A DNA stretch of 43,572 nucleotides from a virus. The stretch spans positions 1 through 43,572 of IMG/VR virus record IMGVR_UViG_3300009374_000008. One strand, written 5' to 3'. The notes below the pieces were generated by a model. It saw only the letters and a program-made list of their open reading frames with translations. It made no database searches and was not told where the DNA came from. This document shows positions 1 through 43,572 of the stretch, piece after piece (positions within the stretch are counted from its first letter, which is position 1; each line of letters begins with the position of its first letter). A program made the translations under genes and the position numbers.

Positions 1-2
1 TG

Positions 3-278
3 GTGTCCCCCGTCCACGTGGATGCCGGTCGTCCCCCCTGTATTGACGCCATCTACGCCGCCGCCCTCGCAGAGTGGGGCTGGACGCCGGGGCCGGAGCA
101 GCTCGTGCTGGCGACGGGGGAGCGTCGGACGAGCGCGGTGCTGCGGGTCCAGGGTCGCCTGGCCCAGGCGCTCGTCCGGGAAGCGGCGACGATCTCCGAT
201 GCCCGCTGGCAGCTGCTCGACGACCTGACGGGGTTCTACCGGGAGGCGGAGGCGCTGGGGGCGGAGGAGGCGCCGTGA
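3..278 (+). CDS. Hypothetical protein, possibly 5'-truncated
   Basis: An acidic, Ala- and Leu-rich protein of at least 91 residues, probably mostly helical, with no motif I recognise. The first usable codon is a GTG two bases from the window edge, so the true start may lie outside. Its TGA overlaps the GTG of the next gene by four bases, the coupling pattern seen throughout the window, which supports this frame. Third codon positions are mostly G or C, as in the other real genes. Function unknown. Confidence 0.55.
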   Translation: MSPVHVDAGRPPCIDAIYAAALAEWGWTPGPEQLVLATGERRTSAVLRVQGRLAQALVREAATISDARWQLLDDLTGFYREAEALGAEEAP

Positions 279-553
279 CCCTGCTCGCCCTCGACTGGAT
301 CGCCGAGTACCGGACGGCGCTCTCCGGGTGGCTCGTGCTCCTCGCCCTCACCGGCCTGGGCTTCGGGCTCCGCTGGGTCGCAGAGCAGGACGCCGAGCCG
401 GAGGCCGCCTGGGCCGAGAGCGCCCCGGAAGTCCAGTACGCGGTCCCCGTCCACGTAGACGACACCGAGGACGACGCGCCCGGTTGGATGATCTTCGTCA
501 CGGGGACTTCGTCCTTCGTTTTCCAGAGTCAGGAGCCCCTCGATGTCCACTGA
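275..553 (+). CDS. Small membrane protein
   Basis: A 92-residue protein from a GTG that overlaps the previous stop (GTGA). One hydrophobic stretch at about residues 13-33 (WLVLLALTGLGFGLRW) looks like a single membrane span; an acidic tail follows. It ends inside the start of the next gene. The GTG is chosen over start codons further upstream because those would overlap the previous gene heavily. It could be an inner-membrane accessory protein, but nothing in it identifies a role. Confidence 0.55.
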   Translation: MTLLALDWIAEYRTALSGWLVLLALTGLGFGLRWVAEQDAEPEAAWAESAPEVQYAVPVHVDDTEDDAPGWMIFVTGTSSFVFQSQEPLDVH

Positions 554-1427
554 TGACAAGACAATCCCCCTCTCCGGTGGGTTCCGGGCGGGGGACATGG
601 TGCGGTACGCATGCGTCCCAGGGATGGATCCCGAGACCGCCCCGTCGTGGTGCGTGGCGGGCGTCAAGGAGATCGACGGCGTGATGTGGCTGGATCTGCG
701 GTGGAACGAGCCCGGGGTGGGGGAGCATCAGTCCTACGCCGCTCCCGGCTACCTGGGCCAGCGGCACTGGGACCTCACCCTCGTCTCCCGCTCCGACTGG
801 CGGGCGGGGGACCGGGCGCTTGTTTATGGGAGCTTGCACGTGACTGTGCGGGCCTGGGCCCCAGAAGAGACGCCGGAAGTGTACGCGACCGGGGCCGTGC
901 CGGTGACGTACGACGACCCGGACGCCGAAGAGGCCGATCCCGCGGGGCGGCACGCGGTCTACGGCCTCGCTCTGTCCCCCCTCCCCCCCTACCCCACCTG
1001 CGCGGAGGCCGGGGGGCACTGCGGGGGGCACGACGGCCTCGGCCTCTGGGCCGGGAAGCCGGCGACGGCGGAGGATCTGGGGCTGGCGATCCCCGTCCCG
1101 CCCCCGGTCGTCCCTGAGGACAGCGGGGAGATCCCGGCGAGGTACGAGTGCGAGAGGACGGGCGAGAAGCGGACGTCCAATCAGCGGGCGGCAGCCGGCC
1201 ACGCCGTGCAACTGCGCCAGGAGGGTCGTTCGGCCACGGCGTGCTCGGACTGCGGGGCTTCCATGCTCGCCACGAGGGAACTCGCCGGCGGGCACTGCGG
1301 CTACGTCTGCACCGCCTCCTGCCACGAGCGCCGGGCCGCCGAGGAGGCCGTGGCTTGGGGCGGGGAGGCGGAGACGTGGGACTCGATCCCGGACGAGGAC
1401 GACGGCCGGAGGGAGGTGCGGGCGTGA
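543..1427 (+). CDS. Hypothetical protein with C-terminal zinc-ribbon-like Cys cluster
   Basis: A 294-residue protein. The first ~150 residues are rich in Trp, Tyr and Asp and resemble a small beta fold. The C-terminal third carries a CSDCG motif (about residues 236-240), then two more Cys at about 255 and 259, suggesting one bound zinc. It begins at ATG 543, eleven bases inside the previous gene, and ends with a GTGA overlap to the next. I do not recognise the family. The context of small metal-binding proteins before the terminase suggests early or packaging-related accessory genes. Confidence 0.65.
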   Translation: MSTDDKTIPLSGGFRAGDMVRYACVPGMDPETAPSWCVAGVKEIDGVMWLDLRWNEPGVGEHQSYAAPGYLGQRHWDLTLVSRSDWRAGDRALVYGSLHVTVRAWAPEETPEVYATGAVPVTYDDPDAEEADPAGRHAVYGLALSPLPPYPTCAEAGGHCGGHDGLGLWAGKPATAEDLGLAIPVPPPVVPEDSGEIPARYECERTGEKRTSNQRAAAGHAVQLRQEGRSATACSDCGASMLATRELAGGHCGYVCTASCHERRAAEEAVAWGGEAETWDSIPDEDDGRREVRA

Positions 1428-1702
1428 GTGCCGGACTCGCCGATGCCCAGGGGCCGATGACGATGATGCCCGCCCGCGTCCGCCAGCTTCTGGCCGAGGC
1501 GTCCGGCTGCGAGGAGACGCGGGCCCTCTGCCGCTCTTGGCTTGTCCAGCACGAAGCCCTCCAGACCCTCGCCCCGAACCGCTGGGCGGAACCCTGCCGC
1601 TTGTGCGCGTACCTGCTTGAGGGCGACTCGCAGCGCCCCGAGTGCGACATGGAGGTCTGCCCCGTGGCCGCCGCCTGCTCCTCGTTCGAGAGCGGGGAGT
1701 AG
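1424..1702 (+). CDS. Cys-rich hypothetical protein
   Basis: A 92-residue protein starting at GTG 1424, overlapping the upstream TGA. It has seven cysteines, including CEETRALC near residue 30, CRLC near 60 and CDMEVCPVAAAC near 75, which suggests metal binding (zinc, or less likely Fe-S). There is no signal peptide or membrane segment. The stop is directly followed by the next gene's GTG. Function unknown; it may belong to a run of small zinc-binding proteins upstream of the terminase. Confidence 0.6.
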   Translation: MSAGLADAQGPMTMMPARVRQLLAEASGCEETRALCRSWLVQHEALQTLAPNRWAEPCRLCAYLLEGDSQRPECDMEVCPVAAACSSFESGE

Positions 1703-1978
1703 GTGCCACCCCTCGATCAGTACCGCGCCTGCGTCGACTGCCGGGCCTGGATGACGTGGTGGCAGCGCTGCGAGTGCGGGGTCTACGGCGCCGACATCGG
1801 AGCTCCGTGCCCGTCGTCGGGGAAGGTCCTAGCCGGTGAGGCTCTGGCGCTGGGCGATCTCGTCCGCCTGGACAGCCCCGGCGTGGTGCGGGCCTGCATG
1901 GTCGGGGCGCATGCGGTGGTGGCTCGTGCCGCGGAGGCCGGAGCTCCCGTCCTCCTCGTGGGGGTGGGTCGGCGATGA
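1703..1978 (+). CDS. Small Cys-rich hypothetical protein
   Basis: A 91-residue protein whose GTG directly abuts the preceding stop. The N-terminus holds CVDC (about residues 10-13) and CEC (about 23-25), a compact zinc-knuckle-like group around WMTWW. The C-terminal half (DLVRLDSPGVVRACMVGAHA) looks like a small beta barrel. It ends in an ATGA overlap with the tiny gene at 1975. Family not recognised. Confidence 0.55.
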   Translation: MPPLDQYRACVDCRAWMTWWQRCECGVYGADIGAPCPSSGKVLAGEALALGDLVRLDSPGVVRACMVGAHAVVARAAEAGAPVLLVGVGRR

Positions 1979-2085
1979 CCCCCCCCTCCGGCATCGGGGG
2001 TGCCGCTTCGTCTGACGCGGCGCAGATGGCCCCGGGCGGAGGCGGGAGACGAGTGGCAGTGGTAGGACGCGAGGAGGCCCCATGA
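1975..2085 (+). CDS. Tiny coupled ORF, 36 residues
   Basis: A 36-residue frame, Gly- and Ala-rich, that fills the otherwise empty gap between two genes. Its ATG overlaps the upstream TGA (ATGA at 1975-1978) and its TGA overlaps the downstream ATG (ATGA at 2082-2085). The exact four-base overlap at both ends is the main evidence. Without it the lipoprotein gene would sit after a 103-base gap, unusual for this operon. It may be a real small protein or mainly a translational coupler. Confidence 0.5.
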   Translation: MTPPSGIGGAASSDAAQMAPGGGGRRVAVVGREEAP

Positions 2086-2492
2086 TCCACGTACAGCGCT
2101 GGTCCTGGCTCGCCCTCTGGGTCGGGCTGTTCGCCTGCTCCACCCCCTACCGCATCGTCGAGGACCCGGGCTGCGTCGTGTGCCGAACGGGCCGCGGCGA
2201 CCTCGTGGACGCCCGGTGCTACGGCCGGCTGTCCCGGGACGCGGCTGACCGCTGGATCTGCGCCCGGGCGGGGAAGCTCGATGTCTGCGTCGAGCGGACG
2301 TGCGGAGGGATGCCCCCGGCCCCTGCACCTGCCCCGATCCCTCCGCCAGCCGAGGTGGAGGCAAAGGCGAAGATGCCCGCCCGCTGCCTGGAGTGCGGGG
2401 CGCTGCTGTCGGTGAGGCACTACGAGGAGTGCCCTTTGGCGACGCCCGACGAGGACGACCGACAGCCGGGGCCGGAGAAGCAGCCGGAGTAG
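2082..2492 (+). CDS. Predicted lipoprotein
   Basis: A 136-residue protein with a short basic-hydrophobic leader and an LFAC lipobox at residues 16-19, predicting cleavage before Cys19 and lipidation. The mature part has more cysteines (CVVC, CGG, CLECG), a proline/alanine linker near residues 75-90 and an acidic tail. A good Shine-Dalgarno (GAGGAGG) precedes ATG 2082. Phage lipoproteins often serve in lysis (outer spanin) or superinfection exclusion. The distance from the lysis genes makes exclusion or a surface role more likely here, but this is a guess. Confidence 0.6.
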   Translation: MIHVQRWSWLALWVGLFACSTPYRIVEDPGCVVCRTGRGDLVDARCYGRLSRDAADRWICARAGKLDVCVERTCGGMPPAPAPAPIPPPAEVEAKAKMPARCLECGALLSVRHYEECPLATPDEDDRQPGPEKQPE

Positions 2493-2493
2493 C

Positions 2494-4344
2494 GTGCCCC
2501 TCACTCCCGAGCAGGACGCCGCGGCCCTGGAAGCGCTGCGGGCACTCGGGCCGGAGGAAGTGGCCCGGCGCTTGGAGGCCCAGCGGGCGGTGCAGGCCCA
2601 GGTGGAGGTGGAGCGGAAGCGGGTCCGCTGGCAGGGGATCCGGCCGTTCTGCTTCGAGGCGCTGTCCGGGCACTTCGACGCGTCGTTGGGCCTCGCCCCG
2701 TTCCACGAGGGCGCGTTCGGTCTGATCGAGGGCCTCCCGACGGCGACGGGGCCGGTCAACGCGGCGATGGCAGCTCCCCGCGGCGGCGGCAAGAGCACGC
2801 TCCTCTTCATGGGCCTCCCCGCCCACATGGCGCTGCACCCGGAGCTCTACGGGATCCGGTACATCATGCTGGGCCGAGCCAAGTACGCGCTGGCCGAGAA
2901 GGAGGTGGCCGCGCTCCGAGACGAGTTGGCGCAGAACCACGAGATCCGGGCGGTGTACGGCGACCAGCGGACGGACACGTGGAATCGGGGCCGGTTCATC
3001 ACGGCATCGGGCGTCCTCGTCGAGGCGTTTGGGCTCGACCAGCACTTCCGCGGGGCCGTCTGGCGGACGCCCGAGTACGGCAGCGTGCGTCCGGGGTTCG
3101 TCGGGGTCGACGATCCAGACCGAGATGCGGGGTCACCCGCGGCTCGGCTCAAGCTGCGGGAGGTCTTCCGTGGGGCGGTCGGCGGGCTGACGGGGCCGGA
3201 GGGGGATGTCGACGACAGCGGCCACATCATGCACACCATGGTGGCGGGGACGGTGCTGGACGCCCACTGCCTGATCGCCTGGCTGCTCTCGGATGAGGCG
3301 CCCGCGTTCTCGGGCGAGCGCTACCCCGCGGTGCTCCAGTGGCCCGACGAGATGGCGGGCAAGTGGGCCGAGTGGCGGGAGCGCTACCGCGACGACCCGA
3401 CCCCCGACAAGTCCGAGGCCCTCGCCTTCTACCGGCGGAACCGGGAGGACATGGACGCGGGGGCCGAGGTTGCCTGGGCTGGCGACCCCCTCTACCGCCA
3501 GATGGTCTTCATCGAGAAGAGCGGGCAGACAGCCCATGCGAAGGAGAAGCAGGGGGACACCCGCGGCGGCGAGGACAAGATGGTCCAGGCGTCGCAGCTC
3601 TCGTGGTGGGCGGAGGAGGAGGGCTGGACGCCGCGCGAAGGCGTGCTCGTCGAGGACGTGCCGACGGCGTGGGGGCTGACCGGCGTCTCGTTTGACCCCG
3701 CCCTCGGGAAGAAGAAGGGCGACTACGCTACGGCCATCGGGGGCTCGGTGGTGGGGGGTCGGATCTGGCTCCGAGCGTACGACATGTGGCGGGGGTCGGG
3801 GGCGGGACAGGTGGATCGCCGGATCATCGGGGATCAGCTCGTCCGCCGGGCCGTAGACGTGGTCCAGACGGTCGCTCCCGCCGAGTTCCTGCGGGCCGAG
3901 GTGGTGGGCGCGTTCGAGCTCCTCACCGGGCCGCTCCTGGACGAACTACGTCGCCGGGGTCTGACGACGGGTCTGGAGGAGTGGTGGCCTGGGCAGAAGG
4001 ACCGGACCGGCCGGGCTCCCCCCGCGGCGGACAAGCAGGCTCGGCTGGCCCGGCTCCAGCCCCTCCTCATGTCCGGCGTCATCGTCCTGCACCGGTCCAT
4101 GGAGGGTCTGCCGCTTGACCAGATCCTGGCGCTGCGGGAGGATGGGTCCTCGGTGGATCACGACGACTTCCCTGACGCCCTGGAGATGCTGGTCTCCCGA
4201 CTGCGCCAGACCGAGGTGACGATGCCGGCTCCGCCGCGCCAGGCCAGGCAGCAGCATCGGGGGATCGGGGACTTCACTGGCGGGATCGAGGGATTCGACG
4301 GGGGCGGCCGGCAGAGCGCCGGCAAACGATGGGCCGAGTTCTAG
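2494..4344 (+). CDS. Terminase large subunit
   Basis: The ATP-driven DNA packaging motor and headful/end nuclease, acting at the portal of the procapsid. The 616 residues have an N-terminal ATPase with Walker A APRGGGKST (about 94-102) and a Walker B-like GFVGVDDPD (about 201-209). A C-terminal RNase H-like nuclease follows, with Asp401 in GVSFDPALGKKKGDYA and Asp410 as likely metal ligands, plus downstream acidic residues around VDHDDFPDALE. The length is normal for TerL. It starts at GTG 2494, two bases after the previous stop. No small subunit is recognisable by sequence; one of the following small genes may fill that role. Confidence 0.93.
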   Translation: MPLTPEQDAAALEALRALGPEEVARRLEAQRAVQAQVEVERKRVRWQGIRPFCFEALSGHFDASLGLAPFHEGAFGLIEGLPTATGPVNAAMAAPRGGGKSTLLFMGLPAHMALHPELYGIRYIMLGRAKYALAEKEVAALRDELAQNHEIRAVYGDQRTDTWNRGRFITASGVLVEAFGLDQHFRGAVWRTPEYGSVRPGFVGVDDPDRDAGSPAARLKLREVFRGAVGGLTGPEGDVDDSGHIMHTMVAGTVLDAHCLIAWLLSDEAPAFSGERYPAVLQWPDEMAGKWAEWRERYRDDPTPDKSEALAFYRRNREDMDAGAEVAWAGDPLYRQMVFIEKSGQTAHAKEKQGDTRGGEDKMVQASQLSWWAEEEGWTPREGVLVEDVPTAWGLTGVSFDPALGKKKGDYATAIGGSVVGGRIWLRAYDMWRGSGAGQVDRRIIGDQLVRRAVDVVQTVAPAEFLRAEVVGAFELLTGPLLDELRRRGLTTGLEEWWPGQKDRTGRAPPAADKQARLARLQPLLMSGVIVLHRSMEGLPLDQILALREDGSSVDHDDFPDALEMLVSRLRQTEVTMPAPPRQARQQHRGIGDFTGGIEGFDGGGRQSAGKRWAEF

Positions 4345-4352
4345 GAGGAGGC

Positions 4353-4592
4353 ATGGATCAGAGCGAACGACCGATAGGGGAGGAGTACTCGCTGTACCTC
4401 GTGACGTTCTGGCGGGTGCTGCTAGGCGAGGCCGTAGGGGGGAAGGTGGATATCATGACGGACGAGGCGCTCTGTGCTGGCGCCCTCGCCGCCGTCGATG
4501 CCCTCGCCTTCCGTGAGGGGCGCTCCGGACGGGACGGCCCTCGCAAGTACACCGAGGTCTGCCGGGTCATCCGTCAGACGGTCTGCCGTTGA
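4353..4592 (+). CDS. Hypothetical protein after terminase
   Basis: A 79-residue protein starting at ATG 4353 behind a strong Shine-Dalgarno (GGAGGAGG, 4345-4352). It is helical and mildly acidic, without motifs I recognise. Its TGA overlaps the TTG start of the next gene. The place directly after the large terminase makes a small DNA-binding packaging factor possible, but it lacks a visible helix-turn-helix. Confidence 0.6.
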   Translation: MDQSERPIGEEYSLYLVTFWRVLLGEAVGGKVDIMTDEALCAGALAAVDALAFREGRSGRDGPRKYTEVCRVIRQTVCR

Positions 4593-5359
4593 GGCGCGTC
4601 TACCTGGCTCACCCGAGCGGCTACCAGGGCGACCTGGAGCGGGTGCGGTCGATCATGACGGGGGCCGAGGCCCTCCACCCGGAGGACCGCTTCCGGCACG
4701 GGGTGCGGCGGGACTCCCTGTCCCCGGCGTCCCGGGCGGCCCTCGTGGCGGGGGATGTGCTCCGTCCTCCGGCTGACATCGTGTGGGTGGTGGGGCAGCT
4801 CGATGGCGGGGTGGCGTCGGACATGGCCGCGGCGGAGCGGGCGGGCATCCCCATCGTGCCGCTCAACGGGGCGGCGGAGGAGCTATGGCAGGCGGGTCGG
4901 GCGGTGCAGGCCCGGCGGGAGGAGGACGCTACCCGCCGGGTCGTCGATCGAGTGCTGGCGGAGCTGATCAAGCGCCCGGACTTCCGGGGGGCCCGGGCCG
5001 TGGTCTCATCGTACTTCCTGGCCGAGACGTGGGAGCTGGGCGGCGGCGGGCTGGACTATGAGCGGGCGGTGGGGGCAGCCTCGTCGGGCACGGGCGGCCG
5101 GGCCTTCCGGGATTCCGTCGAGGGGGCGGCCCTGCGACTGACCCGGGCCTCGGCGCTCGTGCGGGATGCCGAGTTGACGCCCGTGGAGCTTGCGGCCCTG
5201 CGTGCCCGGGAGGTGGAGGGGCGGAGCTACCGGCAGGTGGCCCTCGCCCTCGGGTGGCCGGACGACGGACGCTCGGACGACACGGCCCGGCGCCGGTGCC
5301 TGTCCGGGTTGCGGAAGGTCGACCGGGCGCTGCGGGCGTCCGAGAGGGAGGACGAATGA
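4589..5359 (+). CDS. Nucleoside deoxyribosyltransferase/DUF4406-like domain fused to sigma region 4-like HTH
   Basis: A 256-residue protein from a TTG overlapping the previous stop; the next gene overlaps by ATGA. Residues 1-95 look like the Rossmann-like fold of nucleoside 2-deoxyribosyltransferase relatives (RRVYLAHP at the start, ADIVWVVGQLDGGVASDMAAAERAGIPIVPL at about 66-96). Residues ~195-250 resemble sigma-70 region 4 (LTPVELAALRAREVEGRSYRQVALALG, then a predicted recognition helix and a basic tail). The middle is helical and unknown. The position beside TerL leaves open a role as small terminase or late regulator. The fold assignments are from memory of family patterns. Confidence 0.6.
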   Translation: MRRVYLAHPSGYQGDLERVRSIMTGAEALHPEDRFRHGVRRDSLSPASRAALVAGDVLRPPADIVWVVGQLDGGVASDMAAAERAGIPIVPLNGAAEELWQAGRAVQARREEDATRRVVDRVLAELIKRPDFRGARAVVSSYFLAETWELGGGGLDYERAVGAASSGTGGRAFRDSVEGAALRLTRASALVRDAELTPVELAALRAREVEGRSYRQVALALGWPDDGRSDDTARRRCLSGLRKVDRALRASEREDE

Positions 5360-5820
5360 GCGGCAAGCGAGCGAAGGCGGAACGCAAGGCGTCGGCCCAG
5401 GCGGGCGATGCGCCGTTGACGGACATGGAGCAGCGAATCTACCAGCAGCGCACGCAGGCCCGGGGCGTGGAGCTGGTCAACCGTCTGGCGGCAGTGCTGC
5501 GGGCCGAGGGTCTCCCGATGCAACCCGGCCTCGTGTCGGTGGACTGGGCAGGGGTCCTCGTCTACCGCCTCCCGCAGTTGGTCCAGCGTCTGTCTCCCCG
5601 TGCCCTCTTCGAGGCGCTGGCCCCGCTCTCGCCCGACGACGACAGCCAGGCGGTGGCGGCGAAGGTGCTGGAGGCCGAGGCTGTGCAGCTCGCCGCCTCG
5701 GTCGTCCCGATGCTGCGGGGGATGGCGGACGATCTGGAGGAGCGGCAGAAGACCCTGGCGGCGAAGGCCGGCAACGGCGGCCGGAAGGGCGGGTCCGGGA
5801 TCGTGGTCGTCAAGGGGTGA
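5356..5820 (+). CDS. Hypothetical helical protein, possible packaging accessory
   Basis: A 154-residue protein with a lysine-rich N-terminus (KRAKAERK), long helices in the middle and a Gly/Lys-rich tail (GNGGRKGGSG). It is joined to its neighbours by ATGA upstream and GTGA downstream. The basic ends suggest nucleic-acid contact, and its size and place near TerL would suit a small terminase subunit, but no helix-turn-helix is clear. Family not recognised. Confidence 0.6.
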   Translation: MSGKRAKAERKASAQAGDAPLTDMEQRIYQQRTQARGVELVNRLAAVLRAEGLPMQPGLVSVDWAGVLVYRLPQLVQRLSPRALFEALAPLSPDDDSQAVAAKVLEAEAVQLAASVVPMLRGMADDLEERQKTLAAKAGNGGRKGGSGIVVVKG

Positions 5821-6050
5821 GGCGGCCCCGGCTCAAGCGCCCCGGGCTCAAGCGGACGTACACGGTCCCCGAGGCGGCGGCCCTCCTCCGGGTGACCCCG
5901 CAGACGATCCGGCAGATGATGCGGGACGGCCGCCTCCGGTGGATCCAGGCTGCGGGTAGGCGTCGGGTCGTTGGCGGTTCGCTCTGGGCCGTCTCGCGCG
6001 TGCGTGCGAAAGACCGCCGGCAAACCCGCGTCAGGACTAGCGCCGAGTAG
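5817..6050 (+). CDS. Excisionase/MerR-like helix-turn-helix protein
   Basis: A 77-residue basic protein from GTG 5817 (GTGA overlap). The core YTVPEAAALLRVTPQTIRQMMRDGRL (about residues 15-40) followed by a basic wing matches the winged helix of the excisionase/HTH_17 family (TxxEAAxxLxVSxxTIxxxxxxGxL). Such proteins bind DNA as small regulators or recombination directionality factors. It closes the left operon just before the head genes, so local regulation is plausible. No integrase is visible here, so a true excisionase role is not supported. Confidence 0.75.
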   Translation: MRRPRLKRPGLKRTYTVPEAAALLRVTPQTIRQMMRDGRLRWIQAAGRRRVVGGSLWAVSRVRAKDRRQTRVRTSAE

Positions 6051-6175
6051 CACTCCGCTTTCGCCTTTCTCCGGGACCCTCTTGCGCCCCCCGCGGGAAA
6101 CCGTCAAAATCTCGGCACTCTCGTACACGTGCGGACGGACGACGGGCCACCCCGAATGGCCGCGGAGGGCGGGGT
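6051..6175 (+). promoter_or_regulatory. Leader of head operon; weak promoter candidate
   Basis: The 125 bases before the portal gene hold no ORF. A possible promoter is TTGCGC (6082-6087), a 17-base spacer, and CAAAAT (6105-6110), in one of the few A+T-rich patches here. A purine-rich ribosome-binding site (GGAGGGCGGGG) lies just before ATG 6176. The -10 is poor, so the assignment is weak. Confidence 0.3.
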
Positions 6176-8470
6176 ATGGCCAGGACTTCGACGAAGCGAC
6201 AGGGATCGCCGGGGACGTACATCCCCTCGGGCGTCGTGTCGGGCGTCGAGGCAAACACAAAGCTGCAGGCGGGGCGAGGACGCGGGACCCCATCGGGGCC
6301 GGGCGACTACGCCCTGATGCGGGATCAGGACCCGAAGGTCTCGTCCCTGTTGACGGCGGTCAAGGCGCCGCCGCTCGGAGCGCCGCTCGGCATCCATCCG
6401 CCGGATGAGGCGGAGGACGCGGAGCAGGAGGTCGCAGAGTTCGTGGCCCGCGCCTGGGAGTGGGTGCAGCCCCGCAGGACGCTAGCGGCGGTCCTGACGT
6501 GCCTCGACTTCGGCTTCTCGCTGATCGAGACGGTCTACCGCCGGACGCCGGACGGGCGGCTGACGTGGAAGGGGCTCTACCCCTGCCATCAGACGACGGT
6601 CCGGGGATGGTACGTCGGGCAGGACGAGGAGCTGGCAGAGGTCGAGTTCTGGGCGCCGCGCGAGGGCGTCAAGTGGGACACGTACCGGGTCGAGGCCCAG
6701 CACCTCACCCACTTCGGCCTGAACCAGGAGGGCAACAACTTCGAGGGCCGGGCGCTCCTGCGGCCCGCCTACACGTACTGGCTCGCCAAGCGTCAAGCCG
6801 TCCGCGGGATGGCCATCGACGTGGAGCGGGCGGGTAGCGGCTTCCTGAAGTTCACCCGGACGCAGCCCGGGACGTGGAGTAAGCAGGACGAGGAGCATTG
6901 CGCGGAAGCCGCCCTCAACTGGCGTAACAACGAGTCGGCCTTCATGGTCCTGCCCTACGGGGCGGACATGGAGTTCGAGTTCCCCAAGATCCCGGTGGAG
7001 GACCGGGTGGCCTGGCTGCGGTACCTGGATCAGCAGATCGTTGCCACCTTCATGGCGACGTTCTTGGAGCTGGGACTCGGGCCGGCGGGCACGCAGGCGC
7101 TCAGCAAGGACCTGCGGAGCAACTTCCTCGGGGCGTTGCGGAGCATCGCGGACTTCGTGGAGGACGTGTTCAACTCGCCCGGCGGACCGATCCAGCGTCT
7201 CGTCGACCTCAATTTCGGCTCGCAGGAACAGGGCCGCTACCCGACGCTCCAGATCGGGCGCCTGGCGGACACGGACGTGGACTCGGCGCTGGATTCGGTC
7301 ACGGCCGGCGTCGGGGCCGGCATCTTCGGGGTCTGGCGGCCCGAGGATGCCAACGTGGTCCGCGGCTGGCGGGATCTGCCGCCGCTGCTGGCGGAGGACG
7401 GCGAGGACGAGGAGCCCGCGTTCCCTTCGCCGCCGGGCGAGGGATCGTCCCCCGGCGCAGGCGAGGCCGACGAGGACGAGGAGATCGAGACGCCCTCGGA
7501 CACGGACGCCGAGGGGCCACCCGATACGCTGGCTCTGGCTCGGACGCCGGTGGCGCAGCCCGGCCAGGGGATGCAGCTCCCCGACCGGGACGCAGACGGG
7601 GTGCCGCTCGCCATCCAGCGTCGCCTGACCGAGGCGGAGAGTTGCGTCGCCTACGCCGCGATCGAGGCGGTCTTCACCGGATCGGAGGAAACCTTCGAGG
7701 CGGCGGTCAAGCAGCAACTCGACATGGCCGGGCGTCGCATGGCCCAGGCCGTGCGGGAGGTCGTGTACGCCGAGGGCGTGGACGCCGCCGCCAAGGTCGA
7801 GCGGATCACGAAGCTGCGGGTCAAGACGGCCGACCGAGCGCAGATCCAAGAGGCGATCCGGGAGCACCTGGAAGGGATCGCAGATGAGGCCGACCGGCTG
7901 ACCCGGGCGGAGATTGGGCGGCAGACGACGCGGCCGGGGTTGATCACGCCGCCGCCGACAGGCGTCAGCGTGCCCATGCCGGTGGACACGCTGCCGGTCG
8001 TGGACATGGCGGACGCGGTCAACGCGCAGGCCCACCTGGCCACGGAGCGCATGGTCGGGGAGATCGAATCGGGCATCCGGGACGCCGGGGCACGGGGCGC
8101 GGTCCTCGGGCCGGAGGGAGCAGCCCAGGCCATTCGGGATGCCGATGTGTCGGTCACGGAGCGGGCCGAGGGCTTCTACCGGAAGCACGCGAGCCAGGCG
8201 ACGGGCACCGTCATCTCGCAGGCCCGGGAGCAGGCGGCCCGGCAAGCGTTCATCGAGGCGGGGGTCAAGGACGTGGCGTTCTGCCAGCACTCGGCCCTGC
8301 TCGATGAGAAGACCTGCGCGGCGTGCGCCGCGGCCGACGGGACGACCTACGCCTACGGTAGTGCCGACTACTACCGCTATCGCCCGCCGTATCAGGCGTG
8401 CGCGGGGCGCGGGCGGTGCCGGTGCCTGCAGGTGTTCGTCGGCGCCCGCGAGGAAGTGCAGCGGGCGTAG
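6176..8470 (+). CDS. Portal protein fused to MuF-like head morphogenesis domain
   Basis: Residues ~1-400 match the Mu gp29/DUF935-type portal that forms the dodecameric DNA channel: RDQDPKVSSLL near the start, then TCLDFGFSLIETVY, GRALLRPAYTYWLAKR and LFMATFLELG-like helices. A long acidic, low-complexity linker (~405-470) follows. Residues ~480-764 are helical and end in a MuF-like domain with TCAAC (about 711-715), ADGTTY and CRCLQVF, typical of the Mu gpF/SPP1 gp7 family. In Mu these are separate proteins (gp29 and gp30), so at 764 residues this is a fusion. The start is ATG 6176 with a purine-rich RBS. Confidence 0.85.
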   Translation: MARTSTKRQGSPGTYIPSGVVSGVEANTKLQAGRGRGTPSGPGDYALMRDQDPKVSSLLTAVKAPPLGAPLGIHPPDEAEDAEQEVAEFVARAWEWVQPRRTLAAVLTCLDFGFSLIETVYRRTPDGRLTWKGLYPCHQTTVRGWYVGQDEELAEVEFWAPREGVKWDTYRVEAQHLTHFGLNQEGNNFEGRALLRPAYTYWLAKRQAVRGMAIDVERAGSGFLKFTRTQPGTWSKQDEEHCAEAALNWRNNESAFMVLPYGADMEFEFPKIPVEDRVAWLRYLDQQIVATFMATFLELGLGPAGTQALSKDLRSNFLGALRSIADFVEDVFNSPGGPIQRLVDLNFGSQEQGRYPTLQIGRLADTDVDSALDSVTAGVGAGIFGVWRPEDANVVRGWRDLPPLLAEDGEDEEPAFPSPPGEGSSPGAGEADEDEEIETPSDTDAEGPPDTLALARTPVAQPGQGMQLPDRDADGVPLAIQRRLTEAESCVAYAAIEAVFTGSEETFEAAVKQQLDMAGRRMAQAVREVVYAEGVDAAAKVERITKLRVKTADRAQIQEAIREHLEGIADEADRLTRAEIGRQTTRPGLITPPPTGVSVPMPVDTLPVVDMADAVNAQAHLATERMVGEIESGIRDAGARGAVLGPEGAAQAIRDADVSVTERAEGFYRKHASQATGTVISQAREQAARQAFIEAGVKDVAFCQHSALLDEKTCAACAAADGTTYAYGSADYYRYRPPYQACAGRGRCRCLQVFVGAREEVQRA

Positions 8471-8485
8471 GCCCGAGGAGAGTCG

Positions 8486-9976
8486 ATGGGCGATGAGCAC
8501 GAGACGCACCGCGGTACGCCCTGCCCGGTCACGCTTGCCGGGGGGGGCGGCGACCTACTCGACGGCGAGTCGGATGTCCCCTACCGCCGCTGGCTGCAGA
8601 TCGCCACGCTGGGGCAGCAGTTCGTGGAGGGCTACGAGGACCCCTACACGCTGGACGCCGACGGGGCCGCCAAGGTCGTGGAAGTCCACGAGCACCGGAA
8701 GGCCCACGGGCACCAGGACATCCTGGACTTCAATCACGGATCCTTCTACGGCGGCACGCCCGAGGAGACCGGGGCCGCCGGGACCATCCTCCAGATGGAG
8801 GCCCGGGACGGCGGGGTCTGGGCGCTGGCCGAGTTCAACGAGTACGCGACGCCTCTGGTGAAGGACGGGCGCTTCCCGCTCCTCTCCCCGGAGATCCATT
8901 CCAAGTGGATGAACTTCGACTCGGGCGAGTGGGAGGACGGCCCGGCGATCCTCGCCGTTGCCCTCACCGCCCGCCCGCAGCTCGGCGGCATGGAGGCCAT
9001 CGCGGCGAGTCGGCGGTGGCAGGCGCTGGCGTCCAAGTTCGGACTCGAAGACGCCATGGCGATCCGTCGTGTCATCGAGGAGTTGGTGAACGAGTTTGCC
9101 CTGCGGGGCGTCTTCGGTGACGTGACGATCCACCGCTACGAGGGCGAGAGGGCGTACCAGTACGACGCCCATGCGATCCAGATCGACCCCGACTGGACGA
9201 AGGTCGTCATCTACAACGAGAAGACGGGCCAGTACTACGCGGCCGACCTGAGCGATCAGGACGGAACGCCGGCCCTGGAGAACATCGTGCCGGGGACTCT
9301 CGTCTTCCGGCCGGACGCAACCGAGACCGAGCAGGAGGCCCAGACCATGGCCGATCCGAAGCTGACCGAAGAGCAGGTGGAGGCCCTGGCCGAGGCCATG
9401 GGCGAGCGGACCCCCGAGGACGTGATCGCCCTGCTGGGCGCCGCGAGCGACCTCGATGCCGAGGGCGTGCAGGCCCTGGCGGCCCGCCCGGAGCCCGACG
9501 CGCACGACGCCCTCAAGACCCACGTCCAGACCCTCGCCGCCCGACTGGAGACGGCCGAGGGCGAGGCGACGGCGCTCAAGGGGACGGTCGCGGACCTGAC
9601 CGCCGAGAAGGCCGACCGGGACGCCACGATCCTCCTGGACCGCTACCCGACCCGGGTGACCCCGGCCATGCGGCCGAAGCTGCTCGCCATGGCGAAGGCG
9701 GACGCCGCCGAGGCGGAGGAGTTCGTCAAGCTCCTGCCCGAGACGATCAGCCTGGGTCGCCGGCACAACGGCGATGCCATCCCGGTCGTGGAGACGGACG
9801 AGGACGCCCCCAAGGACATCCACACCATGGTGCAGGCCCGGCAGGCGGAGCAGCGCGAGGCGGGGGAGTCCGCTGACTACCTGCTGGCCTACGAGCACGT
9901 GATTGCGACGCCCGAGGGCGCCGCCGCGGCCGATCAACATGCCGCGATGCTCCCGACGCAGCGACCCGTGGCCTAG
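8486..9976 (+). CDS. Prohead protease (Mu I-like) with C-terminal scaffold
   Basis: A 496-residue precursor. The first ~170 residues match the Mu gpI protease family, with DILDFNHG near 78, RFPLLSPEIHSKW near 130 and ALTARPQLGGM near 160. The rest is acidic and largely coiled coil (LAARLETAEGEATALKGTV), as in scaffold proteins, and ends with a motif-poor tail. The protease would cleave scaffold and itself during capsid maturation. An internal start at 9347 probably makes scaffold alone. It sits 15 bases after the portal gene and before decoration and capsid genes, the usual order. A ~95-residue insertion (about 190-285) separates protease and scaffold. Confidence 0.85.
   Translation: MGDEHETHRGTPCPVTLAGGGGDLLDGESDVPYRRWLQIATLGQQFVEGYEDPYTLDADGAAKVVEVHEHRKAHGHQDILDFNHGSFYGGTPEETGAAGTILQMEARDGGVWALAEFNEYATPLVKDGRFPLLSPEIHSKWMNFDSGEWEDGPAILAVALTARPQLGGMEAIAASRRWQALASKFGLEDAMAIRRVIEELVNEFALRGVFGDVTIHRYEGERAYQYDAHAIQIDPDWTKVVIYNEKTGQYYAADLSDQDGTPALENIVPGTLVFRPDATETEQEAQTMADPKLTEEQVEALAEAMGERTPEDVIALLGAASDLDAEGVQALAARPEPDAHDALKTHVQTLAARLETAEGEATALKGTVADLTAEKADRDATILLDRYPTRVTPAMRPKLLAMAKADAAEAEEFVKLLPETISLGRRHNGDAIPVVETDEDAPKDIHTMVQARQAEQREAGESADYLLAYEHVIATPEGAAAADQHAAMLPTQRPVA
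9347..9976 (+). CDS. Internal in-frame scaffold protein
   Basis: A 209-residue in-frame product of the protease gene, starting at ATG 9347 behind a good Shine-Dalgarno (CAGGAGG, 9331-9337). It would give an acidic helical scaffold (MADPKLTEEQVEALAEAMGE) without the protease. Nested protease-scaffold genes are well known in Mu (I/Z) and lambda (C/Nu3). The site fits that design. The evidence is the RBS spacing and the domain border; expression is not shown. Confidence 0.6.
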   Translation: MADPKLTEEQVEALAEAMGERTPEDVIALLGAASDLDAEGVQALAARPEPDAHDALKTHVQTLAARLETAEGEATALKGTVADLTAEKADRDATILLDRYPTRVTPAMRPKLLAMAKADAAEAEEFVKLLPETISLGRRHNGDAIPVVETDEDAPKDIHTMVQARQAEQREAGESADYLLAYEHVIATPEGAAAADQHAAMLPTQRPVA

Positions 9977-10010
9977 CGCCACCGACCCGTGGCCTAGCGC
10001 CACCGACCCA
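9962..10010. repeat. 21-base tandem repeat, 2.3 copies
   Basis: The unit CGACCCGTGGCCTAGCGCCAC begins at 9962 and 9983, with a partial third copy (CGACCCA) at 10004. The first copy contains the end and TAG stop of the protease gene; the second copy repeats the stop in the same frame. It lies between protease and decoration genes. It may be a slippage duplication or a recombination or RNA-processing site. Confidence 0.85.
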
Positions 10011-10020
10011 TAGGCACACC

Positions 10021-10039
10021 TTCCGGGCATCGCCCGGAA
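10021..10039 (+). promoter_or_regulatory. Perfect hairpin before decoration gene
   Basis: TTCCGGGC, a three-base loop, and GCCCGGAA form a perfect eight-pair stem 17 bases before the ATG of the decoration protein, followed by a GACAGGAG ribosome-binding site. There is no T-run, so it is not a classical terminator. It could stabilise the mRNA of this highly expressed gene or mark an RNA-processing point. Confidence 0.65.
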
Positions 10040-10056
10040 CGAGACAGGAGATCACC

Positions 10057-10446
10057 ATGGCGACCATGGAAGGGCCGAGGATCACCCTCGTCAGCAACGC
10101 GGACCTTTCGGCCGATGCCAATATCGGCCGGGGCATCAGCCTGACTGGCACGGGGCTCGGCCAGATCGGGGTCGTGGACGGTGCCGATTTCGTGGGCGTG
10201 CTGCTCGACGGGGGCTTGGCCGCGGGCGACAACATCAGCGTGCAGGTGGGCGGCGTCGTGCGGGCACGGGCCGGCGGCGACATTGACGAGGGCGACCAGT
10301 GCACCCTGGACGCCTCGGGCGAGTTCGTGCAGGTGGACGCCATCAACGAGGGGGTCTGCTTGATCGCCATCCAGAGTGCCTCGGCCCCGGCCCTCTTCGA
10401 CGCAAAGATCGCGGATGGCCAGCCGTCGGCGAGCGGCGCCGCGTAG
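10057..10446 (+). CDS. Capsid decoration protein (DUF2190-like)
   Basis: A 129-residue beta-rich protein with the small Gly/Val pattern of DUF2190-type head decoration proteins (GVLLDGGLAAGDNISVQVGG, EGDQCTLDASGEFV, then an acidic Ala-rich tail). These bind the outer capsid lattice and stabilise expanded heads. The start ATG 10057 has a strong RBS. Position between scaffold and major capsid genes is exactly where such proteins lie. Hairpins on both sides of the gene suggest mRNA stabilisation or processing. Confidence 0.7.
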   Translation: MATMEGPRITLVSNADLSADANIGRGISLTGTGLGQIGVVDGADFVGVLLDGGLAAGDNISVQVGGVVRARAGGDIDEGDQCTLDASGEFVQVDAINEGVCLIAIQSASAPALFDAKIADGQPSASGAA

Positions 10447-10447
10447 A

Positions 10448-10494
10448 CCGCACACCCCGGGCCTGGCCCGGTTGCCACTGATTCCGGGGTGCGG
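10448..10494 (+). promoter_or_regulatory. Compound hairpin before capsid gene
   Basis: An outer stem pairs CCGCACACCCCGG (10448-10460) with CCGGGGTGCGG (10484-10494) with a two-base bulge. An alternative inner hairpin CCGGGC-CTG-GCCCGG (10457-10471) competes for part of it. The structure lies about 30 bases before the capsid ATG and has no T-run. An mRNA-stability or partial-terminator role is possible. Confidence 0.55.
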
Positions 10495-10523
10495 ACCGCG
10501 CCCTACCAGTACAGGAGACTCCC

Positions 10524-11498
10524 ATGCCGACTCCTCCGGGACCGACACAGAACCAGGTCCGCGCCGTCGATCCGGTCCTCACCGGCAAGCTCACGTCGCG
10601 GGTCAACGGGTCCGATACGTACGTGGCGGACCGCGTCTTCCCTCCGATCTACCAGGAAGGGCTCAAGTCCGGCACCTACTACCAGATGCGGACCGGGATG
10701 CGGAGCGCGGGGGACATCAACATCCAGCGCGCCCCCGGCACCCCGTACGAGGCGGTCGGATACGCGCCGGGATCGGCGAGCTTCCTGACGCACGAGTACG
10801 GCGTGCGAGTGGCGGTCGAGCAACCGACCTCATCGATCTCGCAGCTCCCGCGGGATCTGCAGGACGTGGCGACGGGGCACTCCCAGGCCATCGTGGACAT
10901 CAAGCGTGAGGAGCGGTTCAACACCGCGTTCATGCTGACGGGCGTGTGGGGCACGACCACGACGCTGACCGATTCGTGGAACGAGCCGGCCGGTTCCCCT
11001 CGGGACAACTTCTGGACCGCGATCGAGGCCATCGAGCTGGCCTGCGGGAAGCGGCCCGACACCTGCGTCTTGGGCATGACCGCCTTCGCGGACCTCGTCC
11101 GCAACGGTGACATGACCGGCCTGATCCGGTCGTCCGACCGCCGCGGGCAGCTCTCGGGCGAGGAGCTGAACGAAGCCCTGGCGGTGCACTTCGGCCTCAA
11201 GCGGGTGTTCGTGAGCCACGCCGTCCACAACACGGCGAACGTGGGTCAGCCCGAGGTCCCCGCCCACATCGTGGCGGACTCCTGCCTGCTCTGCTACGCG
11301 GGCCCGGGCGGTCAGGGCGACGGTGCGGAGCTGCCGGGTGGTGGGCACATCGCGGCGACGGACGGCGGGTCCCCGACGGTCGTGGATCGCTGGTACGAGG
11401 ACGGTCCGCGCACCACGTGGGTCCGGGCGCGTGAGGACCGGGACGAGGTGGTCTTCGATGCGGCCGCCGGCTACCTCTACCTGAACTGCCGGGCCTAG
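10524..11498 (+). CDS. Major capsid protein, HK97-like
   Basis: A 324-residue shell protein. The pattern matches HK97-fold capsid proteins of Mu-like and related phages: ADRVFPPIYQ near residue 33, a spine of helices with VDIKREERFNTAFMLTG (~128-144) and a P-domain stretch FWTAIEAIELACGKRPDTCVLGMTAF (~160-185). It ends in beta strands (TTWVRAREDRDEVVFDAAAGYLY). Its N-terminus is short, consistent with a separate scaffold. The start is ATG 10524 behind ACAGGAGA. The stop overlaps the next GTG (TAGTG). Confidence 0.9.
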   Translation: MPTPPGPTQNQVRAVDPVLTGKLTSRVNGSDTYVADRVFPPIYQEGLKSGTYYQMRTGMRSAGDINIQRAPGTPYEAVGYAPGSASFLTHEYGVRVAVEQPTSSISQLPRDLQDVATGHSQAIVDIKREERFNTAFMLTGVWGTTTTLTDSWNEPAGSPRDNFWTAIEAIELACGKRPDTCVLGMTAFADLVRNGDMTGLIRSSDRRGQLSGEELNEALAVHFGLKRVFVSHAVHNTANVGQPEVPAHIVADSCLLCYAGPGGQGDGAELPGGGHIAATDGGSPTVVDRWYEDGPRTTWVRAREDRDEVVFDAAAGYLYLNCRA

Positions 11499-11713
11499 TG
11501 GTGCCGAAGAAGGGCAAGAGGTCCGCGGGCTGTCACTACATCTGGGCCGGCCCGGGCCTGCTCCAGATGGGACGGGGCTGTCTCGACCCGGGCGCGGTCG
11601 TGTCGTCGGAGACGGCGGTACGGCTGCTGGAGGACGGGGTCGCGGGCGTCGAAAAGCGGCCAGGGAAGCGGGAGCCGACCGAGCCCCGCGGGTTCAACGA
11701 GCCGCCAGCGTAG
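11498..11713 (+). CDS. Small basic protein after capsid
   Basis: A 71-residue protein with a basic N-terminus (VPKKGKRSAG), one hydrophobic patch and a Pro/Glu-rich tail ending GFNEPPA. Its GTG overlaps the capsid stop (TAGTG). It resembles the small head-joining or Rho-like peptides often found right after the capsid gene, but I cannot place it in a family. Confidence 0.6.
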   Translation: MVPKKGKRSAGCHYIWAGPGLLQMGRGCLDPGAVVSSETAVRLLEDGVAGVEKRPGKREPTEPRGFNEPPA

Positions 11714-11737
11714 TAGGCGCGGCAGGAGACAGACCAC

Positions 11738-13669
11738 ATGCGACACGGAATCCTCACGCTCCTCGTGCCCCTACTGGCCTTCGCCCTCGCCGCGCCCGCC
11801 GCGGCGCAGTCCTACCTGGATGTGTTGCGCCGGCCGAAGGTGCTCAACGGCGACCTCACCTTCCCGAACATCGAGGCGATCCAGAACGACACGGACGACA
11901 TCGTCTGCTGGGAGGGGCAGGGAGGCACCAACAACACGGACGCCTGCTGGGACCTGGATGGGACGCACCCGGTCCTCTACTCGCACACGGACGCCAGCGT
12001 CGAGATCAACGACGCACTGATCATCGGGGGGGCCATCACCCTGGCCAACGACGAGACGATCAGCAACGCCACCGACGACATGATCGACTTCGGCGGAGCG
12101 GGCGGTGCGGACGACACCGACCTCCGGCTCGACCTCGACGGGGCGCAGCCTACCCTGTCGTCCGTGACCGATACCGCCATCGGGATCGACGACGATCTGA
12201 CCTTCATCGGGGCGCAGCAGATCACCACCAGCGCCGGTGCCCTGACCATCGCCCCGACCACGATCCTCGCCCTGGCCCCGACCACGGACCTCGACGTGAC
12301 GGGCGCCAACCACGACTTCGACCCCACCGGGGCGTTCACGCTCGACATGGACGCGGCGCAGGCGGTGGCTGTCACCCTCGCTGACATGGACGCTGGCTTC
12401 GTTCTGCAGGCGGCGGGCGGCGAGGACATGCTCCTCGTCAACTACTCGGCGGGCACCAAGTCTCTGGCCTTCGGCAACGCGGCGGACAACCCCACGTACG
12501 AGTCCCTCGGGACGGGGGACTGGACCTACGGGGGCGGGCTGCTGATCGAGGGGGCGGCGTCCGGCCTCGACACGAGTGCGGCCGGGCTGCTCAACATCGG
12601 CGTGGCGACGGCGACGAGCATCATCGTCGGGTCGGCCGGGACGACCATCGATCTCCAGACCAGTGATTGGACGCTCGGGACGACCGGCGACATGGCCGGG
12701 ATCGGCGCCATCACGTCGGACGGCGCAGCCACGCTCGACACTGGCGCCGCTGGGTCGTCCTTCGGTGGAGCGCTGACGGTGACGGGGGCGCTCGACGCCG
12801 CCAGTTCGGCCATCGGCGGCGGCTACGGGGCCACGGGCTGCTCGACGAGCGGGGCCGGCGTCTTGCAGTGCAACGGAGCGGCGACCGCGGACGGCGGCGT
12901 CCTGGTCGGGGCCGGGCAGGGGATCACGGTCTCGGCGGCCGGGGCGCTCAACCTCGGCGTCGCCACGGCGACGAGCATCAACGTCGGGCACGCGGGCACG
13001 ACGCTGGCTGTCGTCACATCGGACTGGGGCATCTCGGCAACGGGCGACCTGGCCAACCTCGGGACGGTGCAGGCCGATGGGGACGTGGACCTCACGGCGG
13101 CCGGCGGCGCTACCGGGACGGCCGACCTCGACGTGGCCGGCTACGCGCAGTTCGCAGGGGTCGTGGAGGTCGACGGCCTGCTCGACGCGGACGCCGGGCT
13201 CGACGTGAGCGGCGGCACGGCGGTGTTCACGGGGACGAACGTGGACTTCGATCCCACGGGCGACTTCTACGTGGACCTGGACGCCTCGCAGGACGCCCGC
13301 TTCGTGGTCTCCGACAACTACGCCTCCGCCTTCGTGGTCCGGGAAGGCGCGATGGTCGAGTACATCAAGGTGGACACCACGGACAACTCGGAGATCGTCA
13401 CGTTCGGCAACGGCATGACGAACCCCAACGTCCGGATCGCGGGCGCAGGCGGCTTCCAACTCCCGGTCAACGAGACCCTCGTCCCCGCCGAGCCCGTGGC
13501 CTGCGGCGCCTCGACCGTCGGGTTCGTGCAGTACGTGGACGACGACAACGATGGGGCCATCGCAGAGGTGTGCATCTGCGTCGCGACGGCCGACGACGGT
13601 GTAGGGAATCCGAACGCGTGGGACTGGGTGCAGATGGCGAACCTCGCCGTGGCCTGCAGCTTCTTCTAG
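11738..13669 (+). CDS. Exported repeat-containing fibre-like protein
   Basis: A 643-residue acidic, Ala/Gly/Thr/Asp-rich protein starting with a clear Sec signal (basic MRHG, hydrophobic core, likely cleavage after APAAA about residue 23). Two repeat families are visible: residues ~282-335 repeat at ~401-454 (GVATATSI-VG-AGTT), and ~189-255 at ~499-565 (DFDPTG...D.DA.Q). This suggests a beta-helical or beta-sandwich fibre. The last ~50 residues (VQYVDDDNDG...CICV...WDWVQM) recur in the protein at 26491. An RBS (GGCAGGAGA) precedes ATG 11738. A virion part with a Sec signal is unusual. Confidence 0.75.
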   Translation: MRHGILTLLVPLLAFALAAPAAAQSYLDVLRRPKVLNGDLTFPNIEAIQNDTDDIVCWEGQGGTNNTDACWDLDGTHPVLYSHTDASVEINDALIIGGAITLANDETISNATDDMIDFGGAGGADDTDLRLDLDGAQPTLSSVTDTAIGIDDDLTFIGAQQITTSAGALTIAPTTILALAPTTDLDVTGANHDFDPTGAFTLDMDAAQAVAVTLADMDAGFVLQAAGGEDMLLVNYSAGTKSLAFGNAADNPTYESLGTGDWTYGGGLLIEGAASGLDTSAAGLLNIGVATATSIIVGSAGTTIDLQTSDWTLGTTGDMAGIGAITSDGAATLDTGAAGSSFGGALTVTGALDAASSAIGGGYGATGCSTSGAGVLQCNGAATADGGVLVGAGQGITVSAAGALNLGVATATSINVGHAGTTLAVVTSDWGISATGDLANLGTVQADGDVDLTAAGGATGTADLDVAGYAQFAGVVEVDGLLDADAGLDVSGGTAVFTGTNVDFDPTGDFYVDLDASQDARFVVSDNYASAFVVREGAMVEYIKVDTTDNSEIVTFGNGMTNPNVRIAGAGGFQLPVNETLVPAEPVACGASTVGFVQYVDDDNDGAIAEVCICVATADDGVGNPNAWDWVQMANLAVACSFF

Positions 13670-13693
13670 GCCGCTGGCGGGAGGGAGGCCCTC

Positions 13694-14188
13694 GTGGCAC
13701 TCAACACCTTCGGCGTGACGGCGGCGCTGCTTCAGTCTGACCTCCTCCCGCACTACGCGTTCAACGCCACGTCATCCCCCACGGCCACGGCGGTCGGGAC
13801 CATCGTGACCCGGTTGGCTGCTCGCCTCTGCGGGCACATCCAGCACCGGGGTCTGGACCCGGCCGGCATCGACGCGACCGGCGAGCCCCTCGCCTTCTAC
13901 AACTGCCAGGCCCTGCTGCTGGCGGGGGTGGCTTCGCACGTCGCCCGGGCCTTCACCGGGAAGAAGACGGCGGAGGGCCTCGTCGAGTCCTGGCGGGCTG
14001 AGTGGGAAGAGGGCTTGAAGCGCCTGGCTACGGAGGTCGGGGCGAAGGAGATCCTCGCCGACGCCCTCTCTCGGTCCTCGCATTCGGGCTACGTGCACTC
14101 GCATGTGCACGCGGGGTCGGACCGACCGACGACCGTGGGCGACATCGAGATCGACGATCCCGAGTTCGTGCGGGACATGGACCTGTAG
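13694..14188 (+). CDS. Head-tail connector-like protein
   Basis: A 164-residue mostly helical protein with a C-terminal flexible acidic segment (DIEIDDPEFVRDMDL). It starts at GTG 13694 behind GGGAGG. Size, helix pattern and position between capsid and the Mu gpG-like gene suit the adaptor (gp6/gp15-type) protein that docks on the portal. The sequence itself is not diagnostic, and a histidine-rich loop (SHSGYVHSHVHAG) is unusual. Confidence 0.55.
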   Translation: MALNTFGVTAALLQSDLLPHYAFNATSSPTATAVGTIVTRLAARLCGHIQHRGLDPAGIDATGEPLAFYNCQALLLAGVASHVARAFTGKKTAEGLVESWRAEWEEGLKRLATEVGAKEILADALSRSSHSGYVHSHVHAGSDRPTTVGDIEIDDPEFVRDMDL

Positions 14189-14191
14189 CCG

Positions 14192-14779
14192 GTGGCCGGC
14201 AAGCTCCTCGACTTCCACGTCCGGCTGCTCGGGACAGATGCGGTGGTCCGGCGGTTGGGTCTGGCGGCGAGCGCCGTCAAGGATCTCCGTCCTGTCTGGC
14301 GGGCCATCCACCGCGGGCGCTCGGGCGATCCGCTCCTCCGTAAGGGTGGGGGCGTCTGCTTCGTCCGGATCCTCAAGCAGCAGTTCGCCTCCCGCGGCAA
14401 GCGGGGGGGCACGCCCTGGACCGGCTACCAGGACGAGCCGGTCTACCGGATCATCAAGAGGCGGTACGGCGGCGGGCTCAAGAACATGCTGCGGTGGGAG
14501 CGCGGGCACGAGCGGCTCTACCCGTCCCTGGTGTCCTGGACGCACCCCGAGCATGTCTTCGTCAGCAAGCGCCACCGGGTGGCCATGGGGACCAAGGTCC
14601 CGTACGCGGTCTCCCATCAGCTCGGGCAGGGCCGAACCAAGTGGGACGACATCCCGCTGCCCAAGCGCCCGATCATCGCCTTGAAGCGCAAGGATGTCAT
14701 GGGCTGGGTCCGGGCGATCCAGCGGCACGTGGAGGCGACGGCCGAGGGCGGCGTGCGGGGCGCTCGGCGGGTGGTGTAG
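14192..14779 (+). CDS. Virion morphogenesis/tail completion protein (Mu gpG-like)
   Basis: A 195-residue basic protein. The pattern of FVRILKQQFASRGKRGGTPWTGY (~53-75), then SVFVSKRHRVAMGTKVPYAVSHQ-type segment (~125-143) and PKRPIIAL (~165) is characteristic of the phage virion morphogenesis family (Mu gpG, HK97 gp10), which joins heads and tails. The GTG at 14192 follows three bases after the previous stop. The order connector, gpG-like, terminator-like, tube is standard for siphoviruses. Confidence 0.75.
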   Translation: MAGKLLDFHVRLLGTDAVVRRLGLAASAVKDLRPVWRAIHRGRSGDPLLRKGGGVCFVRILKQQFASRGKRGGTPWTGYQDEPVYRIIKRRYGGGLKNMLRWERGHERLYPSLVSWTHPEHVFVSKRHRVAMGTKVPYAVSHQLGQGRTKWDDIPLPKRPIIALKRKDVMGWVRAIQRHVEATAEGGVRGARRVV

Positions 14780-14781
14780 GC

Positions 14782-15288
14782 ATGCTCGAAGACGTCCTCA
14801 AGGAGATCCGCACGGCGGTCACGACGCACCTCCCCGCGGCGTTCGACGTGGAGGATGCGGCGTATGCCGTGGCGGACGCGGCGGAGTTCGGCGTCGCCCT
14901 CGTGCTCGACGACGTGGCCACGATCCGCTTCGAGGAGTCGGAGGAGCTGGAGACCCAGGAGTATCCGGCGCTCTTCCTGCTGTCCCGGGGCGGCGACGAG
15001 TCGCCGCTGATGACAGCGCAGACCTTCCTCGATCACCACATCGACTGCGTCTTGGTGGTCGTGGACACGGACCCGGTGCAGCTCGCCCGGCGGCTGTTCC
15101 GGTCGCATGAGGCCCTCCGGCGGGTGCTCTCGGAACGAGTCGAGGGCCAGGGCGTGGACGAGAATCCGGTCTTCCAGGTGGATCTGACGGGCTGGGACTT
15201 CTCGCCGGTCTTCGAGCTGGAGGAAGGCGGGCTCGCCAAGGCGGCGATCCAGTCGGTCACATGCAAAGAGATAGAGGCCCGGCCATGA
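14782..15288 (+). CDS. Tail terminator-like protein
   Basis: A 168-residue acidic alpha/beta protein (LEDVLKEIRTAVTTHLP at the start, hydrophobic strands ALFLLSRGG and CVLVVVDTD, helix SHEALRRVLSERVEG). Its size, fold pattern and place between the gpG-like gene and the tube protein suit the tail terminator that caps the tube. Start ATG 14782, two bases after the previous stop; its stop overlaps the next ATG. No diagnostic motif. Confidence 0.55.
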   Translation: MLEDVLKEIRTAVTTHLPAAFDVEDAAYAVADAAEFGVALVLDDVATIRFEESEELETQEYPALFLLSRGGDESPLMTAQTFLDHHIDCVLVVVDTDPVQLARRLFRSHEALRRVLSERVEGQGVDENPVFQVDLTGWDFSPVFELEEGGLAKAAIQSVTCKEIEARP

Positions 15289-15476
15289 GCAAGCGCAAGC
15301 GCAAGCGCACCAAGGTCTACGTCGGTCTCCACGAGACGTGGGCGCCGATCAGCGAGGAGGACCACGAGGTGGAGGTCGTCCGCTTCGACGTGGCCGGGAC
15401 TGCCCGGGTGGACCGTGAGGCCCGCAAGGCCCGGGGCATCCCGGAGCCGGCCTCGGCACCGAAGGAGAAGCCGTGA
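15285..15476 (+). CDS. Small basic protein before tail tube
   Basis: A 63-residue protein beginning with a run of Lys/Arg (MSKRKRKRTKVYVG), then an acidic middle. The ATG overlaps the upstream stop (ATGA) and its own stop overlaps the tube protein's GTG. The conserved-looking stretch VVRFDVAGTARVDREARKAR is unfamiliar. A small tail-assembly factor is possible; function unknown. Confidence 0.6.
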   Translation: MSKRKRKRTKVYVGLHETWAPISEEDHEVEVVRFDVAGTARVDREARKARGIPEPASAPKEKP

Positions 15477-16444
15477 GCATCCCCCGCCGCCAGTCCCTCC
15501 TCGCGAAGGTCGAGGCCGTCCCTGGCACCGACCCCACCCCGGTCGGGGCCGACGCCGTCCCGATGATCGACGGGCTGGAGCTGGGGGCCGTCCTGGAGAA
15601 CGGCGAGATCGTCCCTGTCGACGCCTACCTCGACGGCTACAACCATGTCGAGGGGACCATCGTCCTGACGGCGTCGTTCTCGTGCATGCTCAAGGGGTCG
15701 GGCGCCGCGGGCACCGCCCCGGAGATCGCCCCCCTCCTGCGGGCCTGCGGGATGGCGCAAGCAGATGTCGTCGGGCCGCCAGCGTCGAACACCTTCACGC
15801 CCGATAGCGTGTGGAGCGTGGCGGCCGGCGTCGGCTACCAGTCGGCGACGCTCTACATCGAGGACGGCACGCATCAGTGGCAGATGCACGGGTGCTATGG
15901 CACGTGGAGTATCGACTCCAGCATCGTCTCGTTCCCCAAGATCAGCTTCGAGTTCACCGGCCTCTACGAGAAGCCGACGGACCAGGCGACCATCACGACG
16001 CCGACGTACGACGCCACGCGCCCGGTCGCGTGCCGCGGGCTCACGTACAACATCGGGGGCAGCTCCGCCCGGTGTACCGCGTTCAGGCTCGACCTCAACC
16101 GCGAGGTCCACATCGCCCGAAGCCAGGCCGCGGCGTTCGGCGTCGTGGCCATCGAGCTCGGCGCCTGCAATCCGAAGGGGACCTGGTCGATCCAGGAAGA
16201 GACCATCGCCACCCATGATTGGTGGGGGGCGCTGGAGGCCGGGACCGTGCAGGACTTCTCCTGGGTGTGGGGGGGCGCGGCCGGCAACATCGTGACGCTA
16301 GCCCGCCCCGCCGGCAACACGCTCGGCGGCGCCAAGTTCTCCGACCTCAGCCGCGGCGAGGACAACGGGGTCATCTGGCAGGACTTCGGCTTCTCGCTCG
16401 GTCGCCACGCCGGGGACGACTCGTTCTCCTTGGCCTTCACCTAG
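15473..16444 (+). CDS. Major tail tube protein
   Basis: A 323-residue beta-rich protein. The opening RRQSLLAKVEAVPGTDPTP followed by IDGLELGA is the typical start of phage tail tube proteins, and the middle (SVAAGVGYQSATLYIEDGTHQWQMHGCYGTW, ~118-148) and IVSFPKISFEFTGLYEKP (~153-170) fit the same family. It polymerises into the tail channel. It starts at GTG 15473 with a GTGA overlap and is followed by strong hairpins and the chaperone genes, the expected order. Confidence 0.8.
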   Translation: MSIPRRQSLLAKVEAVPGTDPTPVGADAVPMIDGLELGAVLENGEIVPVDAYLDGYNHVEGTIVLTASFSCMLKGSGAAGTAPEIAPLLRACGMAQADVVGPPASNTFTPDSVWSVAAGVGYQSATLYIEDGTHQWQMHGCYGTWSIDSSIVSFPKISFEFTGLYEKPTDQATITTPTYDATRPVACRGLTYNIGGSSARCTAFRLDLNREVHIARSQAAAFGVVAIELGACNPKGTWSIQEETIATHDWWGALEAGTVQDFSWVWGGAAGNIVTLARPAGNTLGGAKFSDLSRGEDNGVIWQDFGFSLGRHAGDDSFSLAFT

Positions 16445-16456
16445 ACCACCACCGTT

Positions 16457-16541
16457 TGCCCCGGGCCTCGGCCCGATGGAGCCCCCAACTACATCGGGAT
16501 CACGCCCGAGGCGCGGGGCATTTCGCCCGGCTCTCGGGCGA
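16457..16541 (+). promoter_or_regulatory. Long nested stem-loop plus second hairpin
   Basis: The 15-base arm at 16457-16471 (TGCCCCGGGCCTCGG) pairs with 16506-16520 with one mismatch. Inside it CCCGATG (16472-16478) pairs with CATCGGG (16492-16498). A second stem TCGCCCG/CGGGCGA (16523-16541) follows. There is no T-run. It separates the abundant tube protein from the low-copy chaperones, so transcript attenuation or 3'-end protection is the likely role. Confidence 0.7.
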
Positions 16542-16574
16542 CGAGGCCCGGACCCTTCAGCGTGAGGAGGATCC

Positions 16575-17066
16575 GTGCCTACTTTCCGCCCCTACCGCCC
16601 CGACGGCGGGACGTACGTCCTGCTGTCAGATCGCGAGCTGCCCGCAGATGTCGAATACGAGACCGAGGAGGCCCGGCAGGCGGCCCTCGATGCCCTCGTC
16701 GACCAGCGAGTCACCTGGCACCACCGCGATCCCCTCCCCTTCGAGATCGCCGAGTTCGAGCAGGCCACCGGCTACATGGACCTCGGGAACGCCGAGATGT
16801 CCAGCGAGGGCGGGAGTGCGCGGTCGGTGAAGGGCCGGCCGCGGTGGGTGAGCCGGGGGCCGACCAACAACGTCCGGGCACTCCTGCGGTTCCTGACGGC
16901 CGTGGAGGGGCAGGGGCCGGACGGTCCGCTCGCCTACCCCGCGGCGGGCACCGACGAGGAACGAGAGCGCTTCCTCGGCATCTTCCGGCAGGTGGACCTC
17001 TACGAGGTGGCGGAGCACATCCTGGGCGACCGCGCCCACCTGACGGAGGACGAGCGGGGAAACTGA
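16575..17066 (+). CDS. Tail assembly chaperone, short form
   Basis: A 163-residue acidic protein that would bind the tape measure during tail assembly (gpG role). It starts at GTG 16575 behind GAGGAGG. Its last codons, CGG GGA AAC TGA, contain the heptamer GGGAAAC in the exact register for -1 slippage. It lies between tube and tape measure genes, the universal place for this pair. The sequence has no other diagnostic motif. Confidence 0.8.
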   Translation: MPTFRPYRPDGGTYVLLSDRELPADVEYETEEARQAALDALVDQRVTWHHRDPLPFEIAEFEQATGYMDLGNAEMSSEGGSARSVKGRPRWVSRGPTNNVRALLRFLTAVEGQGPDGPLAYPAAGTDEERERFLGIFRQVDLYEVAEHILGDRAHLTEDERGN

Positions 17067-17431
17067 CCCACGCCGCCGAGATCCTGGCGCGGTGGTCCCG
17101 GCTCGACGATCGGGCGACCCGGCAGGCGTTCGGCGGCGGACTGCACCCGGAGCTGCGGAAGGAACTGGACGCCTTCACGTCGGAGACGATCCACTGGATC
17201 CGGCTCTACCGCCACTATGAGTCGGGCTTCCTCTGGCGCGCGGGCGGCGTGTACGACCAGCCCAACCGCTACCTGGAGGCGATGGAGTTGCTAGGGGCGG
17301 AGGTCGCCCGGGTCACCCGGCAGGAAGCGGAGCGACAGAAGGCCCACGCTGACGCTGGCTTCGGCGACATCGGGCAGGCCCGACTCAAGATCCACGGGAT
17401 GGACGGTGCGCAACGGGTTCGGTTGACGTAA
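16575..17431 (+). CDS. Tail assembly chaperone, frameshifted long form
   Basis: The product of -1 slippage at 17057-17063: the 163-residue short form joined to 122 more residues read from 17063 to 17428 (LTHAAEILARWSRLDDR at the join), about 285 in all. The extension is helical and basic and would be the T-like domain that contacts tape measure or tube protein. Codon use in the extension is as coding as in its neighbours, yet the frame has no plausible start near the join. The tape measure gene follows after 24 bases. Confidence 0.82.
17057..17063 (+). promoter_or_regulatory. -1 ribosomal frameshift site GGGAAAC
   Basis: A canonical X XXY YYZ heptamer, G GGA AAC in the zero frame, directly before the TGA of the short chaperone. 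After slippage translation continues as CTG ACC CAC in the -1 frame, which stays open to 17431. Lambda uses GGGAAAG at the same place. No clear start codon opens the downstream frame by itself. Confidence 0.88.
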
Positions 17432-17455
17432 TCGTGGGCCACAGGAGGACGGCAC

Positions 17456-19801
17456 ATGGCAACCAGCGCCGAAGTCCTCCAAGCGGAGATCCGAGCCCGG
17501 GACCGGGCGAGCAAGGATCTACAGAAGGTCGCGGGCCGCTTCACCGACCTCGGCCAAATGGCCCAGCAGGTGGCGAGCGGTCTCGGCGCGATCATGGCCG
17601 CTCGGGCTGTCGTAGACTTCCTGCTCAACGCCGGCAAGGCGGCCCGGGAATTCGAGACCGGGATGGCCAAGGTCAACACGATGCTTGGCCAGCAGCCCGC
17701 CATGCTGGAGAAGCTGGGCCAGGACGTCACCGCCCTAGCCACGAGCTACGGGAAGGCGTCCGGCGACATCCAGAACGCCATGTATCAGGCCCTGTCGGCA
17801 GGTATCGACGCGGCCGAGGCCACCGAGTTCATGGGCGTTGCGGCGCAGGCCGCGACCGGCGGGATGACCACCATGGAGACGGCGGTGGACGGGTTGACCA
17901 CCGTCCTCAACGCGTATGGCATGGAGACGGAACGGGTCGGGGAGATTGCTGACGCAGCATTCACCGCGGTTCGCTTGGGGAAGACGACATTCGAGGAAAT
18001 CTCGGCAAGGGTCGGTTTCGTCGCCCCGCAGCTCGCTGCCCTCGGCATCTCGTTCGATGAGTTCGCCGCCTATCTGGCCACGGTCACGAAGCAGGGCATC
18101 TCGACCCGCATCGCCATCACGTCCTTGCGACAGGCCCTGGCCGACGTGATCAAGCCCGCGGACGACGTGAGAGCTGCGGCCGAGGAGATGGGCGTGGGGA
18201 TGGACGCGGCGGCGATCCAATCCAAGGGGCTGATCGGCTGGCTGAAGAGCGTAGCGAAGGCGACGAAGGGCGACCAGGTGGCGATGGCCCGACTCATCCC
18301 TTCGGTCGAGGCCCTGTCCGTCGTCACCGCTGCGACATCGGAAGTCGGTCTGGCGTCTCTCGACGACGCCATGGGGGAGCTGACGAAGAAGATGGGGGCG
18401 GCCGACGAAGCCGCGGGCAAGATGGCGGACACCACCGAGCATCGCCTGAAGAAGGCGACGGAAGAGACCGCCGCCGCCATGCGGGATCTGGGTCAGGCGA
18501 GCATCGATGTGGCTACCTACTGGGAGCAGCTCAAGGCGGTAGGCGTCGGGCTGCTCGCAGGCGTCCTAAAACGCAACGCCGCCCTGATCGAGTACGTCGA
18601 GCGCCTCGACGCTGTTTCGGAAGCCGGCTTCCACCTGGAGAAGTGGGAGCGAGAAGCCATCCGAGGATCAGAGGATCTGGCTAGGACATGGCACGATGCC
18701 CGGGACGCTGGCAAGTCCCTTGCGGAAGCTACCCTGGCGGTTCGGGATGCCATACGCGAGCAGGCGACTGCTGCCGTCTTGGCGGCCACCGAGACAAAGG
18801 AAGCCTGGATCGCAGCCATCCACGCCGTAGACGCGGAGATGAAGAGAGCGCCCGACGTGTTCGGGGCCGGGGCCGACCTTGCCGCGGCGAAGGGTCGCCA
18901 GCGGCGCATGAAGGCAAACGCCGAGGAGATCAAGAAGATCCGGGCGAAGATCGCCAAGGACCAAGCGGCGAAGCGGGCCGCGAAGCGAGCCGAAGAGGAG
19001 CGCAAGCACCAGGAGCATCTGGCCCGACTTCTTGAGCAGCAACGGAAGTTCCTCGACGAAGCTCAAGCCGTCCGGGAACGGCAGCGGGAAGCGATGCGTG
19101 CGACGCCGGGGCTGTTCGCCCGCGAGGACTTGGAGGCGGCGCTCGGAGTAGAAGGGGCGCAGGAAGCCCTCAAGGCCATGGTCCCGGCGGGTCTCGGCCT
19201 CCACCCCGCGTTCAAGGCCGAGATCGAGGGCATGTTCGCGGCGGACGCCGCGGCCGAAAAACACAAGCAGAAGCTGGAAGCGCTGGACGCGCAACTCTCC
19301 GACATGGCCCGCGCCGGCGGCGTCCAACTCTTCGCCGACTCGCTCAACATGCTGGGCCAGGCGTTCGCCGAGATGGCGGTGGGGGGAGAGGTCGCCTTCG
19401 GCCAGCTCGCCGCGTCCATGCTCCGCATGATCGGCCAGATGGCGACGCAGATGGGGTCCTTCCTCATGTTCTCCGGGATCGGCCTCGGTTTGCCGCACAA
19501 GATCGCGGCGGGCGCCGGCCTGATCGCCTTGGGCGCTGCCCTCGGGGCGGCCGGGACCATCGTGGGGGGTAGTGGCGGGGGCGGCCGGGATCGAGACCGC
19601 GGCGACACCTTCCGCGGCGCAGGCGAGGCGGTCGGCGGCCGGGCCCAGGAGACGCCCTGGAACACCTACGTGGAGGTCACGGTATCCGGCGTCAACACGG
19701 CGGAGGAAGTGGGGCGGGGGATTGAGCACGCCCTGGCCACGAGCCGGCGGACGTCCGCCTCACGTAGGCGGTCGCAGATGCGCCGAGGGAGTACGTTCTG
19801 A
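17456..19801 (+). CDS. Tape measure protein
   Basis: The 781-residue length ruler of the tail. Residues ~60-350 match the PhageMin_Tail/TP901 core family (FETGMAKVNTMLG, SYGKASGDIQNAMYQALSAGI, TTVLNAYGME, TTFEEISARVGFVAPQLAALGIS, LRQALADVIKP). A Lys/Arg/Glu coiled coil lies at ~480-545 and hydrophobic Gly/Ala helices near ~640-715 may span the host membrane at DNA entry. At about 1.5 angstrom per residue this predicts a tail near 115 nm, a rule of thumb only. RBS ACAGGAGGA precedes ATG 17456. Confidence 0.9.
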   Translation: MATSAEVLQAEIRARDRASKDLQKVAGRFTDLGQMAQQVASGLGAIMAARAVVDFLLNAGKAAREFETGMAKVNTMLGQQPAMLEKLGQDVTALATSYGKASGDIQNAMYQALSAGIDAAEATEFMGVAAQAATGGMTTMETAVDGLTTVLNAYGMETERVGEIADAAFTAVRLGKTTFEEISARVGFVAPQLAALGISFDEFAAYLATVTKQGISTRIAITSLRQALADVIKPADDVRAAAEEMGVGMDAAAIQSKGLIGWLKSVAKATKGDQVAMARLIPSVEALSVVTAATSEVGLASLDDAMGELTKKMGAADEAAGKMADTTEHRLKKATEETAAAMRDLGQASIDVATYWEQLKAVGVGLLAGVLKRNAALIEYVERLDAVSEAGFHLEKWEREAIRGSEDLARTWHDARDAGKSLAEATLAVRDAIREQATAAVLAATETKEAWIAAIHAVDAEMKRAPDVFGAGADLAAAKGRQRRMKANAEEIKKIRAKIAKDQAAKRAAKRAEEERKHQEHLARLLEQQRKFLDEAQAVRERQREAMRATPGLFAREDLEAALGVEGAQEALKAMVPAGLGLHPAFKAEIEGMFAADAAAEKHKQKLEALDAQLSDMARAGGVQLFADSLNMLGQAFAEMAVGGEVAFGQLAASMLRMIGQMATQMGSFLMFSGIGLGLPHKIAAGAGLIALGAALGAAGTIVGGSGGGGRDRDRGDTFRGAGEAVGGRAQETPWNTYVEVTVSGVNTAEEVGRGIEHALATSRRTSASRRRSQMRRGSTF

Positions 19802-20643
19802 TGGCCTTCCCCCGCTTCCTCTGGGAGGTGACGATAGACGCCTCCAACGACCGCCTGATTTTCGATGAGGGGGGGCTCGATCTCTGGGCGGACATCGCGC
19901 TGGGCGACTACTACCTGCGGGGGGCGGGCTTCCCGGTCAGCGATCTCCTAGCCGCGGTCGCGGTAGCCATGAATGCCCCGAACCCCGGGAGTCCCGGCTT
20001 CCCGAGTGGCAACGTCTACGGCGTCGTGGTCGACACGACGGGGACGGTCATGATCTACCGCGTCGGCGGCCCGAACCAGTTTTCGCTCCACTGGGCGACT
20101 GGCGGAGCGGACACGGCTGCCATCGGGACGACCCTCGGCTACAGCGTGGCGGCGGACGACGGGCCAGGCGTGTCCTTCGTGTCCGACTACCAGCACCAGT
20201 ATGGGTGGTATCCCGAGAAGGACCTACTCGACGGGTGGCGGCGCCAGCAGCTGAACGTCGGCGGGGCGCTGCGGTCCACCGGCCGCCAGCAGTACGCGCA
20301 ACAATGGGTGGGAGACGACTGGCGGACCGAGGCCCGGATCGACTACGTGCCGTACACGAAGATCCGGTACCGGGACTCGGACAACTCGCTCATGGGCGGG
20401 GCGCGACACGAGACGATCACGAGCAACGGCGAGGCGACGTGGGAAGGCTTCTGGGACGCGGCGGCCCGTAGCGTCCGGTTCGAATTCCATCCGACCGTCG
20501 CCGTCCTGGGGTCCTACATGACCGCCGTGGCCGACCCCGAGACCCCGGCCTGGCTCGAAGACCTGGACGCCGCAGCGTCCCTCCTCATGGAGCGGGGCGA
20601 GCGCTACCGGGTCGTGGTGCCGATGCGGCCGTACGTGGCGTAG
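19801..20643 (+). CDS. Tail-tip protein, distal tail-like
   Basis: A 280-residue beta-rich protein whose ATG overlaps the tape measure stop (TGATG). Directly after the tape measure the usual product is the distal tail protein that starts the tip. The N-terminal half (LWEVTIDASNDRLIFDEGG, GDYYLRG) resembles beta-sandwich structural proteins, and the C-terminal half (YTKIRYRD, VRFEFHPT) another barrel. The assignment leans on position. It faces the regulator gene at 20659 with only 15 bases between the two stops. Confidence 0.5.
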   Translation: MAFPRFLWEVTIDASNDRLIFDEGGLDLWADIALGDYYLRGAGFPVSDLLAAVAVAMNAPNPGSPGFPSGNVYGVVVDTTGTVMIYRVGGPNQFSLHWATGGADTAAIGTTLGYSVAADDGPGVSFVSDYQHQYGWYPEKDLLDGWRRQQLNVGGALRSTGRQQYAQQWVGDDWRTEARIDYVPYTKIRYRDSDNSLMGGARHETITSNGEATWEGFWDAAARSVRFEFHPTVAVLGSYMTAVADPETPAWLEDLDAAASLLMERGERYRVVVPMRPYVA

Positions 20644-20658
20644 GCTGTCGTCCCGTAG

Positions 20659-20988
20659 CTACTCGTCCGGCCCCTTGCCGAACTCGCGGCGCCAGGCGTC
20701 TTCCAGATCCCGGAGGTCGTCCCGTGAGTCGAGATCGACCTGATAGCTGTCGGCTACGCCGGCCGTGCAGACGCAGACGAGGGCATCCGGCTCGTGGTCG
20801 AGCAGCCGGGCGGGGTGGATTTCCAGGACGAAGGCGAGGCGGTCGAGCAAGGCGAGCCGGATGCGCTTGGGTGGGATCGGCTGGAGCAGCTCCATGACCG
20901 CCCGGGTAGGGACGCGGGAGCACTCGGCCAAGAAGGCGGGGGTCATGCCAGCGGCGTCGAGGGCGTCGGCCAGGCGCAGGCGGAGCAC
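20659..20988 (-). CDS. XRE-family regulator (Cro/CI-like HTH)
   Basis: A 109-residue protein on the strand opposite to the tail operon. The N-terminus LRLRLADALDAAGMTPAFLAECS (residues 2-24), RVPTRAVMELL and LALLDRLAFVLEIHPARLL fits the five-helix XRE fold, with the turn near residues 16-31. The acidic C-terminal ~45 residues are of unknown role. GTG 20988 is chosen because an extended -10 lies six bases upstream, which suggests a leaderless mRNA. An imperfect inverted repeat at 21021-21051 may be its operator. A regulator between two tail-tip genes is unusual. Confidence 0.7.
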   Translation of the reverse strand: MLRLRLADALDAAGMTPAFLAECSRVPTRAVMELLQPIPPKRIRLALLDRLAFVLEIHPARLLDHEPDALVCVCTAGVADSYQVDLDSRDDLRDLEDAWRREFGKGPDE

Positions 20989-20994
20989 GGATCC

Positions 20995-21000
20995 AGGGTA
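20995..21000 (-). promoter_or_regulatory. Extended -10 of XRE gene, leaderless
   Basis: On the minus strand TGCTACCCT gives an extended -10 (TG-n-TACCCT) exactly six bases before the GTG, so transcription would begin at or within a base of the start codon. No good -35 is seen, as expected for extended -10 promoters. The same spacing occurs at 37249-37261. Confidence 0.5.
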
Positions 21001-21020
21001 GCACACTGCGTTTTTCGAGG

Positions 21021-21051
21021 TCCGGACTTCTGCCGGCGAGGAAAGTTCGGA
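21021..21051. promoter_or_regulatory. Imperfect inverted repeat, possible operator
   Basis: TCCGGACTT (21021-21029) and AAGTTCGGA (21043-21051) are inverted copies with one mismatch, 13 bases apart, in the 75-base gap between the XRE gene and the next tail gene. It lies upstream of the -10 of the minus gene and just before the GGAGGT ribosome-binding site of the plus gene, so binding could control both directions. Confidence 0.5.
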
Positions 21052-21063
21052 CGGAGGTAGCCC

Positions 21064-23496
21064 ATGGCCAGCATCGCAGACCGCGACGGCCGACCCTACC
21101 TCTACGCCATCGTCGAGGGCCTGGGGCCGCAGACGGATACAGCCCCCTCCTCCTACGCCTACCGCTTCGTCTACGGCGAGGATCCGGGGCTGTCGCCCTC
21201 GGGCCGGTGGCTCCCCTACGTGACGGATGTCCCCGGCGTTCTGGAGACCGGGATCGACCTGGTGACGGGCGAGACCGAGGTGGGCTCCCTGACGCTGGAG
21301 ATCCTCGAGGGGCCGAACAACTCCGCCTTCATGACGGACCTCTTCGCCACACGGGAGCGGGCGGTACGGGCGGACCTCGCGGCGAACGTCGCCGTAGGTG
21401 CGGCCTTCATCGACGTGAGGGACCAGGTGGGGGCCGCCGCCGTCAACGATGTGATCGCGCTGGGCGACGAGCGGCTGAAGATCACGAACGTGAATCTGGG
21501 CGGCGGCTGGGGCGGCTTCGGCGACCGCTTGACGGTCACCCGGGCCTACTACGGCACGACCGCCCGCGCCCACTTCACCGCCGAGAGCCGGGGCGACGGC
21601 GAAGTTCGGTGGCGGGCGCACTATCTGCGGGGCCGGAAGGTCGCCCTCTACCTCAACTTCCAGGGCAACCTGGAGACCCATGCCATCCTCGTCGGGACGT
21701 TCCTGCTCGACCGCCTGGAGCTGGTCGAGGGCGTCAAGTGGCGGCTCCACCTCCGGGGGATCGAGGCCCTGCTCGATGCCGAGCTGGGGCACCGGGCCTA
21801 CAACGGGACGACGGAGAACCTGTTCGCCGACTCGCTCCGGAGCGCAGGCCGGGGCGCCTTCGACGGTGGCGACCGGGAGATCGCGATCACGCACTCGGGC
21901 GATGCGGGCGCCGGTCAGCCGGACCCGGACGACCCGTTCGACCTTGCCCCCGACAGCTTCAACGGCGGCTACCTCCAGATCGGGGACACCTGCGCCGAGT
22001 ACGACCGTGACGCCGCCCTCGCCATCGTGGGGGGACAGTGTGCGGTGACCGTGACCGCATGGCGGATCGGGCGGACGGAGCTCCCCACGAGCAACGATCC
22101 GCTGCTCCTCGTCCGGGAGGTGCTGCCGACCGACAAGGCTCTGCCGCACACGCGGTTCAAGCCGACGCCGAGCGGTGGGGTGCCGACAGCGAGCGACCAC
22201 CCGATCGAGGTCTTCCTCTGCCTCTGCCTGTCGACGGGCACATCGCTCAACTTCGGGGCCGGGCAGACGAACTACGACAGCCTCCCCAAGGCGTGGGGCC
22301 GGGCCATCCCGGTGGCGCAGTTCGACGTCACCGCCTGGGAGGCGATGAAGGATGCCACACCGGGCGCGCGGGTGCCCAACCTGGTCGTGGGGTGGGACGG
22401 CGCCTTCAACCTGGCGGAGTTCGCGCAACGGGAGCTACTCGGTCCCATCGGCGTTGCGTGCGTCCAGGACGAGGCGGGGCTGCTCTCGCCGGTGCGGGTG
22501 ACCGAGGTCTTCCCGGACGATGCCCCGACGGCGCTGGGGGCAGCCGACATCATCCCCGCCACCGAGACCGTCTCCTGGGACATGGCGGACCAGATCCTGG
22601 CGCAGAGCTGGAAGTACGATCACGCCGGGCCGGAGGGCAAGCCCGGCCAGGAGATCCGCTTCGAGGCGGCCGAGGCCCGGGAGCGCTACCGCAACGCGGG
22701 CGACGGGCACCGGACGCTCGTAGTCGAGGCCCGGGGACTGGACGAGACCGGCATCGCCGTCGTCCTGGAGCGAGTCTACTTCCTCTTCAGGCACTTCCAG
22801 GAACCGCCGCCGCGCGTCTCGCTCAAGCTCAACTGGCACCACCTTCGGCTGGCGTTGGGCAGCGCCGTCAGCGTCACCTACGGCGCGCTCCCCAACCCTG
22901 CGACGGGGACCCGGGGCGTGACCTCCGAGGGATTCCTGGTGATGGGGCGCCGGATGGTCTTCCGAGACCTGGCGACGGAGCGGGGGCGTGGTGGCGGCAT
23001 CGGGGTGGATCTCTTCTGGGTCGGCCTGGACTCGCCGGACTTGGCCCACTGGGCGTCGTCTGCGGAGGTCTCCGCGAACGACGGGATCGCGCACGGCTGG
23101 GTCGGCGTCACGGTGGACGTCGAGGAGAACTCGTTCACGGACGGGACTGCCCGGGGTTCCATCGTCGCCGACGACACGGACGGCTTCGTGGCGGGCGGTG
23201 CCGGCGTCGGGGACACGGTCATCCTGCTGGACTCGGACGGGGTCTGCCGCTGCGCCAATACACCGCGGGTGACGGCGAAGACGGCGACTACCCTCGTGCT
23301 CTCCGACGTCTTCCGCGACGGCGTGGGCGTCGAGGTGGCCCGCAACCTCGGGGACATCGTCGTCTACTCGGGCGACACGGGGGCGGCGTCCTACCCGATC
23401 AGCGCCTGGACCGCGACCATGCAGGAGTACGGCGCCCTGGCGGACGAGACGAACCTCACCATCGGGACCACGTCCCGGCTCAACCAATACGGGTAG
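21064..23496 (+). CDS. Large tail-tip/baseplate hub-like protein
   Basis: An 810-residue protein, the largest of the tail tip. Residues ~1-270 show beta barrels with ETGIDLVTGETEVGSLTLEIL, RAYYGTTARAH and RKVALYLNF, seen in hub/tail-associated proteins that follow the distal tail protein. The middle has a long insertion of Gly/Asp-rich strands and a second alpha-beta part (FNLAEFAQRELLGPIGVACVQDEAG). The C-terminus (SAEVSANDGIAHGWVGVTV, DSDGVCRCANTPRVTA) looks like an appended beta domain. RBS GGAGGT and ATG 21064. The hub call is by size, order and strand-rich content. Confidence 0.55.
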   Translation: MASIADRDGRPYLYAIVEGLGPQTDTAPSSYAYRFVYGEDPGLSPSGRWLPYVTDVPGVLETGIDLVTGETEVGSLTLEILEGPNNSAFMTDLFATRERAVRADLAANVAVGAAFIDVRDQVGAAAVNDVIALGDERLKITNVNLGGGWGGFGDRLTVTRAYYGTTARAHFTAESRGDGEVRWRAHYLRGRKVALYLNFQGNLETHAILVGTFLLDRLELVEGVKWRLHLRGIEALLDAELGHRAYNGTTENLFADSLRSAGRGAFDGGDREIAITHSGDAGAGQPDPDDPFDLAPDSFNGGYLQIGDTCAEYDRDAALAIVGGQCAVTVTAWRIGRTELPTSNDPLLLVREVLPTDKALPHTRFKPTPSGGVPTASDHPIEVFLCLCLSTGTSLNFGAGQTNYDSLPKAWGRAIPVAQFDVTAWEAMKDATPGARVPNLVVGWDGAFNLAEFAQRELLGPIGVACVQDEAGLLSPVRVTEVFPDDAPTALGAADIIPATETVSWDMADQILAQSWKYDHAGPEGKPGQEIRFEAAEARERYRNAGDGHRTLVVEARGLDETGIAVVLERVYFLFRHFQEPPPRVSLKLNWHHLRLALGSAVSVTYGALPNPATGTRGVTSEGFLVMGRRMVFRDLATERGRGGGIGVDLFWVGLDSPDLAHWASSAEVSANDGIAHGWVGVTVDVEENSFTDGTARGSIVADDTDGFVAGGAGVGDTVILLDSDGVCRCANTPRVTAKTATTLVLSDVFRDGVGVEVARNLGDIVVYSGDTGAASYPISAWTATMQEYGALADETNLTIGTTSRLNQYG

Positions 23497-23505
23497 GGGG
23501 CGACG

Positions 23506-24297
23506 ATGCCGCAAGAGACCTACCCGATCCGGGCCTACAACACTCTGGACGACGAGCCGTTCGACGACGGGCATCCGATGTCATCCTGGGCGGGGCGGGA
23601 AGTCGTCCGCAACGGCCGGCTGATCCACGCCATCTGTCGGCGGAATCTGCTCAACAAGGCGTACGACCTCAACCGCCCATACGACTTGCACGACAACCGC
23701 TGGACGCGCATCGCCATTGTCCCGTGCGAGGCGACCCCGGAGGTCCAGACCTGCACGGTGCGGATGCGCGGGGTCATCACGCTCAACCGGCAGGTCTATT
23801 TCGCGTGCCAGACGCGCGCGCGGTTCGCACAACATGGCGCTGGCAACTTCGGCCGCTGGACGGCGATCACGGGCACGGGCCTGGCGCAGGAGTGGTCGAT
23901 CACGGGGACGCCCCTGCTGGCGGGACAGCGGGATGTGGTCGAGGTAGCGGCCTGGTGTGCGATGGAGCCCGGCAACACGCTCGACGTGACGGGCATCGTA
24001 GCGAGCACCCAGCCGTACGGGCTGACGGCGGTGGCCCCTCCCGGGCTCGCTGGCGTGGCGGTGGGATGGGCCATCATGATCGAGGAGCCGGTTCGCAACC
24101 AGGAGCTCACGCACTGGCGGACCATCGTGAGCATCTCGGGAGCGGCGGCCCGCGTCTTCCCCGGCTGGAGCGCCTACGTGGATTGGGCCACCGAGCATGA
24201 CGGGTCTGCCGCCACGCAGTGGCGGGCACGGCCCGCGGCAAGCCTCCACCTCCGCTCCATCGCCATCGACGAGGACGAGCTGACGGGGAGCCTGTAG
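23506..24297 (+). CDS. Tail-tip associated protein
   Basis: A 263-residue beta-rich protein starting at ATG 23506, eight bases after the hub-like gene. Strands such as RWTRIAIVPCEATPE, VYFACQTRARF and WSITGTPLLAGQRDVVEVAAWC suggest a jelly-roll or lectin-like fold that could contact the host surface. Its stop overlaps the next GTG (TAGTG). I do not recognise a family. Confidence 0.5.
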   Translation: MPQETYPIRAYNTLDDEPFDDGHPMSSWAGREVVRNGRLIHAICRRNLLNKAYDLNRPYDLHDNRWTRIAIVPCEATPEVQTCTVRMRGVITLNRQVYFACQTRARFAQHGAGNFGRWTAITGTGLAQEWSITGTPLLAGQRDVVEVAAWCAMEPGNTLDVTGIVASTQPYGLTAVAPPGLAGVAVGWAIMIEEPVRNQELTHWRTIVSISGAAARVFPGWSAYVDWATEHDGSAATQWRARPAASLHLRSIAIDEDELTGSL

Positions 24298-24968
24298 TGG
24301 CTGATCAGTACTGGCGCAACTACGTGCAGATCCCCGATCAGGCCCCGTACACCCGGGCGGGGCTCAAGGCCGTGACGGTCCGCGCCCTCCAGATGAACGC
24401 CGATCACATCCACGGGACGCGAGTCCAGCAACTCGTGTCGGACATAGACATGTGGGTCTTGCCGCCCGCCGCGTTCCCTGCCGCTCCGCCCGCCGCCCAG
24501 GGGTGGCCCGACTACCACGTGACGGTCAGCGAGGGCGTGACGCGTCTGTGGGGTACGGTCGTCTGGCTGGGCTGGGGGAGCCCCGGCGCCGAGGCCCGCA
24601 TGGGGCTTCGCTTCTACTCGGAGCGAGGCGGTGCGGGCGTGGCGGAGGGCCTCGACTGGGTGACGAGTAGCGCGGTCAGCCTCGCGATGAACGCGCAGGA
24701 GAACGTCTGGCGCCAGCATCCGACGCTCGATGACATGTCGGTGCGCCGGGGGCGGGGCACCTTCTGGGGTGCGGGGGCGCGGCCTGCGGCGGGCAACGCC
24801 CAATGGGCCGGCGGCCGCGAGCAACCCGAGTGGCTCTCGTGGGAGCCCAATCTGACGAACTCGCGGGAGCAGCGGATCATCGTGCAGACCCAGGACGAGA
24901 CGCCCGGGGGCGTGACTACAGGTGAGCTGTGGGGCGTGGCGGTGTACGAGCAAGTCCCGATGGAGTGA
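24297..24968 (+). CDS. Tail-tip associated protein
   Basis: A 223-residue protein with GTG 24297 overlapping the upstream TAG. It has many Trp and Tyr residues (YWRNYVQIP, LWGTVVWLGWGS, EWLSWEPNL), typical of carbohydrate-contacting beta sandwiches. It ends YEQVPME and is followed by 24 bases and the next start. Possibly part of the receptor-binding tip; family not recognised. Confidence 0.5.
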   Translation: MADQYWRNYVQIPDQAPYTRAGLKAVTVRALQMNADHIHGTRVQQLVSDIDMWVLPPAAFPAAPPAAQGWPDYHVTVSEGVTRLWGTVVWLGWGSPGAEARMGLRFYSERGGAGVAEGLDWVTSSAVSLAMNAQENVWRQHPTLDDMSVRRGRGTFWGAGARPAAGNAQWAGGREQPEWLSWEPNLTNSREQRIIVQTQDETPGGVTTGELWGVAVYEQVPME

Positions 24969-24992
24969 GCCGCCTGGGGCGGCGAGGACAGC

Positions 24993-25520
24993 ATGGCCAA
25001 GACCCTCCCAGCCAACTACACGACGACCGGGCCGGACCGCTACGCCCGCACCGGCTCGGACGTGCTCTACGACGGAGAGGGGCGGTGGCAGACCATCAAC
25101 CGAAATCACAACTGGCTGGCGGCCAATCGAGTCAAGGAGCACGTCACGGCCCACTGGCCGCCGGCCGGCGGTTGGACTCCCGACCTGCAGGAGAACGCCG
25201 GCCCCACCGACCGCCTGGAGTACCTGATCACGCCCCGGACCCACGTGGTCCGCATCCGAATCTGGGTCAACGCGGAGACGCCCGGCGGCAACGGCACGGT
25301 GGCGGTCCGAGTGGGGGCGGGAGCCCCGATCAATTTCGTCTTCGCTGGTCCCTACAACCGCGCCAACGAGCAGACGGGGACACTCGTCGTGACGGGCGGG
25401 GTGCCGGCGGCGACCGACCGGATCACGGTGGCCCTAACGGCGCCGGGCGGTTCGACAATCAACCTGCGGATGCTCGCGATCCGGGACGACAACTTGGCTT
25501 GGCCCGGCGATGCGCCATGA
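24993..25520 (+). CDS. Tail-tip or fibre-associated protein
   Basis: A 175-residue protein with an N-terminal region rich in Asn, Tyr and Trp (NYTTTGPDRYARTG, WQTINRNHNWLAANRV), then a regular beta-sandwich-like part (VVRIRIWVNAETPGGNGTVAVRV, RITVALTAPGG). It is similar in size and style to the two genes before it. A small adhesin or fibre subunit is plausible; no motif proves it. Confidence 0.5.
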   Translation: MAKTLPANYTTTGPDRYARTGSDVLYDGEGRWQTINRNHNWLAANRVKEHVTAHWPPAGGWTPDLQENAGPTDRLEYLITPRTHVVRIRIWVNAETPGGNGTVAVRVGAGAPINFVFAGPYNRANEQTGTLVVTGGVPAATDRITVALTAPGGSTINLRMLAIRDDNLAWPGDAP

Positions 25521-25578
25521 CCGGTGCTTGCGGCGGGCGGCTAGGCGCGACTACGATGGAGACGACGGAGGCACGACG

Positions 25579-26490
25579 ATGAACCGAGCACGACGAGCGA
25601 TCCTGTGGGCGACGGTAGGGGCCGTCGCAGCCCTGGCGCTGGTAGGGAGCCTACGACCCGAGTGGGTGCGGACTGCTTGGGCGGCAGGGGCGCAGATGCT
25701 CAACTCGACGCCCGCGGCGATCAACTCCGCTCAGGGCGACGCGGCCCCCGTCATGCCCTCGGGCTGCCGGTACGACACGACCCCCGTGGCGGTGGGAGAC
25801 GGCGACAACCAGGGCGTGCGGTGTACGCTGTCCGGCGAGGTCTTCGTAGCGCCCGTGGCCGGGCTGCAGACCGAGGTGGACATCCAGGAGGTGGACGGGA
25901 ATCCGGTCAACACCAATGGTGGCAACCGGGACGCGGCCACCATCACGATGACCCTCGCCGACAACGATCCGGCGGTGGTGGATCTCGCCGCAATCGAGGT
26001 GACCCAAGGCACCATCGCCGGGGACACGACGTCCCTGGACGGCAAGGTGACGACGGGCGGTGGCGTCGAGGCCGGGGCGGTCCTCGTGACGGTGGCGAGC
26101 GACAGCACGGGCGTCCTGTCCGTGGACGACGGGACGGGGAGTCTGACCGTGGACCCGACCCCGATGGACGTCGTAGTCCGCACGACCCTCACCTGCGACG
26201 ACGACCCGAGCGACGGGCCGACCTTCACGACGTCTGCCGCTGCGGTGGCGGTGCGGGCGTGGAACACCGACACGACCGATGCCGTCTGCGTGCAGGTGGG
26301 CGGGACGACTCCGGACTACGCCATTCCCGCCACTTGCACGGGAGGCCCCTGGGAGCCGTGGGCGGGAGTGGGGACGAACGCGTGGTCCTACGAGTTCCCG
26401 ACGGCGCTGGCGGCCAGCGGTATCGCCGCCCGCTGCGACGCCCCGCCGGGGCAGACCGCCGCCGTCGTCTTCGAGGAGTGGAGGCAGTAG
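25579..26490 (+). CDS. Exported or membrane-anchored fibre-like protein
   Basis: A 303-residue protein whose ATG 25579 follows GGAGGCACGACG. Residues ~9-24 (LWATVGAVAALALVGS) form a signal or anchor; a possible cleavage follows AWA at ~35. The next part, SGCRYDTTPVAVGDGDNQGV and CTLSGEVFVA, resembles the start of phage tail proteins that carry a 'DGD...GxL' motif. The C-terminal half is beta-rich with paired cysteines (CVQVGG, CTGG, CDAPPG). It is the second of three neighbouring proteins with signal-like starts. The role is presumably host contact. Confidence 0.6.
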   Translation: MNRARRAILWATVGAVAALALVGSLRPEWVRTAWAAGAQMLNSTPAAINSAQGDAAPVMPSGCRYDTTPVAVGDGDNQGVRCTLSGEVFVAPVAGLQTEVDIQEVDGNPVNTNGGNRDAATITMTLADNDPAVVDLAAIEVTQGTIAGDTTSLDGKVTTGGGVEAGAVLVTVASDSTGVLSVDDGTGSLTVDPTPMDVVVRTTLTCDDDPSDGPTFTTSAAAVAVRAWNTDTTDAVCVQVGGTTPDYAIPATCTGGPWEPWAGVGTNAWSYEFPTALAASGIAARCDAPPGQTAAVVFEEWRQ

Positions 26491-27492
26491 ATGGGCCGGT
26501 CAAACTGGCTGGCGGTGGCCTGCATCGTCTTCGCCCTCTCTGCCCTGGCCGGGCGTGCCATCGGTGGTCCCTGGGCCTACGGGCCGTCCCTCCCGCACGC
26601 CACGGACGACCGGGTCATGTCCTGGGGCGCCACCCGGGCCACCCCGGACGTAGACGCCCGCTGGTGTACGACCGATGCCACCCACCACCAGTGGTGGATC
26701 GATCTTCCGCCGAACGGCACGTTCACGGTGGCCGAAGACGCCTGCTACGACACGGCGAACGACTCGGCCGGCTACACCGAGCTGCGAATCCAATCCGAGG
26801 ACTCCGCGGCCCCCGAGGAGTTCGTGGGCACCGGACACAACGGGACAGACGGTGTCACCCGGGTGCTCAGTGGCGACTACTACCTCGTCTCCGCTGGCGG
26901 GCAGGTGCTCATCGGGAATGGCTCGGGCCTGGGAGAGCTGAGGATCTACTCAGCCAATGACATGGTGCAGAAGATCGCGTTTGTCGAGGCGGGGGCGGGG
27001 AACGAGCGGCTGACCATCATCTCCGATCCCGGGTCGACCTCCCCCCAGGCACTGATCGGGCTGGGTGAGGGGGACGCCCGAGTCCGAAACACCCTGATCC
27101 TCACGAACAAGGATCATGACGCCGTCGCTCATGGTCATACTGCTGCTGCCGACCCGACGCTCTGTGGGCATTCCAACAACTCCCCGGCGACCCACCCGAA
27201 TCAGTGGTGGTCCGTCACCCACGACCAAACCAACGCGGTGCTGAGCTGGGACGAAGGGGTGCTCTCCCTCACGCCCGGCTCCAACGGCATCCCGGCGGTG
27301 ATGCTCCCGGCGGTGATTGCTGCGGTCCCCGCCGCCCCAGCGGTCTGCAGTGCGGCCTACGAGGCTGTGATCTACTACGTCAACGTCAACAATGACGGCC
27401 TCCCCGGGCAGTGGTGTTCGTGCGTCACGACGAATGATGTGGCGTACGACTGGGTCCAGATGGTGGACGGCCTCCCGGGGATCTGCCCATGA
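26491..27492 (+). CDS. Exported fibre-like protein with shared C-terminal module
   Basis: A 333-residue protein with a signal-like start (LAVACIVFALSALAGRAIG, ~7-25). A central beta-rich part includes TRVLSGDYYLVSAGGQVLIGNGSGLGELRI (~125-155) and a His/Asn-rich loop (HGHTAAADPTLCGHSNN). The last ~50 residues, VIYYVNVNNDGLPGQWCSC...YDWVQM...C, match the end of the protein at 11738 in order and spacing. That suggests a common C-terminal trimerisation or receptor module. It begins right after the previous stop and ends in an ATGA overlap with the lysis-region genes. Confidence 0.6.
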   Translation: MGRSNWLAVACIVFALSALAGRAIGGPWAYGPSLPHATDDRVMSWGATRATPDVDARWCTTDATHHQWWIDLPPNGTFTVAEDACYDTANDSAGYTELRIQSEDSAAPEEFVGTGHNGTDGVTRVLSGDYYLVSAGGQVLIGNGSGLGELRIYSANDMVQKIAFVEAGAGNERLTIISDPGSTSPQALIGLGEGDARVRNTLILTNKDHDAVAHGHTAAADPTLCGHSNNSPATHPNQWWSVTHDQTNAVLSWDEGVLSLTPGSNGIPAVMLPAVIAAVPAAPAVCSAAYEAVIYYVNVNNDGLPGQWCSCVTTNDVAYDWVQMVDGLPGICP

Positions 27493-27956
27493 GCCCGCCG
27501 GAGACCAGCCCGCGGCCCGGGGTGGGACCTGCAGCCATCGCCGCTGCGGCCGCACTCGTCGTAGGGGTCGGGGTGGGACGGCGAACGGCCCCGCCGCCCG
27601 AGTGCCCCCCCTACGAGCAGCCCGCGGGCACACGCCGGATCGCTACGCCCGTCGTGGACGTCGAGGAGATCAGGGCAGCGGGCGGGGTCTGCGTCGTCCC
27701 GTACGCCCTCGGCAACGAGCGGAAGCGGTACGTGCACACCCCCCAGGTCGTGGCCGATAGCGCCGCCGCCTGCGAGCGGTACGCGCAGGTCCGCGGGCAC
27801 TACCCGCCGGGCTGTGCCCGGTGGCTGGCGTGCGCCGAGGCGATGGGCACGCTCCCGGAGGCGTCCCCGCCTCTGGGCCGGGACCCGCGGGAGGAGCCGG
27901 TGGAGCCGGTGCGGATGGACGTCCCCCATGCCCCGGCGCCCGAGACCCCGCCATGA
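27489..27956 (+). CDS. Single-span membrane protein of the lysis region
   Basis: A 155-residue protein with one strong membrane helix at ~14-30 (PAAIAAAAALVVGVGVG), then a Pro-rich linker and a Cys-containing outer part (ECPPYEQP, GGVCVVP, CERYAQV, CARWLACAEAM). It overlaps both neighbours by ATGA. The topology (N-in, long periplasmic tail) fits an inner-membrane lysis protein or spanin, but it lacks a clear coiled coil. Confidence 0.55.
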   Translation: MSPPETSPRPGVGPAAIAAAAALVVGVGVGRRTAPPPECPPYEQPAGTRRIATPVVDVEEIRAAGGVCVVPYALGNERKRYVHTPQVVADSAAACERYAQVRGHYPPGCARWLACAEAMGTLPEASPPLGRDPREEPVEPVRMDVPHAPAPETPP

Positions 27957-28660
27957 ACGACGTCTGGTCCCCGTGTGCTGATCGACTCGAACGGACTCGA
28001 CGGGACTTGCCAGAGCGAGAGCTGTCCGCCGCCCGGGCCGTCGTCGTCCACACCACTGGCAGTGGCATCGTCATCAAGGCCCTGAAGAAGGGCGCCGACC
28101 CACTCAACTACGCAGCGGAGTACTACGCCCGGCCGCGGTCCTTCTGCTCCCACTACCTCGTGGGGCACGACGCCGAGGGGGGGATCATCGGGACAGTGCC
28201 CGAGGGGCTCATCGCCTACCACTCGGGCGTGGCGAGCAAGCGGGTCGCGGCGTACAAGCGGGGCCGTCAGTACTGGATGTGCCGCCGCTGGAAGTCGGGA
28301 ACGGGCCTCGTCGAGATGCTCCGGCATGATGGCCGCTATCGGGACTGGGCGCAGCGCTGGCCCCAGGTGGCGTCTCCGTTGGATCTCGTCCCCAGACGCT
28401 GGGTCAACAAGCGGACGGTCGGGGTGGATCTCCTCGCGCCCCTCCCCGGCAGTCGCCACCCGAACGAGCAGATCGTCCTGGCAGCGGGGCTGATCAACGA
28501 CGTGTGCGAGCGGCTGGAGATTCCCATCGCCAAGGGGACGATCCTGCGGCACTCCGACGTCGACCCGCTGACCCGGAGCACCAAATCTCGGGGGGGGTGG
28601 GACCCGCCTCGCCGGGCGTTCGAGGCGCTCTGCGAGTGCCTGGGGGTGACGCCGTGGTGA
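27953..28660 (+). CDS. Endolysin, N-acetylmuramoyl-L-alanine amidase (Amidase_2)
   Basis: A 235-residue amidase cutting the bond between N-acetylmuramate and L-alanine in peptidoglycan. It has the Amidase_2 pattern: VVVHTTGSG with His33, CSHYLVGHDAEGG (~65-77), IAYHSG with His90, and LRHSDVDP (His ~206) with a Cys- and Trp-containing end. The usual K-x-D-P-G at the zinc site is changed to RGGWDPP. No signal peptide is seen, so release through a holin is expected. The start ATG 27953 overlaps the upstream stop. Single-domain, typical of Gram-negative hosts. Confidence 0.82.
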   Translation: MNDVWSPCADRLERTRRDLPERELSAARAVVVHTTGSGIVIKALKKGADPLNYAAEYYARPRSFCSHYLVGHDAEGGIIGTVPEGLIAYHSGVASKRVAAYKRGRQYWMCRRWKSGTGLVEMLRHDGRYRDWAQRWPQVASPLDLVPRRWVNKRTVGVDLLAPLPGSRHPNEQIVLAAGLINDVCERLEIPIAKGTILRHSDVDPLTRSTKSRGGWDPPRRAFEALCECLGVTPW

Positions 28661-28986
28661 GGGCCGCGCTCCTCCTCCTCGTCCTCGGCGTCGTCCTCCT
28701 GGCCGGGAGCCTCCTGGACGCCCGCCGTCGGATCGTCGACCTGGAAGAGCGCCTGGTCGCGCTGGAGCTACAGCAAGCCATGTGCGCCCGGGATGCGTCC
28801 GCCGCCTGGCTGGATCACCTCGCCGTCACGGGCGAGCTCGCCCGGCTCGATGCCACGCTGGAGCCGGGGCGCTGCAAGTGGGAGATGGTGCCGAGCCGCG
28901 CCCGTCAGCAGATCAAGGACGCCGTCGCCCTCACCTGCTCCCGGAGGACGCCGTGCAGGGTCTCGTGGAGCCTCGGAGGCGGTTGA
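28657..28986 (+). CDS. Inner-membrane spanin-like protein
   Basis: A 109-residue protein starting at GTG 28657 (GTGA overlap with the amidase; GTG 28654 is also possible). Residues ~3-20 form one membrane span (AALLLLVLGVVLLAGSLL), followed by a charged coiled coil (DARRRIVDLEERLVALELQQ) and a Cys-containing end. This is the layout of the Rz-type inner spanin. No Rz1-like lipoprotein overlaps it, so the assignment is topological. Confidence 0.6.
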   Translation: MRAALLLLVLGVVLLAGSLLDARRRIVDLEERLVALELQQAMCARDASAAWLDHLAVTGELARLDATLEPGRCKWEMVPSRARQQIKDAVALTCSRRTPCRVSWSLGGG

Positions 28987-29465
28987 TGGCCAACGGACGC
29001 ACGAAGACGCTCGGCGGGATCCGGGCACTCCCGCCCTGGGCCAAGTGGCTGATCGCCTGCGGCTCGGTGTTCGCCGCTCTCTCGGCGCTGGAGGGCGGGC
29101 TCGGGGTACTCGGGCGGACGACGGGCTGGCTCGCCCGGGAGGCCATCGCTCAGGAGGTGGCCGAGAAGACGGCGTCGGTCCAGAAGGCGGCCGAGGACGC
29201 GGCCACGGCAGCGAAGGCGGCGGGCGAGACTGCCACGAAGGCAGCGGACACGGCGCAGACCGCGGCGCAGGCGGTGCAGGTGCAGGCCGAGGCGACAAAC
29301 CGCTTGATGGCGCTGCTGATCTGCCTCCACGCGGGCGGGGAGCCGTTGCTGTTCGACTGCCACTTCCCGCGCAAGCGCCGCCCCCGCCGGGCAGCAGTAG
29401 ACATCCCCCTGGTACAGACCGAGCGGCTGCTGGCGGAGCTGGCAGCGAGGAGACGGAGACGATGA
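28986..29465 (+). CDS. Membrane protein with Ala-rich coiled coil
   Basis: A 159-residue protein; ATG 28986 overlaps the previous stop (TGATG). Residues ~27-52 are hydrophobic (WLIACGSVFAALSALEGGLG), then an Ala/Lys/Glu-rich heptad region (~66-110) and a second hydrophobic patch (LMALLICLHAG). The end is strongly basic. It could be a holin partner or antiholin in the lysis set. Family not recognised. Confidence 0.6.
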   Translation: MANGRTKTLGGIRALPPWAKWLIACGSVFAALSALEGGLGVLGRTTGWLAREAIAQEVAEKTASVQKAAEDAATAAKAAGETATKAADTAQTAAQAVQVQAEATNRLMALLICLHAGGEPLLFDCHFPRKRRPRRAAVDIPLVQTERLLAELAARRRRR

Positions 29466-29740
29466 TCAACAAGCTCAAGCAGGCCCTCATATCCCGCAAG
29501 CTCTGGGCCGCCGTCGTCGGCGCCTTGATCCTCGCGGTCGGCGGGCACTTCGGCATGGACGAGGAGACGCTCACGAAGATCGCAGGCATCGTCGCCGCGT
29601 ACATCGTGGGCCAGGGGCTCGCCGACGCAGGCAAGGAGAAGGCGGGAGCGGAGGCTCGCGCCCAGGCGGAGGTCGCCGTGGCCGGCGTGGACGACCCCAC
29701 CGAGCGGGCGCGGCTCCTGGCGGAGCTGGGCGGGGACTAG
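29462..29740 (+). CDS. Holin-like small membrane protein
   Basis: A 92-residue protein with a short basic start (MINKLKQALISRKLW), a first hydrophobic helix (~15-28), the loop HFGMDEETLTKI, a second helix (GIVAAYIVGQGLA, ~42-54) and a charged tail. This is the pattern of small two-span phage holins. It is the last gene of the plus operon; its TAG overlaps the stop of the opposite-strand methyltransferase remnant, so the operons meet end to end. Its ATG overlaps the previous stop. Confidence 0.65.
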   Translation: MINKLKQALISRKLWAAVVGALILAVGGHFGMDEETLTKIAGIVAAYIVGQGLADAGKEKAGAEARAQAEVAVAGVDDPTERARLLAELGGD

Positions 29741-30017
29741 GGCAGCGCCTCCATCACGCATCGCCCGATCCACTCGGCGACCTGGGGGACGACGGCGTTG
29801 CCGAGGGCTCGCAGCGCAGCTACTCGGGGAGGTCGCACCAGTTGTCCGGGAAGCCCATCATCTCGGCCACGAAGTCCACGGCGAGCTTCCCCCGCGGGGT
29901 CTCCGTAGTCGAGGGGGGCGTGCCGGGGGAAGCCGCGCCAGGCGTCGACTCGGCCGGGCCCGGCTGCGAGGCGCCGCCGGGAGCTGCCGCACCGTCCAGG
30001 CGAGCGTCCGGGTCGTC
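29737..30017 (-). pseudogene. Remnant of a cytosine-5 DNA methyltransferase C-terminus
   Basis: The minus strand keeps two hallmarks of phage C5-methyltransferase ends in different frames. GKLAVDFVAEMMGFPDNW reads up to a TAG at 29820-29822; RALGNAVVPQVAEWIGR continues in another frame to the TAG at 29737. A one-base indel between them explains the break. The catalytic N-terminal part (PCQ, ENV motifs) is absent; instead the region runs into the lipoprotein start. So this is decayed sequence, not a working enzyme, unless the indel is a sequencing error and the rest has moved elsewhere. Confidence 0.75.
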
Positions 30018-30082
30018 GGCTCGGGGGCGGTGCCGGTGCACCCGGCGAGGGCGAGGAGCCCGGCCCAGAAGTGTCGCGTCAT
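29858..30082 (-). CDS. Lipoprotein start joined to methyltransferase remnant
   Basis: Reading from ATG 30082 gives MTRHFWAGLLALAGCTGTAP, a lipoprotein signal with lipobox LAGC, behind GGGAGGAG. After about 35 residues the frame becomes Arg/Pro-rich with poor codon use, while the methyltransferase frame takes over. The 75-residue product is therefore probably a lipoprotein N-terminus fused by deletion to out-of-frame sequence. It may still be made and exported. The start overlaps the upstream stop (TGATG), supporting original translation. Confidence 0.4.
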   Translation of the reverse strand: MTRHFWAGLLALAGCTGTAPEPTTRTLAWTVRQLPAAPRSRARPSRRLARLPPARPPRLRRPRGGSSPWTSWPR

Positions 30083-30285
30083 CACTCCTCCCCTAGCGTC
30101 AGCGGGTCGTTTTCGCACTCCCACCGTCCGTCCCGACGGCGGCGTACGAGCCCCGCCTTCGCCATGCGCCGCAATTCCGTCTCGTGGGCGTGGCTATGCC
30201 GGCCCCCGATCTTGATCATGTCGAAGTGGAGGGGACCGCCCCTCAATTCGGCCAGGATCGCGGCTTCGCGTTGGCTGCGAGTCAT
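30082..30285 (-). CDS. Small winged-helix-like protein
   Basis: A 67-residue basic protein. TRSQREAAILAELRGGPLHFDMIKI, then HETELRRMAKAGLVRRRRDGRW forms a compact winged-helix pattern with a basic wing, as in small phage regulators. The ATG overlaps the preceding gene's stop (ATGA at 30282-30285), and the stop overlaps the next ATG. DNA binding is likely; the target is unknown. Confidence 0.65.
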   Translation of the reverse strand: MTRSQREAAILAELRGGPLHFDMIKIGGRHSHAHETELRRMAKAGLVRRRRDGRWECENDPLTLGEE

Positions 30286-30854
30286 TTTCCCCCTAGGGCT
30301 GCGATGTCCGCCTCCGAGACCCCGAGTTCTCTGGCTCGGCGCCGCGCCGCGCGTTGTTTGTCGACCGCCCTTTCGCCGTAGGTGAAGTATCCGCAGGGCG
30401 TTCCTGCCCCGAGGCAGACAGTGCCCTCCGGCGGCGGCCCTTCTGGCAGCCACCGGGCACCGGCACCATCATCGTCGCCGTCGAGGTAGACCGGGATCGG
30501 TTCCAGCTTGAAGCCCTCTCGGATTTGCATCATGTGCTGGGGATCGGGCGCTTTCCGATAGATGGTGTATCCGCCGTAGGTATCGCCCCAGCAGGAGTCG
30601 TATCTCCCGCTATAGTGGCTCGTGTCCGTGCGTGTCGCGATTACGCGGACACCGCAGGATCGCAGCCAGTGTCCGAACCGCTGGAGTTGCTCCGGGGTCG
30701 GATACACCGACTCGAAGCGTCTCGCGTTGAACGTTATCCTTACGCGGGACGTAGACTCGGTTTTGGATCCGGGTAAGGTCACCTCCCCTATGATCTTGTC
30801 CGGTGTGGAGTCCGTATCGCTCTGGTACCATACGTGGCCGGTAATCTCAGTCAT
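30282..30854 (-). CDS. Hypothetical protein with lower GC
   Basis: A 190-residue protein. The N-terminal half is beta-rich (TGHVWYQSDTDST, VRITFNARRFESVYP), the middle aromatic (SHYSGRYDSCWGDTYGGY) and the C-terminus basic and helical (DKQRAARRRARELGVSEADI), which could bind nucleic acid. Codons at 30470-30860 use A and T in third positions more than neighbours do, suggesting later arrival. It is joined to both neighbours by ATGA overlaps. Not recognised. Confidence 0.65.
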   Translation of the reverse strand: MTEITGHVWYQSDTDSTPDKIIGEVTLPGSKTESTSRVRITFNARRFESVYPTPEQLQRFGHWLRSCGVRVIATRTDTSHYSGRYDSCWGDTYGGYTIYRKAPDPQHMMQIREGFKLEPIPVYLDGDDDGAGARWLPEGPPPEGTVCLGAGTPCGYFTYGERAVDKQRAARRRARELGVSEADIAALGGK

Positions 30855-31060
30855 CTACCGAACCCGCCGCCGAACTGGACGGTCCATGCCATGGATAACT
30901 CGTCCTTGCGGCAGCGTTCGGCGACTTCCTGCCGTTCCCGCCGGATGACGGTGCCCCTCTCCAGGCCCTCCCTGTAGTCGTCGGATGTCGCCAGGGCATC
31001 GTCTGGTCGGCGGCCTTCCTCTCCGTCGCAGAGTCCGGTCCAGAAATGTCGCCGCGCCAT
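30851..31060 (-). CDS. Small hypothetical protein
   Basis: A 69-residue charged protein. Its start (MARRHFWTGL) resembles that of the lipoprotein at 30082 (MTRHFWAGLL), and both carry an AWTV motif later, which suggests an old duplication; here no lipobox follows. The ATG overlaps the upstream stop (TGATG; a GTG three bases earlier gives GTGA). Function unknown. Confidence 0.55.
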   Translation of the reverse strand: MARRHFWTGLCDGEEGRRPDDALATSDDYREGLERGTVIRRERQEVAERCRKDELSMAWTVQFGGGFGR

Positions 31061-31950
31061 CACCGCCCCTCCCGCAGCCGGGCGAGGATGTCGGTGGGGG
31101 GCATCTCCTTCACCCGGGCGTCGAGTACGAGGTGAATGTGCCAGTGCAGGTGGTCCCCGTACTGATCCCAGCCACAGTCACCGGCGCATCGTGCGTGCTG
31201 CACCATGGCCGAGGCGAACAGGCCACCGTCGTGCCACCGTTCCGCGCACTCGTCCCGGACCGCCTCGCACAGGCACTCCAGCGGTGCCAGGCTCGGGCGG
31301 GGGAGGGCCAACCGGCGCAGGGTCTCGTCCACCTGCGCCGTCCAGCGCATCTCGCGGTCGTGGCGAGAATCCATCGCCTTGGTGGCCATCGCCACGTTGG
31401 CAGCGATGTCGAGCAGCCATTCCCGCAGCCCCCGCACTCCCTCCCCGCCCTCTCCCCGGCAGGAGGGGCAATTCACGACCTCGCCAGCTCCCCACCCCGC
31501 ATACATGGCGGTCCGCGCTTCGTCCCATGTCTCAACGCGTACTACACTACCGTTCCCTCCGCACACCTTGCACTTCCCACTGGCATCTTTCTCGGGGCAC
31601 CTGGGGCCGAGGGCGGCGCGGGCGGCGCCCCAGGCGGCGCGGGCGACGGCAATGGTGAGGCCGAAATCATCGTTGCCCCAGCGAGCGTAGAACTCGCTCT
31701 CGGTGGCGGGCGGATCGGAGTCTCCGGCCAGCCCCTCCAGCGCCTCCCGCAGCCGGAGGGCGTCCGCGGCGTGGGCAGCGGCGGAGAGGAGGGCGGCGTC
31801 CCTCTCCCGCTCGCACTCCGCCAGCGCCGTACGGGCGGCGTCCCTCTCCCCCTTCGTCCGTTCCCACGCCTCCCGGGCCGCCAGCAAGTGCTCCCGAAAA
31901 GTGCCGCGCTCGGAACGCAGGCGGACAATGGTCGCGTCGTGGTCTGTCAT
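31060..31950 (-). CDS. Hypothetical protein with coiled coil and zinc-finger-like Cys pairs
   Basis: A 296-residue protein. Residues ~8-75 form a charged coiled coil (LRSERGTFREHLLAAREAWERTKGERD). Two CxxC pairs, CKVCGGNG (~130) and CPSCRGEGG (~161), look like a DnaJ-type zinc centre. A helical part follows and the end has several His and Cys (CAGDCGWDQYGDHLHWHIHLV), perhaps a second metal site. The start ATG 31950 fits the ATGA overlap with the gene before it. It could bridge protein or nucleic acid; family not recognised. Confidence 0.65.
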   Translation of the reverse strand: MTDHDATIVRLRSERGTFREHLLAAREAWERTKGERDAARTALAECERERDAALLSAAAHAADALRLREALEGLAGDSDPPATESEFYARWGNDDFGLTIAVARAAWGAARAALGPRCPEKDASGKCKVCGGNGSVVRVETWDEARTAMYAGWGAGEVVNCPSCRGEGGEGVRGLREWLLDIAANVAMATKAMDSRHDREMRWTAQVDETLRRLALPRPSLAPLECLCEAVRDECAERWHDGGLFASAMVQHARCAGDCGWDQYGDHLHWHIHLVLDARVKEMPPTDILARLREGR

Positions 31951-32132
31951 GGCCCGTCCCACCAGGCGCCGTCGGTCGGCAGCGGCGGCACCGGCTCCAG
32001 CGCCGCGCAGTCCTCGCAGTCGTCCGGGTGCTTGCCGTAGCCTTCGTGCTCCTCGTCCCCGCACTGCCGCATGGCGTCCTCGTAGCGGCGCCACTCGGCC
32101 CGCTCGTAGGACCGCTGTTGGGCGGGTCTCAC
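31947..32132 (-). CDS. Small Cys-containing hypothetical protein
   Basis: A 61-residue protein from GTG 32132, overlapping the upstream stop by GTGA and the downstream ATG by ATGA. The N-terminus is basic and aromatic (RPAQQRSYERAEWRRYED), followed by CGDEEHEGYGKHPDDCEDC, a possible single metal site, and a Pro-rich end. Function unknown. Confidence 0.55.
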   Translation of the reverse strand: MRPAQQRSYERAEWRRYEDAMRQCGDEEHEGYGKHPDDCEDCAALEPVPPLPTDGAWWDGP

Positions 32133-32374
32133 GCCTCCCTCACCTTCCGGGTCACCACCGTCTCCTCCTCCAGGGTCAGGTCCGCGTACTCCCGGACCGG
32201 CCGGTACGTGCCGAGCGGCAGATCGTGGTCGTCGGCCGCGTCGAACCAGCGCCGGGCGTCCGTGATCGTGTCGAAGGTCTGGGCGACCGGCTCCAGCATT
32301 CCGTCTTCGCGGATCGCGTACAGCCGCACGGTGCCGCGGCGGGTGGTCTCGGTGGTCTCGTTCTCGTCAGGCAT
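32129..32374 (-). CDS. Small hypothetical protein
   Basis: An 81-residue acidic protein. After a polar start (MPDENETTETTRRG) the frame TVRLYAIREDGMLEPVAQTFDTITDARRWFDA looks like a small alpha/beta domain with a strand, a turn and a helix. ATG 32374 is chosen for its GAGGAG ribosome-binding site; it lies eight bases inside the previous gene. Not recognised. Confidence 0.6.
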   Translation of the reverse strand: MPDENETTETTRRGTVRLYAIREDGMLEPVAQTFDTITDARRWFDAADDHDLPLGTYRPVREYADLTLEEETVVTRKVREA

Positions 32375-32618
32375 CGGTGGTCTCCTCGTGCTTGTCGCCC
32401 CCGGGCTCGGCCCGCGCGTCGTCGAGTTGCGTCCCGTTGACGCGCACGAGGCGGGAGCCGTCCTGGAGGACGTGGAAGGTGCCGTCCCGCCCATGCACGG
32501 GATACTCCCCGGCTGGGACGTGCATGGTGACGCTCCCCGGACATCCGAGGTAGGGGTAGCGGCGGCCGGCCATCGGCTGGACGAGCAGGCCGGTGACGGT
32601 GGTGCCGGTGCGGATCAC
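32367..32618 (-). CDS. Small beta-rich hypothetical protein
   Basis: An 83-residue protein from GTG 32618 (GTGA overlap with the ATPase gene). The sequence GRRYPYLGCPGSVTMHVPAGEY and GTFHVLQDGSRLVRVNGTQL suggests a small beta barrel with Gly turns; the acidic tail is flexible. It belongs to the recombination operon, but its role is unknown. Confidence 0.55.
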   Translation of the reverse strand: MIRTGTTVTGLLVQPMAGRRYPYLGCPGSVTMHVPAGEYPVHGRDGTFHVLQDGSRLVRVNGTQLDDARAEPGGDKHEETTDA

Positions 32619-33928
32619 AGTAGCCTCCCCTGCCCCGCCGCCTCCTCCTCCCCATCCCCCCTCACCCGTCCGCCTTCGATGATCACGCCGCACTCCTCGC
32701 CGTCCCCCACCCGCTCCATCAGGATCTGCAGGTCGTGCTCTTCGGCGAAGGCCCGCACCTCGGCGAGGTTCTCGCCGTCGAGCAGGCTCCCGTCGCGGAC
32801 GAGGAGCATCCGGAGCTCCGGCGCTGCGGCCGCCCCCATCGCCAGACTCGTCCGGAGCTGCTGCGCTCCCGACGCCTGCGAGAAGGGGAGACCCTTCAGC
32901 GTCACGCCGGAGTCGTCGAAGCCGAGCCCCGGCACCGGCATGTCGGCCGCGGCCAGCAGTTCCGCCTTCTCCTCGTCGATGGCGTCGAGGCGGGCGGTCA
33001 GCTCGTCGGCGGCGGTCTCCAGCTTCCGGGCCTCGGCGAGCCGCTCGGCCCGGGCCTGCTGTCGTTGGACCCGCGCGTTGTCCGCCTCGGCGGTCTCCAG
33101 GCGCTGGCGGAGGAGGGCCGAGTCCTCGTCGTCGGGGATGGGCGTCGCTTCGAGTCGGAGCACTTCCGCGGCCGCGTCGGTTGTGGCCACCTCGGCCCGT
33201 GTCAGCTCCTCCTGCGCCAGCCGCACGATGTCCCATTGCCGCGCCACTTCGGCGTTGGCAGTCCGCACCGCCGCCTGGGCTGTCTCGATCTCCCGGCGCC
33301 GCCCCGCCAGAACGCGGTTCCGCTCCTCCAGCGCCTGGATCTTGCTGACCAGGTCCGTCAGCCGAACCTCTTCCTTCGGCGCCTCGGGGTCCGCGGGGAT
33401 CGCCTCGGCCCTCGTCCGCGCCGCCTTCGCGGACCGGTTGACGCCGGTCCGCTCGGCGTAGACCTCCGCCCGCTCGGCGTCGAGATCGACGAAGTCCAGC
33501 CCCGTCAGATCCCGGAGCGTCTGCGTCTGCACCGCCGGCGTCATCCGCGTGAAGGCGAGGGGGTCGAAGGACAGCGTCCCCACGAAGGCGTCGAGGATGG
33601 CCTGGGGACTGGAGTGCGTCCGGCCCTCCTCGTCCGTGATCTTCAGGGACCCGCCGCCGCTGACGGTGAAGGTGCGCTTGACCGTCAGGCCGTTGTCGAG
33701 CTGGACGGTGGCATGGCCCTTCTTCGCGCCTTCCCGCACGGCGACACCGGGGACGGCCTTCTGGCCGCCGAGGGCGGCCCAGAGGGCGTCCAGCGTCGAG
33801 GACTTGCCGGCCTCGTTGGCGCCCCCCACGACGCAGAGGCCGGCGCCGTCGAACGTCAGTTCCACCGCGTGGAGACGCTTGAAGTTCCGCGCTTCCAGGC
33901 GCGTCACGCGTACGCTCTTCTTCGCCAT
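32615..33928 (-). CDS. RecF/SMC-like AAA ATPase
   Basis: A 437-residue ABC/SMC-type ATPase. RVTRLEARNFKRLHAVELTFDGAG starts the fold, followed by Walker A GGANEAGKSST (~35-45). A long coiled coil (~190-320) with ALEERNRVLAGRRREIE connects to a C-terminal half with signature-like FSQASGAQQLRTSLAMG (~353-370) and strand LRMLLVRDGSLLDG. The Walker B acidic pair is replaced by VRDGS, so ATPase strength is uncertain. It overlaps the nuclease gene by TGATG, so the two products probably work together on DNA ends, like RecF/SbcC or phage gp46-type proteins. Confidence 0.8.
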   Translation of the reverse strand: MAKKSVRVTRLEARNFKRLHAVELTFDGAGLCVVGGANEAGKSSTLDALWAALGGQKAVPGVAVREGAKKGHATVQLDNGLTVKRTFTVSGGGSLKITDEEGRTHSSPQAILDAFVGTLSFDPLAFTRMTPAVQTQTLRDLTGLDFVDLDAERAEVYAERTGVNRSAKAARTRAEAIPADPEAPKEEVRLTDLVSKIQALEERNRVLAGRRREIETAQAAVRTANAEVARQWDIVRLAQEELTRAEVATTDAAAEVLRLEATPIPDDEDSALLRQRLETAEADNARVQRQQARAERLAEARKLETAADELTARLDAIDEEKAELLAAADMPVPGLGFDDSGVTLKGLPFSQASGAQQLRTSLAMGAAAAPELRMLLVRDGSLLDGENLAEVRAFAEEHDLQILMERVGDGEECGVIIEGGRVRGDGEEEAAGQGRLL

Positions 33929-35109
33929 CAGTGTACCTCCGCCACGCTTGCGCCCGTGGCCTTGTGGGTCTTGTAGTTCGTCCGCGCCACCGTCTTCCCC
34001 GCCACCATCCGCAGTTCCTCCAGCCGGTCGCGCCCCAGCTTCTTGACGGCACGCGCGTTGACGGACAGGAACCGCGCCGGGTCCTCGTCCTGTGACATCA
34101 GGTAGTCAATGACGCCCTGGACATCGTAGGCCCAGGATTCGGACACCACCGGCCCCCACGCTTGATCTGCGAGCACGACCGGCCCCGCCTCGGCGGTGTG
34201 CGTCTTGAGGGCGGCGATCAACTCCTTGCGGCGGGCTTCCAGCCGGAGCAACTCGGCCAGCACGTCGGGGGCGTCCTCGGGCACGCCGATCATCGGCTCG
34301 TCCGGCCAGGCCGAACACCCCCGCCGGTACTCGCAGAGGTCGCAGTAGCTACACTGCGTGGGCGGGGCGTCCGGGTCCGCCTCCTCGATCCGGGCGATCC
34401 AGACGAGGAGATCGGCCTCGAACTCCTGAAGTTCGGGAAGCCCGTAGGTGACGGTGCGGGTCGTGCCCCAGCGGACGAAGTCGAGGACCACCCGGTACTC
34501 GGGGGCGTCCTGGACCAGGGCGACGGAAGCCAGCCACGCGTAGAGCTTGGGTTGGAGCGATGCCTCGACGGTCGTCTGGTTGGGGACTCCGTAGGCCGTC
34601 TTGTAGTCATGGATCAACGGGACGCCGTCTTCGTCGATCTCGGCGTAGTCCACCTTGCCGCGCACGAAGGGGGCATCCGGGCGGTCCAGGTCGATCTCGT
34701 GCATTGCCCCGCCGTCGTAGTCGAGGCGGGGATCCCACTCAATGAGCCGCAGCCCCCGGTCCAGGCAGATCGCCCGCTCGACCCCCAGCGCCCGCTCGGG
34801 GTCTAGGCTCCACCGCCGGACGTGGCCACGCCAGACCGCCTGCAGATCCATGATCTGCTCGCCGGACAGGTCGTCCGCCTCGTCGAAGGCGGTCTGGAGG
34901 AAGCGGTCGGCTTCCTCCCAATCGGTCTCCTTCCGCACCTGGAGTAGCCATTCGTTGTACGCCTCGGCCGCGCGGTGGAAGACCACGCCCGTGCGCAGGT
35001 TCGCGTGGATGGCGGGACGCGTGCCTTCCTCGCCCGCGAAGTAGCGCTGCAGGCTGGACAGGCAGGCGGCTCGGGAGAGGAGGCTGCTGCTGTAGATGTA
35101 GCGGTTCAT
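33928..35109 (-). CDS. PD-(D/E)XK nuclease with Fe-S cluster (RecB/Cas4/AddB-like)
   Basis: A 393-residue exonuclease-like protein. The active-site series is His45 (VVFHRAAEAY), Glu111, Asp154 (GKVDYAEID), Asp168 and Lys170 (LIHDYKTA). A Cys16 near the N-terminus plus C253, C256, C259 and C265 (CSYCDLCEYRRGC) give the C...C-x2-C-x5-C pattern of a 4Fe-4S cluster, as in Cas4 and AddB. The C-terminal part is helical and basic. It probably resects DNA ends for recombination together with the ATPase that follows. It overlaps neighbours on both sides. Confidence 0.82.
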   Translation of the reverse strand: MNRYIYSSSLLSRAACLSSLQRYFAGEEGTRPAIHANLRTGVVFHRAAEAYNEWLLQVRKETDWEEADRFLQTAFDEADDLSGEQIMDLQAVWRGHVRRWSLDPERALGVERAICLDRGLRLIEWDPRLDYDGGAMHEIDLDRPDAPFVRGKVDYAEIDEDGVPLIHDYKTAYGVPNQTTVEASLQPKLYAWLASVALVQDAPEYRVVLDFVRWGTTRTVTYGLPELQEFEADLLVWIARIEEADPDAPPTQCSYCDLCEYRRGCSAWPDEPMIGVPEDAPDVLAELLRLEARRKELIAALKTHTAEAGPVVLADQAWGPVVSESWAYDVQGVIDYLMSQDEDPARFLSVNARAVKKLGRDRLEELRMVAGKTVARTNYKTHKATGASVAEVH

Positions 35110-35387
35110 CGGCCGGCCGGCTCTTCGGCGAACAAGTCCGCTGTCGCCGTATCCTGAAATGGCGACTCTTTCTGTTGGGCGTCCCAGATCCGTCCGACAG
35201 TGTGATCCACGTCACTGCCCCACGGAAAACACTTACGCCAATGCTGGGGCGGAGGCTCGACGGCCTCTGCGGCCTTGAAGCGCACATCGTCTACTGCTTC
35301 GAGGCTAGCGATGCTCTCGGCCCCCTGGGCGCTGTCTGCCATCACGTATGTCTCGCCGGAGAAAGCAACTCGATACAGACGGCTCAC
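35106..35387 (-). CDS. Small hypothetical protein
   Basis: A 93-residue protein from GTG 35387 behind GGGAGG, with a GTGA overlap upstream and an ATGA overlap downstream. The N-terminus YRVAFSGETYVMADSAQGAESIASLEAVDDVRFKAAEAV forms a small alpha/beta unit; the end (FAEEPAGR) is acidic. It may be a short partner of the nuclease. Not recognised. Confidence 0.6.
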   Translation of the reverse strand: MSRLYRVAFSGETYVMADSAQGAESIASLEAVDDVRFKAAEAVEPPPQHWRKCFPWGSDVDHTVGRIWDAQQKESPFQDTATADLFAEEPAGR

Positions 35388-36409
35388 AGCAACCTCCCTT
35401 GCTCGTCTTCGTCGTCCCCCGTCTCCGCCCGCGTATCCACGGTGCGCTGGAGCTGCTCCAGCACGGCGCCGGGATCGTGCCCCGCCCGCGTCCACATGAC
35501 CGTGAGTTGGCTGGCGTTCACCCCCGCCTCGTCCGCTGCGGCCACCACCTCCGGGTAGTCGTCCGGGAAGACGAGGGGCCGGGTGGGGCACACCAGGGCG
35601 ACGCCTTCGTGGTAGTCGTCCACGTCCGGCGGCTCCTTGTGGGCCTCCAGCATCTTGACCGCCTCCCGCTCGGGCAGCCCGACGAGATCCCCGAACACCT
35701 TGAGCGAGCGGACGACATGGGCGAGCGAGTGGCCCTCTAGCGAGACGATGGGCTGCTTGGTCGCCATCTGCTTCCCGTTGACGATGGGCCGGACCGTCTG
35801 CATCCGGACCCGGAAGATCAGCGGGATCATCACGACGGCCGGGCCGTACTGTTCGATCAGCGTCTCGATGGTCGCCTGGAGGTTGGCGGCGCTGTTCCAA
35901 CTGCTGGTGACGAACTGGTAGCCCGTCGCCATGTCCTTCTTGTAGCACCGCACCGTCAGGGTCGCGATGGGCTTGCATTCGGGCGGCTTGTCCGGCCGGT
36001 CTCCCTCCTGGGGCGTCGGTTCGGCCCGCCGGCACGGACACTTCCCGTCCACGTAGGTCGGGCGCCCGTCCTCGATCATGAGGCGCCGCGCCCGCTCCCC
36101 GTCGCCCCTGCACTTGAGCTTCCCGTTCGCCCCATATAACTTGTAGTGCACGTCGAAGTTGCGGTCGAGGTCGTCGAAGGGCAGGAGCACGTCGAGCGCG
36201 GTGGGCTTGGGGCCGTAGGGTCGGCCCTTCTCTCCACCCGTTGCCTCCGGGGTCCCCACTACTTCCTGAAGCTCGGGCGGGATCACGAAGTAATCCACGG
36301 CCTTCGGGCGGCTCCGTCCGCCGGACATGGGAGCCTGGACCCCGACCTTGATCAGGCCAGCCCGAGGCAGCCGGCGGGGGGCTCCCTCCTCGTAGGGCCA
36401 CCCCTTCAC
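35384..36409 (-). CDS. Gp3/RDF-like Cys-rich DNA metabolism protein
   Basis: A 341-residue protein. Its layout, GLIKVGVQ..., DVLLPFDDLDRNFDVHYKLYGANGKLKCRGDG, then a Cys cluster (GKCPCRRAEP...PECKPIATLTVRC) and GYQFVTSSWNSAANLQATIETL, resembles the phage Gp3-like family (recombination directionality factor-like, often with recombination genes). Start GTG 36409 gives a GTGA overlap; GTG 36415 is also possible. Four cysteines suggest a bound zinc. Likely single-stranded DNA or recombinase partner. The family call is from memory of the pattern. Confidence 0.5.
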   Translation of the reverse strand: MKGWPYEEGAPRRLPRAGLIKVGVQAPMSGGRSRPKAVDYFVIPPELQEVVGTPEATGGEKGRPYGPKPTALDVLLPFDDLDRNFDVHYKLYGANGKLKCRGDGERARRLMIEDGRPTYVDGKCPCRRAEPTPQEGDRPDKPPECKPIATLTVRCYKKDMATGYQFVTSSWNSAANLQATIETLIEQYGPAVVMIPLIFRVRMQTVRPIVNGKQMATKQPIVSLEGHSLAHVVRSLKVFGDLVGLPEREAVKMLEAHKEPPDVDDYHEGVALVCPTRPLVFPDDYPEVVAAADEAGVNASQLTVMWTRAGHDPGAVLEQLQRTVDTRAETGDDEDEQGRLL

Positions 36410-36618
36410 GGGCACAACGCCCTCCGCGGCACGTCCGCCCACGTCCTCCGGGCGGCATCGTATCCCTCGGCGAACCCCCCCGCCTCGGCGTGGGCGAGCT
36501 TCGCCTGAATCAGCCGGCGAGCGCTCTCCCGCTGTCGGCCGTCCCAGTCCAGGACCATCGACGACACGAGGTACTGGACGATGTCCCGGGCGAGCCCCCG
36601 GCGGTCATAGGCAGTCAT
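36406..36618 (-). CDS. Small hypothetical protein, first of minus operon
   Basis: A 70-residue helical protein (AYDRRGLARDIVQYLVSSMVLDWDGRQRESARRLIQAKLAHAEAGG) starting at ATG 36618 behind CAGGAGAG. It overlaps the next gene by GTGA. The amphipathic helices could make a dimer. It lies just downstream of the tRNA-Trp gene and is the first protein of the operon. Function unknown. Confidence 0.6.
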   Translation of the reverse strand: MTAYDRRGLARDIVQYLVSSMVLDWDGRQRESARRLIQAKLAHAEAGGFAEGYDAARRTWADVPRRALCP

Positions 36619-36639
36619 GCTCTCTCCTGGGTCCTGAAG

Positions 36640-36712
36640 CAACAGCGGGAGGGCTCGAACCCCCAACCACCGGGACTGGAATCCGGCGCTCTACCCGTTG
36701 AGCTACGCTGTC
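36640..36712 (-). tRNA. tRNA-Trp (CCA)
   Basis: A 73-base cloverleaf. The acceptor GACAGCG pairs with CGCTGTT (one G-U), the D arm is GCTCAACGGGTAGAGC, the anticodon loop is TTCCAGT (CCA, Trp), and the T arm has GGTTCGAGCC. The anticodon stem has an A-C mismatch at positions 31-39. The discriminator is G and no CCA is encoded, so the host must add it. Confidence 0.85.
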
Positions 36713-36940
36713 GTATCGCCGGCAGCACGAACCGGGGCCGGCGCCCGGGTCATCCGCGTCCGCAGCACCGTTCCCTTCACCTGTCGCGGCGCAGCGGTGC
36801 CCGTCGTGCTCGGGCAGTGTGCCGGGATTCCCCGGCGACGCGCAGGCGCTTGCGTTGGGCACCCGCGGCGAAAGTCCCCGCCCAATGATGCCACGCCACG
36901 TCGCCCTACGATGTGGAGAGCGGCAGACGGGCGGGGATAG
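36713..36940. other. Gap between the two tRNAs
   Basis: About 230 bases without a convincing ORF or third tRNA. The GC-rich sequence contains weak inverted matches (around 36855-36895) but no stable unique structure or promoter that I can defend. It may hold tRNA processing spacers. Confidence 0.5.
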
Positions 36941-37014
36941 TAGCGGGGGCGAGATTCGAACTCGCTTGGGCCGGGTTATGAGCCCGGTGCTGGACCTATC
37001 CAGTCTACCCCGCG
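36941..37014 (-). tRNA. tRNA with CAU anticodon, initiator-like
   Basis: A 74-base candidate. The acceptor 5' arm CGCGGGG pairs with CCCCGCT except at the first position (C1 against U72). The anticodon stem CCGGG/CCCGG carries three consecutive G-C pairs next to the loop CTCATAA, and the T arm is GCGAG-TTCGAAT-CTCGC. An unpaired 1-72 and the GGG/CCC stem are initiator tRNA marks. The D arm is irregular. It could instead be elongator Met or an Ile-lysidine tRNA. Confidence 0.7.
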
Positions 37015-37018
37015 GGAA

Positions 37019-37066
37019 CGGCGTCACCCGGGTCGGAGAGTCCACCGCGGCCCCCGGGTGACGCCG
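37019..37066. promoter_or_regulatory. Perfect 14-bp inverted repeat
   Basis: CGGCGTCACCCGGG (37019-37032) is perfectly inverted at 37053-37066 with a 20-base loop. It begins five bases beyond the 5' end of the CAU tRNA. As DNA it is an operator-like palindrome; as RNA a stem strong enough to stop or protect a transcript. No T-run follows on either strand. Confidence 0.7.
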
Positions 37067-37100
37067 GGGAATCAGAGATTGGCCGCGACGGTCGCGCGTC

Positions 37101-37169
37101 GGCTGCCCGGCTGGCGCGCTAGTGGCCTGCGCCACGTACGGTATGGGGTCGGTATGGGGCCGGGCAGCC
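37101..37169. promoter_or_regulatory. Palindromes and direct repeat in divergent control region
   Basis: GGCTGCCCGGC (37101-37111) is perfectly inverted at 37159-37169. Inside lie TGGCGC/GCGCCA (37112-37117 and 37129-37134) and a direct repeat CGGTATGGGG at 37139-37148 and 37150-37159 (11-base period). The dense symmetric elements between divergent operons suggest binding sites for a regulator such as the one at 37261, or replication-origin-like sites. Confidence 0.6.
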
Positions 37170-37225
37170 ATGGGAAGAAGATGACAGCGGACTGCGCCCG
37201 AGTCAAGCGGAAAATGCACGCGGGG

Positions 37226-37254
37226 TTGACGTGCCGGAAACCTACCCGTATGCT
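37226..37254 (+). promoter_or_regulatory. Strong sigma-70-type promoter, leaderless
   Basis: TTGACG (37226-37231), a 17-base spacer, and TATGCT (37249-37254) give the best promoter of the window. The ATG of the regulator starts six bases after the -10, so the transcript should begin at or next to the start codon. There is no room for a Shine-Dalgarno. Confidence 0.75.
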
Positions 37255-37260
37255 GCGGCC

Positions 37261-37605
37261 ATGGAACCTACGATCCTATCGATGCGCGAATCCCTCGGCG
37301 TCTCCCGATGGCGCCTGGCGTCCAGTCTCGGCATGTCCCCCGACCGGCTCGGACGAGCCGAGCGGGGAGAGCTGGAGCTCCGGGCGTCCGAGATCAGCCC
37401 CCTCGCCGCGGCGCTGGGCGTCGAGGTGGAGGAGCTGCTCACCGCGGTGTCGCGGGGGCCGACGGCGGCGACCAAGACCTGCCGGACGTGCGGCGAGGTC
37501 AAGCCGCTCGACGCGTTCTGCGTGGACGGCCGGGCGGAAGGGGGTCGCGGCGCCCAGTGCAAGACGTGCAAGAACAAGCGCGTGCGGGCGACCCGGGCGG
37601 GGTGA
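37261..37605 (+). CDS. XRE-type regulator with C-terminal zinc ribbon
   Basis: A 114-residue protein. Residues ~5-62 form an XRE helix-turn-helix (LGVSRWRLASSLGMSPDRLGRAERGELEL). Residues ~74-103 form a zinc ribbon with C74, C77, C100 and C103 (CRTCGEVKPLDAFCVDG...CKTCKNKR). The same ribbon type closes the clamp-like protein at 38316. The start ATG 37261 is fixed by the promoter. It probably controls the divergent region upstream, including its own promoter. The GTG of the next gene overlaps its stop. Confidence 0.78.
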   Translation: MEPTILSMRESLGVSRWRLASSLGMSPDRLGRAERGELELRASEISPLAAALGVEVEELLTAVSRGPTAATKTCRTCGEVKPLDAFCVDGRAEGGRGAQCKTCKNKRVRATRAG

Positions 37606-37834
37606 GTCCTGAATGGGTCGCCCGGTACCTCGTGCTCGCCGCGTCCAACCGGCTGATCAACGCCGACTGGATCCGCTGGTCGCCCTCGACGCCGCGATCC
37701 TCCTCCTCCGGGCGTCCGGCGGGGAAGACGACGAGGCCGGGGCGCCGCAGGGACTGGAATGGGAGACGGTGCGGTTGGCGGCCCGGATGGTGGAGCACTC
37801 GCGGGAGGCGGTATGCCCTACTACCTCGGCCTAG
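37602..37834 (+). pseudogene. Frameshifted small gene
   Basis: From GTG 37602 (GTGA overlap) the frame PEWVARYLVLAASNRLINAD reads well until about 37680. There the good codon use switches to the -1 frame, which reads LVALDAAILLLRASGGEDDEAG and GLEWETVRLAARMVEHSREA to TAG 37834. The sum is a helical protein of about 77 residues broken by a one- or two-base change. No slippery heptamer is seen at the switch, so a mutation or sequence error is likelier than programmed shifting. Function unknown. Confidence 0.55.
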
Positions 37835-38319
37835 ATCCGGGCCGTCCACGCAGCGGCACCTGCGGGGCGATGGCGTGCGTGGACGCGGCCGGCGAGCTCG
37901 TGAGCCACATGCGGCTGTCGGAGCCGCTGGGTCTGCTCTACCACTGGCTCCAGCGTTGGCCGGCGTGGGAAGTGGGCCTCGTCGTCCTGGAGAAGGTCGG
38001 CACGATGCCTCACGACGGTCGGGGCGGCGCCTTCACCTTCGGCCGCTCCGTCGGGCAGTTGGAGGGGATGCTCACCGCGGCCGGCCTCACGTGGGAGGGA
38101 TACCTGCCCACGCAGTGGCAGCCAGCGATGGGGGTGCCGGTAGGTCGCCGGGACGGCCGGACCGCCCACAAGAACCGCTTGAAGCTGCGGGCGCAGGGGC
38201 TGTTCCCCGGCGTCCGCATCACCCACCATATCGCAGATGCCCTGCTGCTCGCCCGTTTCGCGTGGGGGGTGGCGCGGGCACGGAGAGCCGGCGAGGGCCG
38301 GCGCAGGGAGGCGCTGTGA
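37813..38319 (+). CDS. RuvC-like Holliday junction resolvase
   Basis: A 168-residue RNase H-fold nuclease that would cut four-way junctions during replication or packaging. The acidic residues fall where RuvC has them: Asp8 in YYLGLDPG, Glu ~60 in VVLEKVG, and the C-terminal HIADALLLARFAW. KNRLKLRAQGLFPG precedes the last motif. It starts at ATG 37813 behind GGGAGG, inside the end of the previous gene, and overlaps the clamp-like gene by GTGA. The length is normal. Confidence 0.8.
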   Translation: MPYYLGLDPGRPRSGTCGAMACVDAAGELVSHMRLSEPLGLLYHWLQRWPAWEVGLVVLEKVGTMPHDGRGGAFTFGRSVGQLEGMLTAAGLTWEGYLPTQWQPAMGVPVGRRDGRTAHKNRLKLRAQGLFPGVRITHHIADALLLARFAWGVARARRAGEGRRREAL

Positions 38320-39092
38320 CTACCCGACACGATTTCGCCAGTCTGGACGTGGCCTGGGCATGCGGGAAGGACAATGACCGCCCGGAGCTCCACGGCGTCC
38401 AGGTCCATCCGGACGGAACGGTGGTCGCGACGACCGGCCACTACGCCGTGACGGTGGATCCGCGCAGCCAGTACGAGAACAAGCTGCCGCCGGCTGGCCC
38501 CGAGGTCTACCCGCAGCCCTTCATCGAGCAGGCGGCGAGGATGGCGAAGGCGGTCAACGGAGTCACGCTGGAGCAGCGGGACGATTGCATCGCCACCGAG
38601 GATCACGAGCAGACGGACATCGCCCTGAAGCCCGCCGTCTACCACCATCCGGTGGGCGACCGGCACAACTTCCCGGACGTGGCCAAGGCGGTGCGGTCCA
38701 TCGAGGAGGCGACCTTCGCGGTGCTGCTCAAGGCCGATCACCTGGCGAAGGCGATGGCTCACGCGAAGCGGGTAGGCACGGGGGCGAACGGCTACATCCG
38801 GCTCATCCTGTTCTCGCCGGGCGAGGCAGAACAGTACACGGACGGGATCGTGATCCAGGTACCGCTGGGGGATGGTCGCTACTCGACGATCTACCTGATG
38901 CCGGCCCGGGACGACGACCATACGTGGGAGCCGGTCATCCAGATGGGGCGGGCGCCCATGAGGACTTGCCAGGTCTGCGGGATGAGCGGCCCGGACGAGT
39001 GCTTCGTGAGAGATGCTTCGGCCCCTGACGGCTACCGGAACAAGTGCCGGGCGTGCCGGGCTGCGGAGAAGCGGGCGGCTCGGGTTAAGTAA
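38316..39092 (+). CDS. Sliding-clamp-like protein with zinc ribbon
   Basis: A 258-residue protein from GTG 38316. LHGVQVHPDGTVVATTGHYAVTVDP (~25-49) matches the DnaN beta-clamp repeat (LxGVxxxxDGxxxATDGHRL), and PDVAKAVRS... ATFAVLLKADHLAKAMAHAK... GIVIQVPLGDGRYSTIYLMP resembles a second clamp-like domain ending. It would encircle DNA and recruit polymerase, but is shorter than DnaN, like phage clamps. The end (residues ~218-247) is a zinc ribbon with CQVC and CRAC, also seen in the regulator at 37261. The clamp call is by pattern only. Confidence 0.5.
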   Translation: MTTRHDFASLDVAWACGKDNDRPELHGVQVHPDGTVVATTGHYAVTVDPRSQYENKLPPAGPEVYPQPFIEQAARMAKAVNGVTLEQRDDCIATEDHEQTDIALKPAVYHHPVGDRHNFPDVAKAVRSIEEATFAVLLKADHLAKAMAHAKRVGTGANGYIRLILFSPGEAEQYTDGIVIQVPLGDGRYSTIYLMPARDDDHTWEPVIQMGRAPMRTCQVCGMSGPDECFVRDASAPDGYRNKCRACRAAEKRAARVK

Positions 39093-39535
39093 TGCGTCCC
39101 CTCGGCGACCTCCCCGGCGTCCTCCGGACCGTCCCGATCCCCGGTGGCCACAAGGTCGTCATCGGGATCAACCGGTCGCCGTTCGGGGGGATCGTCGAGG
39201 TCTTCGTCCACGAAGCGCCCCCGGGTCAGCGGGGCACCGTCAACGGCCTCGTCCGGTCGGTCAGCGGAGCGCTCCAGGAGGGCGTGCCGATCCGACGGGT
39301 CGTGCGGATGCTGCGGGGCCTCGCTGACGGGGAGGAAGTTCGGTGGGGGCCGGGGCCGGGCCAAGCGGTCAGGTCGTTGCCGGATGCGCTGGGCCGGGTC
39401 CTCGCTGAGGCAGCGGGCCAGGAAGTCCGGCGTCCTATGTGGCCCCCGCCGGGGCCTCGGTGCCGGTGCGGGCCGCCGCGCGCCCTCGGGCATTCGGGGC
39501 GATGCGCGTCGTTCGGAGGATGGAGGAGATCATGA
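39092..39535 (+). CDS. TSCPD-domain protein
   Basis: A 147-residue protein. HKVVIGINRSPFGGIVEVFVHEA (~20-42), then NGLVRSVSGALQEGVPIRRVVRMLRGL (~51-77) matches the TSCPD domain found at the C-terminus of B12-dependent ribonucleotide reductases (NrdJ) and in stand-alone form in phages. The C-terminal RCRCGPPRALGHSG adds a short Cys part. ATG 39092 overlaps the upstream TAA (TAATG). Possibly a partner or regulator of host reductase; enzyme activity of its own is not expected. Confidence 0.7.
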   Translation: MRPLGDLPGVLRTVPIPGGHKVVIGINRSPFGGIVEVFVHEAPPGQRGTVNGLVRSVSGALQEGVPIRRVVRMLRGLADGEEVRWGPGPGQAVRSLPDALGRVLAEAAGQEVRRPMWPPPGPRCRCGPPRALGHSGRCASFGGWRRS

Positions 39536-40548
39536 GCGAGTGGCGAATCGAGGTCGTGCGGATCGGCGAGGTGGAGCACCATCCCAACGCCGACCGTCTG
39601 GACACCACCCACGTGCACGGGGGCTACCCGTGCATCGTCCGGCGGGGGGAATTCGCCCCGAGAGATTTCGCCGTCTACATCCCCGTCGACACGCTCCTCC
39701 CAGCAGATGACCCGCGCTGGGACTGGCTGGCGAAGGGCCGGACGCCAGTGAGCAGCGACGGCCGGCTGTACCACCGGATCCGGGCGGTGAAGTTGCGGGG
39801 CGTCTTCTCCATGGGGCTGCTAGTACCGTGCCCCGGCGGCCATTCCGTGGGCGATGACCTGGCCGAGACGTTCGGGGCCCGCAAGTACGAGCCGCCCGAA
39901 CCGACGGTCATGGGCGGCGAGAACGAGAAGGATCCGGGATTCCTTCCGGTGTACGACGTCGAGGCCCTTCGGCGGCACCCGGACGTGCTTCGGGAAGGCG
40001 AGGACGTGGTCATCACCGAGAAGATCCACGGGGCGAATGGCCGCTGGGCCTGGCACCGAAACCGTCTGTGGGTGGCGTCCCACCGCTGCTTCAAGCGGGC
40101 ACCCGAGGACTCCGCCGAGGGAACGCCGCCAGTCATCTGGTGGCGGGTGGCGGTGGAGTACAGGCTGGCGAAGGTACTTGCCGAGCATCCGGGACTCGCG
40201 ATCTACGGCGAGGTCTTCGGCCGGGTCCAGGATCTCCGGTGCGGTGGCGGGCTGCAGCTCGCCGTGTTCGACATGCTGGACATCACGTCCCGCCGCTGGC
40301 TGGACTTCAACGAAGCGCAGGAGATGGTGGCGGCGCTAGGGCTCCCCTGGGTGCCCGTCCTCTACCGCGGCCCGTGGAGTCCGGACCTCGTCTCCCACGC
40401 CGAAGGCCAGTCCACGCGAGGCGTCCATGTCCGGGAGGGGATCGTGATCCGGCCGACGGTCGAGCGATGGGATGACGGGATCGGTCGAGTGCAGCTCAAG
40501 ATGCACGGAGAGGGCTACCTGACGCGCAAGAAGGGGAAGCGGCCATGA
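39532..40548 (+). CDS. RNA ligase, nucleotidyltransferase family (Rnl-like)
   Basis: A 338-residue ATP-dependent ligase sealing RNA ends. All main motifs are visible: motif I EKIHGANG with Lys164, motif III-like IYGEVFG (~220), motif IV REGIVIRP (~303) and motif V QLKMHG. Before the catalytic domain, residues ~5-105 resemble an OB-fold (EVEHHPNADRLDTTHVHG, AVKLRGVFSMGLLVP), as in the DraRnl-type ligases. Start ATG 39532 has GGAGGAG and an ATGA overlap. With two tRNA genes nearby, repair of cut tRNAs is plausible; no 5'-kinase is seen here. Confidence 0.85.
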   Translation: MSEWRIEVVRIGEVEHHPNADRLDTTHVHGGYPCIVRRGEFAPRDFAVYIPVDTLLPADDPRWDWLAKGRTPVSSDGRLYHRIRAVKLRGVFSMGLLVPCPGGHSVGDDLAETFGARKYEPPEPTVMGGENEKDPGFLPVYDVEALRRHPDVLREGEDVVITEKIHGANGRWAWHRNRLWVASHRCFKRAPEDSAEGTPPVIWWRVAVEYRLAKVLAEHPGLAIYGEVFGRVQDLRCGGGLQLAVFDMLDITSRRWLDFNEAQEMVAALGLPWVPVLYRGPWSPDLVSHAEGQSTRGVHVREGIVIRPTVERWDDGIGRVQLKMHGEGYLTRKKGKRP

Positions 40549-40775
40549 CCTACACCCCCGGCCGCATCGCCGCCCTACGCGACGACTACGCCGCGGTCGA
40601 GAGCGGGAGCGCCGTCCAACTCCTCGCCGCCCTGGACGAGATCGAGCGGCTCCAGGGGATCGTGGGAGACATGGCCCGCCGGGGGCACGTGATGCCGACG
40701 GGGGAGCCCATCTGCGACCACTGCGGGCAGCCTACCCCGACCGTCGGATGTCCGGGGTGCGGGGAAGGGGCGTAG
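40545..40775 (+). CDS. Small zinc-ribbon protein
   Basis: A 76-residue protein; the ATG overlaps the ligase stop. A helical start (PGRIAALRDDYAAVESGSAVQLLAALDEIERL) is followed by CDHCG...CPGCG (~57-73), a rubredoxin-like zinc knuckle. It may be an adaptor or RNA-binding accessory. The next gene starts directly after its stop. Confidence 0.6.
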   Translation: MTYTPGRIAALRDDYAAVESGSAVQLLAALDEIERLQGIVGDMARRGHVMPTGEPICDHCGQPTPTVGCPGCGEGA

Positions 40776-40979
40776 ATGTCCTGGGGCATCGTGCACGAGA
40801 CCTGGCGGGGCTACATGCCCGCGGCCCGGATACGGGGCGACGCCGAGGACTACGCCGAGCCGACGCCCCAGCCCGAGCAGCGGTGGTGTCCGTCGTGTGA
40901 GCGGTGGTGGTGGTCCGACGAACGCGGGGCGCCCGCCGCCGACGGGGAGGAATGCGGATGGTGCAGGAGGGGGAGATGA
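40776..40979 (+). CDS. Small zinc-ribbon protein
   Basis: A 67-residue protein from ATG 40776 directly after the previous stop. CPSC (~38-41) and CGWC (~60-63) form a zinc knuckle around WWWSDERG. The N-terminal half is aromatic (SWGIVHETWRGYMPAARIRG). The gene ends in an ATGA overlap with the transglycosylase-like gene, so it may act in that pathway. Not recognised. Confidence 0.6.
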   Translation: MSWGIVHETWRGYMPAARIRGDAEDYAEPTPQPEQRWCPSCERWWWSDERGAPAADGEECGWCRRGR

Positions 40980-41584
40980 TCCCTTACGCATCCCGCACAG
41001 GCACCCGTCGGAACCTGGAGGCCCTGCGCTTGGCCGGGTGGAGGATGCTCCTCGCCCCCGCGGCTCCGTGGCTTCCCGACGGCTTCCAGTACGCCCTCGA
41101 CAACGGCGCCTGGACTGCCTACAGCCAGGAACGGCCATGGGATGAGGGTGCCTTCAGGGCGCTCGTGGCTAAGTACGGCGAAGACGCTGACTGGATCGTC
41201 GCCCCGGATATCGTTGGAGATGGCTTGAAGTCCCTGGACCTCTCGCTGACCTACTTCGATTGGCTCCACGCCCAGACTTGCCTCGTCCTCCTCGCCGTGC
41301 AGGATGGCATGATTTTCGCCGATGTGGAGTCGGTGCTGGGTCCCCGCACGGGCGTCTTTATCGGCGGTTCCACCGAATGGAAGGAACAGGCCATCCCTGT
41401 CTGGGGCCCGTGGTGCGCTGAGCGGGGCGTCTGGTGCCACGTCGGCCGGGTCAACGCTCGCCGTCGGATTCGTTCCTGCGCCCTGGCCCGGTGTACGAGT
41501 TTTGACGGGAGTTCCGGTTCCCGGTTTTCGGTGAACGTTCCGTGGATGGACGAAGAACGCCGGCAAGGAGTGCTGCTATGGTGA
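40976..41584 (+). CDS. DpdA-like DNA guanine transglycosylase
   Basis: A 202-residue enzyme of the tRNA-guanine transglycosylase relatives used by phages to swap guanine in DNA for a 7-deazaguanine. Marks: YALDNGAWTAY (~39-49), WIVAPDIVGD (~73-82), FIGGSTEWKEQ (~128-138), HVGRVNARRRI (~155-165) and TSFDGSSGSRF (~174-184). These match my memory of the short DpdA2-type family. Likely catalytic acids are Asp42, Asp78 and Asp177. The next gene is queD, which strengthens the call. The start ATG 40976 has GGAGGGGGAG and overlaps the upstream stop. Substrate base not determined. Confidence 0.75.
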   Translation: MIPYASRTGTRRNLEALRLAGWRMLLAPAAPWLPDGFQYALDNGAWTAYSQERPWDEGAFRALVAKYGEDADWIVAPDIVGDGLKSLDLSLTYFDWLHAQTCLVLLAVQDGMIFADVESVLGPRTGVFIGGSTEWKEQAIPVWGPWCAERGVWCHVGRVNARRRIRSCALARCTSFDGSSGSRFSVNVPWMDEERRQGVLLW

Positions 41585-42006
41585 CCACTGTCACGATTCG
41601 CCTGACATGGAACGCCGCCCACCGTCTCGCCACCCATGATCACTGCAAACGTCTCCACGGCCATCGCTACGTGGCTGAGATCGAAGTCGCCGGCCCCATC
41701 GGAGACGACGGCATGATCATTGACTTCGCCATCCTCAAGACGTACGTGGGCGGCTGGATCGGCACCCACTGGGACCACGGCGTCATCCTCGCCGAAGACG
41801 ACCACGACGCCATCCAAGCGCTGTCCGCCATGCCCGGGCACCGCTCCACGACGCCAGCCCCCCCGACGGCCGAGACCTTGGCAGGGGTGCTCTTCAAGAA
41901 GGCGAACAAGCAACTTCACGCTCGGGGCGTTGAGGTCATCCGAGTCCGGGTCTACGAAACGCCGGATTGCTGGGCGGAAGTGATGAGCAGGAGGGGGAAT
42001 CGGTGA
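41578..42006 (+). CDS. queD: 6-carboxy-tetrahydropterin synthase (QueD)
   Basis: A 142-residue enzyme turning dihydroneopterin triphosphate into 6-carboxy-tetrahydropterin, the second step toward preQ0. Zinc ligands His15 (NAAHRL), His27 and His29 (LHGHRY), catalytic Cys23 (DHCKRLHGH), Asp-His 66-67 (THWDHG) and the Glu of YETPDCW are all in place, as in bacterial QueD. GMIIDFAILK and PTAETLA complete the family pattern. ATG 41578 has CAAGGAG and overlaps the previous gene by seven bases; a GTGA overlap follows. FolE, QueE and QueC are not seen here. Confidence 0.88.
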   Translation: MVTTVTIRLTWNAAHRLATHDHCKRLHGHRYVAEIEVAGPIGDDGMIIDFAILKTYVGGWIGTHWDHGVILAEDDHDAIQALSAMPGHRSTTPAPPTAETLAGVLFKKANKQLHARGVEVIRVRVYETPDCWAEVMSRRGNR

Positions 42007-42830
42007 AGCAGCTCGCCCTGCCCGGCGCCGGGCTGACCCTCGACGAAGTGCTGCCTCGGTCGGTGGAGGCCATCCGCACCTTCGCCCCAAAGGACGGCCC
42101 CTACTACGGACTGTTCTCGGGCGGGAAGGACTCGGTCGCGCTGCGGGAGGTGGCCCGAATGGCGGGGATGGACGTGATTTGGCACTACAACGTCACCACT
42201 ATCGACCCGCCCGAACTGGTCCGCTTCATCAAGCAGCACCACCCCAACGTGTTGTGGGTGCGGTCGCCGCATGGTCCGTTCTTCCGGCGGGCGGCCGAGG
42301 TCAAGGGCTTACCCACGCGCGTCGCCCGCTGGTGCTGCGAGGAGTACAAGGAAGCCCGGTCACCCCGAGGGGCTCGTCTCCTGATGGGCATCCGGGCGGC
42401 TGAGTCGCCGCGTCGGGCGAAGACGTGGGGACTCGTCACACACCACGCCCGGACTCGTTCCCAGGCGATCAACCCCCTGATCCACTGGCCGGATGACGTT
42501 CTCTGGGAGTTCATCCGCGGCGCCGGGCTGCCCTACTCGGAACTATACGACGAGGGCTTCCGCCGTCTCGGGTGCGTGGGCTGCCCGATGGCCTACACGA
42601 AGATCCGAATCCGGGAATTCGAGCGCTGGCCGCGGTTCGAGCGCCGCTGGCGATGGGTGTTCGAGCGGGTCTGGAAGCGCAAGCACGGAACGATGCAGCG
42701 GGATGGGCGGCAGTGGTTCGGAGACCGGTACTTCTCCGGCTGGGAGGAGATGTGGTCCTGGTGGTTGCATGACGAACGTCTGCCCGGCCAGAAGGACGAG
42801 TGCCAGGGGACGCTGGAGATGTGGGCGTGA
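42003..42830 (+). CDS. PP-loop (PAPS/APS reductase-like) enzyme with Fe-S cysteines
   Basis: A 275-residue enzyme with the PP-loop SGGKDS (39-44), which binds ATP or an adenylate. Cys111-Cys112 (RWCCEEYK) and Cys191-x2-Cys194 (GCVGCPM) lie about 80 residues apart, the spacing of the 4Fe-4S site of APS reductases. The C-terminal catalytic ECGLH is missing; only DECQG is present. So it probably does another sulfur or base-activation reaction, like DndC or TtuA-type PP-loop proteins. Placed right after queD, it may act on the modified base. GTG 42003 has AGGAGGGGG and a GTGA overlap. Confidence 0.75.
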   Translation: MKQLALPGAGLTLDEVLPRSVEAIRTFAPKDGPYYGLFSGGKDSVALREVARMAGMDVIWHYNVTTIDPPELVRFIKQHHPNVLWVRSPHGPFFRRAAEVKGLPTRVARWCCEEYKEARSPRGARLLMGIRAAESPRRAKTWGLVTHHARTRSQAINPLIHWPDDVLWEFIRGAGLPYSELYDEGFRRLGCVGCPMAYTKIRIREFERWPRFERRWRWVFERVWKRKHGTMQRDGRQWFGDRYFSGWEEMWSWWLHDERLPGQKDECQGTLEMWA

Positions 42831-42916
42831 CCCTCCGCCCCTACCAGGCCGAGGCCGTCGCCTTGACGCGCAAGCCGTCCCGGGACAGCCTAGAGTGGCT
42901 GGCCCGGGACATAGGT
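42827..42916 (+). pseudogene. Stranded start of a helicase gene
   Basis: GTG 42827 overlaps the previous TGA (GTGA), the standard coupling of this operon, and reads VTLRPYQAEAVA, the Q-motif-like start of superfamily 2 helicases. After about 25 residues it loses resemblance to the family and runs into the 3' end of the opposing gene. A second LRPYQ start begins at 43458. So the original start seems cut off by the intervening gene. Confidence 0.55.
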
Positions 42917-43369
42917 CTAGTCGTCCTCCGACTTCAGGATCTCGTTGAACCGGGCCAGCAGCAGTGCGTTTCCGCGATCTGTCGCCTTCGTGCGGGCGCT
43001 CCCGTTGCTTGGGAGTGGATCCAGGGGGATGTTCCGGTTCTTCCGGTAGTCCGCCGCGAGCTGCCGGCAAGCCGGGAGGGTCTGCCCGGTGACCTCCATG
43101 ACGTCCTCGATGGCGCCCCCGGCCTTCACGACTCGCGCCCACGTCTCAATGAAGAGCAGCGGCGTGGTGCGCTTGGCCTGCGGGATCGCGGGATTGCTCG
43201 GCTGTCCGTTCAGTCGGAGGATGGCCTCCGGGGGGGCGTTGTTGAGGCCCCATGCCAAGAGCCGGCCATTGTAGTCCTTCCGCGTCATCTCTTCCTTCAC
43301 CGCCTTCTCGTGGAGGCGGGCGTGCTCCTCCGCCGTGACGTACGCTCGAGCCTCGATGGTGGGAATCAT
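42917..43369 (-). CDS. Ribbon-helix-helix-like protein opposing the operon
   Basis: A 150-residue protein on the minus strand. EARAYVTAEEHARLHEKAVKEEMTRKDYNGRLLAWGL (~6-42) resembles a ribbon-helix-helix: a strand, then two helices. The rest is helical and basic, ending DRGNALLLARFNEILKSEDD. ATG 43369 is chosen for GGAGGA five bases upstream; ATG 43384 adds five residues. It lies inside what looks like a helicase gene, so it is probably an inserted moron or regulator. Family not recognised. Confidence 0.65.
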   Translation of the reverse strand: MIPTIEARAYVTAEEHARLHEKAVKEEMTRKDYNGRLLAWGLNNAPPEAILRLNGQPSNPAIPQAKRTTPLLFIETWARVVKAGGAIEDVMEVTGQTLPACRQLAADYRKNRNIPLDPLPSNGSARTKATDRGNALLLARFNEILKSEDD

Positions 43370-43382
43370 AATGTCCTCCGAC

Positions 43383-43572
43383 ATGGCCAGTAGTGTGGCG
43401 CTACCCTACCCCAAAGCGAAGGGGGAGTCTAGCCCTTTTGCTGGCACGTCCCCGCTGGTGTTGCGCCCCTACCAACGGGAAGCTGCGGCCGCCGGCCGGG
43501 CGGGCTGGAAGGCGGGGGACCTGGCGGGGCTCTGCGTCCTCCCGACGGTCGCGGGCAAGACGGTCCTCGCCG
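43383..43572 (+). CDS. Superfamily 2 DEAD/DEAH-type helicase, N-terminal part
   Basis: The window ends inside this gene. From ATG 43383 (or GTG 43458) it reads to LRPYQREAAAAGRAG and CVLPTVAGKTVLA, the Q-motif-like start and Walker A (motif I) of UvrB/RecG/DEAH-type helicases. Walker A has VAGKT instead of the common GSGKT or GAGKT. The first 25 residues from ATG 43383 are unlike helicases, so GTG 43458 may be the native start. TACCCT at 43403-43408 could be a -10 for it. Confidence 0.7.
   Translation, partial: MASSVALPYPKAKGESSPFAGTSPLVLRPYQREAAAAGRAGWKAGDLAGLCVLPTVAGKTVLA

Follow-up and report, generated by a model that had tools for sequence, protein, structure and literature searches.

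Do three overlapping genes near the right end of a phage contig form one pathway for deazaguanine modification of DNA, and does the third of them, encoding a PP-loop protein, act on the modified base? The contig, IMGVR_UViG_3300009374_000008, is a linear record of 43,572 bp, and the window analyzed here covers the whole record. It encodes a terminase, a portal and a tape measure protein, which points to a tailed phage. The three genes are located on the + strand. The first gene (positions 40976–41584, ATG start) encodes a 202-residue protein (P0001) that was assigned as a short DpdA, or minimal tRNA-guanine transglycosylase (TGT)-fold protein, using AlphaFold, Foldseek and hhalign. The second gene (41578–42006) encodes a 142-residue QueD (6-carboxytetrahydropterin synthase; P0002; PF01242, E = 7.7e-28). 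The third gene (42003–42830, GTG start) encodes a 275-residue PP-loop ATP-pyrophosphatase-type protein of the PAPS-reductase superfamily (P0003; PF01507 PAPS_reduct, E = 2.5e-20). Each gene has many homologues on other viral contigs, so none of the three is a chance call. An earlier sequence-only reading of this locus had placed the three genes at the same positions, with mutual overlaps of 7 and 4 bases, and this layout was borne out. The tight coupling that it emphasized is real but is not special to the cassette. A 4-base overlap (40976/40979) also joins the 5′ neighbor gene to the cassette, and on the 3′ side the next frame begins at 42827 and overlaps the P0003 stop by 4 bases. Since the 4-base overlaps continue into the neighbor genes on either flank, the coupling carries little weight and was dropped as a sign of a single pathway.

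The region just 5′ of the cassette (39092–40548) contains the genes for a TSCPD-domain protein (PF12637, 1.9e-11) and for an RNA ligase with an OB-fold N-terminus (PF09414, 3e-25). On the 3′ side (42827–43571), the frame that overlaps the P0003 stop by 4 bases is a helicase-like start (VTLRPYQAEAVAL) that then breaks off. It is followed by a − strand ORF (42917–43384) without a Pfam or PHROG match, and a second helicase-like start (VLRPYQREAAAAG...VAGKTVLA) continues past the contig end. This region looks like a helicase start that was duplicated about an inserted small gene. The third-position GC content is 0.77 in the short DpdA gene and 0.81 in queD, compared with about 0.9 for the majority of genes elsewhere in the window, and the two genes may have been acquired recently.

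The short DpdA protein produced zero matches to Pfam and NCBIfam models, including the NCBIfam DpdA and Pfam TGT models, and belongs to PHROG 15826 (2.6e-43), which is listed as ‘unknown function’. A sequence search against PDB chains gave no useful match, so a fold model was required. The AlphaFold model, which was built using an alignment of 54 family sequences (A3), adopts a small β-α (TIM) barrel with a mean pLDDT of 94.4. In a Foldseek search of the PDB, tRNA-guanine transglycosylases compose most of the top 50 matches, with a probability of 1.00, an E-value of about 1e-4 and a TM-score of about 0.6 over the query. Ribulose-phosphate epimerases, which are other barrels, are also observed among the matches.

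The D42, D78, Q109, G130-G131 and D177 residues of the short DpdA are invariant in the 54 members of the alignment. In an hhalign comparison of the family with Escherichia coli Tgt (single-pair E = 0.0019 against the TGT profile), D78, Q109, G130-131 and D177 correspond to D143, Q187, G213-214 and D264, respectively. Asp177 (41504–41506, + strand) is thereby the counterpart of the TGT nucleophile Asp264 and is set on FDCVMPTR of E. coli Tgt and on SADGSS of DpdA. The family aligns more strongly with a profile of full-length phage DpdA (E = 1.3e-5) than with TGT, and a search of 38,477 pooled ORFs with the family profile recovers full-length DpdA with weak significance (E = 0.0012). The full-length DpdA proteins used in the comparison match NF041059 and PF01702. 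In the DpdA alignment, Asp42 (41099–41101, + strand) is set on the Asp of D-x-GAW, and H155 is set on the His of LHVLGL. Asp42 is the counterpart of TGT Asp89 (E. coli numbering), a pairing that is based on motif order via DpdA. The predicted structure and the conserved residues support the identity of this protein as a minimal TGT/DpdA-fold protein.

The short DpdA proteins constitute a large, mostly unannotated phage family, with 413 IMG/VR loci found for clade I and 99 for clade II (actinophage type). At least one of queC, queD, queE and folE is located within 3 kb of the short DpdA gene at 25 of 72 non-redundant clade I loci, and Que genes are found at the same distance at 8 of 63 non-redundant clade II loci. 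The corresponding count is 0 of 67 for the DnaB helicase (p = 6e-9 for clade I and 0.002 for clade II); this control is one gene family from the replication module, and the family loci are the best-scoring 80 rather than a random sample. The neighboring Que genes are authentic by Pfam and NCBIfam (QueC, PF06508, 5e-42; QueE, TIGR04508, 7e-83; FolE, PF01227, 1e-40). The short DpdA family is thus tied to preQ0 genes, with about 65% of its loci lacking a nearby Que gene. The sequence-only reading had taken the first gene as DpdA-like, and a check of its fold as a possible refutation instead placed the predicted structure in the transglycosylase fold; the active-site residues and the family’s tie to preQ0 genes agree with that assignment. 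In one locus (L108, 736–1947), a single 404-residue frame contains both a short DpdA and a QueD, and queC overlaps it upstream. This frame possibly encodes a fusion protein, with a sequencing error in the metagenomic contig as an alternative. During iteration, the QueD profile began to pick up short DpdA sequences, most likely as a result of this two-domain ORF, and it was rebuilt from trimmed sequences.

Arthrobacter phage Sonali (L006) and the L050 locus each contain a short DpdA gene plus a second, larger TGT-like gene. The larger gene is accompanied by queC, queD, queE and folE, and ParB-like genes are located within or beside the cluster. The co-occurrence suggests that the two transglycosylase-like proteins differ in their jobs, and the short form may have another function. 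The short DpdA of the window could then use the same fold for a different deazaguanine step, such as base removal or exchange in tRNA or competing DNA, rather than function as a DNA guanine transglycosylase. Such a role would also fit the missing zinc and C-terminal parts and the failure of the NCBIfam DpdA model to detect the protein. It is nonetheless quite improbable, given that the catalytic Asp pair, the pocket residues and the DpdA-matching His are all invariant and that the family occurs in a phage setting with a link to preQ0 genes.

The QueD protein is complete, as had been proposed, with every active-site residue of E. coli QueD kept. Its H15, C23, H27, H29, D66, H67 and E127 residues align with the E. 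coli active site and provide the zinc-binding His triad, the CxxxHGH motif, the Asp-His pair and the Glu. From the FolE-QueD-QueE-QueC-DpdA set, the 43,572-bp record contains QueD and the short DpdA, and no QueC, FolE or radical-SAM (QueE) gene was found in it. The linear record ends 742 bp 3′ of the cassette, so the lack of folE, queE and queC applies to the record, and the phage may still encode them. FolE, QueD, QueE, QueC and DpdA together lead to dPreQ0, and insertion into the DNA of phage CAjan requires DpdA (PMC6884629). Phages with DpdA only can draw on host preQ0, or their DNA stays unmodified; the DNA of Salmonella phage 7-11 is modified with dADG, and that of mycobacteriophage Orion, in which DpdA is the sole gene of this type, is unmodified (PMC6884629).

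The AlphaFold model of the PP-loop protein has a pLDDT of 92.4, and its closest PDB neighbors by Foldseek are APS/PAPS reductases, followed by FAD synthase, ATP sulfurylase and the Fe-S thiolase TtuA. Motifs were counted in 141 non-redundant relatives. The ATP-binding PP motif SGGKDS (42117–42134, + strand) is kept in 132 relatives, the Cys-Cys pair C111-C112 (42333–42338, + strand) in 140 and the CxxC motif (C191 and C194 in GCxxC; 42573–42584, + strand) in all 141. The CC-x78-CxxC pattern noticed earlier is exact, with 78 residues between C112 and C191, and the ECGLH motif, noted as lacking from P0003, is also missing from every relative (0/141). On the basis of the four cysteines in the sequence, the protein probably holds an Fe-S site. 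Its C-terminal Cys (in ECQGTLEMWA) is non-conserved, and a C-terminal Cys is found in 60 of the 141 relatives. SGGxDS is an ATP-pyrophosphatase loop, and the Cys of ECGLH is the reductase nucleophile. E. coli CysH contains SSSFGIQ in place of SGGKDS, plus ECGLH. With SGGKDS intact and ECGLH missing, the PP-loop protein should be an ATP-dependent adenylating enzyme and not a reductase, and a true PAPS/APS reductase encoded as a sulfur AMG was rejected on the same grounds. The TIGR02055 model scored 41 bits on the protein against a cut-off of 235, and no match to the DndC model TIGR03183 was obtained up to E = 0.1.

The record lacks QueC, and QueC and the PP-loop protein are both ATP pyrophosphatases, which would be in line with the earlier proposal that the PP-loop protein replaces QueC, a role in which it would convert CDG to preQ0. 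The QueC profile, however, did not match the protein (E = 0.14), the Pfam search likewise did not identify it as QueC, and the zinc-binding Cys motif of QueC is missing. Among the structures singled out beforehand for comparison, APS/PAPS reductases and TtuA appeared as neighbors, but QueC was missing from the top 50 PDB matches. Moreover, relatives of the protein are found in phages without QueD, and the contig is open at an end 742 bp away. A QueC replacement was therefore discarded on profile and structure and is highly improbable.

A role of the PP-loop protein elsewhere in the deazaguanine pathway was evaluated from its relatives. Its subfamily comprises 316 viral loci and 114 loci in 84,980 cellular genomes. 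Of 50 viral records with a member of the family, 1 contains QueD. Non-redundant sets of 67 viral and 67 cellular loci showed no Que gene at a distance of up to 3 kb; the redundancy filter had dropped L128 from this count while keeping its 86%-identical relative. Because the family almost never occurs with Que genes, the proposals that the protein modifies the base or its precursor or substitutes for QueC are weakened. The only other linked case is L013/L128, with the order full DpdA–QueD–PP-loop. In L129 and L192, a PP-loop homologue 86% identical to that of L013/L128 does not have dpdA or queD beside it. Conversely, L449 and L450 contain DpdA–QueD pairs 75% identical to that of L013 without a PP-loop gene. 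These cases argue that DpdA–QueD and the PP-loop gene are two separable units.

The full-length DpdA of L013 carries a DUF6884 domain fused to its C-terminus (PF21818, 2.6e-38), and in Halorubrum virus HRTV-29 (L453, 4989–6114) a separate YaaA/DUF6884-like gene overlaps dpdA. The overlapping gene and the fused domain suggest that DUF6884 works with DpdA. HRTV-29 is described as encoding DpdA as well as a PAPS gene (PMC8651126); the 5-kb flanks of its DpdA region contain no gene annotated as PAPS. In L112, two more PAPS-type PP-loop genes (13160–13981 and 15688–16770) are located less than 8 kb from a P0003 homologue.

PAPS-type PP-loop genes in general are observed within 3 kb of short DpdA at 9 of 135 loci, versus 0 of 67 control loci (p = 0.024), and in 7 of 8 records that contain a short DpdA and such a gene above the cut-off, the two lie within 2 kb of each other. 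This closeness is a weak signal that could reflect a shared function, and a pathway role for the PP-loop protein was kept as a rival explanation on this basis. In such a role, the protein would use ATP to activate a carboxylate, nitrile or amide at position 7 of the precursor or inserted base and add sulfur or nitrogen, generating, for example, a thioamide base. The direct overlap between its gene and queD, the recurrence of the gene order in L013/L128 and the presence of the Fe-S thiolase TtuA among the structural neighbors would be consistent with this role. PP-loop genes of several subfamilies also adjoin short DpdA in L081 (with QueD), L037 (with QueC), L095/R6L, L366/ReqiPine5, L370, L391 and L427. 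In contrast, the protein’s own subfamily is almost always found without Que genes, the L129/L192 and L449/L450 loci each contain one unit without the other, and the rates over whole records (4/50 and 4/40 short-DpdA records versus 2/50 control records) are not clearly raised; the idea that short-DpdA phages are broadly enriched in PAPS genes was rejected as the whole-record difference was not significant. Overall, a pathway role is doubtful. A chemically new base in phage DNA is possible. The extended proposal that the protein acts on the cassette’s deazaguanine to produce an undescribed phage DNA base, such as one with a sulfur-bearing 7-substituent, and that different phages recruit different PAPS-type PP-loop enzymes, is a more speculative and rather unlikely idea.

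We favor, with moderate confidence, the view that the short DpdA and QueD make up a compact cassette for deazaguanine modification of DNA and that the ATP-dependent, Fe-S-type enzyme encoded next to them is probably independent of it. In the favored scheme, QueD would raise the supply of the preQ0 precursor, and the FolE, QueE and QueC steps would be supplied by the host or by genes past the contig end. The short DpdA corresponds to a transglycosylase core that lacks the zinc and C-terminal parts found in tRNA TGT; it would replace some guanines of the phage DNA with preQ0 or one of its derivatives, and the resulting deazaguanine may protect the DNA from restriction. The PP-loop protein would bind ATP at the SGGKDS loop, have a four-Cys, probably Fe-S, site and adenylate its substrate, after which sulfur or another nucleophile would displace AMP. 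Because its family is phage-wide and works without deazaguanine genes, we infer that its target is most likely another nucleic acid or nucleotide and that it is a mere neighbor of the cassette.

The occurrence of DpdA and preQ0 genes in phages is already established (PMC6884629). A literature search, incomplete in coverage, found no paper on a short DpdA with a PP-loop partner. The present analysis links PHROG 15826, a large phage family listed under ‘unknown function’, with deazaguanine modification of DNA and defines a minimal transglycosylase core well suited to expression and testing. In addition, it sets the common, misnamed phage ‘PAPS reductases’ of the P0003 subfamily apart from sulfate reduction and from QueC, and it names specific loci where a link between PP-loop proteins and base modification is testable.

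The short DpdA has in common with the DpdA proteins of phages and bacterial dpd islands (NF041059; 9g, CAjan, Rosebush and DpdA2 of nt-1) a TGT-type barrel, the motif order D-x-GA, APD, GG, H-x-G and D-G-S, a phage setting and nearby preQ0 genes. It differs in its length (202 residues versus 372–434 for the full-length homologues compared), in its missing zinc and C-terminal part and in its distance, which is too large for the NCBIfam DpdA model. The short ‘DpdA-like tRNA-guanine transglycosylases’ of Mycobacterium cluster P and Arthrobacter phages (Majeke gp54, Aoka gp40 and Sonali gp81) belong to the same family, with equal length and about 31–35% identity. Unlike in the window, none of the three adjoins a QueD or PP-loop gene, and Sonali contains a full que cluster 2.4 kb from its short DpdA. 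Erythrobacter phage R6L gp10 (49% identity) and Rhodococcus phage ReqiPine5 gp03 (31% identity) are also short DpdA proteins, with a PAPS-type PP-loop gene less than 1 kb away. Those PP-loop genes belong to subfamilies other than that of P0003, and no QueD gene adjoins them.

The PP-loop protein resembles the phage ‘PAPS reductase’ of PHROG 424 and that of Methanosarcina virus MetMV as a member of the PAPS-reductase superfamily in mobile elements. The function of phage PAPS-reductase homologues is debated and perhaps extends beyond sulfur metabolism (PMC11437467). Type IV-B CasCysH and DndC are distant functional analogues, and CasCysH of the Type IV-B CRISPR system likewise lacks the catalytic Cys (PMC8175902). 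In the neighborhood of P0003, no csf, dnd or brx partners were noticed. The assimilatory APS reductase (CysH of the 4Fe-4S type; 2goy and 7lhr) shares its fold and CC-x78-CxxC-type cysteines with the PP-loop protein but combines an altered PP loop with ECGLH, whereas the PP-loop protein retains an intact SGGKDS loop and, like all 141 of its relatives, dispenses with ECGLH.
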